Positions 1-64,000 of a stretch of 64,000 nt of DNA are shown piece by piece. Source of the DNA: Bdellovibrio bacteriovorus (lineage in GTDB: Bacteria > Bdellovibrionota > Bdellovibrionia > Bdellovibrionales > Bdellovibrionaceae); contig NZ_LUKD01000008.1 in the NCBI RefSeq assembly GCF_001592745.1, forward strand, positions 195,833-259,832, given 5' to 3'. A program made the translations under genes and the position numbers. Under the pieces are notes generated by a model, which ran no database searches, was not told the DNA's origin, and was given only the letters and a program-made list of their open reading frames with translations. Position 1 is the stretch's first letter, and the number at the start of each line of letters is the position of its first letter.

Positions 1-50
1 TGAGCAGCTTCGCTGGTGCGGTTATCAATGTTCATACTTATGTAAATTAA
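1..50 (+). CDS. C-terminal end of an unidentified upstream gene (partial)
   Basis: One open frame reads SSFAGAVINVHTYVN and stops with TAA at 48-50, directly at a strong terminator. The fragment is too short to identify. A second frame stops at 43-45, so the frame choice rests on the protein-like composition and on the terminator immediately following. Confidence 0.4.
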   Translation, partial: SSFAGAVINVHTYVN

Positions 51-78
51 AAGGGCCCTGATGGGCCCTTTTGTTTTT
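49..78. terminator. Intrinsic terminator between convergent genes
   Basis: A perfect stem AAAAGGGCCC / GGGCCCTTTT with a TGAT loop is followed by GTTTTTTG on the plus strand. The A-rich left arm makes it usable on both strands, so it can serve the plus-strand upstream gene and the minus-strand gene ending at 87. Confidence 0.8.
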
Positions 79-86
79 TGCGTAAT

Positions 87-842
87 CTAGAAGTAGATTT
101 TCAAACCTGACCTAATCCCTTGGCGATCGGTGACCGTGTCATCCGTCGCCGCAGGGATTTTTGTTTTCTGGTTCTCCTTATACCAGGCACCGAATATGCG
201 CACGGCTTTAAAGTCTATAAAAAGCCCGGCCTCGGTGTAACTTCCTTCCACATCTCCTAATTCATCCGTGGAAGTGGGAAGGAAATAACGATATTTCCCG
301 TCTAATCCAAAGTACTTGGTTAAATAAACTTGCAACGATGCTTGACCGAATTGCTGTGAAAGCCGCGAATCACTGCTTTCACGTGTGCGTTGGCCATAAT
401 GAATAGTGAATGACGTGTTTTGAATGGAGTTCCCTAAAAGGCGGATGTTCAGCATTCCGGCCAGATCGTTGAAACTCTCTTCGGTGTTGTTTTCATATTC
501 CGCGGTGAGCCCCACGAATTGCGCGTAGGCCGAAGCTTCTCCAGCGAAGCTTGTGTACGAGTTTTCAACGCCAGAATCTTGAACTTCGGTTTTGAAAGAG
601 TTGTAGGATCCGCCGATCATGAACTCAAAAGGTGAGGGAGAGTTCATGGAAAGCCACATATCCATCATGCGATTGCGATTCTTCATTTCCAGCCACTCCG
701 TCAAAGACCAGCGGCTTTTTTCGCGATTAGCGGCCCGTTGAGTGAAGTCGATACCACTTCCCCAGCGAGATCTGGACTGTGCCTCGGAGATGCCTGAAAA
801 GGCCATAATGCAGAGTAGAAGCAGAGATGAAAATCTAGACAT
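87..842 (-). CDS. Secreted protein, probable outer-membrane beta-barrel
   Basis: 251 residues. The N-terminus is a clear Sec signal peptide (SSLLLLCIMAFSGISEAQS, cleavage near residue 22). The rest is rich in alternating aromatic and polar residues (for example SFTIHYGQRTRE, KYFGLDGKYRYF, GLFIDFKAVRIFGAWY). It ends in an amphipathic strand, SGLKIYF, with a C-terminal Phe, the usual outer-membrane barrel sorting signal. I do not recognise the family. It diverges from lgt with about 83 bp between starts, and a TATAAA-like box lies just upstream on the minus strand. Function unknown; a small barrel of 8-10 strands is the best structural guess. Confidence 0.6.
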   Translation of the reverse strand: MSRFSSLLLLCIMAFSGISEAQSRSRWGSGIDFTQRAANREKSRWSLTEWLEMKNRNRMMDMWLSMNSPSPFEFMIGGSYNSFKTEVQDSGVENSYTSFAGEASAYAQFVGLTAEYENNTEESFNDLAGMLNIRLLGNSIQNTSFTIHYGQRTRESSDSRLSQQFGQASLQVYLTKYFGLDGKYRYFLPTSTDELGDVEGSYTEAGLFIDFKAVRIFGAWYKENQKTKIPAATDDTVTDRQGIRSGLKIYF

Positions 843-925
843 ACCCCTATTTTCCCGCTTTTATAGGGCTACGTCTAAATATTCCCACGTTGATACAGTT
901 TTAACGTCTCAGAAAAGGATACGTT

Positions 926-1984
926 GTGGTTCATGATTTCGACCCGTTTGCACTAAGAATTTCCGGAGATTTTGGCGTCCGTTGGTACGGGCTTTCTTAC
1001 ATGATGGGGTTCATTTGTGCTTACTTGCTGATTCGTTGGTTGGCGCAAAGACAGCGTTCCGGCTTGGCACCAAACATGGTGGGCGATTTTATCACGTATG
1101 CTGCGATCGGAACTTTGGTGGGCGGTCGTTTAGGATATGTATTCTTCTATGGCATTGATCTTCTGTGGAAGTTCAAACCCGAATTCCCATTCTGGGGAGT
1201 TCTAGCCGTGAACGAAGGCGGGATGGCGAGCCATGGTGGTATCATCGGTATCGTGATCGCGTGTATGTTGTATGCCAGAAAGTATGGCGTCAACACTCTT
1301 TACCTTTTTGACCTTGTGGCCGTGACAGGTCCTTTGGGTGTTTTCTTTGGGCGCATCGCGAATTTCATCAACGGAGAATTGGTGGGACGCGAATGTGATC
1401 CATCTTACCCACTGGCGGTAAAATTCCCTCAAGATATTTACACTTGGCCAAATCAAAACTTCGCGAAGTTGGGTGAGTTGACTCCGGTGATGGAAAAAGT
1501 CGGTGTGGCTCGCGAGCAATGGTTAGAACTTGTTGATAAATACCGTTTCGATGGTTCAGCTCGTGAACAAGTATACTCGTTGATGACGAAAGCCATCGAT
1601 GCGATTCAAAACGGCAACGAAGCAGCGAAAGAGGCGATTGCGCCTTTATTGACGCCACGTTATCCGTCGCAGTTATTTGCCGCTTTTGGTGAAGGCTTGT
1701 TGCTTTTCATTCTTCTTTTCTTCCTTTGGAGAAAACCACGTAAACCAGGCTTCATCGCCGCGTGCTTTATCATCTTCTACGCGATTGTCCGTATTGCTGA
1801 TGAACAATTCCGTATGCCTGATGCTCATATCGGCTTTCAATGGATGGGCCTGACTCGCGGTCAGCTTCTCAGTATCGGAATGTTAATCTTGGGCTTTGTT
1901 ATGATGTTCGTATGGACTCGCGCAAGTTCATTGAAGATTCCTGGCTGGGGTCGCGGTCAATCGATCAAGTTGAATCGTAAGTAG
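926..1984 (+). CDS. lgt: Prolipoprotein diacylglyceryl transferase, with an inserted segment
   Basis: Transfers diacylglycerol from phosphatidylglycerol to the lipobox Cys of prolipoproteins in the inner membrane, the first step of lipoprotein maturation; this window alone encodes at least six predicted lipoproteins. Family signatures visible: MASHGGIIG with His103, GRIANFINGELVGR with Arg143 and Asn146, then RYPSQLF and the late VRIADEQFR segment, separated by hydrophobic helices. The GTG start at 926 follows AAAAGGA. At 352 residues it is about 60 longer than E. coli Lgt (291). The excess is a hydrophilic, partly helical stretch at about residues 171-240, between the catalytic helix and RYPSQL. 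It appears monocistronic, ending at a strong terminator. Confidence 0.96.
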   Translation: MVHDFDPFALRISGDFGVRWYGLSYMMGFICAYLLIRWLAQRQRSGLAPNMVGDFITYAAIGTLVGGRLGYVFFYGIDLLWKFKPEFPFWGVLAVNEGGMASHGGIIGIVIACMLYARKYGVNTLYLFDLVAVTGPLGVFFGRIANFINGELVGRECDPSYPLAVKFPQDIYTWPNQNFAKLGELTPVMEKVGVAREQWLELVDKYRFDGSAREQVYSLMTKAIDAIQNGNEAAKEAIAPLLTPRYPSQLFAAFGEGLLLFILLFFLWRKPRKPGFIAACFIIFYAIVRIADEQFRMPDAHIGFQWMGLTRGQLLSIGMLILGFVMMFVWTRASSLKIPGWGRGQSIKLNRK

Positions 1985-2012
1985 GATTTTTCTGAAAAAT
2001 AAATTCTGAATA

Positions 2013-2038
2013 AAAAAGCCGCTGAAAAGCGGCTTTTT
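2013..2038 (+). terminator. Intrinsic terminator after lgt
   Basis: Stem AAAAAGCCGCT / AGCGGCTTTTT with a GAAA loop, running into GTTTTTG. It lies 29 bp after the lgt stop. Confidence 0.85.
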
Positions 2039-2084
2039 GTTTTTGAGTTATCGTATCGTCGCGTCTTGCAGGGACAAATTCACG

Positions 2085-2250
2085 TCCACGGTGGAAGTAA
2101 GAAATTTCACTGCCATCGTGGCAGTAAACAGCCGTGCCATGTTTCAGCGGTCAGCGTATTCTACCGCCACGGTGGCGGTAAGCGTGTGCGTTATAAGTTC
2201 TGAGTTAAGTGAAATGCAAGATAGATGAACTTGTTGGCAGTAAGAATTTC
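2085..2250. repeat. Array of related palindromes between two convergent terminators
   Basis: Three palindromes share a CCAC/GTGG core followed by (A/C)(A/G)GTAA: TCCAC-G-GTGGA (2085-2095), ACTGCCA-TCG-TGGCAGT (2109-2125) and ACCGCCAC-G-GTGGCGGT (2163-2179). Their centres are at 2090, 2117 and 2171, that is 27 and 54 bp apart. A degenerate right half (GCGGTCAGCGT, 2147-2157) fills the missing position, and another half (GGCAGTAAGAATTTC, 2236-2250) follows. The stretch 2041-2266 has no convincing gene: the one open frame across it has no protein-like character. It could be an operator array, a structured RNA, or a mobile palindromic repeat. Confidence 0.6.
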
Positions 2251-2263
2251 TGTTGGATGAACA

Positions 2264-2296
2264 TAAAAAAACTCCCCAAGGAATCCCTGGGGAGTT
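2264..2296 (-). terminator. Intrinsic terminator of the papain-like protease gene
   Basis: On the minus strand the stem AACTCCCC / GGGGAGTT is followed by a run of at least six T (plus-strand A run at 2265-2270). It starts just after the stop codon at 2303. Confidence 0.8.
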
Positions 2297-2302
2297 CTGT
2301 TG

Positions 2303-4162
2303 TTATCGCCACAAAGCAACGATGGTGCCGGATTTCGCGGATTGGTTTCCTGCGGCGTCGACGGCTGTGAACTGATAGTTATAGTACACGTTCTTTTTGA
2401 TGTTGCTGTCGCCGTAGCTCAGTGAAGTCGTTTCAGCGATTTTTACCCCGTTACGATAGATGAAGTATTTTACTACTTTCACGTTATCCGTCGAAGCAGC
2501 CCAACCCAAGTTGAATCTTGCAGTTCTGTTGCGATTGAATGTCGTTAGGGACAATGTCAATCCAGTCGGGGCAGACGGTGCAATAGTATCAACTACTGGT
2601 GTAGGCGTGGGGGTCGGAGTTGGAGTCGGTGTCGGTGCTGGCGTTGTTCCCGCAACCAACATACTTGAATTTCCATCTACAGTCAGTGGTACATTCGCTG
2701 CTGACAGCAAAGTATTTCCCACACTTGGATTTACGATGTTGAATGCCGATGTTGTCAAAGCACTTCCGGCAGTTGAGTCTTTCATAGTCAGATAAAACTT
2801 CTGCGTATTGATGTCGGATGCAGCTAACGAAGAAATATCAAAGTAAAAGCTTCCAAGCTTCTCTGCCGTTGTTCCGTCAAATGCATAGTTACCACCGCGA
2901 TTTGCGAAAGCGAACGGTGACCACGTCGCCGAAGGACTGCTTGACGTATTTGCCGAAGAGCCGAACTGCAATGACATCTGTGCGCGCATTGCGTGCGACA
3001 TTTTGACTTCCGCTAACAAGCGAGGAGCGTACGACGTGTAAGTCGAATAAAATACCATTCCACTTTGCGTAAGCTGAATTCTGCCAGCGGGTGCAAAGTT
3101 TGGAACCGTTGAGGTTGCGCGGAAGGCATCATAAGAAGCCCAGGCGTAACCCTGGTTTTTCCAAGACGCCCCAAAAGAGTTGGCAATTTTAAATGCGCCC
3201 ACTTCGGAAGCTTCAACCGCGCCATTGCCATTGATATCTGTCCAAATCGTGTCGTCGTAACCGACGATCACCATGGCATGACCAGAAACCGTGCCGTTGA
3301 TGTGTGTTGCGATAGCTTGGCCCACAAAAGGATTTGAAGCCGCTTGTGGATTTGCTTGCACCGTACGGTACACCCAACTGTTGATGTAGGTACCAAAAGA
3401 CACCACGTGGCCATTGGCTAAGATTTGTTTTACGTTCGCCATATCCGCATCAGTGTTAATGCGGGAATAGCTAAACGGTTTCATGCGTGAATTGATCGCA
3501 CGCTTCCAGTGATCCGAGTTTATACTCCAGGCGCGGAAGTCGCTGTCATAGGGGAATTCTGCCGATGTGGCTGCGCCATGCTTTTCCATCACCGCAAAAG
3601 CATCCGACAAAGAGGAACCGTTGTCGACGCCGCCGTTGATCATATTATAAGTCCATTTGGGGGAATAAATGCGAGCAGCGGATGTTTTGTTATTACAACC
3701 CAGTGTTAAGCACACCTCGTGGCTCATCAGATAATAGGTCGTAGCAAAAGCCACGCACGAGCCCAAGGTTCCTTGGCTGACAATAGGGGGGAACGAAGGT
3801 AAAGCCGAGTTGTCAACTTGCGCGGGCGCTGATCCTAGAGTCGCCATTGCGGCACTCTCCGCCGTTTCCGAAGACGAAGAAGCTTGCAAGCTGTCGTCTA
3901 CTTCAACTTCTGGTTTTGTCGTATCGACTTGAACTGGTGCTTGGCCACGACGAGTTCTTTCTTTATTAACGCGCTCTAAGCCCAAACGATTCGGACGAAC
4001 TTTTTTGATTTTACGGCGTTGCAGTTTTTGCTGCTCTTCCTGAGTCATCTCTTTCAGGCCGGGACGGAAGCCTTGATTGTTAGCAAGAACGGTGGACGGA
4101 GAAACGTGCAGACTTAATGTCAGCGCAATCATTCCGCCGACAGGTTTCAAAAAGTTTTTCAT
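2303..4162 (-). CDS. Secreted papain-like (C1A) cysteine protease with C-terminal FN3-like domain
   Basis: The start is placed at the ATG at 4162, preceded by GGAGAAAAAGAA and followed by a signal peptide (MKNFLKPVGGMIALTLSLHV...); an upstream in-frame start lacks both. Numbered from here (619 residues), the catalytic triad is Cys136 in QGTLGSCVAFA, His295 in SGHAMVIVGYDD and Asn328 in IANSFGASW, in papain order. Between His and Asn lies DINGNGAVEASE, an EF-hand/dockerin-like calcium loop. A basic, Gln-rich stretch at 30-75 may be a propeptide. A PT-repeat linker leads to a fibronectin type III-like domain (about residues 520-619). Likely exported and self-processing; the substrate is unknown, though degradation of prey or environmental protein is plausible. 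Confidence 0.88.
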   Translation of the reverse strand: MKNFLKPVGGMIALTLSLHVSPSTVLANNQGFRPGLKEMTQEEQQKLQRRKIKKVRPNRLGLERVNKERTRRGQAPVQVDTTKPEVEVDDSLQASSSSETAESAAMATLGSAPAQVDNSALPSFPPIVSQGTLGSCVAFATTYYLMSHEVCLTLGCNNKTSAARIYSPKWTYNMINGGVDNGSSLSDAFAVMEKHGAATSAEFPYDSDFRAWSINSDHWKRAINSRMKPFSYSRINTDADMANVKQILANGHVVSFGTYINSWVYRTVQANPQAASNPFVGQAIATHINGTVSGHAMVIVGYDDTIWTDINGNGAVEASEVGAFKIANSFGASWKNQGYAWASYDAFRATSTVPNFAPAGRIQLTQSGMVFYSTYTSYAPRLLAEVKMSHAMRAQMSLQFGSSANTSSSPSATWSPFAFANRGGNYAFDGTTAEKLGSFYFDISSLAASDINTQKFYLTMKDSTAGSALTTSAFNIVNPSVGNTLLSAANVPLTVDGNSSMLVAGTTPAPTPTPTPTPTPTPVVDTIAPSAPTGLTLSLTTFNRNRTARFNLGWAASTDNVKVVKYFIYRNGVKIAETTSLSYGDSNIKKNVYYNYQFTAVDAAGNQSAKSGTIVALWR

Positions 4163-4336
4163 TTCTTTTTCTCCAGAGGTTTTTAGTTCCGCACCCGCCA
4201 GCAAGTCCGGCAGTGCGACTTCGTCACAATGTTAAGTAGCAAAGCTCTAAAATCCCTAAAGAAATGATCCATTCAAATGCGAATGCGAGGTTATAAACTC
4301 GAGATTTGTCGATAATTTCGGCGAGAATAAAAAAGA

Positions 4337-4366
4337 AAACGGCGAAAGGAAAACCTTTCGCCGTTT
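4337..4366 (-). terminator. Intrinsic terminator after hisS
   Basis: Stem ACGGCGAAAGG / CCTTTCGCCGT with an AAAA loop. On the minus strand it runs into TTTTCTTTTTTTATT, while the plus strand has no T run, so it serves the minus-strand hisS. Confidence 0.75.
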
Positions 4367-4403
4367 GAAGATAAGTCTTTAGTCGAAGTCTTTTACAGGA
4401 CCT

Positions 4404-5651
4404 CTATTTAAAATCAAAAGCGGCAAGCTCGGTGCGAGAGATTTCTTTTTGCTCTCCGGTTCCGAAGTTTTTCACGGTGACCGTCTTATTGGTCACTTCA
4501 TTACCACCTAGGATCAATGCGTAATGCGCGCCAATCTTGTTGGCTTTTTGCATTTTCTTTTGCATTTTTCCGGAAAGAAAATTTTCTGTCTTGAAGCCGC
4601 GAGAACGAATTTCATGCGCCACTTTGACGCTTTCTTCTTCGCCTTGATCATCCGCTCCGACAACGGCGATGATAACTTCTTTTTTCGTCGCCAATTCTTT
4701 CGGAGTCAGATCCGCTAAACGATCAATGCCCGCGGCCCAGCCTACGCCTGGAGTTTTTGGACCGCCCATAGTTTCAATCAAACCATCGTAGCGTCCGCCG
4801 GCAAGGACTGTTCCTTGAGCGCCGAGCTTCGTTGTCGTGAATTCAAAAACAGTGTGACAGTAATAATCTAAACCGCGCACGAGGTGCGAGTTCACGTTGT
4901 AAGGGATTCCTAATTTTTCAATACCCGCCAAAACTTTTTTGAAGAAGGTTTGAGATGTTTCGTTCAAGTATTGCTCAAGCTTTGGTGCTCCGGCATTCAG
5001 CTTTTTATCGCCTTCGTCTTTTGAATCTAAAATGCGCAACGGGTTTTTTTCTAAACGCATTTTGCTGTCAGCAGAAAGCTGATCCTGGTGTTCGGTGAAA
5101 TATTTCACCAAAGCATCGCGATAGGCAGCGCGGCTTTCACTGTCACCCAAGGTATTGATCTCGAGTGTGCACTCCGCGGAAATGCCGATTTTCTTTAAGA
5201 TGTCCCACGCCATTGCAATGCATTCCACGTCAGCTAGCGGACTGTCATAACCTAAACACTCTGCGCCCAATTGGTAAAATTGACGATAACGTCCTTTTTG
5301 TGGTCGTTCATATCGGAACATGGGGCCAGAATAATAAAATTTCAAAGGAAGGTTCTGCATCATGCCTTCAGAGATAAAAGCGCGTGCAACTCCGGCCGTT
5401 CCCTCAGGTCTTAATGTGAGACTTTCTCCTCCGCGATCTGTAAAGTCGTAAGTCTCTTTATTCACAACATCGGAAGTTTCACCGAGCGTGCGATGAAAAA
5501 CGTCAGAAAATTCAAAAATAGGGGTTTCGATTTCTCCGTATCCGTACAAAAGAGCCTTTTCATAGGCTGATTCTTCGACAAAACGGAAAAGAAGACTGTC
5601 CTCGGGAAGCAGATCGCGGGTGCCACGAACTCTCTGAATTTTGTTGCTCAT
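4404..5651 (-). CDS. hisS: Histidyl-tRNA synthetase
   Basis: Charges tRNA-His in the cytoplasm; class II synthetase of normal length (415 residues). Visible motifs: [11 protein letters not shown] near the N-terminus, [12 protein letters not shown] (motif 2 region), [17 protein letters not shown], the His-specific [15 protein letters not shown], and motif 3 [13 protein letters not shown]...GWAAGIDRL. The C-terminal anticodon-binding domain follows (from about residue 325). The ATG start follows TGAGGACG. It appears monocistronic and diverges from the Zrg-like cluster. Confidence 0.97.
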
Positions 5652-5754
5652 ATTACGTCCTCAATACTAACAGGGAAATTAGGTTATATCAGAGCCTCGG
5701 GCAGTGCGCAAAGCTATTGCATTTAAGTGGGTCCGCGTTTTTAATAGAAATGAC

Positions 5755-6222
5755 ATGGAATCAGCACAGAAAATGAAAAAATGGGTTATCGCAGGAGCTG
5801 CCGTTTTGATCGTCGTTATCGGCGCGGTGGTCTATCAATCAATGTTCAGCAAAGGTGCCGCTTTAACGGGAGTTGAAGTGGATTGGCGTCTTTTGGGCGA
5901 GATGGACTACATTACAGGCAAATCTTCTTCGGAACTCCAGGCTTTGAACGGCAAGGGTGTGAAGATCCCTGGTTTCATGGTGCCGCTTGAAGACGACCAA
6001 AGAGACGTGGTGGAGTTTTTATTAGTACCAAGCCCTCAGGCTTGTATCCACGTGCCGCCACCGCCACCGAATCAAATGGTTTACGTAAAAATGAAAAAAG
6101 GAACCGAAGTAGCTGTAGGCCCTATCTGGGTTTATGGCACTTTGAATCTCGTAACGAAAAAATCCATGTACGGAGATGCATCGTTTGAGCTCGTAGGTGA
6201 AGCTGTAGAGCCGTACAAATAA
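5755..6222 (+). CDS. DUF3299 protein, membrane-anchored, first gene of a Zrg-like cluster
   Basis: About 155 residues, with a single N-terminal transmembrane segment (WVIAGAAVLIVVIGAVVY) and a periplasmic domain. The domain carries the DUF3299 hallmarks: GVKIPGFMVPLE, then FLLVPSPQACIHVPPPPPNQ, then PIWVYGTL. The ATG at 5755 is my choice; ATG 5773 and GTG 5704 are in frame and none has a strong Shine-Dalgarno sequence. DUF3299 genes are commonly found beside ABC transporters of the FtsX/LolCDE kind and DUF2796 (ZrgA) proteins, as here. The conserved Cys-His in QACIHVPPPPPN suggests metal binding, but this is inference. Next gene 18 bp downstream. Confidence 0.8.
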   Translation: MESAQKMKKWVIAGAAVLIVVIGAVVYQSMFSKGAALTGVEVDWRLLGEMDYITGKSSSELQALNGKGVKIPGFMVPLEDDQRDVVEFLLVPSPQACIHVPPPPPNQMVYVKMKKGTEVAVGPIWVYGTLNLVTKKSMYGDASFELVGEAVEPYK

Positions 6223-6240
6223 CTTTGTGAGGAGGTCTCT

Positions 6241-6723
6241 ATGATGAAGGTTCTTCTATTATCAGCCATGGTCTTTGCTGCGCGTGAACACGGGTCCCAT
6301 GTACACGGCTCGGGCAAAGCCAGTGTGGCATTTGATGGAAAAAGCGGAAAAATTGAATTGCATGTCCCTGCTGAATCCATCATTGGATTCGAACATCAAG
6401 CCAAGAGCAAAGCCGACAAACAGAAAAAAGACAAAGCTTTAGCGAAACTCGAAGAAAAAATCGGCGAAATGATTGTCTTGGATCCAGCACTTAAATGCGA
6501 AATTAAAAAAGACATCTTTGAAGTGAACCAACATGATTCGCATGCGGAAGTCGAAGCTGAATTCAATGTAACTTGTGAAGCTCCGGCTGCGGGTAGTACG
6601 ATCACATTTAATTTTTCAAAACAATTTCCGCGTTTAAAGAAAGTGCAAGTGGATATTCTTGCCGATGGCGTGCAAAAATCCACGCAAGTTTTGAAGAACG
6701 GAGACACTGTTGAGCTCAAGTAA
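6241..6723 (+). CDS. ZrgA-like (DUF2796) periplasmic protein
   Basis: 160 residues with a very short signal peptide (MMKVLLLSAMVFA). The mature protein begins EHGSHVHGSGKASVAFDG and continues IELHVPAESIIGFEH, the diagnostic pattern of DUF2796/ZrgA, a periplasmic component of the zinc-related Zrg ABC system known from Vibrio cholerae. Most family members have a long His/Asp-rich loop in the middle; here only QHDSHAE is present, so metal-binding capacity may be reduced. A strong GAGGAGGT precedes the ATG. It overlaps the next gene by 14 bp, suggesting translational coupling. Confidence 0.82.
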   Translation: MMKVLLLSAMVFAAREHGSHVHGSGKASVAFDGKSGKIELHVPAESIIGFEHQAKSKADKQKKDKALAKLEEKIGEMIVLDPALKCEIKKDIFEVNQHDSHAEVEAEFNVTCEAPAAGSTITFNFSKQFPRLKKVQVDILADGVQKSTQVLKNGDTVELK

Positions 6724-7402
6724 CATCCTGATTGAAGTACGTGATTTGCAGTACACTTACCCCGGCGCAACTCAACCCACTTTGAAAATCCCTGAATTTT
6801 CGGTGTTGCGCGGGGAGGAGCTCTTTCTTTATGGCCCGAGCGGAACGGGCAAGACGACATTGTTAGAAATGTTTTCGGGCGTTTTAAAACCCACCCAAGG
6901 CAGTCTTAAAATTTTGGGTTTTGATTTCGTGAAAATGAGTGACGCTGATCGCGATGCTTTTCGTGCCGAGCACATGGGGTACGTTTTTCAAAACTTCAAT
7001 TTGATTCCTTATCTGAGCGTGCAGGAAAATATCGAACTGCCTTTGCACTTAAGCCCCGCGCGAAAAGCACGACTGGGCAGTGTGGATACGGAAATGGTCA
7101 TTCGCGCTCTTTGCGGAAATTTGGGGATCGGTGATCTTCTTGGTAAAAAAGTGGCAGAGCTCAGCGTGGGGCAACAGCAACGTGTGGCCGTGGCACGCGC
7201 TCTACTGGGAAAGCCCGATCTTATTTTGGCTGATGAACCCACCTCTGCATTAGATACAGATCATCGCGAAAAATTCCTGAAGCTGATGTTCGAACTTGCA
7301 GATCTTTACGGCACAACCGTTGTCTTCGTATCTCATGATCGCAGCATGGAAAAACTTTTTAGTCGCAGCATCTCGTTGGACTCCATCAATAGGGTTGGAT
7401 AA
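6710..7402 (+). CDS. ABC transporter ATP-binding protein (LolD/MacB-like; ZrgB-like)
   Basis: 230 residues. Walker A is GPSGTGKTT (about 40-48), the Q-loop region is VFQNFNLIPYLSVQENIELP, the signature is LSVGQQQRVAVARAL, Walker B is LILADEPTSALD, and the H-loop is VFVSHD. The TTG start at 6710, inside the end of the previous gene, follows GGAGAC and gives the expected short N-terminus. The last base of its stop is the first base of the next gene (TAATG). With the neighbouring FtsX-type permease it forms a complete inner-membrane ABC module. Substrate is inferred from context only; LolCDE-type lipoprotein release is the main alternative. Confidence 0.9.
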   Translation: MSSSNILIEVRDLQYTYPGATQPTLKIPEFSVLRGEELFLYGPSGTGKTTLLEMFSGVLKPTQGSLKILGFDFVKMSDADRDAFRAEHMGYVFQNFNLIPYLSVQENIELPLHLSPARKARLGSVDTEMVIRALCGNLGIGDLLGKKVAELSVGQQQRVAVARALLGKPDLILADEPTSALDTDHREKFLKLMFELADLYGTTVVFVSHDRSMEKLFSRSISLDSINRVG

Positions 7403-8667
7403 TGGTCTTTCTTAAACTTGCTATCAAATCTTTGAAGAACCGTGCTTTTGCTACAACGCTGACCGTACTTTCCATCGCTTTGAGCGTGACGCTTCTTTTA
7501 TCAGTTGAAAGAGCCAAAAGAGCGGCGGAAGAGGGCTTTACCCAAACTATCAGTAAGACGGACCTGATTGTCGGAGCTCGCAGCGGATCTTTGCAGCTTA
7601 TCCTGTACACGGTCTTTAATATGGGAAATGCCACTCATAATATTTCCTATGAGACTTACGAGGATATTAAAAAGAATCCGGCCATTGAATGGACCATCCC
7701 ATACTCATTAGGCGATGGTCACCGCGGGTTTCGTGTCGTGGGTACGAATGAAGATTTTTTTAAGCACTATCACTTTCGTGGCAGCGAAAAGATCCAATTA
7801 AGCCAAGGCCAGGTCTTTAAAGACTTATGGGATGTGGTTATTGGTGCCGAAGTTGCGCACAAACTGAAGTATCGTTTAGGTGACCGTATTGTGGTCGCGC
7901 ATGGAGTGACAAAAGGAGAGGGGATTCAAAATCACGCCGACAAACCTTTTGTTGTCACAGGCATTATGGAGCCAACTGGAACGCCACTGGATCGCGCAGT
8001 TTACATGTCATTAGAGGGCATGGAAGCTTTGCACGTTGATTGGGCGGACGGGGCCGCGCCGACGGCAGAAAAGGCAATTCCTCGTGAACAGCTTTCACGT
8101 GCCGGGATGAAAATTCACACGATCACGGCTTTCTTCGTGGGAGCAAAGTCTCGCATTGAAACTTTAAAACTTCAGCGTGATATCAATACCTATAAAGAAG
8201 AACCCTTGTTGGCGATCATTCCTGGAGTCGCATTGAGCGAACTTTGGAATGGTCTGTCTTATGTTGAAGGTGTCTTAAGAATTATCTCTTGGATGGTGGT
8301 TCTGGTGGGCCTTGTTTCAATGTTGATCGCCTTGACAACTACATTGAACGAACGCCGTCGAGAGATGGCTATCCTAAGAGCCGTCGGAGCGAAGTCTTCA
8401 CAGATCGTCGGTCTGTTGGTGTTTGAATCAGCGCTACTGACTGTTGTGGGCATCACTTTAGGGACTCTTCTTTCGTGGACGCTGATCGCGATTCTTCGTC
8501 CGTGGATCGCCAGCGAATTCGGTCTTTATCTTGTGGGCCCGTGGGTCACGAAGATCGAGATTTTATATATAGCTATCACTTTCTTCGGTGGCACGCTGAT
8601 GGGATTGATCCCGGCATTGCGGGCCCAGAACCTCGCCTTGAAAGATGGGTTGAGTGTGAAGTTATAA
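7402..8667 (+). CDS. FtsX/MacB-type ABC transporter permease (ZrgC-like)
   Basis: 421 residues in the four-helix FtsX arrangement: helix 1 at residues 13-32, a long periplasmic domain (about 33-285), then three helices after VLRIISWMVVLVGLVSMLIALTTTLNERRREMAILRAVGA, where the NERRREMAILRAVGA stretch is the conserved coupling segment. One permease with one ATPase implies a homodimer. The start codon overlaps the stop of the ATPase gene. It is the last gene of the cluster and is followed within 5 bp by a strong terminator. Confidence 0.9.
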   Translation: MVFLKLAIKSLKNRAFATTLTVLSIALSVTLLLSVERAKRAAEEGFTQTISKTDLIVGARSGSLQLILYTVFNMGNATHNISYETYEDIKKNPAIEWTIPYSLGDGHRGFRVVGTNEDFFKHYHFRGSEKIQLSQGQVFKDLWDVVIGAEVAHKLKYRLGDRIVVAHGVTKGEGIQNHADKPFVVTGIMEPTGTPLDRAVYMSLEGMEALHVDWADGAAPTAEKAIPREQLSRAGMKIHTITAFFVGAKSRIETLKLQRDINTYKEEPLLAIIPGVALSELWNGLSYVEGVLRIISWMVVLVGLVSMLIALTTTLNERRREMAILRAVGAKSSQIVGLLVFESALLTVVGITLGTLLSWTLIAILRPWIASEFGLYLVGPWVTKIEILYIAITFFGGTLMGLIPALRAQNLALKDGLSVKL

Positions 8668-8670
8668 AAG

Positions 8671-8698
8671 AAAAACCCCGGTCGCTCCGGGGTTTTTT
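8671..8698. terminator. Bidirectional terminator between Zrg-like cluster and cyclase operon
   Basis: Stem AAAAACCCCGG / CCGGGGTTTTT with a TCGCT loop and a further T. The A-rich left arm lets it act for the minus-strand cyclase gene, which ends at 8715. Confidence 0.85.
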
Positions 8699-8714
8699 AG
8701 TTTAGAGCTTCTTT

Positions 8715-10541
8715 TTAGGCGGCTTTGACTTTCACTTTATCCGCCGCCTCCGCTTCGTAATCCGAATAAGGCGTTTTTACTTCGACCATGGTGCCGTCTT
8801 CAGCGCGGTAGCCACGGACTTTGAACATCTTTAAAGCTTCCGAACGACCTTTCACTTCGGCGGCTCCAGCAAGCTCTGTTTTAAAATCTTCTCCGATTTT
8901 TTCAATGACCGTATCCGAAATCAAAAGATCGGCGCCGAAAGCTTTTGTAGAAGCCTCAATACGGGAAGCCGTATTCACCGTATTGCCGATAACGGTATAC
9001 TCCATACGTTCATCTGAACCAATCGTTCCAGAGATCGCAAGACCTGCATGCAAGCCCATACCAATATTGATCGGAGGTTGACCACGAGCAACACGTGTTT
9101 CATTGAGTGTTTCAAGAGCACGACGCATTTCTAAACAAGCACGAACGGCATTGTGAGCATCACGATCCGTGGTTTTTGGAGCACCCCAAACCGCCATGAT
9201 CGCATCCCCGATAAACTTATCAACAACACCACCGTGAGAGTTGATAATCTTAACCATCACACCGAAATATTCATTCAGCATTTCAACGACTTCCTCGGGA
9301 GAACGCTTTTCCGAAAATGCGGTAAAACCGCGGATGTCTGAGAAGAAGACCACCACGTCTTTGGATTGACCACCAACGCCGATGTCTTTACCGATCAAAT
9401 CTTCGGCAACCGAAGAGCCGTGGAACTTTGAAAAAAGGCTTTTCACCTTATCACGCTCCTTAAGACCTTCAGTCATGTGATCAAAAGCTTCTGCCAAGTC
9501 TCCCACTTCGTCATGGGATTTCACTTGCGCGCGCGCCTTCACATCAAAGTTACCTCGAGACACCAAGTTGATCATATCCGCCAACTTTTCAATCGGGGAG
9601 GTGAGTGTCATTGAGAATAAGAAGATAAAGAAGATGGCCATGGAAATAGCAGAGCCTGCCACAAAGATAGCTCGGCGGCGGACCTCGCGTGACACTTCAA
9701 GAATGGTTTCTTCCGAAGTTTGCGAAATGACTGTTGCACCAAATGAAGTTTTTACGGAAGCACCGAAATAATTTTTGTCAAAATCCGGATCCACGAATTT
9801 AGTTTGATACTGCGGAGATTTTTGCGTCAGAGCCTTTTTTACAAAAGGGTTCTTACTTACATTCAACCGGGCCATGGCTTTTTGTTCGTCTTTATGCGCC
9901 AACAACTCGCCATAGCGGTCGACTAAGTACTGTGTTCTCTCTGAGGGATCAGTAAAGGGTTTTTCTAAAGGCGCTAAGGTCACGTCCGCCAAAGCCACGT
10001 GAGTGATTTTACCTTGAGCATCGCGAACCAATGGAATGCCGATTGTAATCAGTGCCGGCGCCTTAGGGTAAGACGCATTTTTTAGTTCGATATTTCCCTG
10101 AGCCACATTGCGGATAGGGAACTTCTGCCAAGAGCGAACATTGATAATATAGTTGCTAGCCAAATTGTAAGGACGAAGAACATCTTCCTTTACTTTGCGA
10201 GCCACGGTGTGAACCGATGTGCCGTCTAGTCTTAAAATTTCCAAAGAAACAAAGTTTTTATCTTTTGTGAAGTTGAAATCAAAATCATCACTGGCCGCTG
10301 TCTGATCCGAAGTGTCCTTCATCAACAAAGAGGCCGTCACACGGGTTTTATCCACCAACGAGCTTACGATATTTTCCACTTCCTTGGCTTTTGCCGCCGC
10401 AGATTCAAGATTCGCGATATCGACTTGTTCAGAAGCTTTCTTTTCGAAATAGTCTGAAGAGATCCATGTGATCGTGCCCGTCGCTGCTACCAGGATCAGG
10501 ATGGTCACCGTAATGAGTTTTGTCGAAATAGGTATTCTCAT
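8715..10541 (-). CDS. Membrane sensor class III adenylate/guanylate cyclase (Cache-HAMP-CYC)
   Basis: 608 residues. Transmembrane helix 1 at about 9-27, an extracytoplasmic Cache-like sensor (about 35-288), helix 2 at about 291-313, HAMP (about 314-366), then a class III cyclase domain (about 393-570). Metal-binding Asp402 (FFSDIRGFT) and Asp446 (GDAIMAVWG), base-contacting Lys442 and Thr516 (MEYTVIGNTVN), and transition-state Asn523 and Arg527 (NTASRIE) are all present, so it should be active, probably making cAMP. The usual Asp in YTxIGD is Asn520. The start follows GGAGATGAT. Third gene of an operon with the FecR-type and FN3/barrel genes, 15 bp after the latter. Confidence 0.92.
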   Translation of the reverse strand: MRIPISTKLITVTILILVAATGTITWISSDYFEKKASEQVDIANLESAAAKAKEVENIVSSLVDKTRVTASLLMKDTSDQTAASDDFDFNFTKDKNFVSLEILRLDGTSVHTVARKVKEDVLRPYNLASNYIINVRSWQKFPIRNVAQGNIELKNASYPKAPALITIGIPLVRDAQGKITHVALADVTLAPLEKPFTDPSERTQYLVDRYGELLAHKDEQKAMARLNVSKNPFVKKALTQKSPQYQTKFVDPDFDKNYFGASVKTSFGATVISQTSEETILEVSREVRRRAIFVAGSAISMAIFFIFLFSMTLTSPIEKLADMINLVSRGNFDVKARAQVKSHDEVGDLAEAFDHMTEGLKERDKVKSLFSKFHGSSVAEDLIGKDIGVGGQSKDVVVFFSDIRGFTAFSEKRSPEEVVEMLNEYFGVMVKIINSHGGVVDKFIGDAIMAVWGAPKTTDRDAHNAVRACLEMRRALETLNETRVARGQPPINIGMGLHAGLAISGTIGSDERMEYTVIGNTVNTASRIEASTKAFGADLLISDTVIEKIGEDFKTELAGAAEVKGRSEALKMFKVRGYRAEDGTMVEVKTPYSDYEAEAADKVKVKAA

Positions 10542-10556
10542 ATCATCTCCAAGAGC

Positions 10557-12173
10557 TTAGAAAGCCCACTCCGCGAAAATATTTAGATAGTTCCCGACGA
10601 TGGTGGATTCATTCGTATCTCCGTCCACGGCAAAGTTATCTGATGCAGGGACTGCTTTATAAGACATTTTATCTTCACGACGGGCGTAACCTACCAGGCC
10701 CGTGAATGTCGGAGTGAAGCGATAGCTTCCTAAGAAACCATACTGTGTCGACATTGACGGTGTCAGGGGAGCCCCGTTCGGTGTGCTGATTTTCAAAAGT
10801 GACATATACATATGAGCATTCACTTGAATGCCTAATTTCGGCGTCAAAGAAAACCAATATTCCGCACCAAAGTGCGGACCCGCCGAAGTGATTTTTAGAT
10901 CTTCCGAACTGCCAGAGAAAGGATCACCCACAGTTTCTGGAAGTTCTTTGTAGTAAGGGCCGACTTGGAAGCGCAACTCTCCACGGTCACCCATGGTTTT
11001 GCGATAGACCGCATTGGCTTCCGCAGAGGCAAAAGTCTGTGTCTTACCATTGAAAGTAAAGCCACTCATATCGATGATACCTAAAAATCCCCAAGGAGTT
11101 CTGTCGCCAAACCAACCCAATCCCATACGACCGGTACCACCCAAGGCACTGTAAGCCACGGCCGAATTTTTTTCGGGGTTCTTTCCGCTAAATTGCATTT
11201 CTGTTACTAGGTAACTGGCAATCGCATACCATCCCGTCACACGGTCAATGGATTTACGAACAAGTGCTGTGTACTCGGCTGCTGGAGAACGATCTCCGTG
11301 ACGAACTGAGAAGCTTTGTTTAGCTAGAGGAGAGCTGGGACGTAAATTCGATTTTGCACGTACCGCCACTTGATAGCGGCCACCGGGCCATGTTTCGTCA
11401 AAGGGCAAGGACTCTTCCTGCGTGTTTTCGATGACTTTGAACTTTTCCCATTTTTTGTCTTTTTCATTCAACTTCAGTACAAAAACGTCAAAAGAAGAGA
11501 CATTGTCGGGACGATTCCATTTTACTTCGCGCACGAACTCACTTTCAGGTTTGCTGATCTTTGGATTTTCCAAAGCCTTCCCTAAAACAGAGAATTGTGA
11601 CACGGAAGTCGCATCACTGCGAATGCCTTCATTCGTGGCGGCTAGAACCTTCCAAGTGTAGTTGTTCGCCACTGGAAGGGACAATTTCACTTTCGTATCG
11701 CGAATGACTTCACTGACTTGAGTTTTGCCATCCTCCGAAGTTAGAACGAATTGGTACATGTCTGCGCCGCCCACAGGATTCCATTGGAATTCCATCTTAA
11801 CACTGTCTTCTTCTTTGCTGGCGATTCTGGCGCGAGAAGCGGGGGATTTTAAAATAGCGGCCTCTAAGCCCACATTGAAATCACTCTCTGGAGACCAATC
11901 ACCCGGAACACCCCGATAGTCACGCGCACGCAACTTCATGAGGTACTTGCCGGGAGTCAAGCGTCCATTCCATGCAGCTTCTTTCACTTTGAAAGTAAAA
12001 GTTTTGGCGTCTTTCGGATCTTCTTTCACCTGGCGAAGTTCGATGTCGTAGCTTTTTGCACCTTCGATCGCATCCCACTCAAAGTTCACCAAACGGCGAT
12101 AAGGCGCCGCCCAGACCGCCGAGGTCCAGAATGTGAAAATGAGAATAAGGAACGCGGTCATCAAACGCATCAA
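10557..12173 (-). CDS. Exported fibronectin-like protein with C-terminal beta-barrel
   Basis: 538 residues with a signal peptide (FLILIFTFWTSAVWA). The N-terminal half holds about three fibronectin/Ig-like units marked by repeated motifs such as VNFEWDAIEGAKSYDIELRQ, MEFQWNPVGGADMYQFVLT and REVKWNRPDNVSSFDVFVLK. The C-terminal half (from about 300) has alternating strands such as GRMGLGWFGDRTPWGF and GELRFQVGPYYKEL and ends in YLNIFAEWAF, a typical barrel terminus. It may present beta-sandwich domains in the periplasm from an outer-membrane barrel. Its ATG overlaps the stop of the FecR-domain gene by 4 bp. The conserved pairing with a FecR-domain protein and a cyclase suggests an envelope-sensing relay (inference). 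Confidence 0.7.
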   Translation of the reverse strand: MMRLMTAFLILIFTFWTSAVWAAPYRRLVNFEWDAIEGAKSYDIELRQVKEDPKDAKTFTFKVKEAAWNGRLTPGKYLMKLRARDYRGVPGDWSPESDFNVGLEAAILKSPASRARIASKEEDSVKMEFQWNPVGGADMYQFVLTSEDGKTQVSEVIRDTKVKLSLPVANNYTWKVLAATNEGIRSDATSVSQFSVLGKALENPKISKPESEFVREVKWNRPDNVSSFDVFVLKLNEKDKKWEKFKVIENTQEESLPFDETWPGGRYQVAVRAKSNLRPSSPLAKQSFSVRHGDRSPAAEYTALVRKSIDRVTGWYAIASYLVTEMQFSGKNPEKNSAVAYSALGGTGRMGLGWFGDRTPWGFLGIIDMSGFTFNGKTQTFASAEANAVYRKTMGDRGELRFQVGPYYKELPETVGDPFSGSSEDLKITSAGPHFGAEYWFSLTPKLGIQVNAHMYMSLLKISTPNGAPLTPSMSTQYGFLGSYRFTPTFTGLVGYARREDKMSYKAVPASDNFAVDGDTNESTIVGNYLNIFAEWAF

Positions 12174-13981
12174 TTCACCTTAATCTTCTTCAATGTGGGG
12201 GCGCGCAGATTTGATTTATCTGGCACCAGAAGTTTTCTTGCGGGAGCGACCTCGCTAGGGCGACCATAGTTATCCATCGCCGAAAGCTCGATTTCATATT
12301 CTCCTGGAAGAAGATTTTTTAAAGCTGTCATATTGTTTGTGTATTTCGAACGTTTCAATTCTTTGCCATTTTTACGAATGGTCAGCCAATATTCTTTGGC
12401 GCCATCGAGTTTCGTCCACTCCAGTTGAGTACGACCGTCAAAAGTAGCTTGCAAAGGTCCTTCAGCAGGAACGAACAACGGAGCTTGAAGTAGTGGAAGA
12501 GGTGACACCGTCAAAGGCTGCGACACCTTCGTGCCAAGAATTTGACCGTCTTTATTCACCGCTTCGATGGAAGCGATGTAACGACCTGGCTTGGGCACGG
12601 TTGCAGAGAACTTAGTGTCTTTCACTTCCAATGAAGAGGCTGATCTTGGATCTGCATTTTCTTCTAGAAGCTTCACGCGGTAAAGAGCCACATCGTCCGT
12701 TTTATCCGCTTTCCATGTCAAACCCACTTGAGGTTTTTCTACATAGTACTGAGTCATTTGCGTTTCAGGCATTGTGAAATCCACATTGACTGGAACCAGC
12801 GGAGCACGCTCCACCTTCGCCTGAACTTGTTCCGCAGGTTTTACGGTGAACTTTTGAACTTTTCCTAAGACCGGCTTGTCAGACTCGACATAATAAGAAC
12901 TCATCCGCCAATAATAAGTGCCAGCTTTCAATGAAGGCAGAGTGTAACTTTCTTCATTTGAAAAAGATTGAGTAGCGATTTTCTTTTGCAAAGTGGGGTC
13001 AGACCAAACTTCCAAAGTCATCTGGCGAGTGTCATCACCTTTTTGCCATTTAAATGTCATATCAAACGGAGTTTTCGCCGCTGGGATATCCGCGTCCGCA
13101 GTAGGAAACACCACTGTCGGCGCGTAGCGAGCTAAAACTTCTGTTTTATAAATTGGGCTTTCTGCAATCACATTCCCCAGGGATGATGTCCCGACAAGTT
13201 TCCAGTAGTGACGCCCAAAGGGAAGTGAAGCATTAACTTGGTTTTGATTTAAAGCGGCTTGAACAAATGGTTTTAACTGCTTTCGACTTGGGCCCACCCA
13301 CAAGGAAACTTGTGTGCCTTGCGGAAAGCCTGTCCATTGAAACGGTACGGGCTGTGGTGATTCCGCATCCATCGCGATAGGTTTTTGCGGAAGGGGAGTC
13401 AAAACTTTGATGACGGTTGTTGAAGTCAAATCTTTGCTTCGACCATCGTCACCTTTTACCGAGGCTTTACCCTCTAAGACTTGAACGTCGACGGAGTTGC
13501 CGCGGCCTTTGGATAATGAAGCTGAAGCTTGAGAAAGATCCACTTTTCCATTTGCTGAATTCAACACAAGGCCCGGGGCGTTGGCTTCGGCTCCACCAGC
13601 TTTGGCGTTAACGAATAAACTACCTTCCATCAAATCAAGGGCGATCTCGCCCTCTGATTTTTTGATGACGATCAACGACTCGGGCTCGAGATCCAAATAG
13701 CGATCTGAATCAACGAACTGAATGCGCACTTCACCGCGTTCGCTGGTGCGAATCGCTTCTCCGTTATAGAGAGGTTCCCCTGTGTTCACGAGTTGCCATA
13801 GCAGGCGCGAAGCGGGACGACGTTGAATGTCTTCAACAACTTTCCCAACGTAGGCCAATGGTTTTTCATTTCCATAAGAGGAATTACGGTCTTCGGTGGA
13901 TTGATACCAATACCAAGTCACAGCGAAAACTGATGATGAACTAAGTGCTGCGACAAGCAGCCGTTTCCACTGTTTTTTCAT
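12170..13981 (-). CDS. FecR-domain protein with Ig/FN3-like repeats, membrane anchored
   Basis: 603 residues. An N-terminal hydrophobic anchor (LLVAALSSSSVFAVTWYWY) is followed by a FecR-type domain (about 40-195): VGKVVEDIQRRP..., GEPLYNGEAIRTSERGEVRIQF, LEPESLIVIKKSEGEIALDLMEGSLFVNAKAGG. After it come at least four beta-sandwich units, each with a core like FDMTFKWQKGDDTRQMTLEVW or LEWTKLDGAKEYWLTIR, similar to the units in the next gene. First gene of the operon; AAGGAGGA precedes the ATG. FecR domains elsewhere transmit surface signals to a membrane regulator; here the natural partner is the cyclase two genes downstream. Confidence 0.82.
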   Translation of the reverse strand: MKKQWKRLLVAALSSSSVFAVTWYWYQSTEDRNSSYGNEKPLAYVGKVVEDIQRRPASRLLWQLVNTGEPLYNGEAIRTSERGEVRIQFVDSDRYLDLEPESLIVIKKSEGEIALDLMEGSLFVNAKAGGAEANAPGLVLNSANGKVDLSQASASLSKGRGNSVDVQVLEGKASVKGDDGRSKDLTSTTVIKVLTPLPQKPIAMDAESPQPVPFQWTGFPQGTQVSLWVGPSRKQLKPFVQAALNQNQVNASLPFGRHYWKLVGTSSLGNVIAESPIYKTEVLARYAPTVVFPTADADIPAAKTPFDMTFKWQKGDDTRQMTLEVWSDPTLQKKIATQSFSNEESYTLPSLKAGTYYWRMSSYYVESDKPVLGKVQKFTVKPAEQVQAKVERAPLVPVNVDFTMPETQMTQYYVEKPQVGLTWKADKTDDVALYRVKLLEENADPRSASSLEVKDTKFSATVPKPGRYIASIEAVNKDGQILGTKVSQPLTVSPLPLLQAPLFVPAEGPLQATFDGRTQLEWTKLDGAKEYWLTIRKNGKELKRSKYTNNMTALKNLLPGEYEIELSAMDNYGRPSEVAPARKLLVPDKSNLRAPTLKKIKVN

Positions 13982-14127
13982 GCAATCCTCCTTCTTAGTT
14001 TTTCGGAGAATTTTTCTCGGTATTTAATAGCGCTTAAGTCTAGGACCGAAGGCTTAGTCAAAAAAAATTAACGATGAATCAGAAAACAGGCTGGAGAGTT
14101 TCTATCGAATGGTCTAGAGTCTTGCCT

Positions 14128-14604
14128 ATGGATAATAATAAGAACTACATTACGCCCCAAGGTCTAGCCAAACTCAAAGCCGAGTACCATGAGCTCATGC
14201 ATGTGGAGCGCCCGAAGCTTGTTGAAGTGGTGGCTTGGGCCGCCAGCAATGGAGATCGTTCTGAAAACGCCGATTATCAATATGGAAAACGTCGCTTGCG
14301 TGAAATTGATAAGCGCGTTCATTTTCTGACAAAAAGAATTGAAGACGCCGAAGTCGTGGACCCAAAAGCGATGAAAGGCACGACGGTTCTTTTTAGTGCG
14401 ACTGTCACACTGGCGGATGAAGAAGGTGAAGAAGTCGTCTATCAAATCGTGGGCGAAGACGAATTTGATCCTAAGAACGGGAAGATCTCCTGGAAATCTC
14501 CGGTGGCCAAAGCACTTCTAGGAAAAAAGGTTGGCGACGAGGTTCGTATCGTAAAACCTGCGGGCGAAGAGTACGTCACGATTGAGAGCGTCGAATACAA
14601 GTAA
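14128..14604 (+). CDS. greB: Transcription elongation factor GreB
   Basis: About 158 residues. Rescues backtracked RNA polymerase by stimulating transcript cleavage. The N-terminal coiled coil has the GreB signature ERPKLVEVVAWAASNGDRSENADYQYGKRRLREIDKRV (17-54 approximately), where the acidic tip residues D and E of GDRSENADY are the catalytic pair; the FKBP-like C-terminal domain includes SPVAKALLGKKVGDEV. The ATG at 14128 gives the standard GreB N-terminus (TPQGLAKLKAEY near residue 8). An in-frame ATG at 14074 would add 18 residues not seen in the family. Divergent from the FecR operon, terminated at 14629. Confidence 0.93.
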   Translation: MDNNKNYITPQGLAKLKAEYHELMHVERPKLVEVVAWAASNGDRSENADYQYGKRRLREIDKRVHFLTKRIEDAEVVDPKAMKGTTVLFSATVTLADEEGEEVVYQIVGEDEFDPKNGKISWKSPVAKALLGKKVGDEVRIVKPAGEEYVTIESVEYK

Positions 14605-14628
14605 AAATTACAGCTGCGTGTTAGTAAT

Positions 14629-14657
14629 AGGGCCTTTATGTGGGCCCTTTTTATTTT
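14629..14657 (+). terminator. Intrinsic terminator after greB
   Basis: Short stem AGGGCC / GGCCCT with an 8-base loop followed by TTTTTATTTTT, 25 bp after the greB stop. Confidence 0.65.
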
Positions 14658-14717
14658 TAAAATTGTCTTTGCTTCCATAACCGGACACACTCGCTTCGCA
14701 CATCCGGGGGGATATTC

Positions 14718-15209
14718 ATGAATATGAAATGGGCTTTTGTTCTAACTTGTGTCTTTGTACTTTCATCTTACGAAACAGTTGAAGCTAAACGCAAAAATCG
14801 CCAAGAAGTAAATCCCGTTTTCGAAAAAATTGAGCAGCCTTCTGAATCCTTTCTTATCGACGAAAATTCCAGCGATGCAGACATTGTACGTGCCGTGAAT
14901 GATCAACGTCGCGTTGATTTCGTTGAGGGTGGCAGCATGGTTGTGGTGAAAGTCCTGCCTGATGACAACCAAGGTTTGGCTCATCAAAAATGGACGGTGC
15001 GCCTTTCCAATGGAAAGAACATGCAAGCTGTGTATAATTCAGATATGTGCCCACGTGTTCCTATTAAAGTCGGCGACGTGATCGCGATGGGTGGACAGTT
15101 TATTTGGACAAACAAAGGTGGCCTCCTCCATTGGCTGCATCATGACCCGCGCGGCAAACGCCAAGATGGTTATGTTTATGTAAACGGGAAGTTCTATTGC
15201 AAAGACTAG
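14718..15209 (+). CDS. DUF3465 family secreted protein
   Basis: 163 residues with a signal peptide (MKWAFVLTCVFVLSSYETVEA). The second half carries the DUF3465 pattern: HQKWTVRLSNGKNMQAVYN, CPRVPIKVGDVIAMGGQFIW, then GGLLHWLHHDPRGKRQDGYVYVNGKFY; this resembles an OB-fold-like small domain with a conserved HHDPRG. Biochemical function of the family is unknown to me. The ATG follows a GGGGGG-rich site (CCGGGGGGATATTC). Its 3' end overlaps the next gene by 13 bp, so the two are probably co-expressed. Confidence 0.85.
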   Translation: MNMKWAFVLTCVFVLSSYETVEAKRKNRQEVNPVFEKIEQPSESFLIDENSSDADIVRAVNDQRRVDFVEGGSMVVVKVLPDDNQGLAHQKWTVRLSNGKNMQAVYNSDMCPRVPIKVGDVIAMGGQFIWTNKGGLLHWLHHDPRGKRQDGYVYVNGKFYCKD

Positions 15210-16174
15210 ATTTGATTCCATGTGAAGCTCCGTTTTGGGCCGACAGCGGTCACGGGCAAACTTTGTGGTCTCACTTTCTTAAGTCTCCCGAACTCGAAAA
15301 TTTTGGAACTCAATTTGAAGTCGATCTTCCTGATGGAGATCGACTTTTTTGTTTTCATATTCCAGGTGCAAGTGACACGGTCGTAAGTGTCTATCATGGT
15401 CTTTCCGGAGATGTGACTTCGGACTACATGCAAAGAACCGCCTTGGTGTGCCAGAAGCTGGGGCACTCTGTGGTCCTCGTCAATCACCGTGGAGCAGGGA
15501 TTGGAGCCGCTTACGCTCGCAATCCGTATCACTCGGGTCGTGCCGAAGATATGTCGGCGGTGTTAAAAAAACTGCGCGAGATGTTTCCGGCAAAAAAGCA
15601 AATCGCCGTGGGTTTTTCGATGAGTGCCAACATCCTGCTTTGTTTGTTAGGTGGATTTCGTGGCGAAGTAAAGCCCGATGCCGCCATCACGGTGAACGCC
15701 CCGATTGATCTTATGCAGGGCTCACAGTTACTAAAAACAGGCTTCAATCGTATTTATGATTTGCGTTTTGTTCTGCGTTTAAGAAAAAACGTTGAAGAAA
15801 AATTTCGTCAGGGATTGATCACTCAGAAATACGACATTCCCGCTTGGTCGACAATTTGGGATATGGATCAGATTTACACAGCGCCCGCAGCCGGATTTAA
15901 AGATCGTTCTGATTATTACCAAAATTGCTCGGCGATTCATTATCTTTCAAAAATCCAGACGCCCACTTATGTTTTAACCGCACAAGATGATCCTTTTGTG
16001 TCCGTGGAAAATTATATGAAGGCGTCTTTTTCTAAGAGTACCATGCTGCACGTAGAAGCTCGTGGTGGACATATGGGGTATTTGGCAAAACAAAATACGC
16101 CCTTAGGTTCTGTGCGCTGGCTAGATTATTACGTCCACGAGGCTTTGCAGTCTTTGAAACAGGTGTTGGCTTAA
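15197..16174 (+). CDS. YheT-type alpha/beta hydrolase
   Basis: 325 residues. Alpha/beta-hydrolase fold of the YheT/UPF0017 group: VVSVYHGLSGDVTSDYMQ (oxyanion region), VLVNHRGAG, nucleophile elbow VGFSMSANILL (Ser in GFSMSA), a late Asp in LTAQDDPFVS, and the catalytic His in ARGGHMGY. The N-terminal APFWADSGHGQTLWSHF is also typical of the family (usually P-x-x-GHxQT). The TTG start at 15197 lies inside the end of the DUF3465 gene. Substrate unknown; family members are lipid- or ester-active. It overlaps the convergent glycosyltransferase gene by 4 bp. Confidence 0.88.
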   Translation: MQRLDLIPCEAPFWADSGHGQTLWSHFLKSPELENFGTQFEVDLPDGDRLFCFHIPGASDTVVSVYHGLSGDVTSDYMQRTALVCQKLGHSVVLVNHRGAGIGAAYARNPYHSGRAEDMSAVLKKLREMFPAKKQIAVGFSMSANILLCLLGGFRGEVKPDAAITVNAPIDLMQGSQLLKTGFNRIYDLRFVLRLRKNVEEKFRQGLITQKYDIPAWSTIWDMDQIYTAPAAGFKDRSDYYQNCSAIHYLSKIQTPTYVLTAQDDPFVSVENYMKASFSKSTMLHVEARGGHMGYLAKQNTPLGSVRWLDYYVHEALQSLKQVLA

Positions 16175-16902
16175 AGAACACTTTTCTTCAACAAATCCCA
16201 ACGCGCGCTCCAGTACCCATAGGATAAAGACGTTGCGCCAGAATCCCAGATAGGAACTTCCAGAATCTTACGGGCATGTTGCGCATAAGCGTGATGTAAA
16301 TCCGGGTGTAAGTACCAACCGGAAAGCTTGGCCGGCAGTGATTTGTCGATGGCTAACCAAGACTCCTTCGTGAATCCTCCGATTTCGCAGAAAGGGTCCA
16401 GTGAGCTGAAGCTTTTGTTCTTCTCTTTAAAAATTCCGGTGAATAAGTGTTCGATAGAATGTCGGGGACCCGTGCGACGGTGGAACAGACTGTCCTTTTT
16501 CGATATGCGTTCACCCCAACATAAAGCCACAGTCGGGTCTGTCATCAGGTTCTGCAAGACTTTGAAAAGATCGCCAAAGGGCGTGGAAAGCAAAGGATCT
16601 GCAACCAGAACATAAGGCGCTTGGGCTTTTGAAAAAGCTCGGCGTAAACTTTCTGCACGCCCCAGATATTTCTCGTTAAAAAGAGTTTGAATGTCTTCAC
16701 GTTGTGGAGATTCTGTTTGAGCGGCTTTAACCTGAGCCAGCGCGTCTTCTGCATCTTTTTCGATAACCGCGAGGAGTTCATAGTTCAGTGGGAACTTCTG
16801 AAAAAAACCGCGCAGATCCTTCATGAAAGAAGGAATAAACGCTGCATCTTTATGCAGATAAATAACGAATGAGCAATGCAGGGTTGACTCTGAAGATTCC
16901 AT
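16171..16902 (-). CDS. Family 2-like glycosyltransferase (divergent)
   Basis: About 243 residues from the ATG at 16902; a TTG ten codons upstream is possible but would overlap the divergent gene. The pattern is GT2-like: SFVIYLHKDAAFIPSFMKDL (nucleotide-sugar strand), ELLAVIEKDAEDAL, LGRAESLRRAFSKAQAPYVLVADPLL, where VADPL takes the place of the DxD motif, and a late GGFTKESW. The DxD is not canonical, so metal use and activity are uncertain. It diverges from the GT-C gene with only 17 bp between starts, suggesting shared control and a common envelope-glycan pathway. Confidence 0.6.
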   Translation of the reverse strand: MESSESTLHCSFVIYLHKDAAFIPSFMKDLRGFFQKFPLNYELLAVIEKDAEDALAQVKAAQTESPQREDIQTLFNEKYLGRAESLRRAFSKAQAPYVLVADPLLSTPFGDLFKVLQNLMTDPTVALCWGERISKKDSLFHRRTGPRHSIEHLFTGIFKEKNKSFSSLDPFCEIGGFTKESWLAIDKSLPAKLSGWYLHPDLHHAYAQHARKILEVPIWDSGATSLSYGYWSARWDLLKKSVL

Positions 16903-16919
16903 CTTTACGATAGTTAACA

Positions 16920-18425
16920 ATGAAATCAGCAAAGGTCACGCAATACTATGGGACTCTGTTTTGGCTAGCACTGCTGCTTTTGACAGTTGTCACACGATTT
17001 TATGACTTAGATAACAAGCCCATTCACTTTGATGAAAGCATTAATGGCTGGTTCGTGATCCAAATGAAGTCTTGGGGTTACTACAAGTATGACCCTAATA
17101 ACTATCACGGACCTTTACTTTTCTATCTGATTCAGGTCTTCGAGTATCTTTGGGGGAAAAGTCTTGAAACACTGCGCGCTGTACCTGCAGTCTTCAGTGT
17201 CTTTAGTATCATGTTGTTTGCCTTTCCGGTTTTACAAAATCGTTTTGTCCTGACAGCGACCTCTCTATTTCTTTTACTTAGTCCGGCGTTTTTATTTTTT
17301 GGACGTTCAGGAATTCACGAATCGCCCTTTGTGTTCTTTCAGTTGTTGTTTGCCATGGGATTTTTGCGCTGGTTTGAAAAGCCAGATGGCAAAGCATGGG
17401 CCCTGGTGTTAACCGGTGTTGTCGGCATGATGACGTTGAAAGAGACATTTACAATCACAGGTTTTTGCTGGCTTCTGGGTCTTCTTGCTCTGGGCCCCAA
17501 AAATTTTCAACAGATATTTTCGTGGACCCAGTTAAAGCAAACATGGTCTAAGAAGACAACAGTTCTTGCCTTTGTGCTTTTGATCCTTTTCGTGCAATTG
17601 TTTACGGGTTTTTTCCAAAACATGGCCGGCCTTGCGGATTTTGTGAAAGCGATTGTGCCATGGTTGAAAACGGGCGTGCATGGAAAGGGACATGAAAAGG
17701 AATTTCTATATTGGGTGAAAGTCATGTGGCAGGCCGAACCGCTGGCGTTGTTGGGCGTGCTTCTTTCTTTTGCCGGGATGTTTTCAAAACAAAAAAGTCT
17801 TCGTGTCCTGAGTGTGTTTTCGTTGTCGCAGCTTTTGATTTACTCTTTAATTCCGTACAAAACGGTTTGGTGTATTCTGTCCTTGGTGTGGGTTTTTTAT
17901 CTAGTGCTGGCTTTTTATCTCCAACTGTTTTTTACCAATGTGAAGATGAGGGCCGTGTCTTTAGCGGTCGTGACAGCGTTGTCTTTCTTGAATGCGCGAA
18001 GTCTTTACGCTTCTTCTTACGCGGATCCCTTGGATTTTGATCATCCGTATATTTACGTGAATTCCACCTATGATCTTGAGAATCTGCAAAGATTTATTTT
18101 GGAAGAAGCTCGTAAGCGTCCCGAACTATTTTTGCAGCCCGTCCAAATCGGCATGAAAGAGCAGTGGCCGTGGCCTTGGATTTTGCGTTCGTTTCAGAAT
18201 TTAGATTATAATTTGTGTGAAAAAAATCTGATTGAAGACGCGTCCGTTTACTTCTGTGATCCTACGGAGTCTTTGGATGTGGATCGGGTCTTGAATGAGC
18301 CATATTGGAAATTGCAGATCGTGCTTCGACAGTCGAGAGAGCCTTCAATCGTATACTTGAAACAATCTGTCTTCCCGAAGATTCCGTTTCAAAATAATGT
18401 CGACGTTGTCGGGGGTGAGGAGTGA
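16920..18425 (+). CDS. Agl23-like GT-C glycosyltransferase/flippase-associated membrane protein
   Basis: 501 residues, with about ten or more hydrophobic helices. The first loop has the family pattern KPIHFDESINGWFVIQMKSW...YKYDPNNYHGPLLFYL, matching the acidic DE and YHGP motifs of the TIGR03663 'flippase activity-associated Agl23' group related to GT39/OST-like GT-C enzymes. A soluble C-terminal part (about 385-501) carries the acceptor-side domain. It probably uses a polyprenyl-linked sugar in the inner membrane. The stop overlaps the region of the next start, so it is transcribed with the lytic transglycosylase gene. The acceptor (lipid A, peptidoglycan or protein) is unknown. Confidence 0.78.
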   Translation: MKSAKVTQYYGTLFWLALLLLTVVTRFYDLDNKPIHFDESINGWFVIQMKSWGYYKYDPNNYHGPLLFYLIQVFEYLWGKSLETLRAVPAVFSVFSIMLFAFPVLQNRFVLTATSLFLLLSPAFLFFGRSGIHESPFVFFQLLFAMGFLRWFEKPDGKAWALVLTGVVGMMTLKETFTITGFCWLLGLLALGPKNFQQIFSWTQLKQTWSKKTTVLAFVLLILFVQLFTGFFQNMAGLADFVKAIVPWLKTGVHGKGHEKEFLYWVKVMWQAEPLALLGVLLSFAGMFSKQKSLRVLSVFSLSQLLIYSLIPYKTVWCILSLVWVFYLVLAFYLQLFFTNVKMRAVSLAVVTALSFLNARSLYASSYADPLDFDHPYIYVNSTYDLENLQRFILEEARKRPELFLQPVQIGMKEQWPWPWILRSFQNLDYNLCEKNLIEDASVYFCDPTESLDVDRVLNEPYWKLQIVLRQSREPSIVYLKQSVFPKIPFQNNVDVVGGEE

Positions 18426-18427
18426 GT

Positions 18428-20647
18428 ATGAAAAAAGCGACTTTCTTAAGTGTCCTTCTTTGCAGCAGTTCTGTTTTAGCGCAGGTGCAAAAAGTCGATG
18501 TTCTAAAGGATCTCAGCGCCAAAAAAAGTGTGGACCTGTATCAATCCTCTGATAGGAAGCAAAAACTTTCTCCATTATCACAATTGAAAGATTATGAAAT
18601 TCATTTGAAATGGTCTGAATGTTCAAGGCTGGCGCCCTCGGTTTTTTCCGCCCAAAAAGAATTGCGCGGGTGGGTGGCGCAAAGCTGGTTGCATTGTTTG
18701 ACTCAAGAACAGAAAAAGAAACCGAATTTCGCGACAGTCGAAAAAGCTTTAACTGCTATGTCTGCGCATAAGAATCTTTTTCAAGAGGGCCCCTGGGCCG
18801 ATCAAGTGGCGGAAAATTGGGTGAGTCTGCGTCTTTCCTATCTTACGGATCAAGTGGAAAAGAAAAATCAAAAGGCGGGTCCGCAGCTAGAAGATCTTCT
18901 AGGAGGCGGGCTTAAACTCAATAAAGAACAAAAATCCCTGATCTTTCAATTGTTGGCCGACCTGGCGATGTTGAAAGTGAATTACACCGAAGCCCAGTTT
19001 TTATATGAAGAGGCGCAAGACCAGAAGGATTCCAAATACCTTCAAGAGAAAATCGAATTCTTATTAAAGGCCAAAGGGGATCTAACAGAAAAGGCACCGA
19101 CGCTGGCTGGCAGCGAAGTGCTGACGGAAGAAGTAAAAATTGAAGAGCGTTTGCGCCAATCACTCAAACAGAATGATTCGATTTCCGCTTTAAAAGATGC
19201 CGTGCTCATTCTTAATCAGTATCCAGGCAGTCGTTCGGCGAAAAGACTGAAAGACAAGCCTTTGGAGATCTATAACTCTCTTTCTGAAAAGCTCGCGAAG
19301 ATCAAGGCGCTAGATGAAATGGAAGAGGCCGACGGAACGCGATTGATTGAATGGGCGCAGTTCCTACACCGTCGTGGCGATTTCAGCGGCTCTATGTCGC
19401 TTGCGCAAAAAGCCTTGCAGAAAAATCCTGGGGCCACTCAGTCTACAAGCGCTCTTTGGATTGTCGGAAGATCCGCCCATTTCTTGGGACAGTATGATCG
19501 CGCCCTTGAAACTTATAATTCCTTGATGTCTTACCACAATGGATCTGATGAAGCTGCCGAAGCCATGTTCCGGTCTGCGTTGATTCATTTCCGTCGCAAA
19601 GATTATTCTTCAGCCAGCGCTCTTTTAGAGAAACTTCTTTTACAAAATCGCGATCGTTACGATCTGAATGCGCAACACTGGTTGGTGCGCAGCCTTCAGG
19701 AAACAAATCCAGAACGGGCAAAGCAAGCCGCGGCTGAGCTTATCGAAAAATATCCTTTTTCATACTATGGCCTTCGTTTGAAAGCGGAGGCGCAAAATGG
19801 AAAGCTCACTTGGCCTGAGTTCAAGGACAAAGCTCCGAAGTTGCAAAGTGAGTTATTCTTGGCGGGTCCACAAAGAAAAATGTGGCAGCGGTTTAAAACT
19901 CTTTCCGATGCCGGATGGTTGATTGAAGCGCAAACCGAGTTGGAAGGTTTACCGTTTATCAAAGATCCCACTCTTAAAATGGCGTTGGCAGAAAAGCTCT
20001 CGGAGCGACGGCAGTACATGACAGCGATTCGCTTCGTCGGCTCCGCGATGGATGCAGATCCTAGATTGCGTCGCGAGCAATTTGTGAAGCTGGGGTATCC
20101 GCAAGTGTATGCATCCCTGTATCAAGCTGAAGCAGAACGCTATGGTATCCACATCAATTTGTTGCGCAGTCTGACTCGCCAAGAGAGTGCTTTTAATCTT
20201 CAAGCGGTATCAACATCGAACGCTCTGGGGTTGATGCAGATGATTCCACCGACGGCTCAGGAAGTTTCAAAAAAACTCGGGATGAAAGTCGAGCTTCCAG
20301 AGGATATGTTCCGCCCCGAAGTGAATATACCGATGGGATCTTTCTATATTTCCCAGATGTTGGACCAGTTTGAGAGAAACGTGCCCTTCGCCTTAGCTGC
20401 GTATAATGCGGGACCCCACCGTTTGAAGACGTGGATGGAGGGCCGCACAGAGATCACGGAGCTTGTTTCTCAGAGTGCAGGCAGTGTTCGTGACGAGATT
20501 TGGTTTGATGAGCTTCCCTGGACGGAAACAAGCTTCTACGTGAAAGCCATTCTGCGTAATATTTTGCTCTATAGTCTCGTCGAGGACGGCAGTTTCACTC
20601 TGAAACCAGTACTATGGCAGGATATGCTGAATAAAAAGGCAAAATAA
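18428..20647 (+). CDS. Soluble lytic murein transglycosylase (Slt70-like)
   Basis: 739 residues. Cleaves the MurNAc-GlcNAc bond to give 1,6-anhydro ends in the periplasm. The ATG at 18428 follows GGTGAGGAG and begins a signal peptide (KKATFLSVLLCSSSVLAQ). A long alpha-helical superhelix with TPR-like units (for example about 350-430, SGSMSLAQKALQKNP, YDRALETYNSL) precedes the C-terminal SLT domain. Catalytic Glu586 is in LTRQESAFN, followed by NALGLMQMIPPTA and FALAAYNAGPHR. Two residues separate it from the upstream GT-C stop. A second transglycosylase lies 71 bp downstream. In a predatory bacterium these could remodel host or self wall (inference). Confidence 0.92.
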   Translation: MKKATFLSVLLCSSSVLAQVQKVDVLKDLSAKKSVDLYQSSDRKQKLSPLSQLKDYEIHLKWSECSRLAPSVFSAQKELRGWVAQSWLHCLTQEQKKKPNFATVEKALTAMSAHKNLFQEGPWADQVAENWVSLRLSYLTDQVEKKNQKAGPQLEDLLGGGLKLNKEQKSLIFQLLADLAMLKVNYTEAQFLYEEAQDQKDSKYLQEKIEFLLKAKGDLTEKAPTLAGSEVLTEEVKIEERLRQSLKQNDSISALKDAVLILNQYPGSRSAKRLKDKPLEIYNSLSEKLAKIKALDEMEEADGTRLIEWAQFLHRRGDFSGSMSLAQKALQKNPGATQSTSALWIVGRSAHFLGQYDRALETYNSLMSYHNGSDEAAEAMFRSALIHFRRKDYSSASALLEKLLLQNRDRYDLNAQHWLVRSLQETNPERAKQAAAELIEKYPFSYYGLRLKAEAQNGKLTWPEFKDKAPKLQSELFLAGPQRKMWQRFKTLSDAGWLIEAQTELEGLPFIKDPTLKMALAEKLSERRQYMTAIRFVGSAMDADPRLRREQFVKLGYPQVYASLYQAEAERYGIHINLLRSLTRQESAFNLQAVSTSNALGLMQMIPPTAQEVSKKLGMKVELPEDMFRPEVNIPMGSFYISQMLDQFERNVPFALAAYNAGPHRLKTWMEGRTEITELVSQSAGSVRDEIWFDELPWTETSFYVKAILRNILLYSLVEDGSFTLKPVLWQDMLNKKAK

Positions 20648-20718
20648 GGGAGATACTTTATTGAAAAAAGGCTCTGAGTTTTGTAGCCTGAAATCTGTGT
20701 GTCGATAGGAGAGGACTC

Positions 20719-22296
20719 ATGAGGAGACTTTTAACATTGAGTTTGGTTCTGGCCTTTGTGGCGGGATGTGCGCATAAGGGCAGCAACACTGGAAACGGTG
20801 GAGCCGCAGGAACCCAGTCTGGTGACGGTGAAATTAAAGATATCGGTTCATTCCGTCTATCAGATCCCGAAGGCCCTAAAGTGGTCGACCAAGAATTGGA
20901 ATCCATCCCAACGGAAGTCAATCCGCTGGTTGAAAAATGGATTGCTTACTTCCAGGGACGTGGACGTCCTCACATGGAAAGATATTTAGCCCGTTCTACT
21001 CGCTACGAAAAACTCATGAAAAAAGTTTTGCGCGATAACGGTCTTCCTGAAGATCTTTTCTATATCGCTTTGATCGAATCCGGTTTTAGTTCCAAAGCCA
21101 CTTCTCATGCTTCTGCTGTTGGTTACTGGCAGTTCATTCGTGGAACAGGGAAGCGCTACGGTCTTGATATCAACGCGTTTGTTGATGAAAGACGTGACCC
21201 TGTCTTCGCCACTCAAGCGGCGGCAGAATACTTCAAAGGTCTTTATAGTGTATTCGGTTCTTGGTACTTGGCGATGGCTTCGTACAACGTCGGTGAAAAC
21301 CGCGTAAAACGTGAAGTGATGAATCACTACACACGTGACTTCTGGGAACTGGCTCGCAAAAAAAGACTTCCTAAAGAAACAATCAACTATGTTCCAAAAT
21401 TCATCGCCGCGAAGTTGATCGCAAAAGAGCCAGATAAATATGGTTTCGGCGAGATCGATTATCTTCCACCTATCGAGTTTGATCACATCACAGTGAATAA
21501 ACCTATCAACCTTCGAGCGATGGCTGATAAGTTGAACCTGAACTACGAAGACTTTAAAGCTTTGAATCCAAAGTATAAAGGTGAAGTGGCTCCGGTAAAA
21601 GGATCTGAACTTGTTCTTCGTATTCCTCCTGGAACTTCCGAGCAAGCCTTGATTGCTGCAAATGAAAGCGTTGTTTCTAGCGTGCAGTTCGTTGCGGATT
21701 CTGGTGATACCCAAGTTTACCGTATCCGTCGGGGAGATACTTTGAGCACGGTGGCTCGTCGTTACCGTACGACAGTGGCTTATCTTCGTGATTTGAATGA
21801 TCTTCCTCGTCGTAAACCATTGCGCGTCGGTATGAGAATCCAAGTTCCAGACCGTACGCCACTGAGAGAGCGTTCAACTTCAACGATGTTGGCGAAAAAA
21901 TCTAAAACAGAAACTCGCAGTGTGAGTGTAAGTACCGATGGACGTTATTACATCGTTCAGCAAGGGGACTCTTTGTTCACGATTGCGCGTAAATACTCAA
22001 CAAGCGTGTCTGAACTTCAGCGTTTAAATCAAATCAAACGCGGTCGTACTTTGAAGGTCGGCATGAAGTTGCGTGTGCCGACTCCTGACAGCTCTTCGGC
22101 TCGTGAAACAACGAAGTCGGTTGCAAAAGCGAAGTCAAAAGTTCACGTTGTTAGAAGAGGCGAAAACCTAGTGGGTATCGCGGAACGCTACAATGTTTCT
22201 ATGACCGATATTAAAGAAAAAAATAAAATCCGCAATCCATCGTCTTTGATGGTGGGTGCAAGAATTCTGATTCCGGTAGCGGAAGCAAATCAATAA
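20719..22296 (+). CDS. mltD: MltD-type lipoprotein lytic transglycosylase with three LysM domains
   Basis: 525 residues. Lipoprotein signal with lipobox VAGC (Cys17). SLT domain at about 100-260 with catalytic Glu120 in YIALIESGFSS, then SAVGYWQFIRGTGKRYGL and MASYNVGENRVKR. Three LysM peptidoglycan-binding repeats follow, beginning YRIRRGDTLSTVARRY, YIVQQGDSLFTIARKY and HVVRRGENLVGIAERY, each ending near an (I/L)xVP or ILIP strand; a fourth, weaker one (about 270-305, NKPINLRAMADKLNLNYEDF) may precede them. The ATG follows TAGGAGAGG. Likely anchored to the outer membrane, acting on the wall beneath it. Confidence 0.94.
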   Translation: MRRLLTLSLVLAFVAGCAHKGSNTGNGGAAGTQSGDGEIKDIGSFRLSDPEGPKVVDQELESIPTEVNPLVEKWIAYFQGRGRPHMERYLARSTRYEKLMKKVLRDNGLPEDLFYIALIESGFSSKATSHASAVGYWQFIRGTGKRYGLDINAFVDERRDPVFATQAAAEYFKGLYSVFGSWYLAMASYNVGENRVKREVMNHYTRDFWELARKKRLPKETINYVPKFIAAKLIAKEPDKYGFGEIDYLPPIEFDHITVNKPINLRAMADKLNLNYEDFKALNPKYKGEVAPVKGSELVLRIPPGTSEQALIAANESVVSSVQFVADSGDTQVYRIRRGDTLSTVARRYRTTVAYLRDLNDLPRRKPLRVGMRIQVPDRTPLRERSTSTMLAKKSKTETRSVSVSTDGRYYIVQQGDSLFTIARKYSTSVSELQRLNQIKRGRTLKVGMKLRVPTPDSSSARETTKSVAKAKSKVHVVRRGENLVGIAERYNVSMTDIKEKNKIRNPSSLMVGARILIPVAEANQ

Positions 22297-22317
22297 AATT
22301 GAAAAGCAGAATAAAGC

Positions 22318-22347
22318 AAAAAAGGCGATCTTAAGATCGCCTTTTTT
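22318..22347. terminator. Bidirectional terminator, perfect 30-bp palindrome
   Basis: Perfect 15+15 inverted repeat with arms AAAAAAGGCGATCTT and AAGATCGCCTTTTTT. It serves mltD on the plus strand and the convergent gene whose stop codon (22346-22348) lies inside its edge. Confidence 0.9.
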
Positions 22348-23449
22348 ATTTCTGATATTCGAAAGTCAGATGCGTGATCGCCTCTTTGATCTTACGAATA
22401 GAGATATTTTGATCAGGCGTCGCCGTTCCCTGAATAATGGACTGGTGACGGCCCTGGTAAAGGTAATACAGATAGTCTTGCAAAGTCTCTTCGCGGATGC
22501 CCTCATGTTGAGGAGCCCGATTGCGAAGTTCTTTTAGTAGCTCAGCTGCAAAAGCCAAAGTCGCGACGGCGGCGTTTTCTGGGTATTTCAGAGTGGACTT
22601 TGTTAATCGATACTTTTCTTCAACAGAGTCTGGAATGTCCTTAATCTGAGTGGGACCGCGGCTGTTTTCATCCGTATCAAGCCCATTTCCTTTAGCGATA
22701 GAGACGACAACAGGAATCGACTGTTTCAGGCGATACTTCATGCTTTTCCCATAATCAGTCTCTGGGGAAAGAACGCCAAAAGCAAACTCTGCCAACATGT
22801 TGTACTCATCATCTTCCAGTTTTAGAAGCTCCATCAGTGCTTCTTTTTCTTTCTCTAAAGTTTCTACGTACGTGCGTTTGAAAGTGTCGTTGTCATCGAC
22901 GCTGAAGCGAACTTTCACACTTTGTTCGTTGAAAGGGGAGTAGTTAAAACTAGGGCGGTTGCGCAAGACGCGAGCAGCGTTGAAAGTCAGAACGTGATTG
23001 CGAATGCGGAACTTGTGATCTTCTGACACAGGTAAAACGTAAACGAATGTGCCTTCAGGGATTTGCAAAGAGCCTTGAAACACACTGCGAACTTGCGCAT
23101 CTTTTTGCGCTTTCAAAAAATGAGTTCCTGCGCGTTGGCCGGCGTGAACGTAAATTCCTGCGCCACCTTGATCCAACTCATCGCCGTTTTTAACTTTGAT
23201 TTGGGATGATGAAATCACGTTACCTTGGGCAGAAAAGTACGTGGCAAGTTGTTTGGTCTTATTCACCACAACGTAAGGAGCATGGTGAAACTTTTCGTGC
23301 GCCAGACGAATGACGGTTTGATTATCCTGAGAATTGATCTTGTTTCGTTCTTCAAAGTAAGACCGAAAGCTTTCCGCATGGGCCGAGAAGGCCATGGCGA
23401 AAGTGAGGACTAAAAAAGCGGGAAGGGGTAAAAACGCGGTTTTCATCAT
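22346..23449 (-). CDS. Exported protein of unknown function, possible lysozyme-fold domain
   Basis: 367 residues with a signal peptide (LPAFLVLTFAMAFSAHAES). Two regions stand out. Residues about 50-170 look all-beta (APYVVVNKTKQLATYFSAQG, AGIYVHAGQRAGTHFLKAQ) and loosely recall L,D-transpeptidase or SH3-like folds, but no YkuD HxxN-ShGC motif is present. Residues about 215-340 have FAFGVLSPETDYG followed by SIAKGNGLDTDENSRGPTQIKDIPD and AAVATLAFAAELLKELRNR; the order Glu, then S-RG-TQI-xxxP, then a helical repeat resembles the SLT/lysozyme fold (compare SxALGLMQIMP). Sequence is too diverged to claim activity. It lies tail-to-tail with a true transglycosylase gene. Confidence 0.6.
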   Translation of the reverse strand: MMKTAFLPLPAFLVLTFAMAFSAHAESFRSYFEERNKINSQDNQTVIRLAHEKFHHAPYVVVNKTKQLATYFSAQGNVISSSQIKVKNGDELDQGGAGIYVHAGQRAGTHFLKAQKDAQVRSVFQGSLQIPEGTFVYVLPVSEDHKFRIRNHVLTFNAARVLRNRPSFNYSPFNEQSVKVRFSVDDNDTFKRTYVETLEKEKEALMELLKLEDDEYNMLAEFAFGVLSPETDYGKSMKYRLKQSIPVVVSIAKGNGLDTDENSRGPTQIKDIPDSVEEKYRLTKSTLKYPENAAVATLAFAAELLKELRNRAPQHEGIREETLQDYLYYLYQGRHQSIIQGTATPDQNISIRKIKEAITHLTFEYQK

Positions 23450-23646
23450 GTCTCAAATCCGTGCAAATATGCGACCTTCCAAGGCTTAATGTATTGATTG
23501 TCATAGGGAAAACCTGACGGGGAATTTGTCAGTATGACGATTCTGGGCACTGATATTTCCGCCTCTGAAATACGCATTTCCCCTCTTACGACTAGATCTT
23601 CAAACCCGAGTGCAAAGCCTTCGGCAGATTGCATAGCCTTAAAAGC

Positions 23647-24384
23647 ATGAAAAAATGGGGCTTCGTATTCGCATCTGCTGTTCTTGTTCTGACAACTCAA
23701 AATTCTGTCGCCGCCGATTGGCAAGAGACGAATATTCAGTTTCTGCACTGGGATTCTTATAAAACTCCGACTGGAAAAGAACTTTCTCAAAGCGTGATCA
23801 CGTTAGAACACGCAAGCAGTTGGACCTATGGAAGCAATTTCTTTTTCATCGACATTTCAAATCCGGATACGGAAGATGAAACCAGTTTTTACGGCGAGAT
23901 TTCGCCGGGATTTAGTTTAAAAAAGATGGGGTTATTAGAGCTCAGTGAAGAGAGTGGACCTTCTGACGTTCTTTTGCAGCTTAACTACGAGTTCCCTCAA
24001 GGACCGGCGAAAAGAGCCGCGCTCGCGGGCGTGAATTTCGTGTGGAAAAATCTTGGTTTTGATTTTCTTTCAACCCAATTTCTATTTCGCGACACCTTGG
24101 GGTTGGACGGTCATACGGGCCAACTTACACTGGCGTGGTTGAAACGCTTTGGCAGCGAAGCATGGCCTTTGGAATTTAGTGGTTTTATCGACTGGGCGGG
24201 GGCCGAGGCCACCTCTCACGAAAATATTCACACGCAGCCGAATCTGCTTTTAGATTTCTCTCGCAAAACAGCACGCAAGGTTCCTTTAAAGCTCGGCATT
24301 GAATGGAAGTACTGGAAAAACAAATACGGTATCGACGGCCTTGAAGAAAGCGTTCCTCAGGCAAAGCTCGTCTGGATTTTTTAA
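23647..24384 (+). CDS. Tsx/OmpK-like outer-membrane channel protein
   Basis: About 245 residues. ATG at 23647 begins a signal peptide (KKWGFVFASAVLVLTTQNSVAA); an in-frame TTG at 23629 is less likely. The mature protein starts DWQETNIQFLHWDSY and continues TLEHASSWTYGSNFFFIDISNPD and SFYGEISPGFSLKKMG, the pattern of Tsx-type nucleoside-channel/OmpK barrels. It ends in the strand KLVWIF with a C-terminal Phe. No intrinsic terminator is evident before the convergent riboswitch RNA. Nucleoside or small-molecule uptake is the likely role by family; substrate not deducible. Confidence 0.78.
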   Translation: MKKWGFVFASAVLVLTTQNSVAADWQETNIQFLHWDSYKTPTGKELSQSVITLEHASSWTYGSNFFFIDISNPDTEDETSFYGEISPGFSLKKMGLLELSEESGPSDVLLQLNYEFPQGPAKRAALAGVNFVWKNLGFDFLSTQFLFRDTLGLDGHTGQLTLAWLKRFGSEAWPLEFSGFIDWAGAEATSHENIHTQPNLLLDFSRKTARKVPLKLGIEWKYWKNKYGIDGLEESVPQAKLVWIF

Positions 24385-24430
24385 TTCGGAATTTTAAAGA
24401 AGAAAAAGTGAAGTCCCCAAAAACAAAAGT

Positions 24431-24464
24431 GCCTGCGAGGAATCTTCAGTGATAACTCACAGGC
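24431..24464 (-). terminator. Intrinsic terminator of the riboswitch RNA
   Basis: Minus-strand stem GCCTGTGAG / CTCGCAGGC (9 bp with one G-U) followed by ACTTTTGTTTTT. It is 74 nt downstream of the aptamer and could be the regulated expression platform or a constitutive end. Confidence 0.8.
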
Positions 24465-24508
24465 TAAGGGGAATGAAACCAATCCTTGTATGTATTGATA
24501 CCTTCCAT
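24464..24508 (-). CDS. Possible 14-residue peptide between aptamer and terminator
   Basis: ATG at 24508 follows GAGGTG by 5 nt and encodes MEGINTYKDWFHSP, ending in TAG at the base of the terminator stem. It starts 31 nt after the aptamer's P1, where an expression platform is expected, and an AGGTGA-G-TCACCT hairpin sits between aptamer and ribosome-binding site. If real, c-di-GMP would control its translation. The case rests on position and ribosome-binding site alone. Confidence 0.35.
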   Translation of the reverse strand: MEGINTYKDWFHSP

Positions 24509-24538
24509 ATGCACACCTCTGATTCCTCAGGTGACTCA

Positions 24539-24624
24539 CCTTTGGCAGCTGGCTGGCGTGGACGAACCGACACCCCTCTAGCTTTGCGTCCCGCCGTTTC
24601 CGACGGTTTGCCTTGAGGCAAAGG
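24539..24624 (-). promoter_or_regulatory. Cyclic-di-GMP-I (GEMM-I) riboswitch aptamer
   Basis: Read on the minus strand: P1 strand CCTTTG (24624-24619), then AAGGCAAACC, a stem CCGTCG / CGGCGG closed by a GAAA tetraloop (24606-24591), the invariant GGGACGCAAAGC-type segment (24590-24581), a second stem region with a receptor-like AGCCAGCTGCC, and P1 return CAAAGG (24544-24539). This is the canonical two-stem GEMM-I layout. By alignment to the Vibrio Vc2 aptamer, the ligand-contacting G20 is G (plus-strand C at 24612) and C92 is C (24545), predicting c-di-GMP rather than the 3',3'-cGAMP preference of G20A variants. Confidence 0.93.
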
Positions 24625-24755
24625 AAGGATCTAAATCCTAACGAGTATAACCCTAGGAACCTCCTTATGAGTTATTCGATAGATCCAACCAGTTCATCGT
24701 TTTTTATAGAGGCCTGAACCCGGAACCTCTGCGTAGTAATCCTGGTGACGCCTCG

Positions 24756-24800
24756 TCACTTCGGTGGTTCATCATGATGATCGTGAATACGGTTTTTCAT
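24756..24800 (-). CDS. Possible 14-residue leader peptide upstream of the aptamer
   Basis: ATG at 24800 lies 5 nt after a near-perfect Shine-Dalgarno (TAAGGAGGA, 24814-24806) and encodes MKNRIHDHHDEPPK before TGA. The strength and spacing of the ribosome-binding site are far better than chance for an RNA considered non-coding. The stop is immediately followed by a GTGACG/CGTCAC hairpin. The His/Asp-rich middle could bind metal, but translation itself is unproven. Confidence 0.45.
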   Translation of the reverse strand: MKNRIHDHHDEPPK

Positions 24801-24879
24801 CTGTGTCCTCCTTAGCTGGCCCTAAAGCATTCACTTACTCAGAGGTAAGTCTCACGAGCCATCTGGTTTCAACTCTTTT

Positions 24880-24909
24880 AGGATAGCTCGACCAAAGTTT
24901 TATTTTCAA
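24880..24909 (-). promoter_or_regulatory. Candidate promoter for the riboswitch RNA
   Basis: Minus-strand TTGAAA (24909-24904) and TATCCT (24885-24880) separated by 18 bp; both boxes are four or five of six to the sigma-70 consensus. A start near 24873 is implied. Proposed by eye only. Confidence 0.4.
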
Positions 24910-25012
24910 GGGGACCACTTTCGATTCTCAAAATACGTCGAAATCTCGTTTCCGTCTGAGAAACAAGGTGTGATTCTGTTTTAGGATGAAACAAATTTAA
25001 GAAGAAAAAGAA

Positions 25013-25041
25013 GATGAAGAGGCTCGAAAAACCTCTTCATC
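25013..25041 (-). terminator. Intrinsic terminator after mrp
   Basis: Minus-strand stem GATGAAGAGG / CCTCTTCATC followed by TTCTTTTTCTTC, starting 8 bp after the mrp stop. Confidence 0.75.
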
Positions 25042-25049
25042 AGAAATTT

Positions 25050-25844
25050 TTAAGGCAGGATTTCGCGGATGTTGTTCGCGATGGACATGAATTCTTGAGC
25101 TTCCGCACCGTTGCTGTTGGCTTCAACGATAGGGATGCCAGCTTCACACGCAAGACCTACTGAAGGATTGAAGGGAACGGCTCCCAATTTTTTCATTCCT
25201 TTGGCGTGAGCGTAAGTGTCCATTTCTCCCTTAGGGAAAAGTTGGATTTTTTCACCATTCGCTGGATTGATCATGTAGGCCATGTTTTCAACCATGCCCA
25301 GCAAAGGCACGCCCACACGCTCAAACATATCGACGGCTTTTTTCACATCGAGCAAGGCCACGTTCTGCGGTGTAGAAACCACGACCGCACCACTGACCGG
25401 AACTTTTTGTGCTAATGTTAGTTGGATATCGCCAGTGCCCGGAGGAAGATCCACGACCAGGTAATCAAGTTCGCCCCAGTTCACATCGCGTAGGAATTGA
25501 TCCATGGCTTTAAAGAGCATGGGACCACGCCATACGACAGCCGCATTTTCATCAACTAAAAAGCCGATGCTCATAAGTTTGATGCCATAACGAGTGATTG
25601 GCTCAAGTTGATTCGTTTCAGGATTAATTTGTGGTTTTTGTCCTAAGCTACCTAACATGCGAGGAATACTTGGACCGTAGATATCGGCATCCAAAAGACC
25701 GACACGGCTCTTTTTACCCAAGGCCATAGCCAAGTTAGTGGCGACGGTGCTCTTACCAACTCCACCCTTGCCTGAAGATACGGCAATAATATGTTTCACT
25801 CCGGGAATGGGGGTCTGTTTCTCGAACGGATTTGGTGCAGCCAT
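25050..25844 (-). CDS. mrp: Mrp/ApbC-type P-loop ATPase lacking the Fe-S CxxC
   Basis: 264 residues. Deviant Walker A SGKGGVGKS (24-32), LLDADIYGPSIPRMLG (50-65), VVWRGPMLFKAMDQFL, and Walker B-like DYLVVDLPPGTGDIQLTL identify the Mrp/NBP35 family of Fe-S carrier ATPases. The N-terminal MIP18/DUF59 domain of longer Mrp proteins is absent. At the place where the family has NMSYFxCPHCG, this protein reads NMAYMINPANG: both Cys are replaced by Asn (residues 193 and 196). Cluster bridging at the dimer interface by the standard ligands is therefore impossible, though ATPase function looks intact. Divergent from the J-domain-like gene. Confidence 0.9.
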   Translation of the reverse strand: MAAPNPFEKQTPIPGVKHIIAVSSGKGGVGKSTVATNLAMALGKKSRVGLLDADIYGPSIPRMLGSLGQKPQINPETNQLEPITRYGIKLMSIGFLVDENAAVVWRGPMLFKAMDQFLRDVNWGELDYLVVDLPPGTGDIQLTLAQKVPVSGAVVVSTPQNVALLDVKKAVDMFERVGVPLLGMVENMAYMINPANGEKIQLFPKGEMDTYAHAKGMKKLGAVPFNPSVGLACEAGIPIVEANSNGAEAQEFMSIANNIREILP

Positions 25845-25894
25845 GAAGGTGACTCCTTGATAAATTTAAGCTCCCAACGAATAATAGAAAGTGG

Positions 25895-26290
25895 ATGAAT
25901 AGCCAAGACTTTTTGACATTGAATTTAGTGGGAGCGGGAGCTTTCATCTTCTGGTACTTACTCTCGCGAGGAGGGTCGCGTCGTCCAACGCAGCTCAATA
26001 TGGGTGCAAAGGACAGCGCTCCGCCTTTAATCACAGCTGAAGAGCCTCCACCGGCTCTCGAACCCTCGCGTCGTCATCCTGATCTGACTCAAGCCAAAGT
26101 AAAATCCCTAAATGTGATGTTTAATTACAATGGTCACACCTGGGACGCTTATGAAGTCCTCGGAGTTCCGGCGGGGGCGTCGATCAAACTTGTCACCGAA
26201 GCCTACCATGTGGCCCTGCGACGCTGTGATAAGGAATCGATGGAGTTTATCGAAACGGCCTATCGGGCCATTCTGAATAAAGGTGCTTAG
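25895..26290 (+). CDS. Membrane-anchored degenerate J-domain protein
   Basis: 131 residues. An N-terminal transmembrane segment (LNLVGAGAFIFWYLLS), a Pro-rich linker, and a C-terminal stretch WDAYEVLGVPAGASIKLVTEAYHVALRR...EFIETAYRAILNK, which matches J-domain helices I, II and IV (compare YxxLGV...IKxAY and AYxxL). The HPD tripeptide and most of helix III are missing, so stimulation of a DnaK ATPase is not expected; it may be a scaffolding remnant. It diverges from mrp and ends 2 bp before a convergent gene. Confidence 0.65.
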   Translation: MNSQDFLTLNLVGAGAFIFWYLLSRGGSRRPTQLNMGAKDSAPPLITAEEPPPALEPSRRHPDLTQAKVKSLNVMFNYNGHTWDAYEVLGVPAGASIKLVTEAYHVALRRCDKESMEFIETAYRAILNKGA

Positions 26291-26292
26291 TT

Positions 26293-26775
26293 TTATTGCT
26301 CGCGGGTGAAGAGACAGCTAAAGCCGCGTCCGTTCTGACTGTGTTCCCAAAGAAACTTTCCGGTTTCATCCACAATCACCGTGTCTTCTTCGGAAAGACT
26401 GGCAGAGCTGTTGTTGTTAATGAAGATCACTGTTTGGTTCTTGCTAATCAAGTTTTCTGACTTCGTCACTTCCGACAGAATTCTTTTATGACCGCGCTCT
26501 AACTTTTCAAGCTCCGTCTGCGGGCCTTTGTTGGCGTGACAGAATTTTTGGACAAGGGGAGCTTTCGCGGAAAGAGAATTCAGAGTGAAGCCTTGGCATT
26601 CGGCAATCCATTCGATCTGCTTAGGGCAGTCATCAGTTCCGCTTACGAGTGAATAAACAGCTCTTGCAGCAGGCACCACGCTTTGTGGCGCGCGCATCGT
26701 GGTCTCGACGGAAGTAAAATTCTTTCCGACCCAGATCAGTCCCAAAATGAGAAATAATGCGATATTGCCCAGCAT
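26293..26775 (-). CDS. Membrane-anchored protein of unknown function
   Basis: 160 residues. One N-terminal hydrophobic segment (NIALFLILGLIWVG) then a soluble part with four Cys (DDCPKQIEWIAECQGF, VQKFCHANKG, FSCLFT) and a short predicted coiled coil (TELEKLERGHKRILSEVTKSE). No family recognised. It lies 118 bp downstream of the DUF454 gene on the same strand. Confidence 0.55.
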   Translation of the reverse strand: MLGNIALFLILGLIWVGKNFTSVETTMRAPQSVVPAARAVYSLVSGTDDCPKQIEWIAECQGFTLNSLSAKAPLVQKFCHANKGPQTELEKLERGHKRILSEVTKSENLISKNQTVIFINNNSSASLSEEDTVIVDETGKFLWEHSQNGRGFSCLFTREQ

Positions 26776-26893
26776 GCGGCTCCTTTGCTTTTGGATTTTT
26801 AAAGCAAGGGTTGTGCTTTGTGAGCTGAACTAAATTTGAGCACAGGGAGGTGTTCTCAAATTGAAATGTTGAACTTCTCCGGAAGTGACAAAA

Positions 26894-27277
26894 TTAGTTC
26901 GCGGGCTTGCGCGAAGGACGGGTCCAAATAAAAACTAAGACGCAGGTGCAGATAATGCCCGCACACCACTTGGCATAAACGGGGACCGTGGGTTTTAGCA
27001 ATGAGAAAGTCACCAGCGGCACCATTAAAGCAGTCGCAAGAATTTTAGCGCGGGGGCGAATCACGCCGTGCAGTTGCCAGTCTAGAATAAAAGGTCCTAG
27101 ATGCGGTTGATTGATCAACCAACGATGCCATTTTTCAGAGCTTCGTGAAAAACAAAACGCCGTCAGTAATAAAAACGGCGTCGTAGGCAAAAGGGGAAGA
27201 AAGATGCCTATCACCCCCAGGCCTAAAAAGATCCAGCCGAATACAAAATAAATCGTGCGCTTTGTCTGTTGAATCAT
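26894..27277 (-). CDS. YbaN-like DUF454 membrane protein
   Basis: 127 residues with four hydrophobic helices. The DUF454 signature is clear: GWIFLGLGVIGIFLPLLPTTPFLLLTAFCFSRSSEKWHRWL, then GPFILDWQLHGVIRPRAKI. Family function unknown. Its ATG overlaps the stop of the RND permease gene by 4 bp, so the two are translationally coupled. Confidence 0.9.
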   Translation of the reverse strand: MIQQTKRTIYFVFGWIFLGLGVIGIFLPLLPTTPFLLLTAFCFSRSSEKWHRWLINQPHLGPFILDWQLHGVIRPRAKILATALMVPLVTFSLLKPTVPVYAKWCAGIICTCVLVFIWTRPSRKPAN

Positions 27278-30200
27278 TTCGCTGGGGCCACCGAAGTAGG
27301 AAGTTCATCATCAAGTTTATGAGTCTTCTTACTTTCAAGTGGCGAAAGCATCAAGTACAAAGCGGGTACAACGAACAATGTTAAAAGCGTCGAAACAATC
27401 GTTCCCCCGATGATGGATAAACCCATCGGAATACGTGTTTCCGCCCCAATGCCAGATCCAATCACCAAAGGAGTTGCCGCCGCCACAGTTGCGACCGAAG
27501 TCATCAGGATCGGGCGAAGGCGCACGGGGCAGGCCTCTAAAAGTGCTTTGGAAATATCTTTTTCCCCGTGATGTCGCACTTGGTTTGTGAACTCCACCAA
27601 AAGAATTGAGTTCTTCTTCGCGATACCCATCAGAACGATCAAGCCGATAAAGCTAAACAGATTCAAAGAAACATCAAACATCCAAAGGGCAATCAAGGCC
27701 CCGGTCACACTGAATGGAAGAGCAACAAGAACCGAGATCGGATGAATGAACGAGTTGAATTGCACTGCTAAGATTAAGTACGCGACTAAAATACCGACCA
27801 TCATCGCTGAATAGAGACTTTTAAACGAGTCGGCAAAACCGGCAGAAGCACCTTCCAGCGCGAATGAATAGCCCGCGGGAAGAATTTCTTTGGCGATGGA
27901 GCTGGCACGCTCTAAGACTTTTGCTTGAGATTCTCCCGGAGCCAAGTTTCCGAACACAGAAATCGCTCTTTGACGATTCACGCGCGAAATTCCCTGGATG
28001 GCTTTTTCTTCCTTAATATCTACCAACTGAGATAGAGGAATAAGATTTCCGAAGTTGTTACGTACGTAAAGACGTTTAAAATCTTCAGGTTTTTGAATCT
28101 GATCTTCTAAAAACTTAAAACGGATGTCGTAACGACGTCCATCGGCCGTGTAACGCCCTTCGCGAAGGCCTCCTACACCGGCAGAAAGAATTTGCCCGAC
28201 GTCTTCAACTGAAACTCCTCGCGCCGCCATGGCGCCGCGCTTAGGAAACAAAACCAATTCCGGAATCCCCATACGGAAATCCGTATCAAGATCTACCGCC
28301 AGTTTTTCTTTTTCTAGACGCTCCATCAATTCATTGGATTTATCAAAAAGGACTTTCAAATCCGGTCCACGCAAGTTGATGGCCAAAGGATTTTGGCGTC
28401 CTGTCGAAAGATTTCGTGCGGAAATATCACGCATGGAAATACGCATACCTTTAAGTTCTTTGAATTTTTGGCGCCAGATATTCATGATCTGTGTGTGACC
28501 CAATTGACGATCCGCGCGGGGCTTTAAGGCCACCGGAAGGAAGAATTGATTCACGTTTGCGGAACCACCACCTCCACCGACAGAGATAACGAAGCCTTCG
28601 ACGTTGGCGTCCGCCTTAATGATAGCTTCGACCTTTGCGGCTTCCGCACTGGTTTTTTCCAGAGAAGTGCCCGGAGGCATCTGGCCATTGATGATGATGA
28701 AGTTTTGATCTTGCGCCGGTACGAACTCTTGACGTACTTTGCTGACTAAAACCAACGAAACGACGAAGAACACCAAAGATCCGCCGACAACTAAATATTT
28801 AAATCTTAAAGTGCCGTGCAAAACTTTTTGGTAAGAGTGAGAGAACTTTTCAAAAAGAACATCCAAGAAGTGCTCAAGCTTTGAAACTTTTGGTTCTGTA
28901 CTTAAAAGAGCTGCGGCCCGCATCGGTGTGATGGTGACGGCTTCAAGAAGTGAAAGCGATACCGCCGCACTCATCGTAACGCCGAACTGGAAGAAGAACT
29001 TACCGATAATACCGTCCATAAAGACGACGGGTAAGAACACCGCGATAACGGCCAATGTGGCTGCTGTCGCTGCCGGCAAAACTTCTTTGGAACCATCAGA
29101 GGCGGCCCGGGCAGAGCCTTTACCCATGCGATAGTGACGGACGATGTTTTCTAAAAGCATGATGGCATCATCGACGACGATCGAAATGGAAAGCGTCAGT
29201 GCCAAAAGCGTAAATAGATTCAGCGTAAAGCCCGAGAAGTAAAGAATGATGAAAGTTCCGACAATAGAAGTCGGAATTGAGAAAAGAATGTTTACTGCTG
29301 CCTGAATACTTCCTAGGAACAAGAAACAAACCAGGATGGTGATTAGGGCTGCCACCCAAAGTTTCTCAATCGTTAAGTGAACAGTGGCATCTGTAGGAAG
29401 TGTGAAGTCCACATTCACGCGGAAATTAAATCCTTCAGGAAAACTGCCTTTGATGGAATCTAATTTTTGACGAACTTCCTGTGCCACGGTCACTTCGTTC
29501 GTGCCGCGCTGTTTTTTTACGGAAATAGAAATCGCCTGACGACCATCGACACGCGCTACACGGCGAACATCAGAAAGACCATCTTCTACGCGAGCCACGT
29601 CGCGAATATAGATGTTGCGGTCATGAATACGCTGCCCTCCGCGACGAAGAATTTGGATGTTCGCCACTTCGTCAACATTAGTTGCTTCGCCCAACCAGCG
29701 AACACGCAGTTCACGTTCTTTTTCGGTAAATTGTCCTGCGGCACTTTCCACGTGCTGCGTGCTGATGGCTTCAATCACATCGGACAAAGTAAGATAAAGA
29801 GCTTCTAGTTTTTTAGTATCCACCCAAATACGCAAGTTTCTTTGACTGAAGCCTTGGATGCTGACTTCGCCCACACCCGGAAGGAAACGGATCTGATCCA
29901 ACAAGTAGTTCTCAGTCCAGTTAATCATCTCGCGCAAGTCAGACTCGCCATAGATGGAAAGAATGATAATGGGGTCTTCTTCAGGGTTTTGTTTACGGAC
30001 GGTCGCAGGATCGACACCAGGAGGCCAACGCATACGGCTGAGCGCGGTTTGCACTTCTTGCAGCACGACGTCGACGTTGCGGTTGATGTCGAACTCTAAA
30101 GTCACCGAACCTGAACCTTGGCGCGCACTCGAACGCATCTCTTTGATGCCTTCGATCGCCAAAAGTCTTTCCTCGATGGGATCGATCAACTCGGCCTCGA

Positions 30201-30375
30201 CAATTTCTGGCGCAGCCCCTTCATAATCCACCGAAACGCTGATGACTGGGAAGTCGACGTCGGGCAACTGGCTGATCCCCATGCGGTTCATACAGATGGC
30301 ACCAAAGACGATAAGAGCAAACATTAGAACCCAGGCAAAGACGGGGCGGCGAATCGAGAGATCGATCAAATTCAT
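27274..30375 (-). CDS. RND-family inner-membrane efflux permease
   Basis: 1033 residues, the usual length for AcrB/MexB-type pumps. Twelve transmembrane helices in the 1+5, 1+5 pattern. Landmarks: RRPVFAWVLMFALIVFG and LPDVDFPVISVSVDYEGA at the N-terminus, SISIVVDDAIMLLENIVRH with the proton-relay Asp pair, the second-half FIGLIVLMGIAKKNSILLVEF, and RLRPILMTSVATVAAATPL. It exports substrate by proton antiport, normally with a periplasmic adaptor and TolC-like channel; neither is adjacent here. Unlike AcrB it continues into a DUF454 gene by a 4-bp overlap. Substrate cannot be inferred. Confidence 0.95.
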   Translation of the reverse strand: MNLIDLSIRRPVFAWVLMFALIVFGAICMNRMGISQLPDVDFPVISVSVDYEGAAPEIVEAELIDPIEERLLAIEGIKEMRSSARQGSGSVTLEFDINRNVDVVLQEVQTALSRMRWPPGVDPATVRKQNPEEDPIIILSIYGESDLREMINWTENYLLDQIRFLPGVGEVSIQGFSQRNLRIWVDTKKLEALYLTLSDVIEAISTQHVESAAGQFTEKERELRVRWLGEATNVDEVANIQILRRGGQRIHDRNIYIRDVARVEDGLSDVRRVARVDGRQAISISVKKQRGTNEVTVAQEVRQKLDSIKGSFPEGFNFRVNVDFTLPTDATVHLTIEKLWVAALITILVCFLFLGSIQAAVNILFSIPTSIVGTFIILYFSGFTLNLFTLLALTLSISIVVDDAIMLLENIVRHYRMGKGSARAASDGSKEVLPAATAATLAVIAVFLPVVFMDGIIGKFFFQFGVTMSAAVSLSLLEAVTITPMRAAALLSTEPKVSKLEHFLDVLFEKFSHSYQKVLHGTLRFKYLVVGGSLVFFVVSLVLVSKVRQEFVPAQDQNFIIINGQMPPGTSLEKTSAEAAKVEAIIKADANVEGFVISVGGGGGSANVNQFFLPVALKPRADRQLGHTQIMNIWRQKFKELKGMRISMRDISARNLSTGRQNPLAINLRGPDLKVLFDKSNELMERLEKEKLAVDLDTDFRMGIPELVLFPKRGAMAARGVSVEDVGQILSAGVGGLREGRYTADGRRYDIRFKFLEDQIQKPEDFKRLYVRNNFGNLIPLSQLVDIKEEKAIQGISRVNRQRAISVFGNLAPGESQAKVLERASSIAKEILPAGYSFALEGASAGFADSFKSLYSAMMVGILVAYLILAVQFNSFIHPISVLVALPFSVTGALIALWMFDVSLNLFSFIGLIVLMGIAKKNSILLVEFTNQVRHHGEKDISKALLEACPVRLRPILMTSVATVAAATPLVIGSGIGAETRIPMGLSIIGGTIVSTLLTLFVVPALYLMLSPLESKKTHKLDDELPTSVAPAK

Positions 30376-30517
30376 GGGTGTTCCTTTCGCGCACAGATAT
30401 TTTTACCCATTAAAACAGGGTGTCAACAAAGCGGGCTTTCGGCCGACTGAATTTAGACGGAATGCAGAGGCATTTAGTTCGAATTATTTTCGAAAAAAAA
30501 TGGGAGCTAATTTTTAA

Positions 30518-30874
30518 TTACTGAGCTTTGGCAGAAAGAGGCTCTTTATAATCGGGCATCAATTTCCCACGATGACACATGTAACACGTGGCCATGGGGC
30601 CTTTTTTCCCATCGAAACCGTTTTCTTTCAACATTTGAGTCAGCTTCATATGGTCTTTGCCGACTTTGAAAGATTTCTTCGAATCGTCGCGGAAATTTTG
30701 AACATTGTGGCACTCAGCGCAGGTGACTCCCAGCTCGCGAGAGATAACGATCATCTGTTCGCGAATTTTTTCTTCTTTGGTGACAAACTTAGTGACGGAT
30801 TCTGAGTGCGCCTTTGGTAAAAGGAGCACGAGGCCTAGTAAAAAGAGGGCGTGGCTTTTTCGGATGCGCTGCAT
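30518..30874 (-). CDS. Periplasmic dihaem c-type cytochrome
   Basis: About 118 residues from the ATG at 30874, which begins a signal peptide (MQRIRKSHALFLLGLVLLLPKAHSES); a longer in-frame start adds 28 residues without signal character. Two haem-binding motifs, CAECH and CYMCH, are separated by 45 residues that include FRDDSKKSFKVGKDHMKLTQML. The spacing and GVTCAECHNVQNF...ATCYMCHRG pattern resemble half of the photosynthetic-reaction-centre-type multihaem cytochrome family found in many non-phototrophs. Probably an electron carrier. Divergent from glyS. Confidence 0.8.
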   Translation of the reverse strand: MQRIRKSHALFLLGLVLLLPKAHSESVTKFVTKEEKIREQMIVISRELGVTCAECHNVQNFRDDSKKSFKVGKDHMKLTQMLKENGFDGKKGPMATCYMCHRGKLMPDYKEPLSAKAQ

Positions 30875-30990
30875 GAGATTAGCTTCGCTGACGTCAGGTC
30901 CTTTAGGCAAGCAGACCCTGACTTCTTGACTGCTTCTGGACCAAATGTAAAAGTACACGTGGTATTGTCTTACCTATTTTGGAGCCCAGC

Positions 30991-32331
30991 ATGAAAATTA
31001 AGCACTGTGAAGACCTCAATACTCTTGTAAGTCTTAGCAAACGTCGTGGTTTTGTCTTTCAATCGAGTGAAATCTACGGAGGTCTAGCTAGCTGCTGGGA
31101 CTACGGTCCTTTGGGCTCTTTGATGAAGTTGAACGTGAAGCGCGCATGGTGGAATGCTATGACCCGCAGATCGGATATCGTGGGTTTGGATGCGGCTATC
31201 TTGATGCACCCCACAGTTTGGAAGGCTTCCGGTCACGTCGATGGTTTTAGTGATCCTTTGGTTGACTGTAAAGAATGTAAGACACGTTTCCGTGCCGATA
31301 ACACAGAATCTTATCTTAAAGATAAAAAGTGTCCGAACTGTGGCAGCAAGAATCTTTCTGAAGAAAGAAACTTCAACTTGATGTTCAAAACTCACATGGG
31401 TCCTTTGGAGGATTCTGCGAGCGTAATCTACTTGCGTCCAGAAACGGCTCAAGGTCACTTCGTGAACTTCCAAAACTGCCAACAATCATCTCGTTATAAA
31501 ATTCCATTTGGTATCGCGGCGATCGGTAAGTCTTTCCGTAACGAAATCACTCCAGGAAACTTCATTTTCCGTACGCGTGAATTTGAACAAATGGAGATGC
31601 AATATTTCGTAAAACCAGGCACCGACGAAAAATACTTCGCGGACTGGAAAGAAACGCGTTGGAACTTCTATATTAAGTACGGCATCCGTCCTGAGAACTT
31701 AAAATTCAAAGACCATGATAAGCTTGCGCACTATGCTCGTGCCGCCGTGGACGTGGAATACAAATTCCCAATGGGCTTTTCAGAGCTTGAAGGTATCCAC
31801 AACCGTTCGGACTTTGATTTGACCCAACATTCGAAATTCTCTGGCAAAAACTTGGAATACTTCGACGAAGCCAACAAAGAGAAATACATCCCTTACGTTA
31901 TTGAAACAGCCGTAGGTTGTGACCGCCTGTTCTTGGCTTTCTTATGTGATGCTTATCGTGAAGAAATCACGACGGATGAAGCCGGTAAAGAGGACACACG
32001 TGTGGTTCTGGGGCTTCACCCGGATATCGCGCCATTTAAAGTGGCCGTTCTTCCTTTATCTAAAAAAGAAGAGCTGACTTCGATTGCTGAAAAGTTGCGC
32101 GATCAATTGGCGGAAGACTTTGATGTGACTTACGACGAAACGGCTTCCATTGGTAAGCGCTACCGTCGTCAAGACGAAGTGGGGACACCTTATTGTGTGA
32201 CCGTGGACTTTGATACTATCAACGACCAAGCTGTAACAGTGCGCCATCGCGATAAAATGACTCAAGAGCGTGTGCCTATGAGTCAATTAAATGCGTACGT
32301 GGCCGCAAAGTTGAAAACATTTAATCAGTAG
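30991..32331 (+). CDS. glyS: Glycyl-tRNA synthetase, dimeric alpha2 type
   Basis: 447 residues. Class II enzyme of the eukaryote/archaea/Gram-positive-like homodimeric type rather than the alpha2beta2 type. The ATG at 30991 follows TTTTGGAG. Motifs: [17 protein letters not shown], the zinc-type Cys pairs CKECKTRF and [21 protein letters not shown] (motif 2), [21 protein letters not shown], and motif 3 [19 protein letters not shown]. The anticodon-binding domain ([10 protein letters not shown]-like region onward) closes the protein. Start and end are unambiguous. Confidence 0.96.
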
Positions 32332-32344
32332 TGCAATTCAATTT

Positions 32345-32367
32345 TGGGAGCCTGAAACGGGCTCCCA
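32345..32367. terminator. Hairpin after glyS, weak terminator
   Basis: Stem TGGGAGCC / GGCTCCCA with a 7-base loop, 13 bp after the glyS stop. The following plus-strand sequence (GTCTTCCTGTCG) is only moderately T-rich, so termination may be incomplete. Confidence 0.4.
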
Positions 32368-32567
32368 GTCTTCCTGTCGTTCCGCCAACATACCATTTAA
32401 GATCTGCGGACATTTTTTAGAATTCTGACAATTAAAAGTTAAGTTTTTGTAGTTAATAGGCCGTGTCAATGTGCATTTCGCTTTGCAAACCCCTGGACCA
32501 TGGTCTGTAATCTTTCGCGAATAGGTGGGTAATTCGTTTTTATCCACAAACATATTGGAGGGGAAAT
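32368..32567 (+). promoter_or_regulatory. Upstream region of the gliding operon
   Basis: 200 bp without a convincing gene. It contains an AT-rich patch (32412-32460) with a weak promoter-like CTGACA at about 32427 and TAGTTAAT near 32451, then GGACCATGGTC (partial palindrome near 32493). The strong Shine-Dalgarno TTGGAGGGG lies just before the first gene of the operon. No clear operator or sigma-54/FliA signature was found. This is the only gap larger than 25 bp before a ten-gene run. Confidence 0.35.
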
Positions 32568-33272
32568 ATGGAATTCCTAACGAAAGTTGCTCAAGCATTT
32601 CAACACGGTGGATTTTGGATGTGGCCTATCATGTTCATTCAAATTACATCAATCGCGATCATCATCGAAAGAACTTACGCGCTTTTCGTGCGTCGCAAGT
32701 TGAATCAAACTGCTTACGCATTGGGCTTTGAAGAGTCTATTCGTCGTGGCGAAATGGATGCGGTTATCACAAAAGCACAATCAGGTGCGACTGAAAACCC
32801 AGTAGCGCGCGCGATTGCAGCCGGTGCAATGGCGGCTCGTAATATGGGTGGTAAAGAAGAGATCCAAGGTAAAATGGATGAAGTTCTTCTAGAAGAGAAC
32901 GGTCACCTTGATTACCGTACAGGTTTCCTAACTATGCTTGGTAACGTGGCGACGTTGACAGGTCTTCTTGGAACTATCAGCGGTATGATCAGCTCGTTCG
33001 CAGCGGTGGCTTTCGCGAATCCAGCAGAAAAAGCTTCTTTGCTTTCTGCAGGTATCTCTGAAGCGATGAATGCGACAGCTTACGGTTTGATCGCAGCGAT
33101 CCCAGCTCTAGTAGCTTACGCTATCTTGCAAAACAGAGCGAATCGCTTGGCTGAAGATTTGAATCAGGGTGGTTTGAAAGTTTACAACTGGTTGAGCTAC
33201 TCTTACGATCCAATCACATCTTACCAAATAAAAACGAACAAATCTGAGCGCCACACTGAAGTGAATGCGTAA
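32568..33272 (+). CDS. MotA/TolQ/ExbB-family stator protein (AglR-like)
   Basis: 234 residues. Proton-channel subunit of a TolQ-type motor in the inner membrane. Three helices: about 15-35 (WPIMFIQITSIAIIIE), then the pair around 122-150 (LTMLGNVATLTGLLGTISGMISSFAAV) and 160-185 (ISEAMNATAYGLIAAIPALVAYAIL). The TLTGLLGTISGM and EAMNATAYGL motifs are the TolQ/AglR core. Followed within 15 and 11 bp by two ExbD-like genes, as in the myxobacterial aglRQS motor that powers gliding. First gene of the operon, with an excellent ribosome-binding site. Confidence 0.92.
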   Translation: MEFLTKVAQAFQHGGFWMWPIMFIQITSIAIIIERTYALFVRRKLNQTAYALGFEESIRRGEMDAVITKAQSGATENPVARAIAAGAMAARNMGGKEEIQGKMDEVLLEENGHLDYRTGFLTMLGNVATLTGLLGTISGMISSFAAVAFANPAEKASLLSAGISEAMNATAYGLIAAIPALVAYAILQNRANRLAEDLNQGGLKVYNWLSYSYDPITSYQIKTNKSERHTEVNA

Positions 33273-33286
33273 GCTTAAGAGGGTTT

Positions 33287-33742
33287 ATGAAACACTCTAA
33301 AAAGCATTTGGATTTTGAAGTTAACCTTATTCCGTTCATTGACTTGTTGTCAGTGTCGATCTGCTTTCTTTTGATCACAGCAGTGTGGTTGAACGTGGGA
33401 TCGATGGACGTGAAGCAAGCCGTTGGCGGTCAAGCACAAGAGGATACTAAGAAAAGTCCTCTTGTGTGGATCCGTATGACTCCGGCAGGGGACTTGGACC
33501 TTGAAGTGCAGCAAAGCTCTTTGGTTCCAGCAGGTCTTCGTAAGTTTCGCGTTTCTCAGGTCGATAAAAAGGTGAATTACGAAGGTTTGGAAAAAGCTCT
33601 GACGAACTTAAAAGCAGTCGAGCCTTCTTTGAACACAGGTCTAATTCAACCGACAGCGGCAACATCCTACGAAGAGATCATCGACGTGATGGATAAGTTG
33701 AAGAAAAGCGGAATGAACGATTTGGGCGTTTCTCCTTTATAA
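33287..33742 (+). CDS. ExbD/TolR-family stator protein 1 (AglQ/AglS-like)
   Basis: 151 residues. Single N-terminal transmembrane helix, NLIPFIDLLSVSICFLLITAVW, with the membrane Asp of the family (FIDLL) expected to carry protons next to the TolQ-like channel. A periplasmic domain of about 105 residues follows, ending MDKLKKSGMNDLGVSPL, the usual TolR-type last strand-helix region. Second gene of the motor trio. Confidence 0.88.
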   Translation: MKHSKKHLDFEVNLIPFIDLLSVSICFLLITAVWLNVGSMDVKQAVGGQAQEDTKKSPLVWIRMTPAGDLDLEVQQSSLVPAGLRKFRVSQVDKKVNYEGLEKALTNLKAVEPSLNTGLIQPTAATSYEEIIDVMDKLKKSGMNDLGVSPL

Positions 33743-33752
33743 TGGGGGTTTT

Positions 33753-34250
33753 GTGATTTCTGATGGCATTTTAAAGACATCAGTTTTAACGGGGACTTTA
33801 GAGGGTCACTCTATTATCAGTCCTCGTGGAGCTAAAGGAAAACGCAACATCGCGGCCGATCTTCTTTTGACGGCTCTGATTGATGCGTTCTCTATTCTTG
33901 TGATCTTCCTTCTTATGAATTTTTCCAGCACGGGTGAAATCCTGATGATTGGTAAAAACCAGGAACTTCCTAAAGCCCACCTTGCGGCGGTTTTAGAAAG
34001 AAATCCGGTGATCAAAATCGATGATAACAAGATTTACGTTGAAGATAAGTTAGTCACTGCAGACACCATCACTGCGGAACTTTTGGAGCTTCGTAAAAAG
34101 CACCAAGAGCTTCACCCGAACGTCGAATTCCAAGGAGTGGCGACGATTCAGGCGGACCGCCGAGTGAAGTATGAGTTCTTAAACCAGATCATACTCGGAA
34201 TGAATCAAGCAGGATACAGCGACATTAAATTTGCAGTAGTACTGAAGTAG
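33753..34250 (+). CDS. ExbD/TolR-family stator protein 2 (AglS/AglQ-like)
   Basis: 165 residues. A longer basic N-terminus (RGAKGKRN) precedes the single helix LLLTALIDAFSILVIFLLMNF, which again carries a membrane Asp. The periplasmic domain ends FLNQIILGMNQAGYSDIKFAVVLK, the typical ExbD C-terminus. GTG start preceded by GGGGG. Two non-identical ExbD-like subunits beside one TolQ-like subunit is the AglRQS arrangement rather than the single TolR of the Tol-Pal system. Confidence 0.88.
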   Translation: MISDGILKTSVLTGTLEGHSIISPRGAKGKRNIAADLLLTALIDAFSILVIFLLMNFSSTGEILMIGKNQELPKAHLAAVLERNPVIKIDDNKIYVEDKLVTADTITAELLELRKKHQELHPNVEFQGVATIQADRRVKYEFLNQIILGMNQAGYSDIKFAVVLK

Positions 34251-34273
34251 TTTTAGGGACGGAGGGGGTCTCG

Positions 34274-37267
34274 ATGATGAAAAAAGGACTTTTAATATTC
34301 TCTTTGTCAGTGGGTGTGGCAGCGTCAGCTCAAGCATCTGCGACTCAAACAGGGTCAACTCAAGACCTCCTAATTCAAAAACTCACACAAGTGCAATTGG
34401 GCTTGGCTCCGGCAGATCCTGCCAGAGCCGGAGTTCTTTTGCGTTTGGCGGATCTACATGCAGAACGTGCCCGTCAACTTTCAATGAAAGAGTTGAATGA
34501 CGGTTGCGTGGTTTGTAAAGCGGGTGAAAAAGACCGTGAAAAAGCGCTTTCATACTATACAGAGGCTTTGACGAAAGTTCCGGCGAACTCTGTGGCGAAA
34601 GTGCATTTGCAAATGGGTCATCTTTATGAACTACAAGGTCGCAATGAATTGGCTGAAAAAAGCTATCAAGCGATGTTGAGTTCTTCTTCATCTCCGATTG
34701 AGATGGCCGAAGCCAATCTGTCACTGGCAGAAATGGCCTTTAGAAAATCTGATTTCAAAAAAGCCCAAGAACTTTATGGAAAAGTTTTGGCAACAGAAGG
34801 AGCGAGCTCTCAAGGTCTTGCGGCTTACCGCAATGCTTGGTGTTCGTTCCGTATGGGTGATCTTGAAGGTTCTATCGTGAAACTTCAGGACATTCTTAAA
34901 AATCCAAAATTGCAGTCTCGCATGGCGGCTTCCCGCGGTGTTGCGGACGTGCAATTCTTGGAAGAGGTTTCTCGTGATTTAGCGACCTTCATGGCCGCAC
35001 GTGGAATCAAAGACGGTGATGCGGAAACTTTATTCGCGCTATCTCCTGAACAATTCAAACTTCAACAAGTGACGATGCTGGCTCGCGAAGGTCTTCGCTT
35101 GGGTCAAAAAGAACCGTCATTGAAAGTTTGGGATTTCGTTTACCAAAAACAAGCAGATCCAAAAATGCGTCTTGAAGCTCAAGTGCGCATGGCTCAATTA
35201 AACTTCGATCTTAAAAACGTTCCTGCCGCTTTCAAAGCTTACCAAATGGGTTTGAACCTTTGGGGAGCGACTGACTGCACAGCGACGACTTGCGAAGAAT
35301 CTGCAAAAGGTCTTCGTCAATTTGTTGTAGGCTGGAATCGTATTGAAAACAGCAAGCCAAGTGCCGAGCTTTTGGGTGCTTACGACGAATACTTCAAAGT
35401 CTTCCCTGAAGATGAAGATATGTACGTATGGGGTTCTCAAGCGGCAGCAACAGCAGGCCAGTATGCGCAAGCGGCTCAATGGACAGCGTCTGCGAATAAA
35501 ATGATTCTTGCGAAGTACTCTGTAGAAAAAGATTCGGCTCAACAAAAAGTTCAAGCTGAAAAGCTAGAGAAGAATTTGCTTTTGGGTATCGAGAACGCAG
35601 AAAAATCAAAAGACGAAAAGCTTTTGGTCGCGGCTCAAGACGACTACCTAACGAAATCTGTATTGAAACAAAAATCTTTCGATGTTCAGTACCAAAAAGC
35701 TTATGCGATTTACCAAAAGGGTGATTACGCAGCGGCGGCGGGACAGTTGAATGATCTAGCAATCAACGGCAAAGGTTCAAGCCAGATTAAAGTTCAAGCG
35801 GCAGAATTGTCTTTGGATGCTTTAGCGCTTCTTAAAGACGACGCTCGCATTCAACAATGGTCGGCGCTTTACGCTTCTAAATTCGCGGATAAAAAAGGCG
35901 AGTTCCAACAGATTCACGAAAAGTCCGTGTTGACTCAATCTGCGAAACTCGCAGAAGCGCAACCAGATCAAGCTTTGACTGTATTGGCGAGCTTCAATAT
36001 GGCGGCGGCGACTCCTGAAGACAGAAAGATCTATCTTAAAAATAAAATCTTATTGAACGAGAAACTGAATAAGATCACGGAAGCTCGTGTGGCGACCGAA
36101 GACCTTCTTCGCGAAAAAACTTTGACGACAGAAGAACGTGAGTTCGCTTTGGGTCGTAAGGTTTGGTTCGCAGAATTGGAATTGGACTTCGCGACGGCTT
36201 TGGCGGCCGCAGAACAAATGCAATTCAGCTCTTTGTCTCAAGAAGAAAAGGTTCTTAAGCTCGCTCTTTACTCAGAGCTCGCAGACAAGAGCCCGGCAAC
36301 TTATTACTCTCAATACTTGAAACAATCTAAAGACGACGAAAAGAAAGCTTTGATTGCGACTCAATTGATCCGTTTGTCGAAAGCTCCGGCGAAAGACTTC
36401 GATGCCTATAAACCTTACTTCAAAAACAACGCGGGTCTTTATGCTCGGGCGGCTCTTGAAGTTTACGGCATGACAAAAGACCGCAAGGTTCTTGAGAAAG
36501 CGTTGAAGGAAAAAGGCAGCTCAAAACAAGATGCTTTCGTGATGATCGAAAAAATTCTGGTTTTGGCTGATCTTAAAGATCTAGGCAAACAGACTGCGGC
36601 TCACAACATCGATACTAAAAACCAGAATACAATCGCGATGGGTCTTAAAGCTCGCGTGAAACTTTTGGAAAAAATCGATTCCCTTGCAAATCGTGCTATT
36701 GCGACGGGCGACTGGTCGTCTCAATTGTTGGCTTTGGATCTTGTGGCGAAGGAAAACTCTCGCTTCTACAACGAAGCTTTGGCTTTGCCGATGCCTGCGG
36801 GTTTAACTCCTGAACAAGAGAACGAGTACCTAACTATTCTTTCTCAGCAAGTGGCGCCAAATCAAAACACCGCGATGATGGCAGAAACGAAAGTGAAAGA
36901 GTTCTGGAGCCAAAAAACTGCTTTGGATTCTTACAAAACTTTCGCACACCAAAACTACAACTGGGCGAATTACATCGTCGAAGAAGTTGAAGCTGTAGCG
37001 GCGATTGCTCCCGAAGATCAAAAGATCGCTTGGACGGGAGCAGTTTCTGAAATCAAAGCTTCGGTGACGGCTCAGCAAAAACCTTCTTTGGCTGAAATGG
37101 AAAAAGCGCGCACTAACTTGAAACAGAATCCATTTACGGTGAGCGCGATCGAAGAAGCGATTGCCGTAGAAAAGAAAGCTCAACGTAAGAGCATGGTCGA
37201 GTACCTACAGGGACGTTTAGCAACACTGGCTAAAAAAGACGGTGAAGTGAAAGGGGACAAACAATGA
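34274..37267 (+). CDS. Large exported TPR-repeat protein of the gliding operon
   Basis: 997 residues with a signal peptide (KKGLLIFSLSVGVAASAQA). Almost entirely helical; recognisable TPR units occur near the N-terminus (EKALSYYTEALTKVPANSVAKVHLQMGHLYELQGRNELAEKSYQAM and FKKAQELYGKVLATEG), later ones degenerate. A CxxC (DGCVVCKAG) near residue 78 could form a disulphide. Start follows GGAGGGGG. Position after the motor trio and before the AgmX-like gene suggests a periplasmic scaffold linking stator and outer membrane, as proposed for TPR components of Glt complexes. Overlaps the next gene by 4 bp. Confidence 0.8.
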   Translation: MMKKGLLIFSLSVGVAASAQASATQTGSTQDLLIQKLTQVQLGLAPADPARAGVLLRLADLHAERARQLSMKELNDGCVVCKAGEKDREKALSYYTEALTKVPANSVAKVHLQMGHLYELQGRNELAEKSYQAMLSSSSSPIEMAEANLSLAEMAFRKSDFKKAQELYGKVLATEGASSQGLAAYRNAWCSFRMGDLEGSIVKLQDILKNPKLQSRMAASRGVADVQFLEEVSRDLATFMAARGIKDGDAETLFALSPEQFKLQQVTMLAREGLRLGQKEPSLKVWDFVYQKQADPKMRLEAQVRMAQLNFDLKNVPAAFKAYQMGLNLWGATDCTATTCEESAKGLRQFVVGWNRIENSKPSAELLGAYDEYFKVFPEDEDMYVWGSQAAATAGQYAQAAQWTASANKMILAKYSVEKDSAQQKVQAEKLEKNLLLGIENAEKSKDEKLLVAAQDDYLTKSVLKQKSFDVQYQKAYAIYQKGDYAAAAGQLNDLAINGKGSSQIKVQAAELSLDALALLKDDARIQQWSALYASKFADKKGEFQQIHEKSVLTQSAKLAEAQPDQALTVLASFNMAAATPEDRKIYLKNKILLNEKLNKITEARVATEDLLREKTLTTEEREFALGRKVWFAELELDFATALAAAEQMQFSSLSQEEKVLKLALYSELADKSPATYYSQYLKQSKDDEKKALIATQLIRLSKAPAKDFDAYKPYFKNNAGLYARAALEVYGMTKDRKVLEKALKEKGSSKQDAFVMIEKILVLADLKDLGKQTAAHNIDTKNQNTIAMGLKARVKLLEKIDSLANRAIATGDWSSQLLALDLVAKENSRFYNEALALPMPAGLTPEQENEYLTILSQQVAPNQNTAMMAETKVKEFWSQKTALDSYKTFAHQNYNWANYIVEEVEAVAAIAPEDQKIAWTGAVSEIKASVTAQQKPSLAEMEKARTNLKQNPFTVSAIEEAIAVEKKAQRKSMVEYLQGRLATLAKKDGEVKGDKQ

Positions 37268-37518
37268 TGAAATACGCATTGATGATGGTTTTGGTTGTAA
37301 CATCCACAGTGGCATTTGCCGCTCCGGACGCAAAACCGGCAAAAAAGACTGACATGAACTTCGAAGACCTTTTGGTCAGCGGTCAGTACCACTTTTCTGA
37401 CGAAGCCGTGACAACAGTGGAAGAAGATAAAGTATTAAACAGCTTGATTGGCGTTAGAGCAGACTTCAAAGACCGCATGAAACAATCGGCGACTTTGGGT
37501 GAGGTGAAGGGCAAATGA
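37264..37518 (+). CDS. Small exported protein in the gliding operon
   Basis: 84 residues: a signal peptide (MKYALMMVLVVTSTVAFAA) and about 60 hydrophilic mature residues (DMNFEDLLVSGQYHFSDEAVTTVEEDKVLN). ATGA overlaps link it to both neighbours (37264-37267 and 37515-37518), which strongly supports translation. No known family. The mature part, predicted helical and acidic, could be a stabilising partner of the AgmX-like protein. Confidence 0.75.
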   Translation: MMKYALMMVLVVTSTVAFAAPDAKPAKKTDMNFEDLLVSGQYHFSDEAVTTVEEDKVLNSLIGVRADFKDRMKQSATLGEVKGK

Positions 37519-38645
37519 ATCTTAGACTCATTTTAGAAGACAATGCAGGTAATGTGACTCGTCAGATTCCGGTAACGGAAAAAAAGGCGCAGTTGATTCA
37601 ACGTTCTGATACGAAACGTTTGGAAGTTGTGACTGACACTGCGGCTTTGACGAAAGAAAAAATCAAATTCTCAAAACTAGCGGATCTAGATTTTGACGAA
37701 ATGAAGAACAAGAAATTCCCATTGGGTAATTTCGGATCTCTTCGTCTGGTTGAAGCGATCGAAACTGTTCCTGTGGATGGTTCTGTTCGTGCGGATGAAA
37801 AGAAAGACCTTAAGGCTTCTATGCTTTTGGCTTTCGCGGTCCTTCTTCTTTTGATTTCGATCATTAAGTTCGCGCCAAAAGAAAACGCGAAAGTGACTGA
37901 AGAATTGAAACAACAAGTTGTTAAAATTGTTCAGACAAAAGAAATGAAGCGTAAGACGGTGGCTCCGACAAACAATATGGCCGCAGATCCTACCGCGACA
38001 AAAATGCCAACGAAACGTGCGGAACTTGTAAAGCGTTCGGGAGCTCTTTCCGCTCTAGGAAGCCTTCGTTCTGGTAAACAACGTGGTGGCTTGAACTTGG
38101 GTGCCGTGAATACAACAGCGGGCATCGGTTTGGGTGGCACAGGTGGCAGCGGTGGTGTGCAAACATCACTTTACGGTAAAGGTATCACTTCCGCACCTCT
38201 AGGTACGGGTGGAAACATTCAAGGTGGCGGCGGCTACGGAACTAAAGGGAAGGGTGGCGGCCAAGCTGGTTACGGCAGTCTTTCTTTGGTGGGTTCTGCG
38301 GGTGGCGCGCCAGTTCCATTGGGTGCAGAAGCTGAAGTTGCACAAGGTTTGGACCGTTCAGCGATCGACGAAGTCATTCGTCGCAACTTAGGTCAAGTGC
38401 GCTTCTGTTACGAGCAAGCGTTGCAAGGCACACCGAATTTGAGCGGTCGTGTGGCGATGGGTTTCACCATCGGTGGCAACGGTCTTGTAAAATCAGCATC
38501 AGTTGAAAACTCTTCGATGGCGAATAAAGGTGTCGAGGATTGTATTACAATGCGTTTGAAAACGTGGAAGTTCCCAGTGCCTCAAGGAGGCGTGGACGTA
38601 AAAGTAACTTATCCGTTCGTATTACGCAGACAAGGGCAGGGGTAG
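37515..38645 (+). CDS. GltG/AgmX-like single-pass protein with TonB-like C-terminus
   Basis: 376 residues. A cytoplasmic N-terminal domain (1-95, starting LRLILEDNAGNVTRQIPV, possibly FHA-like), one helix at 101-118, a long Lys/Gly-rich periplasmic linker (about 120-280, many GG and GTGG repeats), and a C-terminal domain IDEVIRRNLGQVRFCYEQAL...LSGRVAMGFTIGGNGLVKSASVENSS, the AgmX/PglI C-terminal fold related to TonB. By analogy it carries motor force through the periplasm to outer-membrane parts. A GltG-like role is inferred from domain order and from the neighbouring AglRQS-like trio. Confidence 0.88.
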   Translation: MNLRLILEDNAGNVTRQIPVTEKKAQLIQRSDTKRLEVVTDTAALTKEKIKFSKLADLDFDEMKNKKFPLGNFGSLRLVEAIETVPVDGSVRADEKKDLKASMLLAFAVLLLLISIIKFAPKENAKVTEELKQQVVKIVQTKEMKRKTVAPTNNMAADPTATKMPTKRAELVKRSGALSALGSLRSGKQRGGLNLGAVNTTAGIGLGGTGGSGGVQTSLYGKGITSAPLGTGGNIQGGGGYGTKGKGGGQAGYGSLSLVGSAGGAPVPLGAEAEVAQGLDRSAIDEVIRRNLGQVRFCYEQALQGTPNLSGRVAMGFTIGGNGLVKSASVENSSMANKGVEDCITMRLKTWKFPVPQGGVDVKVTYPFVLRRQGQG

Positions 38646-38648
38646 ACA

Positions 38649-39809
38649 ATGAAATTAGTATTGGCTTTATTAACAGGCTTGATGTTTTTAACTGCCTGCG
38701 AAATGCAGCAGGATCCTTTGAAGGATGCTCCCGAAGCGGTTCGTGAAGGACGCGCTCCTGAGGCGGAAAAACCCGTTCAAGAAAAACCGTTCTCTAAAGA
38801 TGCGATGTTCATTGATGCTCCAACGGTTGTTAACGGCCGTGTGGGCAGCCCTATGGAATTTAAAATCAACGGCCGCGTGATGGTTGAAGGTGTGACATTT
38901 AAATTGAACATCGACAACTTGGCGGACTTTGAAGGGGCGACATTTGATGCTGCCACTGGCGAATTCAAATGGATTCCAACGAGAGCGGTTGTCGCGGGAC
39001 TTCCAAGCATCGAGCTTCCTCTTCGTATCACTCTAGCAACAGATTCTTCGGCGAAATATCCTTTGATCTCTGTTGAAAAGAAAACTCTTTCTTTGATGGT
39101 TGTGAATGTGTACTCAAAACCTATCGTGCAAACGATCACAGGCAATGGAACACTAACGACAGGAACGACTCATTATCTAGACTACACGATGGAAGACATT
39201 GATGCTTTCAGTGAAGCGGATGTGACTTTGGATGTTCGTGACTGTGGCATCGCAAGCTATCGTGATTCTATCGCTCACTTGGTCAGCGTTCGTAATATCA
39301 CGAAGTCAACGACGACTCCGAATAAATACGAAGGTCGTATCGAGATCGACTTGAGAAATGCCGATCACTTGGCAAGCACATACTACTGCTTTGCTTTACA
39401 AGCGATTTCAAAACACGGTGTGAAATCCGAAATCTATAAACGTGATATCACTATCAACACACGTCCTAAATCAACTCGTATCACGATGGAATCAGCTCCG
39501 ACGTTGCTTGTAGGTCAATCGGCGCAAATCGCGTTCACGATCTATGATACGACGGCGAACGGAAGTCTAAGAATGGTTTCTATGGATGACATTGCAAAGG
39601 TTCTTCCGGGCAGTACTTTGACTTGTAAATCAAACTACACAAGCAAGTTCCAAATGGATTGTTCAGGTTATATCACAACGACAGGTTTGACAGCTCCAAC
39701 AGCAGACGCCGTTTACAACATCAAAATGGAAGTTGAAAATACAGTTGGCAGCGTGTCCGTGAACACTACTCACACTCTTCGCATTAATGTTAAGGCGGTG
39801 ACTCTATGA
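38649..39809 (+). CDS. Lipoprotein with Ig/cadherin-like domains in the gliding operon
   Basis: 386 residues. Lipoprotein signal KLVLALLTGLMFLTAC (Cys18). Behind an acidic linker come beta-sandwich-type segments: FEGATFDAATGEFKWIPTRA (residues ~98-117, the 'putative Ig' DxxTGxxxW motif), then two more units of about 110 residues with Cys pairs. Likely on the periplasmic face of the outer membrane or on the cell surface. No direct Glt counterpart is recognised; role assigned from operon position. Ends with a 4-bp overlap onto the barrel gene. Confidence 0.75.
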   Translation: MKLVLALLTGLMFLTACEMQQDPLKDAPEAVREGRAPEAEKPVQEKPFSKDAMFIDAPTVVNGRVGSPMEFKINGRVMVEGVTFKLNIDNLADFEGATFDAATGEFKWIPTRAVVAGLPSIELPLRITLATDSSAKYPLISVEKKTLSLMVVNVYSKPIVQTITGNGTLTTGTTHYLDYTMEDIDAFSEADVTLDVRDCGIASYRDSIAHLVSVRNITKSTTTPNKYEGRIEIDLRNADHLASTYYCFALQAISKHGVKSEIYKRDITINTRPKSTRITMESAPTLLVGQSAQIAFTIYDTTANGSLRMVSMDDIAKVLPGSTLTCKSNYTSKFQMDCSGYITTTGLTAPTADAVYNIKMEVENTVGSVSVNTTHTLRINVKAVTL

Positions 39810-40516
39810 AATCTTTAAGCTTTATTTGTGCTCTTTTCATTTCTTCTATGGCTTTTGCTCAATCTGTTGAGCATGAAGTGGATTCTTTCGGTGGTAACGA
39901 GGCGCTTTACCTTAAAGCGAAAGCTTTGAACCCTGAAGTGGAAAACGAAGTGGTTCAAAACCGTTTCATGGAAAGATCCAATCGTTTTGAAGTGGCTCCT
40001 GAGTTTTCAGGTGTTTTCAATGGCGATTCTTACAACCGCACGACGAATGCGGGTTTGAACGTTCACTACCACATCAATCCAAGCTGGAGTGTGGGTGTGA
40101 AGTACAACTACTCTTTCAACACTTTGACTCCAGAAGGAAAATCTGCGGTTGATAAGGCGAGCCAAAACGCGGCTCAAAATCCAAAAGAGCCTAGCTATCT
40201 TTTCCCGCAAGTGATTTATCCTAAATCAGAAACTTTGGGACTCGTGAACTGGTATCCAATCGTAGGTAAATTGAGCTTCGGTAAATATGGCGTAGCACAC
40301 TTCGACACTTACCTGACAGCGGGTTACGGCCAAATGGAACTATCTAATGGCACAAGTCCTGCGGCGACATTGGGTGTGGGTTTTGGTTTCTGGGTGAATT
40401 CAAATCTAACAACGCGTTTGGAATACCGCGCTCAACAATACAAAGCGGAATACTACAACAAAACTGAGAACATGTTAACAAACGTGGCCTCTGTACAAAT
40501 GGGTTGGATGCTATGA
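39806..40516 (+). CDS. Outer-membrane beta-barrel protein of the gliding operon
   Basis: 236 residues with a signal peptide (KSLSFICALFISSMAFAQS). Beta-strand-rich mature part: NRFEVAPEFSGVFNGDSYNRT, GLNVHYHINPSWSVGVKYNYSFN, LGVGFGFWVNSNLTTRLEYRAQQYKAEYYN, finishing ASVQMGWML. This resembles the barrels encoded in myxobacterial Glt clusters (TIGR04565-type). It would anchor the motor complex in the outer membrane. Stop and next start overlap (ATGA at 40513). Confidence 0.82.
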   Translation: MKSLSFICALFISSMAFAQSVEHEVDSFGGNEALYLKAKALNPEVENEVVQNRFMERSNRFEVAPEFSGVFNGDSYNRTTNAGLNVHYHINPSWSVGVKYNYSFNTLTPEGKSAVDKASQNAAQNPKEPSYLFPQVIYPKSETLGLVNWYPIVGKLSFGKYGVAHFDTYLTAGYGQMELSNGTSPAATLGVGFGFWVNSNLTTRLEYRAQQYKAEYYNKTENMLTNVASVQMGWML

Positions 40517-42108
40517 TGTTAGTTAAATCTTTAACTGTTGCTTCTTTAGTTCTTGGAGCTCACACAGTCGCTTTCGCAGAAGACGACTTGATGAGCATCC
40601 TTGAAGGAAAGACCAGCCAAGCGGCGGCTCAGTTCGTAGAAAGCGAAGAAGTAGCCAAGCTAAAAAAAGCGGTGAATCCTTCAACGGCGGAACAAAATAT
40701 CTTCTTCCAATTCTTGGTTGAAAAGAATTATGAAAAAGCTTTGTTCCAATGGGCAACAGCTTTCAATGGTTCATCATTTCAACAAACTGAAACGGGCAAG
40801 GCTCTTGAAGCTTTCTTGAACTATAAAAACGGTTTGAAGCTGACGGGTGTTGAAGCGCTTTTGAACATTTCGGCTCCAGAGAAAATCGACAGCACAGTGA
40901 TCAGTCTTTGGAAAGAAAACTTGAATGACAAAGACCCTGTGTGGGGAATGGCGCAAGTCACTTGGAAACCTTATTGGACTCAAGTGTTCGGCGTGGGTGC
41001 TGAGATGGCGGTTCTTCTTCAGAAGAACTACGTCAACGAAGATATCGCCGCTTTGACTGAGCTTATTAAAAAGACACCGGTAGATTCAGTTGAAAGAAAC
41101 CTTTTGCAATGGCAATTGGTTTTGAATCTAGGAATCCGTGGTGAAGCGGGTAAAGCAGCGCAAGTTCTAGCCCACTTGATGAAAGCTAAGAACAATCCGA
41201 TTGATAAAGATCTTATGACGATCACTGCGGGTCGTTTGCTTTACCAAAACGGTTTCTTGGATGCTTCTATCCAGTACTATAAAAAGATCGGTAAAAAATC
41301 AGACTACTGGTTCCAAGCGCAAGAAGAGATGGCTTGGGCTTTCATGAGAAAAGGTGAGCCGCAAAATGCGATCGCGATCACGAAAACTCTGACTTACCCG
41401 CACTTTAAAGGTTGGGTGGGTATTGAGTCTTATCTTTTAAGCTCGTTCAGCAGCTTGAAAGTGTGTGATTACCCTCACGTTCTTCAGACAATGAAAGCGA
41501 TCAAGCCACAATTCGGCGAGCACTTGGTGGCTCTAGAAAAATTGACGGTAGATCCAAATCAGCCTGCAGTGACAAACTTGATGAAAGCTTTGTCTGTAGG
41601 ACCTGTGAGCCCTGAAAAATTGGGTAAAGATGCTCACCTGATCCCAGCGCACGCATCTCGTGACGAAGTTTTGACGTTGCTCGTGAAAAGACATGCTTAC
41701 CTGACGAAAGAATCTGAATTGGCTGAACAGCTTTACGCTCGTTCTTTGACATTCGGGAACTTGCAAGGTCAGTTTGAAACTTTGAAGAACCAAGTTCAAA
41801 CGCGCGCGCAAATGACTCAAGGTGCGGGTCTGCAACGTGTTCAAGAGTTGGCGAAGTCTGAACTGGAAGATTCAAAACAAGTCATGCAACGTCTTCGTAT
41901 CGTGGAAGTAGAAATGATCCAACAAGTGGACTCTGCTTCGAAGTTCATCAAGAACGTAGGAACGACGGAATCCAAAATGGGTTCGACGGGTTCAACGAAC
42001 AAATATGCGATGAGCTTTGCAAATGACAAAGAAATCTGGTTCGACGAACTTTCTAACTTCAAAGTAGACGTTAAAAAGGGCTGCGCGAAAGCCAGCGTGA
42101 AGGAGTAA
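40513..42108 (+). CDS. Exported helical (TPR-like) protein of the gliding operon
   Basis: About 531 residues. ATG at 40513, overlapping the previous stop; a signal peptide follows (LVKSLTVASLVLGAHTVAFAE). All-helical with TPR-like pairs around NGFLDASIQYYKKIGKKSDYWFQAQEEMAWAFMRKGEPQNAIAI. A long helix near the C-terminus (QVMQRLRIVEVEMIQQVDSASKF) suggests a coiled coil. Probably a second periplasmic scaffold; not identified with a named Glt protein. Confidence 0.72.
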   Translation: MMLVKSLTVASLVLGAHTVAFAEDDLMSILEGKTSQAAAQFVESEEVAKLKKAVNPSTAEQNIFFQFLVEKNYEKALFQWATAFNGSSFQQTETGKALEAFLNYKNGLKLTGVEALLNISAPEKIDSTVISLWKENLNDKDPVWGMAQVTWKPYWTQVFGVGAEMAVLLQKNYVNEDIAALTELIKKTPVDSVERNLLQWQLVLNLGIRGEAGKAAQVLAHLMKAKNNPIDKDLMTITAGRLLYQNGFLDASIQYYKKIGKKSDYWFQAQEEMAWAFMRKGEPQNAIAITKTLTYPHFKGWVGIESYLLSSFSSLKVCDYPHVLQTMKAIKPQFGEHLVALEKLTVDPNQPAVTNLMKALSVGPVSPEKLGKDAHLIPAHASRDEVLTLLVKRHAYLTKESELAEQLYARSLTFGNLQGQFETLKNQVQTRAQMTQGAGLQRVQELAKSELEDSKQVMQRLRIVEVEMIQQVDSASKFIKNVGTTESKMGSTGSTNKYAMSFANDKEIWFDELSNFKVDVKKGCAKASVKE

Positions 42109-42111
42109 AGA

Positions 42112-43122
42112 ATGAAGTTCGTATCTAAAGCTCTTTGCTTCGTCGTTGCTTTTGGTGCTTTGTCGGGATGTGGAAGTGATTCTCCAGATCTTATCGGTAA
42201 AGCCATCCTTAAAAACGAAGAGTTCCAAGAAAAACCAAAAGACTTTACGGTGTTCAATCCGAAGGTCGACATCCTTTTCGTGATCGATAGCTCAGGAAGT
42301 ATGGCCGATGCGCAAGCGAACTTAAGCCGCAATGCTTATGCTTTTGCTGATGCGATCTCGAAAGTATCTATCTTGGATTATCACATTGGTGTGATCACAA
42401 CTGACATGGACGACTGCCGCAACCATTGCGGTAAGTTGGTAGGCCTTCCGACCTTCGTTGAAAAAACAACGCCGAATCTAGTGACATCTTTGGCTCGTCG
42501 TATGGAAGTAGGTACAAACGGAAGTGCGTCTGAAGAGATGTTCGGCCCGGTTGTTGAAGCGCTTTCTCCTTCTTTGGAAGTGGGCGCGAATATGGGCTTC
42601 TATCGTCAAGATGCGTTCTTGGCGGTGATCTTCATCACAGATGCGAAAGACCAATCTCGTTTTGCTCCTCAGGATTTCTTGCAAATTTTGACGACGAAAA
42701 AAGGGGATGCATCTCGTGTCTTGGGTTACGGAGTTATCCGTACGTTGGCGCAAGAAAAAGTCTGCGTAGCCTCCGAAGACCTGGATGAAAAATTGGAAGT
42801 TTTCCTAGAGTCCGTGGTGAATGGTGATAAAGCTCAGAAAAACATCTTGAGCCTTTGTTCTCCAGACTACGGTGTGAAACTTGCGGAGTTCGCGAAAGAC
42901 ATCGTAAAAAGAACGGCGGGGACAGTAAAACTAAGCCGTACCCCTGATGTGAAAACGATCAAGGTTTCTTACGGTACCCAAGTGATCCCGAACAGTTTGA
43001 CTGAAGGTTGGGTTTACGAGCCTTCGACAAATTCTATTCTGTTGTCAGAAGGAATTGTGTGGAATGTGCAAGGCCCTGGCGTAGGTCTGACGATCGACTT
43101 TGAAGCCATTGATATGGAATAG
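42112..43122 (+). CDS. VWA-domain lipoprotein, CglB-like candidate adhesin
   Basis: 336 residues. Lipoprotein signal VSKALCFVVAFGALSGC (Cys20). A von Willebrand A domain spans about 50-270: VDILFVIDSSGSM holds the MIDAS DxSxS (Asp59, Ser61, Ser63), and VIFITDAKDQSRF supplies the distal Asp. Four further Cys (DDCRNHC, EKVCV, LSLC) could form disulphides. In Myxococcus the gliding adhesin CglB is a lipoprotein with a VWA domain displayed by the Glt complex; finding a VWA lipoprotein as the last gene of this operon strongly suggests the same job. The substrate-contact role itself is inferred. Confidence 0.85.
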   Translation: MKFVSKALCFVVAFGALSGCGSDSPDLIGKAILKNEEFQEKPKDFTVFNPKVDILFVIDSSGSMADAQANLSRNAYAFADAISKVSILDYHIGVITTDMDDCRNHCGKLVGLPTFVEKTTPNLVTSLARRMEVGTNGSASEEMFGPVVEALSPSLEVGANMGFYRQDAFLAVIFITDAKDQSRFAPQDFLQILTTKKGDASRVLGYGVIRTLAQEKVCVASEDLDEKLEVFLESVVNGDKAQKNILSLCSPDYGVKLAEFAKDIVKRTAGTVKLSRTPDVKTIKVSYGTQVIPNSLTEGWVYEPSTNSILLSEGIVWNVQGPGVGLTIDFEAIDME

Positions 43123-43146
43123 TCGAAAATTCAAATTTCTCTAAAG

Positions 43147-43175
43147 AAAAAGGGCTTCGTCAGAAGCCCTTTTTT
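43147..43175 (+). terminator. Intrinsic terminator of the gliding operon
   Basis: Stem AAAAAGGGCTTC / GAAGCCCTTTTT with a GTCA loop, then TATTTT. The A-rich left arm also allows use by the convergent small gene ending at 43188. Confidence 0.88.
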
Positions 43176-43187
43176 ATTTTCAAATTC

Positions 43188-43493
43188 TTAGTACAAATAA
43201 ATCTCTGTCGGAGAAGCGTTGATATCGCGGTAGACGATACCCGTCACGGTATCGCCCTCTTTCACATTGCAAGATGTGATCACGCCAAAAGAGCTGACTT
43301 CATCGATATCCAAGGGGCACTGAAAGCTCGGGTTGAGCTGCCAATTGCCAGTCCAAGACAGCTTCACACGGCATTGACCGTTGTTTGCGGGTTCAACGGA
43401 TGCTGCTTTTGCGATCAATTGAGCTTCTAGTTGGTTGCAAGCAAAGGCGGGAGTTGCTGCAAAAATTGACAAAATAATCAGAGCTTTTTTCAA
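43188..43493 (-). CDS. Small secreted protein of unknown function
   Basis: 101 residues. TTG start at 43493 after GGAGATCCCC; signal peptide KKALIILSIFAATPAFA. The mature protein has four Cys (ACNQ, GQCRV, FQCPL, TSCNV), which could form two disulphides, and reads as a small beta protein (VKLSWTGNWQLNP, SFGVITSCNVKEGDTVTGIVY). No family recognised. Monocistronic and convergent with the gliding operon. Confidence 0.7.
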   Translation of the reverse strand: MKKALIILSIFAATPAFACNQLEAQLIAKAASVEPANNGQCRVKLSWTGNWQLNPSFQCPLDIDEVSSFGVITSCNVKEGDTVTGIVYRDINASPTEIYLY

Positions 43494-43797
43494 GGGGATC
43501 TCCTTCTTTTGTGGGGTGTCGTCGGTTTACCACAAGGACGGCGCGATTTTCTTTAAGATTGTGTCAGGCTCGATGTCGGTTTTAAAAACGCCTAAGTCCT
43601 TCATTTTTTAAGGGAATTCCTAAAGCATTTTAAACGGCTTGTGATTGAGCACTGGCTCTATAACTCAACGCGAAGTCTGACTAATATATTTCATTGATAT
43701 TAAGGACTTAGAAGTGTTTTATACCTTAATATAGCTAGCTCAAAATATAAGTAGTTAGCCATAGATATTACTTCGTTACTTTTCTGGAGGGAGACTT
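43494..43797 (+). promoter_or_regulatory. Upstream region of ppdK with an inverted repeat
   Basis: 304 bp without a gene. The most structured element is a perfect 9-bp inverted repeat ATATTAAGG (43697-43705) / CCTTAATAT (43724-43732) around an 18-base AT-rich loop, 65 bp before the start codon. TATAAC at about 43660 may be a -10 box without a good -35. CTGGAGGGAG precedes the ATG. Regulation of the phosphoenolpyruvate-pyruvate step would make an operator here reasonable. Confidence 0.4.
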
Positions 43798-46512
43798 ATG
43801 CACCAGAATGTAAACACGGCTGAAAAAGCCTCTTCAACATCTACGATTCCGCAGAAGTTCGTGTACTTCTTTGCTGCCGGCGAAGCCGAGGGCAATGCGG
43901 GAATGAAAAACATCTTGGGCGGTAAAGGGGCCAATCTTGCAGAGATGACGTCTTTGGGGATTCCTGTTCCTCCGGGCTTTACAATCTCGACAGAGATTTG
44001 CGCGCACTTCTATGAAGCGGGCGGCAAACTTCCAGAGTGGGTTCGTCCTGCCGTGACGGCCGCCATGGCGAAAGTGGAAGCGAAGATCGGTAAAAAATTT
44101 GGTGATGTGAACAATCCACTTCTAGTCTCTGTTCGTTCAGGTGCTCGCGCCTCTATGCCGGGGATGATGGATACAATCTTGAACTTGGGATTGAATGACC
44201 AAACGGTGGAAGGCTTAGCGAAGTCTTCAAACAATCCACGTTTTGCTTGGGATTCTTACCGTCGCTTTATCCAAATGTACTCTGACGTGGTGATGGGTAT
44301 GAACTCCTCTCTTCTTGAAGTGACTTTGGAAGACATGAAAGAAGACAAGCACTACAAGGCAGACACAGAGCTGACTGTTGATGACTTGAAACTTCTTGTT
44401 AAAAAATTCAAAGAGCTTGTTCATCAAATGACAGGTCAGTCTTTCCCAACAGATCCTTGGGAACAATTGTGGGGCGCAGTTTCTGCGGTATTCCACTCTT
44501 GGAATACTCCACGCGCGATTACTTACCGCGAACTTCACAGCATCCCAGCTTCCTGGGGTACAGCCGTGAATGTTCAATCCATGGTCTTTGGGAACATGGG
44601 GGATGATTCTGCAACGGGCGTGGCGTTCACGCGCAATCCTTCTACGGGTGAAAAAGCTTTCTACGGTGAATTCTTGATCAATGCCCAAGGTGAAGACGTT
44701 GTTGCGGGGATCCGTACGCCACAGCCTATCACTAAGATTGCGGCTCAAGGCTCAGGCATGAAGTCTTTGGAAGAAGCTCTTCCTCAAGCTTACAGCCAGC
44801 TTGTCGACATTTACAAAAAACTAGAAGCTCACTATCGCGATATGCAAGATATTGAGTTCACAATCGAGCGTGGCGTTCTTTGGATGCTACAAACTCGTAA
44901 CGGAAAGCGTACGGCGGCGGCGGCATTGAAAATCGCTTGCGATATGATCGATGAAAAGTTGATCAATCAAGATGAAGCTTTATTGCGCCTAGATCCAGGT
45001 GCTTTGGATCAACTTCTGCATCCAACTCTAGACCCTAAAGCGCAGAAAACTCTTTTGGCGAAAGGTTTGCCAGCGTCTCCAGGAGGCGTGAATGGTCAAA
45101 TCGTATTTACTTCTGAAGAAGCTGTTGAATGGAAAGAACAAGGAAAGAAAGTCATCCTTGTTCGCGTTGAGACGTCTCCAGAAGACATTGCTGGTATGGT
45201 TGCCGCGCAAGGTATCTTCACGACTCGTGGAGGTATGACATCTCACGCGGCGGTAGTAGCTCGTGGTATGGGTAAATGCTGTGTGGCGGGTTGTGGTGAA
45301 GTGGAAGTCGACTACCGCACGGAAACTATGAAGGTGAAAGGCTACGTTCTTAAAAAGGGCGATGTGATCACTTTGGATGGTTCTACGGGTGAAGTGTACT
45401 TGGGTGAGGTAAAAACTATCGAGCCAAAACTTGATGGCAACTTCGAGCGCATCATGAAAATCGCTGACCAAGTTCGTAAATTGAAAGTTCGCACGAACGC
45501 GGATACTCCGAAAGACGCTCAAACAGCGCGTAACTTCGGTGCCGAAGGTATCGGTCTTTGCCGTACAGAGCACATGTTCTTCGGTGCGGACCGTATCGAT
45601 GCCGTTCGTGAAATGATTATCGCGGATAATAAATCAGACCGTGAAAAAGCCTTGGTTAAACTGCTGCCCATGCAACGTGATGACTTCTATCAGTTGTTTA
45701 AGATCATGGACGGTTTGCCAGTGACGATTCGTTTGTTGGATCCACCTCTTCATGAGTTCGTGCCTCACACAGACGAAGAAACTAAAGAATTGGCAAAACG
45801 TTTGGGCACGGACTACGAACGTCTTCGCGCGAAAGTAAAATCTTTGCACGAGTTCAATCCGATGTTGGGTCACCGTGGTTGCCGCTTGGCGATCACGTTC
45901 CCAGAGATTTATCAAATGCAAGTGCGCGCGATTGCGGAAGCGGCTTGTATGTTGATTGGTGAAGGTAAAAAACTTGTTCCTGAAATCATGATCCCCCTTG
46001 TGGCGACGGATAAGGAATTGGACATCCTTCGTGTATCGGCGATCAACGAAGTGAAGAAAGTACAGCAAGAAAAGGGTGTGAAGTTCGACTATCTAGTAGG
46101 AACTATGATCGAGCTTCCACGTGCCGCTATCACAGCAGATGCGATCGCTGAATACGCGGACTTCTTCAGTTTCGGTACGAATGACTTAACTCAAACGACA
46201 TTGGGTCTTTCTCGCGATGACTCCGGTCGCTTCTTGGGTTCATATGTTTCTTCCGGCATCTTGCCTAAAGATCCATTCATGTCGATCGATCAAACGGGCG
46301 TAGGTTCGTTGGTGAAGATGGGAACAGAGTTGGGCCGTCGTACGAAGCCAGACTTGAAAGTCGGCGTGTGCGGTGAGCACGGTGGTGATCCAGAATCTAT
46401 CGAGTTCTTCCACAAGGTTGGACTTGATTACGTCTCTTGCTCTCCATTCCGTGTCCCCATCGCGCGCCTAGCCGCAGCTCGCGCCGCCCTTTTAGGAAAG
46501 AAACTCCATTAA
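43798..46512 (+). CDS. ppdK: Pyruvate, phosphate dikinase
   Basis: 904 residues, the normal length. Interconverts ATP + phosphate + pyruvate with AMP + PPi + phosphoenolpyruvate. N-terminal ATP-grasp region with GGKGANLAEMTSLGIPVPPGFT and VRSGARASMPGMMDTILNLG; central swivelling domain with the phospho-His in TRGGMTSHAAVVARGMGKCCV; C-terminal TIM barrel with LCRTEHMFF, HRGCRLAITFPEIY, FGTNDLTQTTLG and catalytic Cys881 in YVSCSPFRVPIARLA. It appears monocistronic. Confidence 0.97.
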   Translation: MHQNVNTAEKASSTSTIPQKFVYFFAAGEAEGNAGMKNILGGKGANLAEMTSLGIPVPPGFTISTEICAHFYEAGGKLPEWVRPAVTAAMAKVEAKIGKKFGDVNNPLLVSVRSGARASMPGMMDTILNLGLNDQTVEGLAKSSNNPRFAWDSYRRFIQMYSDVVMGMNSSLLEVTLEDMKEDKHYKADTELTVDDLKLLVKKFKELVHQMTGQSFPTDPWEQLWGAVSAVFHSWNTPRAITYRELHSIPASWGTAVNVQSMVFGNMGDDSATGVAFTRNPSTGEKAFYGEFLINAQGEDVVAGIRTPQPITKIAAQGSGMKSLEEALPQAYSQLVDIYKKLEAHYRDMQDIEFTIERGVLWMLQTRNGKRTAAAALKIACDMIDEKLINQDEALLRLDPGALDQLLHPTLDPKAQKTLLAKGLPASPGGVNGQIVFTSEEAVEWKEQGKKVILVRVETSPEDIAGMVAAQGIFTTRGGMTSHAAVVARGMGKCCVAGCGEVEVDYRTETMKVKGYVLKKGDVITLDGSTGEVYLGEVKTIEPKLDGNFERIMKIADQVRKLKVRTNADTPKDAQTARNFGAEGIGLCRTEHMFFGADRIDAVREMIIADNKSDREKALVKLLPMQRDDFYQLFKIMDGLPVTIRLLDPPLHEFVPHTDEETKELAKRLGTDYERLRAKVKSLHEFNPMLGHRGCRLAITFPEIYQMQVRAIAEAACMLIGEGKKLVPEIMIPLVATDKELDILRVSAINEVKKVQQEKGVKFDYLVGTMIELPRAAITADAIAEYADFFSFGTNDLTQTTLGLSRDDSGRFLGSYVSSGILPKDPFMSIDQTGVGSLVKMGTELGRRTKPDLKVGVCGEHGGDPESIEFFHKVGLDYVSCSPFRVPIARLAAARAALLGKKLH

Positions 46513-46590
46513 GGTGCCTGCTTCTTTTTTGGGTCTACGCTGCAGCATTGTTGCGGGGCCCTTAAGAAGTACGGAATGTTTTTAAATAAG

Positions 46591-46620
46591 AAAAAGCCGC
46601 TTTCAACGAGCGGCTTTTTT
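46591..46620. terminator. Bidirectional terminator after ppdK
   Basis: Stem AAAAAGCCGCT / AGCGGCTTTTT with a TTCAACG loop and flanking A and T runs on both sides. It can serve ppdK and, on the minus strand, the small ORF at 46660-46779. Confidence 0.82.
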
Positions 46621-46659
46621 ATTTGATGGCTCAGAGATCTTGAGCTCTGAGGATTTCAT

Positions 46660-46779
46660 TTACTTTGTGAAGTAAGTGACTAGGATCGCAAAGATCATCG
46701 TTGAGAAAAGAATCTTGAACGCGATTTCGCCATTAGAAACTCGCGGTCGTTATTCAGTTTCAGTTTTTTTGTACTGCAT
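46660..46779 (-). pseudogene. Tiny membrane-protein ORF interrupted by an in-frame TAA
   Basis: On the minus strand, ATG at 46779 follows a strong AGGAGGACCT and encodes MQYKKTETE, then TAA (46752-46750). The same frame continues RPRVSNGEIAFK and then the hydrophobic helix ILFSTMIFAILVTYF-TK up to a second TAA (46662-46660). Bridging the stop gives a 39-residue, one-helix protein. A CAA-to-TAA change (Gln10) would explain it. Alternatives: sequencing error, recent loss, or a real 9-residue peptide with chance hydrophobic sequence behind it. No start with a ribosome-binding site lies after the stop. Confidence 0.5.
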
Positions 46780-47067
46780 AGGTCCTCCTGAATATGAAGG
46801 TACTCTTGAATATCTTAAGGCCGAGTTAAAAGACGGATCTTCGCTATAAATTTATCGTAAAAACCCTGTTTCACTCTGAGACGGCTGTTCCGTCAGTGAC
46901 ACTTTAGGGGATGCCCTTTGTCGGCACTGTCAAAGCTGCAGACAGATTTAGGGTGTCTCACATTGATTCCACACTTAGTTAAGTTCATAGAATCAGGCGG
47001 GAAGTCGCCGTGCCAGTGTTCTTGGCAGACCCCTTGCTCTTACCTTAGTCATCAAGGAAAAAAATAT

Positions 47068-47589
47068 ATGAAAACAAACAATATCTTTTCGAAAATTTTT
47101 AAAGCCCTGGCTCTTGTTTCTTTGTCAGTGTTCCTAGTGAACTGTAGCAAGGACAACAAAAGCTCTACGACAAACACTGGTTACGTTATGCAAAATGGTA
47201 TTTGCTATCAAAACGTAAACGGGCAGCTGATTCAGCAAGCAAATACTTCTCTTTGCTATAACAGCGGAAATGGCTACGTGATGCAAAATGGTCTTTGCTA
47301 CCAAAACATCAACGGACAGTTGATCCAACAAGCTAATACGTCTTTGTGCTACACAAACACAGGCAGTTACGTTTACCAAAACGGCATGTGTTACCAATAC
47401 GTGAACGGACAATACATCCAGCAAGCAAACACGTCGCTTTGCTCTGGCTACAATACAGGTGGTTATACAACTCAAGTTTGTAACGGGTACCACACTGATG
47501 GTTACCAATGGGTGAACTGCGGTGTTCAATTTAACTGCTCTGGTTACACTTTGATGAACCAGTCTGGTCAGATCACTCGCTGCCAATAG
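47068..47589 (+). CDS. Repeat lipoprotein with Cys-containing tandem repeats
   Basis: 173 residues. ATG at 47068 follows AAGGAAA; an earlier in-frame start gives no sensible N-terminus. Lipobox LVNC (Cys28). Three tandem repeats of about 34 residues follow, with core units GYVMQNGICYQNVNGQLIQQ, GYVMQNGLCYQNINGQLIQQ and SYVYQNGMCYQYVNGQYIQQ, each continuing ANTSLC. Each repeat has two Cys about 20 residues apart, and the C-terminal tail has four more. Likely outer-membrane-anchored, disulphide-stabilised, Asn/Gln-rich surface protein. The 288 bp upstream (46780-47067) show no other gene or clear regulatory element. Confidence 0.8.
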   Translation: MKTNNIFSKIFKALALVSLSVFLVNCSKDNKSSTTNTGYVMQNGICYQNVNGQLIQQANTSLCYNSGNGYVMQNGLCYQNINGQLIQQANTSLCYTNTGSYVYQNGMCYQYVNGQYIQQANTSLCSGYNTGGYTTQVCNGYHTDGYQWVNCGVQFNCSGYTLMNQSGQITRCQ

Positions 47590-47615
47590 AACCTTGAACT
47601 TCCGAAAAGATATGC

Positions 47616-47650
47616 GGCGCACCACACATGGTGCGCCATTGTCTGTTTTG
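47616..47650 (+). terminator. Intrinsic terminator after the repeat lipoprotein
   Basis: Stem GGCGCACC / GGTGCGCC with a 6-base loop, then ATTGTCTGTTTTG. The T run is imperfect. Confidence 0.55.
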
Positions 47651-47761
47651 ATATGCGTAAGAGCTAAGCAGATCTGATCCCTGAAGATATTGCGACGCGA
47701 AAAATACGCTCCCAACTCTGCCTAAGTTTTCAGCTTCCCTTCCTCTTTTGTAAGCCTGTTG

Positions 47762-47818
47762 TTGACATAGTTTCTAACTCTCGCGAGATTGAAATGGTCT
47801 TTGGTCTAGCTAGACCAA
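47762..47818 (+). promoter_or_regulatory. smc promoter region with two perfect palindromes
   Basis: TTGACA at 47762-47767 is an exact -35 box; 17 bp later GAGATT (47785-47790) is a poor -10. The palindrome TCTCGCGAGA (47779-47788) overlaps that -10, and an 18-bp perfect palindrome TTGGTCTAGCTAGACCAA (47801-47818) lies where transcription should start, 23 bp before the smc start codon. Both look like operator sites; the second could also form a hairpin in the leader. Confidence 0.5.
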
Positions 47819-47841
47819 GGGCGGTATGAGGGGAATGTTTC

Positions 47842-50800
47842 GTGAGAATCAAAAAAATTGAACTGATTGGTTTTAAGTCATTTAAAGATCGCACCGTCAT
47901 TCACTTTGATGCTGGTATCACTGGTATCGTGGGTCCGAATGGTTGCGGTAAATCCAATATCGTCGATGCCCTCATGTGGGTTATGGGTGAAATGTCTGCG
48001 AAAGATCTTCGTGGATCGCAAATGACTGACGTTATCTTCGGTGGTGCCGAAGGTTATGCTCCACTAGGTATGTGTGAAGTGTCTTTGACGCTTGAAAATG
48101 ACGGTGGCGCTTTCCCAGCTAAATACATCAAACACACTGAGATCATGGTGACTCGTCGTCTTCACAGAAATGGTGAAGGGGAGTACTTCATCAATAAAGA
48201 ACCTGCACGTTTGAAAGACGTGCAAGAGATCTTTATGGATACGGGTGCGGGCTCTAAAGGTTTCTCTATCATCGCTCAAGGTATGATCGGTAAGATCATC
48301 ACCGCGAAACCTGAAGATCGTCGTATGCTTATCGAAGAAGCTGCCGGTATTACGAAGTTCAAAGCTCGTAAGAAAGAATCTCAACGTAAACTTCAGGCAA
48401 CAGACCAAAACTTGGTGCGTTTGCAAGACATCATCGGAGAGTTGAAACGCCAAATCGATTCTTTGCAAAGACAAGCACAGCGTGCTGAGCGCTATCGCAA
48501 CATCAAAAACCAAATCGAGGATTTGGATCTTTGGTTGTCTTCAGCTCAATACATCGAGTTGAAACGTGCGGCAGATGAAGCTCAAGCGATCTTCAATGAA
48601 GCGCAAAGCATGGAAGTCGAAGGTGAAACAAACCTTTCGACTCTTCAAGGTCAGTTGGAAGTTCTAAAATTGCAAATTCTTGAAAAAGAAAAGGCAGTAG
48701 AAGAACAACAAAACGAATTCTACACAAAGCAGTCTTCTGTTCAGAAAAAAGAGATGGAGATCCAAGAGCTTCGTTTCGAAATCGAACAGGCTCGCCGTAA
48801 CGAACAAATGACAGGTACGATCTTGCAAGAACAGCAAGCTCGCCAGGAGCTTTTGGCTCGTGATAAAGCGCAACTTGAAGCGCAAGTGGCAGAACTGAAA
48901 GAAGAGTCGGAGTCTTTGACGGCGGCCTTCACAGAGAAAAACGACATCTACCAAAACTTCAACTCTCGCATTGCGGAAGTCGATGAAGAGTTGACGACGA
49001 AACGTCGTGAATTGTTCGCGGTCGGTCAGTCCGAATCTTCTTTGGATGCTCGCGTGAATTCATTGTCAGCACAAATCGCTGATTTGACAGAGCGCCAAGA
49101 TAACGAACAACAAGTCGTGAACGAACTTCGCGAAAAACAAGTTGAGTTCGAAGCTCGTCGTAAAAAAGTATTCGGTGAGCTTGAAAAAGAACGCCAAATG
49201 CAATTGGACTTGGCTTCTGACGTAGACTCATTTGAAGCGAACAAAAAGATCCTGACAGAATCTGTGGCCGAGAAAAAAGCGGAAGTGGAGTCCTTCAAAG
49301 ATTCTTTGAATGAAGTGGCTTCTCGCTTGTACGGTCTAGAGAACTTGCAAAACAACTTCGAGGGTTTCCAAGAAGGTGTGAAGCAAGTCATGCTATGGCA
49401 GAAAACTCGCACTCAAGAGTTGATGGCCGATGGTTCTGTAGTCACTCACTTCCAACCGGTTTCTGAGGTTGTTGAAGTTCCTGCAGAATACGAAGTGGCG
49501 ATGGAAGCAGCATTGGGTTCACGCCTGCAAATGCTTCTTTCTTCAGATGCGAATATCGCGGTAGACGCGGTTACACATCTTAAAGAACAAAAATCAGGTC
49601 GCTCTAGCTTCCTATCTGCTAACGACAAAGGTTTGACGTTCAACCGTTCTGAAGCCCCTGTGGGTGAAGACGGTGTTCAAGCCATCCTTAAAGATGTTGT
49701 TCAAGCCGCTGATAAATTTAAAAACACAGTGACTTATATGTTGGACGGAGTTGCGATTGTTGACTCTATCCGCACGGCTTTGAATCTTCGTGCAAAATAC
49801 GAAGGCTGGACATTCGTGACTCTTGACGGGGACACGTTGACAGCGGACGGAGTTTTGACGGGTGGTTCTTCTGAATCTGCGGATTCAGGTGTTTTGAAAC
49901 GCCGTCGTGAAATCAAAGAATTGTCAGAGAAAAAAGACGAATTCGCCGGCAAGTTGCAATTGGCTCAAATGGTTTTGAAAAAGACAGAAGAGCAATTGGC
50001 AAATGTCTTGAATGATTTCGAAGGTGCGCAAAAACGTAAGATCGATCAAGAGATCAAAGTTACGGAGCTAAGAAAAGACCTCGAGCGCGCCGAAAACGAA
50101 TTGGTAAACGCCCAAACAGCGGTAGAACGCCAAGAGCGCGAGCTTAAGAAAATCACAGAGCAAGTGGAACTTCAGGAACAAAAACTTGAAGAGTTGAACG
50201 AAGCTTTGATTGAAGCTCGTGAGAAGAAAGTTCTTCTTGAAGGTGAAGTTGAGTCTTTGAATACAGAGTTGAACTCAACTCGTACGGGCTTTGATGGCTT
50301 GCAAGCAGAAGTGACAGATCTTCAAGTGAAGTCGGCTTCTAAAACGCAAGAATACACAGGCGTTCTAAGACAGCTTGAGATGGTTTCTAAATCTTTGAGC
50401 GATCTGGATACTCAGCTAGCTCGCATGAGCGAAGAAGCTGAAGGTTACAACTCTCAGATGACTGAGAGCCAAGTGACTTTGGAAGAAAAGAAAATCGAAT
50501 TTGAACGTCTTTTGACAGAAGTAGAGACTTTGAAACTTCAAGTGTCTCGCACAAAAGATGAATACGAAGTGATGTCTGAATCTGCACGCACGATCGAAGA
50601 AGAAGCAATGTCTTCTCAACGTGCGCGTAACGAAAGACAGCACAAAATGAACGACTCTCAACTAAAACTTGAGCAGGCGAAGATGAAAGAGCAGTACCTC
50701 ATTGATTCTATTCGTGAGCGCTACATGCTAAATCTTCCGGACGTTGTTGAAAAATACGCAGATCGTGAAGGCGACTTCTCGACGGCAGATGCGGAATTGA

Positions 50801-51429
50801 AAGAGCTTCGTGAAAAACTCGCTAAGATCGGTGAGGTTAATCTTTCGGCGATCGAAGAGTACGAAGAAACAGCACAACGTTACGAGTTCTTGACGAAACA
50901 ACACGCCGATTTGACCGAAGCGAAAGAACAGCTTCGCAAAGTGATCGACCGTATCAATAGAATCTGCTCGAAACGTTTCAAAGAGACGTTCGACCTTGTG
51001 AACGACAGATTCACTCGCGTATTCCCAGTGCTTTTCGGCGGTGGCGAAGCGAAGTTGGAATTGATCGAAAACGAAGAAAAAGGCGAGATGGGTATCGAGA
51101 TCATCGCTCGTCCTCCGGGCAAAAAGATGCAAAACGTGTCTTTGATGTCAGGTGGAGAGAAAGCTTTGACTGCGGTCGCGCTGGTCTTCTCGATCTTCCT
51201 AGTAAAACCTTCTCCATACTGCTTGCTGGATGAGGTTGATGCTCCACTTGATGATGCGAACGTATTCCGTTTCAACGACCTTGTTCGTGAGATGGCAAAA
51301 CGCTCTCAAATCATCGTAGTTACGCATAATAAACACACGATGGAAGTGGCTAAGAAACTTTACGGTGTGACGATGCAAGAGCGCGGTGTTTCGACAATGG
51401 TTTCTGTTTCTTTGCAGGACATCCACTAG
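47842..51429 (+). CDS. smc: Chromosome segregation protein SMC
   Basis: 1195 residues. Condensin ATPase that extrudes DNA loops and helps segregate the nucleoid. GTG start after GAGGGGAA. Walker A GPNGCGKSN (31-39) at the N-terminus; two long coiled coils rich in E, K, Q (about 165-500 and 680-1010); hinge at about 515-665 with YEVAMEAALGSRLQ and DGDTLTADGVLTGGS; then the C-terminal head with signature VSLMSGGEKALTAVALVFSIF and Walker B PYCLLDEVDAPLDDANVFRF. ScpA/ScpB partners are not in the window. Ends at a strong terminator. Confidence 0.97.
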   Translation: MRIKKIELIGFKSFKDRTVIHFDAGITGIVGPNGCGKSNIVDALMWVMGEMSAKDLRGSQMTDVIFGGAEGYAPLGMCEVSLTLENDGGAFPAKYIKHTEIMVTRRLHRNGEGEYFINKEPARLKDVQEIFMDTGAGSKGFSIIAQGMIGKIITAKPEDRRMLIEEAAGITKFKARKKESQRKLQATDQNLVRLQDIIGELKRQIDSLQRQAQRAERYRNIKNQIEDLDLWLSSAQYIELKRAADEAQAIFNEAQSMEVEGETNLSTLQGQLEVLKLQILEKEKAVEEQQNEFYTKQSSVQKKEMEIQELRFEIEQARRNEQMTGTILQEQQARQELLARDKAQLEAQVAELKEESESLTAAFTEKNDIYQNFNSRIAEVDEELTTKRRELFAVGQSESSLDARVNSLSAQIADLTERQDNEQQVVNELREKQVEFEARRKKVFGELEKERQMQLDLASDVDSFEANKKILTESVAEKKAEVESFKDSLNEVASRLYGLENLQNNFEGFQEGVKQVMLWQKTRTQELMADGSVVTHFQPVSEVVEVPAEYEVAMEAALGSRLQMLLSSDANIAVDAVTHLKEQKSGRSSFLSANDKGLTFNRSEAPVGEDGVQAILKDVVQAADKFKNTVTYMLDGVAIVDSIRTALNLRAKYEGWTFVTLDGDTLTADGVLTGGSSESADSGVLKRRREIKELSEKKDEFAGKLQLAQMVLKKTEEQLANVLNDFEGAQKRKIDQEIKVTELRKDLERAENELVNAQTAVERQERELKKITEQVELQEQKLEELNEALIEAREKKVLLEGEVESLNTELNSTRTGFDGLQAEVTDLQVKSASKTQEYTGVLRQLEMVSKSLSDLDTQLARMSEEAEGYNSQMTESQVTLEEKKIEFERLLTEVETLKLQVSRTKDEYEVMSESARTIEEEAMSSQRARNERQHKMNDSQLKLEQAKMKEQYLIDSIRERYMLNLPDVVEKYADREGDFSTADAELKELREKLAKIGEVNLSAIEEYEETAQRYEFLTKQHADLTEAKEQLRKVIDRINRICSKRFKETFDLVNDRFTRVFPVLFGGGEAKLELIENEEKGEMGIEIIARPPGKKMQNVSLMSGGEKALTAVALVFSIFLVKPSPYCLLDEVDAPLDDANVFRFNDLVREMAKRSQIIVVTHNKHTMEVAKKLYGVTMQERGVSTMVSVSLQDIH

Positions 51430-51456
51430 TTCGAAATATAAATCAGATCAAAAAAG

Positions 51457-51487
51457 AAAACCCCAAAGGAAACTTTGGGGTTTTTTT
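51457..51487. terminator. Terminator after smc, between convergent genes
   Basis: Stem AAAACCCCAAAG / CTTTGGGGTTTT with a GAAA loop, extending into TTTTTTTAT. The A-rich left arm (AAAAAGAAAA) could also serve the minus-strand helicase gene. Confidence 0.85.
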
Positions 51488-51514
51488 ATGCTTTCAATCA
51501 GCTCGCAAATCTTA

Positions 51515-52900
51515 TCAGTGCTTTCTCACCGGAAATTTCGTGCCTTTGATCTTGCCATTGCGAAGATGGTCCATGGCTTGATTCACGGCCTTTCTGGAAA
51601 TTGCGACATACGTGACTTTATCTAGTACTTCGATTTTACCTACATCGGTGGCTTTAAGCCCGGCTGTTCCTGTTAAAGCCCCCAGGATATCGCCAGGTCG
51701 TAACTTGTCTTTGCGTCCCCCCGAGATTGAAAGAGTCTGCATGCTTGGAAGAGTCATTCCAGTTAAGCCGTGCTGATTTTTATAACCTAACGAAGGGCGA
51801 AGAAGCTTTCCGCCTGTCAGTTTCTCAAGTTCTAAAAGTTTTAATGTGTCCTTGGGATTGGCTAGAGTTATAGAAACTCCCGAGCGACCGGCTCTTCCTG
51901 TGCGACCAATGCGATGAACGTAAGTTTCAGATTGTACGGGAAGGTCATAGTTTACGACCATCTCTAGGGCATCGATATCTAACCCACGAGCCGCCACATC
52001 GGTTGCGACTAGCAAAGTGATACTGCCGTTACGAAACATCGCCATCACTTGATCGCGCTCGCGCTGGTCAAGATCGCCATGCAACCCACCACAAGGAACA
52101 TCATTCTTTTCGATAGCAGCGACAACTTCGTTAACGGTCGCTTTCATATTGCAGAAGATGATTGTCGATTTTGAAGGATGCTGTTGCAACACGCGCATCA
52201 GAACGTTCAGCTTTTCATCCTCACGAGCGTCGTAAACGATCTGCTCAATGGAAGAGCTTTCTCCCTCGGGATCGGCGATCTGAACAGGCACAGGATGGCG
52301 CTGATAGCTTTTACTTAAAGCTTGAATGGATTCAGGAAAAGTTGCTGAAAACAAAGCGGTTTGGCGTTTCGGGGGAAGCCCTTTCATGATCGCACGGATT
52401 TCTTTTTCAAAACCCATTTCCAGCATTTTATCGGCTTCGTCAAAAACCACTGTAGCCACATCATTCAGATCAATACGATCTCGCGTGATATGGTCTAAGA
52501 TTCTTCCCGGAGTTCCTACGGCAATGTGAACTCCGTTTTCCAAAGATTGCGCTTGGTCCCGACCGGTCTGACCGCCGATGAGAGGAAGAACTTTAAGGCC
52601 TACAAACTTGCGGCCCCATTTGCGGATTTCCGTAACAACCTGGGTGGCAAGTTCCCGAGTCGGGCAGATGATCAATGCCTGAATGTTCTGATTTTCAAGA
52701 TTCACTTTATTCAAGATCGGTAGTGAAAACGCCGCGGTTTTTCCGCTGCCAGTTTTCGCTTGGCCCAGGACATCTTTTCCTTCCAGAAGAAGGGGGATGC
52801 TAGCCTGCTGAATGGGCGTCATTTTCTCGTAGCCTAATTCCTGAACGACGGAAAGCAGTTCGGTGCTGAGTTTTAGGGATCGGAAGTCAGTTGAATCCAA
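51515..52900 (-). CDS. dbpA: DEAD-box RNA helicase, DbpA type
   Basis: 461 residues. Q motif (GYEKMTPIQQASIP), motif I AKTGSGKT, Ia PTRELA, GG (IGGQTGRD), TPGR, DEAD box VVFDEADKM, SAT (ALFSATFP) and C-terminal VATDVAARGLDI and HRIGRTGRAG. The C-terminal extension (about 385-461, DKLRPGDILGALTGTAGLKATDVGKIEVLDKVTYVAI) is the DbpA RNA-binding RRM, which in E. coli targets hairpin 92 of 23S rRNA during 50S assembly. Confidence 0.93.
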   Translation of the reverse strand: MDSTDFRSLKLSTELLSVVQELGYEKMTPIQQASIPLLLEGKDVLGQAKTGSGKTAAFSLPILNKVNLENQNIQALIICPTRELATQVVTEIRKWGRKFVGLKVLPLIGGQTGRDQAQSLENGVHIAVGTPGRILDHITRDRIDLNDVATVVFDEADKMLEMGFEKEIRAIMKGLPPKRQTALFSATFPESIQALSKSYQRHPVPVQIADPEGESSSIEQIVYDAREDEKLNVLMRVLQQHPSKSTIIFCNMKATVNEVVAAIEKNDVPCGGLHGDLDQRERDQVMAMFRNGSITLLVATDVAARGLDIDALEMVVNYDLPVQSETYVHRIGRTGRAGRSGVSITLANPKDTLKLLELEKLTGGKLLRPSLGYKNQHGLTGMTLPSMQTLSISGGRKDKLRPGDILGALTGTAGLKATDVGKIEVLDKVTYVAISRKAVNQAMDHLRNGKIKGTKFPVRKH

Positions 52901-53011
52901 AGGAACCTCGAGATCGATTATTTGTCTTTGGTGTACCAGAATGCGGCCTTATTGCCTAGGTTCGCCCAAGTTTAAGTTGCTTTTCCTGCATGAATTTCAC
53001 ATTGTAGGGCC

Positions 53012-53668
53012 ATGAAAAACGCCACAATCGGTCTGATCATTGGAGTCTTGCTTGTCGGGGGCCTTTCCCTTTATTTCCTTACGGACAGTCAGCCCGGCTC
53101 CGACTCGTTTTTACGTAATGCGTTTGTAGCATCGACGTCTCAAAAAGAAGAACCAAAACAAATTGAAGTTAACGGCGACGAGCCTTCCAATACCGAAATC
53201 CACGTATCGACGGAGTTTCGGGATTGGGTGAAAAATTCTTCCGAAAGCCTTCATAAATCGGTCGAGTCCCAAGAGCAGACGGAAGCTCTGCTAAGAACGA
53301 AGTCGTTGGCGTTGTCCCTTCAAGAAAGCCAGTATCTGGCGCAAATGGCCTTGCAAGCCTCGGCCCCAGCAAATACGCGCATTTTTTCGGTATATCTTTT
53401 AGGGCTTCAGGCCCCTCATAATCTTGCGGCGATCAGTGCGGTTCTAGAAGCTCCGTTAAGCTTTCAGGAAAAGCCGGCGACCCATTCTCCAGAAGAGACT
53501 TTGGCCATGCAGGAAAAGTCTTTGCGTCGTATGGCCATTGAAGATCTTTTAAAGAGCTTTCAAAAAGGGGAGCTTCCCCGCGAACAGATCGTTCAGACCT
53601 TTGATAAGATTCCCGACGCGCAGTTGAAGAAATACGCCCATACTCGTCTGCAGGAACTGACGAAGTAA
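53012..53668 (+). CDS. Membrane-anchored or exported protein of unknown function
   Basis: 218 residues. N-terminal hydrophobic segment TIGLIIGVLLVGGLSLYFL acts as signal anchor. The soluble part is mostly helical and polar (SLSLQESQYLAQMALQASAPANTRIFSVYLL; SLRRMAIEDLLKSFQKGEL), and may contain HEAT-like helical pairs. No family recognised. Divergent from the helicase gene with 111 bp between starts. Confidence 0.65.
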   Translation: MKNATIGLIIGVLLVGGLSLYFLTDSQPGSDSFLRNAFVASTSQKEEPKQIEVNGDEPSNTEIHVSTEFRDWVKNSSESLHKSVESQEQTEALLRTKSLALSLQESQYLAQMALQASAPANTRIFSVYLLGLQAPHNLAAISAVLEAPLSFQEKPATHSPEETLAMQEKSLRRMAIEDLLKSFQKGELPREQIVQTFDKIPDAQLKKYAHTRLQELTK

Positions 53669-53677
53669 TTGGCAGGC

Positions 53678-53707
53678 CACATGTTCCGCGAAAAGTATGT
53701 GTTTTTT
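53678..53707 (+). terminator. Weak terminator-like hairpin
   Basis: Short stem CACAT / ATGTG around a 14-base loop followed by TTTTTTG, 10 bp after the stop of the preceding gene. The stem is short, so this is tentative. Confidence 0.35.
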
Positions 53708-53799
53708 GTAATAGGCCGCATTAATCCTGCGTTTTTTTGGTGATATTGTTCTTCAGGCGACTACACTCTCCGCCAAGTTCATTAAATGGAGGGGATTTT

Positions 53800-55155
53800 A
53801 TGAACAAACTTTTCATCGTATTGGTACTCACGTTATTGGGTTCCACTAGCTTCGCTGCGGACTGCATTTCAAAAAGCGAGATGCAAACAATTGCTTCACA
53901 CTTTTCTCAATTTCGACAATTAGCGAATAAAGATTACTGCTACGACGGCTCGCAAACAGCGAACCTTCTTCAGGCGATCATGTTCATGCGTAAAACGGCG
54001 TTTGAACCGAACATGCAAAAAAGCCAGGACGAGTTATTCTCAGGTCGTTTTTCTTCCAGCTGGTATGACTACTTCATCGGCCGTATCGAGGACATCGATG
54101 TTCAGGCGAACTGCCCCAAAGGTGTAGGCGCTTATGTTTATGGATTCGGAAACACCATGTACGTGTGCCCGATGATGTTGACAGAAAGTTTTTCAGCATT
54201 AGATCGCGCGAGCGTTTTCATGCACGAAGCTCGTCACATAGACGGTTATCCTCATACAACTTGTTCTCGTGGAGCGCGCAAAGGTCTTTCTGGCGCTTGC
54301 GACACGCGTATTTCCGACGGCGGTTCCTATGCGGTCAGTGTCGAAACTTACGCGCAACTGGCGAAGTACGCGACAGACATTCACCCAGCGTTAAAAGCTT
54401 ACGCCATGTCTTCCGCAGTGACTTACGCGGATGAAGCTTTCGAAGTCCCAGTGAAAATTGATCGTGAGCAAAAACTTTTGTTGATGGCGGACTCCACACA
54501 GCTTTATTCAATGGATCTTTCGGGCAACAACCAGTTGACGGCATTAGGCAATGCTCCTTTCTTGGGTAAGATCGTTCCGCGTGCACAGCACATGATTTTG
54601 ATTCCAACAGATCGCACACAAAACGCCCGCTACATGTTCGCCAATAACGAAGGTGAAATCGTACAAACAGCGGGGGATGCAATCGTAGAATACAACACGC
54701 AATCTCCAACACAACGTGCGGAACTTGCTGATCTTCACTTGGGTGCACAGTGGACAGCGAAGGTTTACACTTCAAAAATCACTTTTGCCTGTGACCCGCG
54801 TTCACCTTCTGCAAAAGATGTAAAGATCCCGCAAGGGGAGGCTGTCAGCATTCTTTACTCGAATGGGTACTCTCGCGCGGCTCGTTCGAACTATCTTCTA
54901 GCTTCTAACGGCCAAGTCTATGAATTCGGCTGCAATGAAAGAGGACTTAGCCCCTTCATCAATCCGGTAAATACGCCGATGGCTTCAGGACTGGTAAGAG
55001 CTTACAAAGTGAATGGCCAGGTGATTGGTCTGACAGAAGGCGGTTCACTAGTAGCTGTGAACGGCACGCAAACAACTCCTTTGAATACGGGACTCGAGGG
55101 GCAGATTTACGAAATCGCGCCTCGCGAATCCTTCAGCTTCATGGACGCACAATAA
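53800..55155 (+). CDS. Secreted protein with HExxH-type zinc-protease motif
   Basis: 451 residues. ATG at 53800 follows ATGGAGGGG; signal peptide NKLFIVLVLTLLGSTSFAA. The N-terminal half contains FMHEARHIDGYPHTTC: His142-Glu143-x-x-His146 is the HExxH zinc motif, with the downstream His152 a possible third ligand. Several Cys suggest disulphides. The C-terminal half (from about 225) looks like a beta-propeller or other all-beta sensor (KLLLMADSTQLYSMDLSGNNQL, HMILIPTDRTQNARYMFANNEGEIV). No named family recognised; a putative zinc metallopeptidase is the most I can say. Confidence 0.7.
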   Translation: MNKLFIVLVLTLLGSTSFAADCISKSEMQTIASHFSQFRQLANKDYCYDGSQTANLLQAIMFMRKTAFEPNMQKSQDELFSGRFSSSWYDYFIGRIEDIDVQANCPKGVGAYVYGFGNTMYVCPMMLTESFSALDRASVFMHEARHIDGYPHTTCSRGARKGLSGACDTRISDGGSYAVSVETYAQLAKYATDIHPALKAYAMSSAVTYADEAFEVPVKIDREQKLLLMADSTQLYSMDLSGNNQLTALGNAPFLGKIVPRAQHMILIPTDRTQNARYMFANNEGEIVQTAGDAIVEYNTQSPTQRAELADLHLGAQWTAKVYTSKITFACDPRSPSAKDVKIPQGEAVSILYSNGYSRAARSNYLLASNGQVYEFGCNERGLSPFINPVNTPMASGLVRAYKVNGQVIGLTEGGSLVAVNGTQTTPLNTGLEGQIYEIAPRESFSFMDAQ

Positions 55156-55165
55156 AATAAAAATC

Positions 55166-55195
55166 AAAAACCCCGAGAGCGATCTCGGGGTTTTT
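55166..55195. terminator. Bidirectional terminator between convergent genes
   Basis: Stem CCCCGAGA / TCTCGGGG with a GCGA loop, flanked by AAAAA and TTTTTT. It serves the HEARH-protein gene and the convergent lipoprotein gene ending at 55208. Confidence 0.85.
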
Positions 55196-55207
55196 TGTTT
55201 AAAAGAC

Positions 55208-58200
55208 TTATTGAAGTAGAGGCGCACCGCTAGAGTTGAATTTTTGCACGCGATGGCGATTAGGCTCAACGATATAAATATTTTCATTGGTCGGATCTAT
55301 TACAATGTTCATGGGATAGACCAGTTGACCTATACCGTATCCAAATGAACTGAACTGTGACTTATAGGTGCCCGTACTATCGAAAATTTGCACTCGATTT
55401 ACGCCACCATTTTCAAGAACGTAGATATCTCCGTTTGGCGCGAACGTGAGATCAGAAATGCTGCCGAATTGACCGTTGCCAGTCCCGGGGCCACCGATGG
55501 TTCCCAAATAGATGGCATCATGACTGAATTTATGAATAACGGTGTTGATGGGATCTGCAACATAGACGCTTCCGCTAGCATCCACAGCCAACCCCTGGAC
55601 TGTGCCGATAGCTCCAGAACTGTAAACTTCTATAATACTACCATCGGTCGCAAATTTGACGGCATCTTTTGTGGAAGACCGGCTGGCATAAAGAACGTCG
55701 GAGGAGGTAATGACCATATCGGCAACTTGACCAAACGGAAATTGAGATAAATAAGTTCCACTGGAATCAAACTTTTGAATACGAAGATTCAGTGAGTCTG
55801 CTACGTAGATAGAACCATCCGAGGCCGTTACGACGGCTGTAGGCTCTTTAAACTCTCCATTGCCCGTTCCACAGCTACCAAAAGCCATCAACCAGGTTCC
55901 GGTAGAGCTGAACTTTTGAACTCGACATCCAGTGCGTTCAACAACCCAAAGGTTTCCTGAGGAATCTCGAAAGATGTTCTGAGGATTATTGAATGAGCCG
56001 TTTTCTCGAACAGTGCTTCCCACAGTAAATTGATGAACAAGGCTGTTATTAAACTTGGAAACGATCTGGTTGCCAGATTGAAGCACATAGAAATTTCCAA
56101 GAGAGTCTAAGCTCAGTGCATGGGCATAGTTAACAAGATTTTCACCAGTTCCGATCGGAGAGGAAGATTGAAACACGAAAGCACTATTGAATATTTGCAG
56201 CCTGTTTTTATCCATCACATAAATATCACCTGAAGGCGCGATCTCAATATCAGCAATGGCGTCGAAAAGGCCGTCAGTCGTTCCAGGACCACCGAAAGTC
56301 GCTAGCCAAGTTCCGTTACTATCGAACTTTTGAACACGGGAGTTTCCATAATCCATGACGAAGATGTTTCCGCTGCTGTCGACCTCGATGTCTCTGGGAA
56401 CAGAAAATTGTCCATTACCGGTCCCCAAACTTCCGAAGGTAAAGACCCAGTTGCCCGTAGAATCAAATTTTTGAACTCGACCCGTGTTGTCTGCAACGTA
56501 CATGTTTCCACTATTATCAACATATACAGCCCAAGGATTTTCAAAGTGCCCATTGGTGGGGGAGTCCATCACCCCATCCGCCGGTACAGTTCGACTATAA
56601 CTTCCACTGGCCTCGAAGATTTGAATGCGGTCGTTGCCTTGGTCGACCACGTAAAGTCTGTCGTTGGAGTCCACAAAAATTCTAGCTAGGTATTTGAAGA
56701 ATCCCGTCTGCGCCGTAGGATTGTCACTACCTAGAGTCATGAGCCAGTTTCCATTGGCGTCATATTTAAAAACTTTATTCAAAGATGAATCAGCAATCCA
56801 AAAACCGTCGCTCGAGGTTGCAATACCTGACGGAGAACCAAAGTTGTTTTTAGATCCCAATGGAAAAGTGGAATTAAAGAACTTATGACTTGAAGCGGAT
56901 GCAACGGCACTGCCTCGACTTACAAAGGCAAAATAGCTGCGACCTTCGCGATAAAGTTTATTCGTATCAAAAACTGCCGGTAATGTGCCATTCTGCCAGA
57001 CACAAGCAGAGACATAGTTAAGTCCCTCTAAAATGCACCACTTATCATATTCACTGCCGGCTGCGCTGACATTCACGATATCAGAAATGTATGGGCCGGA
57101 AATTTCGAATTGAGAAATCGAAGGTGGATTTGTAATATCCGCGGTGACATTCACACTGGTGCCGCCAGTATCGGTGACTTGGATTGTCGCCACACCCAAC
57201 GTACCTGGGGCCGTGTAGTTGAGCAGACTCAAGGAGCCTCCACCACTAAGCAACGTCGTCGTGTAAGGTGGAATACCGCCCGAGGGAGTAAATGTGATGA
57301 TCGAGTTTATCGCAACTTTGAAAGTTGAAGTGAGTAATGGGTTGTAGGCCGTAGTAATAAGAGTGGTTGAAGCGCCTGTAGAATCGGTAACACGAAAACG
57401 TTTAGTCCCTATCGTGGTCGTTGTAAATTCACCTGTGGTACTGTTTAACGTTCCTGTTCCCATGATCAAACTATAAGTGTAAGGAGGAATTCCATCAGCA
57501 CCCGAAACAGTGATTGAGGTATTCGTATAATATTTTGTTTTAGTCGCCGATATTTTTACTGGGGGATTTACTTGCACTGTCGCTGTGGCCGTGGTTCCCA
57601 AAGCATCTGTGACGGTGACGGTCTCACTAGCGGCAATTCCCGGGGCCTGATAAGCACCCGTCGTGAGTCCTACTGTACCTGTATTTCCGATCCCGACCGC
57701 ATATGAATAAGGGGGTACTCCACCCGAAGCCGTGAACGTCGTCGTAGTATTCACCAAAATTATTTTATTTATCGGAGATATCGTTAACAATGGCGCCACT
57801 GTGACACTTTGATCTGAAGTTTTACCGGCAGCATCGGTCACTCGTAAAACGACGGTGCCTGAAGTGCCGCCGGGACTGTAAACTCCCGTTGATGCGTGAA
57901 TTGAACCAGACCCAGAGACAAGGGAATACGTATATCCACCGGCTCCATCAATACCACTCATAGTAACGGTGCTAGTGGCGGCCATGGTAGACGCCGTGAC
58001 TGCTGAGTTTAATGCAGGTCGAATGGTTAAATTGAGCGTGTGAGTATTTCCTAAACTATCAGTGACGGTAACAGTCGCTGCCCCAGTACTTCCATCGGCA
58101 GTGAACAATCCCGAAGAATCGATAGTGCCTCCTGTCGCAGAGTAAGTATACGGCGGGACGCCATTCGCCCCAGAAAAATCAAATGTATCAGAAACTCCTA

Positions 58201-58573
58201 AAAAAACTTGTGCAGGAGAAACCGTCGGTGTTGGAGCTACAGGAATTTTAATGTGGCTGACGTCTCCATTGGCATCCGTAATCTTAATAATAACATCGCC
58301 CGTCGTCGCACCTGGGGTATAAGTGGAGCCTGAAATACTTCCGCTGCCTTCTATAATTTCATATGTATAAGGACCTGTTCCAGTTGTAGGGACCGTCGAT
58401 AAATCCAAGGGGTTATTGATTGTGATAGCTGGCCCATCTGTGAGGTCTTCGTAAGTTGGCGACGGGGTCGGAGTCAGCTCGCTGGCAAGCTTGCTGATCT
58501 GAGCGGTGACGCCGCAACCACAGATCAACATCGAGAGTGTGACAGCTTGAAGTAAATGTCTCAAATTGAGCAT
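55208..58573 (-). CDS. Large surface lipoprotein: Ig-like repeats plus NHL propeller (copy A)
   Basis: 1121 residues. Lipobox ICGC (Cys20). Residues about 45-480 hold six Ig-like units of about 72 residues, each with a core like GVPPYTYSATGGTID...GAATVTVTDSLGN (PPYxY near the start, VTD near the end). A Cys pair domain (WCILEGLNYVSACVWQNG, about 530-550) links to about ten or more NHL repeats, for example VQKFDSTGNWVFTFGS-LG and FSVPRDIEVDSSGNIFVMD, which form one or two beta-propellers. A stalk-and-propeller surface binding protein is the natural reading. Closely related to the next upstream gene. Confidence 0.88.
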   Translation of the reverse strand: MLNLRHLLQAVTLSMLICGCGVTAQISKLASELTPTPSPTYEDLTDGPAITINNPLDLSTVPTTGTGPYTYEIIEGSGSISGSTYTPGATTGDVIIKITDANGDVSHIKIPVAPTPTVSPAQVFLGVSDTFDFSGANGVPPYTYSATGGTIDSSGLFTADGSTGAATVTVTDSLGNTHTLNLTIRPALNSAVTASTMAATSTVTMSGIDGAGGYTYSLVSGSGSIHASTGVYSPGGTSGTVVLRVTDAAGKTSDQSVTVAPLLTISPINKIILVNTTTTFTASGGVPPYSYAVGIGNTGTVGLTTGAYQAPGIAASETVTVTDALGTTATATVQVNPPVKISATKTKYYTNTSITVSGADGIPPYTYSLIMGTGTLNSTTGEFTTTTIGTKRFRVTDSTGASTTLITTAYNPLLTSTFKVAINSIITFTPSGGIPPYTTTLLSGGGSLSLLNYTAPGTLGVATIQVTDTGGTSVNVTADITNPPSISQFEISGPYISDIVNVSAAGSEYDKWCILEGLNYVSACVWQNGTLPAVFDTNKLYREGRSYFAFVSRGSAVASASSHKFFNSTFPLGSKNNFGSPSGIATSSDGFWIADSSLNKVFKYDANGNWLMTLGSDNPTAQTGFFKYLARIFVDSNDRLYVVDQGNDRIQIFEASGSYSRTVPADGVMDSPTNGHFENPWAVYVDNSGNMYVADNTGRVQKFDSTGNWVFTFGSLGTGNGQFSVPRDIEVDSSGNIFVMDYGNSRVQKFDSNGTWLATFGGPGTTDGLFDAIADIEIAPSGDIYVMDKNRLQIFNSAFVFQSSSPIGTGENLVNYAHALSLDSLGNFYVLQSGNQIVSKFNNSLVHQFTVGSTVRENGSFNNPQNIFRDSSGNLWVVERTGCRVQKFSSTGTWLMAFGSCGTGNGEFKEPTAVVTASDGSIYVADSLNLRIQKFDSSGTYLSQFPFGQVADMVITSSDVLYASRSSTKDAVKFATDGSIIEVYSSGAIGTVQGLAVDASGSVYVADPINTVIHKFSHDAIYLGTIGGPGTGNGQFGSISDLTFAPNGDIYVLENGGVNRVQIFDSTGTYKSQFSSFGYGIGQLVYPMNIVIDPTNENIYIVEPNRHRVQKFNSSGAPLLQ

Positions 58574-58723
58574 CTTTGAATCCTGTTTTTACAAACGTTC
58601 AGTAGGTTCAAAGATCTCTTCGTCAGTAGTTAAATTTCACTAAAAGGTAAAATATGAAATGAGGTTCTGAATTCTCATTCCGAACCACGAAAAATAAAGA
58701 AACTGTTTGGGTGCACATGCAGA

Positions 58724-61700
58724 TCAATCAAAAAGCTGAACACCCGCTGGTGAAAACTTCAGGACCTGGTTTCTCGTGCTATCGCTGATATAAATATTTC
58801 CTGCGCTATCAACGGCGATACCTCGGGGAGAATTAACTTTTCTGCCAAGGCCGGAAGAGCTAATGGTTGCTTTGAATGCTCCTGTACTACTGAATATGTG
58901 CGCAACTCCACCTTGGTCAGCCGCGATAATGTCGCCATTCGGTGAAACAGCCGCATCGCCTAAAACTTGACTAAATTTACCACTTGTAGACCCCCATCCA
59001 CCCGACGAAAACAAAAATGTTCCCGTGGGACTGAACTTCAGCACGTGGTAGTCAGATGCGATATAAAAATTGTTAGAGCTGTCGATACTTATTCCAGCGG
59101 GAGAAAAAAATCCACTATCCGGTGTGCCCGCAGTGTCGAAGGCTTCAGTGACAACGCCCGTATCTGGATTAAGACGTCTGATTTTTGAACCCGTCGAGGT
59201 GAAATAAAGCTGACCGGCAGAATCCAAAGCCAAGGCGGTAGCTTTCATTCCGATAGGATAGGTCCTTTGCCAATTTCCCGCCGCATCGAACTTTTGAATT
59301 CGGTTGCCGTTATCAGCAACAAAGAAACTGCCGTCATTCGTGACTGCGATAGCCCCAGGATATTGAAACTGGCCGTCTCCGGTACCGTTTGAGCCCACTT
59401 TCATCAAGAAATCACCGTTATTATCAAACTGTTGAATTCGGTGATTGTGGCTCTCTGCGACCCAGATATTTTGAGAGGCATCGACTGAAATTTTTTGAAG
59501 AATGTAGAAATGTCCATCATCGTTGGAAATTCTTCGCACCAAAGGCGTTGGGTTTAAAGCACCATCAAATTTTACGATGCCCATCAAATTGGAATCGGCG
59601 ACAACAAGAGTGCCTTCCGAGTCGATCGTAAAACTTGAAACATACACCGGAAAGCTTGTCGGTGACGTTAATAAAACCTGTTTAGATAGCCAAGTGCCCG
59701 TGCTGCTGAACCTTTGAAGACCACTTTCGTCTAAAACCAAAATGTCCCCTGAGGAATCAAGAAAAAGATCTTTGAGGCCACTGAACTGCCCATTTCCAGT
59801 TCCGTTGCTGCCGAACTTCATGAGGAATGTGCCGCTGGGACCGATTTTTTGAACACGATGATTTCCAGTATCAGCAACAAAGATATTGCCGGCAGAATCA
59901 ATTTTTATGTCTTCAATGTTTATGAATTGGCCATCACCAGTTCCCGAGGAACCGATATTAGCCTGCCACTCTCCAACGCTATTAAATTTTTGAATTATGT
60001 GGCGACCGTCAGCCACATAGACGTTTCCTGCTGAGTCTACGGCGACTTCTCTCATGTCGTTAAAATATCCGTTTTCTGTCGAACCTACTGGGGTCGCTGG
60101 TATTTGCATCAGCCATGCACCGGTTGGGCTGAATTTTTGAACCCGCCGATTCACGTTATCACCGACATACAAATTGCCTGCAGAGTCTGAAGCAAGACCT
60201 TTAAGTGGATTGATCATCCCTTTGAAGGATCCGAATTCACCAATGGTAAAAAGAACATTCCCGTGTTTATCGAATTTGCGAACAGACGGTGTCGCTGCAT
60301 CATACACCCAAAGGTCGGTGCCATGGGCGAAGACATATTTTGGATCAAACGCGGCCCAAGGACTTCCCAACGGAAATTTGCTGTTAAAGATTTTGTGATC
60401 CGAAGCGGCGGCAATGCTGTTACCCCGTTTTAAAAAGGCATAATACGATTTGGGATCTTTATATAATTTTTGTGGGCGAGTAATGTCCAACGAAGTGGGA
60501 AGAGGCCCTGTTTGCCAAGTACAACCGTCCGTAGAATTCACATTCAAGCGAAGGCACCAGGAGTCATAATTCGCACCCACCATAGTGACGCTGACATTGG
60601 CGCTTGTGAAAGGACTGTTGACTGAAAAACTTGTGAACGAAGGCGGGGGAGTGATGGTCGCAATAGTATCAGCCACATTTCCATCGGAGTCCGTCAAACG
60701 TAAAGTCGTCGTACCGGCTGTGCCTGGAGCGGTGAATGTCAATCCACTGACCGAGCCTGCGCCACTGAGTATGGATGCGCTGACCGGAGGAACCCCACCG
60801 GTGTACGTCACGGTGGCGGTGTCGCCAATGCCGACGGCAAATGCATTTCCCGCTAAAGGTTCATAAACGGTGATGGTCATTTGTGAAGTCATGCTTAAGC
60901 TGTCAGTAACGGCGATTGTTTTACTTCCCGAAGTTGAAGCAGAGTAAACACCCGAGATGGCATCAATGCTTCCGCCACCAGAAACAATCGAATATGTATA
61001 AGGTGGAAAACCATTTGAGGCCGTAAAGGTCACGGCGACTCCCGGTGGCATCGAGGAACGATTTACAGCCAGTGAAACAGAAGTAACGACATCAACCAGC
61101 GAGGTGGCTGTGTTCCCCAAAGAGTCCGTTATTATAACGGTGTCGGCGGAAGCCGTGTTGGGTGCCGTATAGGAGCCTGTCATAAGACTGATTGTTCCTG
61201 TGCTGCCAACACCCATCGTGTAGGTGTAAGGTGGAACCCCACCTGTCGCTGAAAAAGAGCTTAAAGTCGAAGTCAATAATCGAGCGCTCGCTGGAGAGGC
61301 CGCCAACACTGGATTCACCGTGAGTGTACGATCGAAAGTATTTCCTAAGGAATCTGTCACTCGTAAAGTCACAGTACCCGTGCCTCCTGCGGAAGTGTAG
61401 GTGCCCGTGCTAGCACCAATAGATCCTGGTCCCGATACAAGCGAATAACTGTAGCCGGGAACGCCGCCGCTTCCTGTCAGTGTGGCGCTGTTGTTGGCGG
61501 CAATAACTCCGTGATTCAGCGAAGAACTCAATGCTGGATTGACGGTGATATTTATAGAAACTGAATTTGCAAGACTGTCCGTAATTGTGACGGTCGCGGG
61601 ATTTAAAGATCCATCGGGAGTGAACACTCCGCCTGTCGTGATAGTTCCACCGGTCGCAGAAAATGTATAGGGTGGCACGCCATGATTTGCCGTATAGGTA

Positions 61701-62071
61701 TAAGAACTATTTGTGCTTAAGGTCAGTTGTTTCGGAGAAATATCAAGTGAAGCCGTCACCGGAATTTTTATGAAAGTCTCTGTGCCGTCACCGTCGGTAA
61801 TTTTAACAAGAACATCTCCGGGAGTTGTTCCCGGAGTTAACGTGCTTCCAGAAATAGTGGCATCACCGTTAACAACTTCGAAAGTGAAAGGAGATTTTCC
61901 TGTGGCAGGAGTTAGGGCTGATAAATCAAGAGTGTTATCGACACTCACGGTGGGTCCGGGAGAAACTGTGGCTAGGGGCGTTTTTCCAAGAAGGCTTGCG
62001 ATATTCGCAGTAACACCGCAACCAGTAATGAGCATCAGACTTATGAGACTGACCCAAAAGCGAAGTGACAT
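58724..62071 (-). CDS. Large surface lipoprotein: Ig-like repeats plus NHL propeller (copy B)
   Basis: About 1115 residues from the ATG at 62071 (after GGGGAT); an upstream in-frame start lacks signal character. Lipobox ITGC (Cys18). Same architecture as the downstream copy: about six Ig-like units (GVPPYTFSATGGTITTGGVF, GVPPYTYTMGVGSTGTI), a Cys pair domain (WCLRLNVNSTDGCTWQ) and many NHL repeats (HRVQKIGPSGTFLMKFGS-NG, HRIQQFDNNGDFLMKVGS-NG). The pair is a tandem duplication: GCGVTA and large blocks such as the KxxNSxFPLGS junction are shared. Intergenic 150 bp to copy A contain no gene. Confidence 0.88.
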   Translation of the reverse strand: MSLRFWVSLISLMLITGCGVTANIASLLGKTPLATVSPGPTVSVDNTLDLSALTPATGKSPFTFEVVNGDATISGSTLTPGTTPGDVLVKITDGDGTETFIKIPVTASLDISPKQLTLSTNSSYTYTANHGVPPYTFSATGGTITTGGVFTPDGSLNPATVTITDSLANSVSINITVNPALSSSLNHGVIAANNSATLTGSGGVPGYSYSLVSGPGSIGASTGTYTSAGGTGTVTLRVTDSLGNTFDRTLTVNPVLAASPASARLLTSTLSSFSATGGVPPYTYTMGVGSTGTISLMTGSYTAPNTASADTVIITDSLGNTATSLVDVVTSVSLAVNRSSMPPGVAVTFTASNGFPPYTYSIVSGGGSIDAISGVYSASTSGSKTIAVTDSLSMTSQMTITVYEPLAGNAFAVGIGDTATVTYTGGVPPVSASILSGAGSVSGLTFTAPGTAGTTTLRLTDSDGNVADTIATITPPPSFTSFSVNSPFTSANVSVTMVGANYDSWCLRLNVNSTDGCTWQTGPLPTSLDITRPQKLYKDPKSYYAFLKRGNSIAAASDHKIFNSKFPLGSPWAAFDPKYVFAHGTDLWVYDAATPSVRKFDKHGNVLFTIGEFGSFKGMINPLKGLASDSAGNLYVGDNVNRRVQKFSPTGAWLMQIPATPVGSTENGYFNDMREVAVDSAGNVYVADGRHIIQKFNSVGEWQANIGSSGTGDGQFINIEDIKIDSAGNIFVADTGNHRVQKIGPSGTFLMKFGSNGTGNGQFSGLKDLFLDSSGDILVLDESGLQRFSSTGTWLSKQVLLTSPTSFPVYVSSFTIDSEGTLVVADSNLMGIVKFDGALNPTPLVRRISNDDGHFYILQKISVDASQNIWVAESHNHRIQQFDNNGDFLMKVGSNGTGDGQFQYPGAIAVTNDGSFFVADNGNRIQKFDAAGNWQRTYPIGMKATALALDSAGQLYFTSTGSKIRRLNPDTGVVTEAFDTAGTPDSGFFSPAGISIDSSNNFYIASDYHVLKFSPTGTFLFSSGGWGSTSGKFSQVLGDAAVSPNGDIIAADQGGVAHIFSSTGAFKATISSSGLGRKVNSPRGIAVDSAGNIYISDSTRNQVLKFSPAGVQLFD

Positions 62072-62187
62072 TTTTATCCCCAAAACACAAAAAAATGAAA
62101 ACGAACCCGACAGAAGTGTTTCCCTACTCTTCGTCATATTATAGGTGGGTACTGAGCTAAATGTACGCGATTCGTGAAGGGAGCGTT

Positions 62188-64000
62188 TTAAAGTGAGTCA
62201 ACGAACAGCTCTAAGAGCTGATTTTGATAAGCATCACTTAGGAAAAACACATGCGATGTACTAATGACAGGGGAATACCAAACGCCGGTGTTTCCTGAAA
62301 GTCCAGGCATATGATTTTTTAAACCCGTTCCATCGGCGTTTACGGAATAAAGACTTAACATTCCATCTGCGTCGGCATCTGCACGATAGAACACGCGCGT
62401 GTTTCCCGAATACACGAAGAAATCATAGATATCGGCATAAGCAGGCAAGGTGACGAGTTTGCGTTGTAAAGTCCCGTCCCACTTCACGGCGTAAAGATCC
62501 CATTTTCCTAAGGTGTCGATAAGACCTGAATAAACAATCGTGCGATCCGCATCGTCTAAAATGCGCACGGCTTGCAAAGTATTGGCATTCACCTGACCGC
62601 CAGCGTAGGGAGCTTTACTAATTTTTCTTGAATCAGTTCCATCAAAATTAGAACTGTAGATTTCATAAACTTCCGGCGCCGACTCGCTAAGCGTGATTAA
62701 GCGCTTGTTGCTTCCTTCGATGAGCGCTTCAGACCAACTGGTGTTGGCGGTGGCATCCAACGAAGCGTTGATAGGATATAAAGTTTGGGTGCTGATATTG
62801 AAAGTTTTAAGGGCGGTCTTTCCATCTGTTGCCCAATCGCCTTTGATAATAGCGTAGGAAGAATCCGGACTGAAATTACAGTCTGTCGCCATTCGTGCTG
62901 TATCGATGCCTACGTCCACCAGATAATTTGTTGCTGGCGTGGCTACATTTACCAGGCGTACATCGTTTCGGCGGGCCACCGTGAGGTAACCCCAGTAACA
63001 AACCCAAGCAGAGTCTTTCGAAATTGAAAACCCGTTGACATCGAAAGCGGATCCAATCGCGGCATTCAGGGCGACAGGTGCTCCGCCGGAAAGGGGAATC
63101 ATATCCACTTCAATTTTTGTAGCCACTCGATAGTCCCATCGCACGACAATGGCAGAACCATCGGGTGTGACATCCCATTGATTGATCGTCGTGGTATGCG
63201 AGTAAGCCGGTGTAAGTTTCGTGTTGCCTGTGCCATCAAAATTGACGACGTAAATATCCATCACGGAATCCGCGGCAAGATCACCCATGTAAAGGATTTT
63301 GTTCGCAGACTCGATGACTTTGTACTGAGTGATGTTTCCGCCAGACGCTGTGATGGCTGCGTTCAATTTTAAAGGTGTGCTGGCTGAAGACGTGTCCGAA
63401 ATATAAAGCTCTTCCTTGCCAGCTGTATCCTGATCCGCGATGTAGATCACCTTTGCTCCATCCGCTGTGACGGAAAAGCTGCGTATTGTTCCACCACCTG
63501 TAGGAAAATTTTTGGTCATTCGCAACACATTGGAACCGTCAGCATCCGCAACATAAATGTGCATTTCTGCGTCCAGAGTGGGATTCTGACGGAAAACGAT
63601 TTTGGATCCATTCGCCGCAGCAAGTGGGGCAGGAACGTCGCCAGAAATAATTTGTGGCATCGTAATGCTAGTTAAAGAAGGAGACGAAAGACTGAGAGAA
63701 GCTAAGTAAACGCCATAGACATTATCCGTGATAGTGTCGGACTGAAACACGGCCAGGTTGCGTGTCCAATCGATAAAATAATTCTGATTAGCAAACATCA
63801 CACCGCCAGTAGCAATGGAAATTGCGGGACTGATTTTTCGAATAGAGCTGCCATCGACTGATGCCAAAAACATCTCGTAGCGTGCATCGACCAAAAGATC
63901 TGAAATAAACACAACCCGATCACTGGTAGGGCTGACTTTTATAACGGGGTAGTCATGCGCGAAAGTCGCAATCGAGTTTGTAGTCAATTTTACGGGAGGT
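62188..64000 (-). CDS. TolB-like beta-propeller protein, N-terminus beyond the window
   Basis: At least 603 residues; the frame is open to the window edge, so the true start lies outside. Repeated blades of TolB/WD40-like form: KVSPTSDRVVFISDLLVDARYEMFLASVDGSSIRKIS, VTADGAKVIYIADQDTAGKEELYISD, FNFDGTDSRKIS-like DGTDSRKISKAPYAGG, SVNADGTGLKNHM. More than one propeller seems likely at this length. Probably secreted or anchored, like its two downstream neighbours on the same strand. Confidence 0.8.
   Translation of the reverse strand, partial: PPVKLTTNSIATFAHDYPVIKVSPTSDRVVFISDLLVDARYEMFLASVDGSSIRKISPAISIATGGVMFANQNYFIDWTRNLAVFQSDTITDNVYGVYLASLSLSSPSLTSITMPQIISGDVPAPLAAANGSKIVFRQNPTLDAEMHIYVADADGSNVLRMTKNFPTGGGTIRSFSVTADGAKVIYIADQDTAGKEELYISDTSSASTPLKLNAAITASGGNITQYKVIESANKILYMGDLAADSVMDIYVVNFDGTGNTKLTPAYSHTTTINQWDVTPDGSAIVVRWDYRVATKIEVDMIPLSGGAPVALNAAIGSAFDVNGFSISKDSAWVCYWGYLTVARRNDVRLVNVATPATNYLVDVGIDTARMATDCNFSPDSSYAIIKGDWATDGKTALKTFNISTQTLYPINASLDATANTSWSEALIEGSNKRLITLSESAPEVYEIYSSNFDGTDSRKISKAPYAGGQVNANTLQAVRILDDADRTIVYSGLIDTLGKWDLYAVKWDGTLQRKLVTLPAYADIYDFFVYSGNTRVFYRADADADGMLSLYSVNADGTGLKNHMPGLSGNTGVWYSPVISTSHVFFLSDAYQNQLLELFVDSL

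Follow-up and report, generated by a model that had tools for sequence, protein, structure and literature searches.

Conserved micro-ORFs on both sides of the c-di-GMP-I aptamer at the predicted merRNA locus of Bdellovibrio

The window analysed here, a 64,000-nucleotide stretch of Bdellovibrio bacteriovorus DNA, carries on its minus strand a c-di-GMP-I (GEMM-I) aptamer at 24541–24622. The Rfam RF01051 covariance model matched this aptamer with 60.6 bits (gathering score 35; E = 2.2e-9) at all 87 model positions, and it was the sole RF01051 match when the whole genome was searched. The G residue assigned as the counterpart of G20 in the Vc2 structure was kept in 56 of 56 family aptamers as GG before C/T, pointing to the c-di-GMP rather than the cGAMP type. 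Promoter-like boxes TTGAAA (−35) and TATCCT (−10) with a spacing of 18 were located by motif scan at 24880–24909 on the same strand and were kept in the genus alignment; promoter-like pairs occurred at 2 sites on the stretch compared to 0.7 expected. A terminator-like stem followed by a T run at 24464–24419 was seen in the fold prediction and in the genus alignment, yet was missing from a simple terminator scan. The predicted transcript spans 24419–24863 (minus strand), its 5′ end being set by alignment to the published end in strain HD100, and is predicted to be more stably folded than its shuffles (z = −2.7). On its 3′ side lies a convergent gene for a DUF5020 protein (23650–24384, plus strand), and on its 5′ side a gene for an Mrp/NUBPL P-loop NTPase (25050–25844), which is on the same strand as the aptamer and has its own terminator-like hairpin. 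These features agree with the original prediction of a canonical GEMM-I aptamer with a G20 equivalent, its own promoter-like boxes, an intrinsic terminator and a convergent next gene.

The same prediction had likened the RNA to merRNA and suggested a synteny check against the mapped merRNA locus; the comparison with HD100 supported this identity. In that strain, merRNA was mapped to 1,073,741–1,074,185 of the minus strand as a 445-nt RNA (Karunker et al. 2013, PMC3627812), and the single aptamer of an HD100-like genome, at 1,073,868–1,073,951 (minus strand), falls inside these coordinates. In the HD100-like genome mrp is directly upstream of the aptamer on the same strand, and its Mrp product is 89% identical to that of the window. 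Of 21 same-genus loci, 12 showed the same arrangement, as did many order relatives; in a few relatives mrp is on the opposite side or strand, and in the remaining loci the fetched flank did not contain it. The published HD100 RNA resembles the window RNA in its position downstream of mrp, strand relation, length of ~445 nt, placement of the aptamer in the 3′ half, and terminator (PMC3627812). Judged from sequence, the mrp-adjacent place, the architecture and the HD100 coordinates all agree in marking the window locus as the ortholog of merRNA. The published HD100 5′ end lies ~17 bases past the conserved TATCCT, which is farther than usual for a −10 box, and the true start of HD100 merRNA may be ~10 bases upstream of the published end.

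Aptamers of this kind were present once per genome in 59 of 66 family genomes and in every one of the 20 genera counted; the other seven genomes, most of them fragmented or incomplete, yielded nothing above the cut-off even with relaxed limits. Elsewhere in the phylum, several loci of more distant families (L006, L014 and other f13/f17 loci) showed a c-di-GMP-I aptamer and a terminator-like hairpin directly upstream of queE, coding for 7-carboxy-7-deazaguanine synthase. The queE assignment came from NCBIfam for two loci, with partial sequences scoring below the curated cut-offs; a link of c-di-GMP to queuosine synthesis is possible in these loci.

merRNA has been published as a non-coding RNA lacking any conserved ORF behind its riboswitch (PMC3627812), and a non-classical role was inferred in 2013 because no such ORF had been found (PMC3627812). 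The original prediction likewise described the window RNA as having no downstream gene and nothing conventional to regulate. In contrast, comparison of 59 family loci revealed a micro-ORF, ORF-B, which begins 32 bases behind the aptamer and occupies 24464–24508 on the minus strand (ATGGAAGGTATCAATACATACAAGGATTGGTTTCATTCCCCTTAG, read from 24508 to 24464). It has 14 codons and a TAG stop that adjoins the terminator stem, and its predicted peptide is MEGINTYKDWFHSP. GAGGTG is located at Shine-Dalgarno (SD) distance from the ATG (24514–24519; duplex energy −9.6 for GAGGUG), and the SD duplex reached −5 kcal/mol or lower in 96% of family loci versus 12% of 1766 background ATGs. The corresponding peptide of the HD100-like genome is MEGTNTYKDWFHSP, and other family members carry MEVESSVTKVTQNYIMDWFHSP, MEGMFLSKIQDRFHSP, MERFYSP, MNSFFSEKYRFHSP, MLFNTIQKFHSP or MSLENRFHSP. 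Across the family the length ranged from 7 to 24 codons with a conserved C-terminus, D-W-F-H-S-P. The terminal FHSP-like motif was in frame in 53 of the 59 loci, six of these with a C-terminal extension. Among the exceptions, L028 has no ORF, the sole in-frame ATG of L046 is internal, and L068 is frame-shifted, so that these three could tell whether the ORF-B peptide is dispensable in some lineages; in L033, L035 and L073 the ORFs behind the aptamer end in other C-termini.

The frame of ORF-B was maintained despite the variable length. Measured from ATGGAA to the S-P codons, the spacing was a multiple of three in 46 of 48 loci, and of 11 distinct lengths 9 stayed in frame, whereas the lengths of four control intervals of the same RNA were mixed modulo 3. 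Reconstruction of length changes on a tree that used the RNA minus the variable part of ORF-B gave multiples of three for 15 of 17 changes in ORF-B, compared to 21 of 94 in the four control intervals (binomial 4.5e-6, Fisher 3.5e-7). Frame 0 of the variable part was free of stops; the two alternative frames had 11 and 9. Eight loci in which the ATG has shifted downstream of GGAAG still open an ORF, and six of the eight end in F-x-(S)-P. A column-shuffle test was positive as well, and we preferred the frame test for ORF-B because column shuffles are biased by clustered conserved codons. The terminal FHSP codons vary little, third positions included, and an RNA-level constraint therefore appears to act there too.

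An SD-led ORF behind the aptamer was found in 53 of 56 family loci versus 2 of 24 order relatives (f2, f26, f27), so we rejected the idea that a micro-ORF follows the aptamer throughout the order. When 84,980 species genomes were scanned with GATTGGTTTCATTCCCCYTA, 22 records were returned, 21 of which are titled Bdellovibrio, Pseudobdellovibrio, their families or order, and one only "bacterium"; the same scan of viral contigs gave no match. Three relatives of family f5 (L012, L029 and L092) carry a different SD-led micro-ORF behind the aptamer, overlapping the terminator stem and beginning MDITPIFRPPYPPP and MDTMPIFSPPTPPP in two of them and reading MGFNCCLHPPYSPQ up to the stop in the third.

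The 5′ part of the RNA, left unexplained in the original prediction, was found to hold a further micro-ORF along with conserved helices. ORF-A, at 24756–24800 on the minus strand, codes for the predicted peptide MKNRIHDHHDEPPK followed by a TGA stop, and its SD region AAGGAGGACACAG lies at 24801–24813, as judged from alignment and SD analysis. It was present in 21 of 21 same-genus loci, with MKRIHDHNDKAPK, MRRRKFDHRDKSPK and similar peptides in other genera. In HD100 and two relatives it is two codons shorter and still in frame, the peptide of the HD100-like genome being MRTHEHHDDELK. Among 20 distinct 14-codon versions, codon pairs with a single change were synonymous in 559 and non-synonymous in 346 cases, the alternative frames giving 67/818 and 150/715, and the BLOSUM similarity was unmatched by column shuffles (0 of 1000). 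Substitution pattern and similarity suggest that ORF-A evolves like a coding sequence.

Several RNA helices surround the aptamer and the ORFs. At the aptamer foot, CCUUCC (24623–24628) forms a long-range helix, P0, with GGAAGG (24501–24506), which overlaps codons 1–3 of ORF-B. At the varying position of P0 a standard pair was found in 27 of 27 distinct rows (CG 19, AT 5, TG 2, TA 1), and none of 2000 shuffles matched the observed pairing. In loci with a moved ORF-B start, CCUUCC pairs with the SD itself. The covarying P0 helix sits where the expression platform of a riboswitch would be expected. The ORF-B SD is contained in a hairpin, CACCUGA-GGAA-UCAGAGGUG (24514–24533), supported by alignment, and behind ORF-A there is a hairpin AGAGG...CCUCU (24708–24730) showing an A-U to C-G change in relatives. 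In addition, 24651–24666 holds an AAGGAGG box that resembles an SD but has no start codon; 54 of 56 family loci carry this box, 33–67 bases before the aptamer. The box is also present in many order relatives (f2/f27 loci), well beyond the loci carrying ORF-B. It may act as a competing partner of CCUUCC or of the CCCCUU located at the ORF-B end; its pairing with the aptamer foot was set aside, the box being invariant and the fold probabilities low in most species. Near the 5′ end, UUGAAACC (24863–24873) is complementary to GGUUUCA inside ORF-B in most same-genus loci; family-wide pairing of the two was dropped, the complement being mostly absent or short outside the genus. Folding of the switch region in 12 species gave no consistent two-state picture: ORF-B, its SD hairpin and P0 are conserved, and thermodynamic folding does not yield a consistent switch.

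Taken together, these results favor, with a probability of roughly 0.7, a reading of merRNA as a riboswitch mRNA that responds to c-di-GMP and encodes microproteins, rather than a purely non-coding sponge. Binding of c-di-GMP would shift the balance between P0 and the SD hairpin, and the helix shift would open or close ORF-B to ribosomes. What the RNA delivers in the attack phase, at the time of its massive expression, would be the ORF-B microprotein or else the translation process itself. Most simply read, the RNA is a classical riboswitch arrangement with a very small target. Like other c-di-GMP-I riboswitches (RF01051), merRNA has the aptamer fold, the specificity G and an SD-led ORF behind them; it differs from the usual ones in a presumed target of ~14 codons and in a terminator placed after the ORF instead of before it. 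Dual-function bacterial RNAs and leader-peptide RNAs also are small RNAs with a very short ORF, a likeness of architecture, whereas merRNA has a metabolite aptamer between two micro-ORFs. We found no report of micro-ORFs in merRNA in the open-licence literature. The original likening of the locus to merRNA is supported; its gene-less status is not, the small same-strand SD-led ORFs having been overlooked.

The 2013 proposal was that merRNA serves as a c-di-GMP reservoir, or sponge, its abundant aptamers binding c-di-GMP and giving it up on prey entry (PMC3627812), and its strictly non-coding form, with chance or vestigial ORFs, appears to us unlikely. It draws strength from the extreme attack-phase expression in HD100 (PMC3627812) and from the order relatives, which retain aptamer and terminator mostly without an SD-led ORF; an RNA-only role may therefore be ancestral. 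However, a sponge predicts no frame conservation, and the ORF-B frame was kept through 15 of 17 length changes, while the substitutions in ORF-A are of the coding type. The same RNA could serve both as a sponge and as a message. A sponge for CsrA instead, whose GGA motifs would titrate the protein under c-di-GMP gating, is very improbable, even though CsrA is encoded in the genome and some GGA motifs lie in hairpin loops (CUGA-GGAA-UCAG). GGA occurred 11 times versus 11.2 in dinucleotide shuffles and A(N)GGA 11 times versus 7.0 (sd 2.6), and several of the GGA sites are Shine-Dalgarno sequences; with no GGA excess over dinucleotide shuffles, a CsrB-type RNA was rejected.

If the conserved GGAUUGGUUUCAUUCCCCUUA acted solely at the RNA level, as a pairing or protein-binding site, the ORF-B frame would be incidental. 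Its nucleotides are near-invariant, it can pair with the AAGGAGG box in predicted folds, and GGUUUCA is complementary to UUGAAACC in most same-genus loci. This account leaves unexplained the in-frame length changes, the SD conservation and the moved starts that retain a motif-ending ORF, and outside the genus the 5′ complement is in most cases missing or short; we hold it to be quite unlikely. A leader-peptide device, in which ribosome arrest on W-F-H-S-P-stop or on ORF-A controls RNA folding, stability or termination and the peptides themselves have no function, would fit the concentration of conservation at the ORF-B C-terminus beside the stop codon and the contact of this stop with the terminator stem. 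A proline before the stop codon is known to slow termination. Nevertheless, no conventional gene follows the terminator within the window, and the device is on balance improbable, about on a par with the purely non-coding reservoir.

The reading as a riboswitch mRNA accounts for an ORF that escaped the earlier description of merRNA and became visible with 59 loci compared; the HD100 RNA had been described as non-coding (PMC3627812), whereas our analysis finds two conserved micro-ORFs, also in the HD100-like genome. Counter to a message, the RNA is massively transcribed in HD100 attack phase, at a level similar to all mRNA reads together (PMC3627812), which is unusual for an mRNA. Given this level and the ORF-less relatives, merRNA may have a further role as an RNA.

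No attack-phase transcript of the model predator has been reported at a higher level than merRNA, which has been presented as a rare gene-less riboswitch. Should it encode two conserved microproteins, the sponge model would need revision. In its fullest form, to which we give somewhat less than even odds, the most abundant attack-phase RNA of Bdellovibrio would be an mRNA gated by c-di-GMP and encoding two microproteins of ~14 residues that occur across the family, and the switch from attack to growth would act at least partly via these peptides or their translation, not via c-di-GMP storage. If this is true, merRNA would be a riboswitch with a target gene too small for annotation, and a warning for other "orphan" riboswitches.
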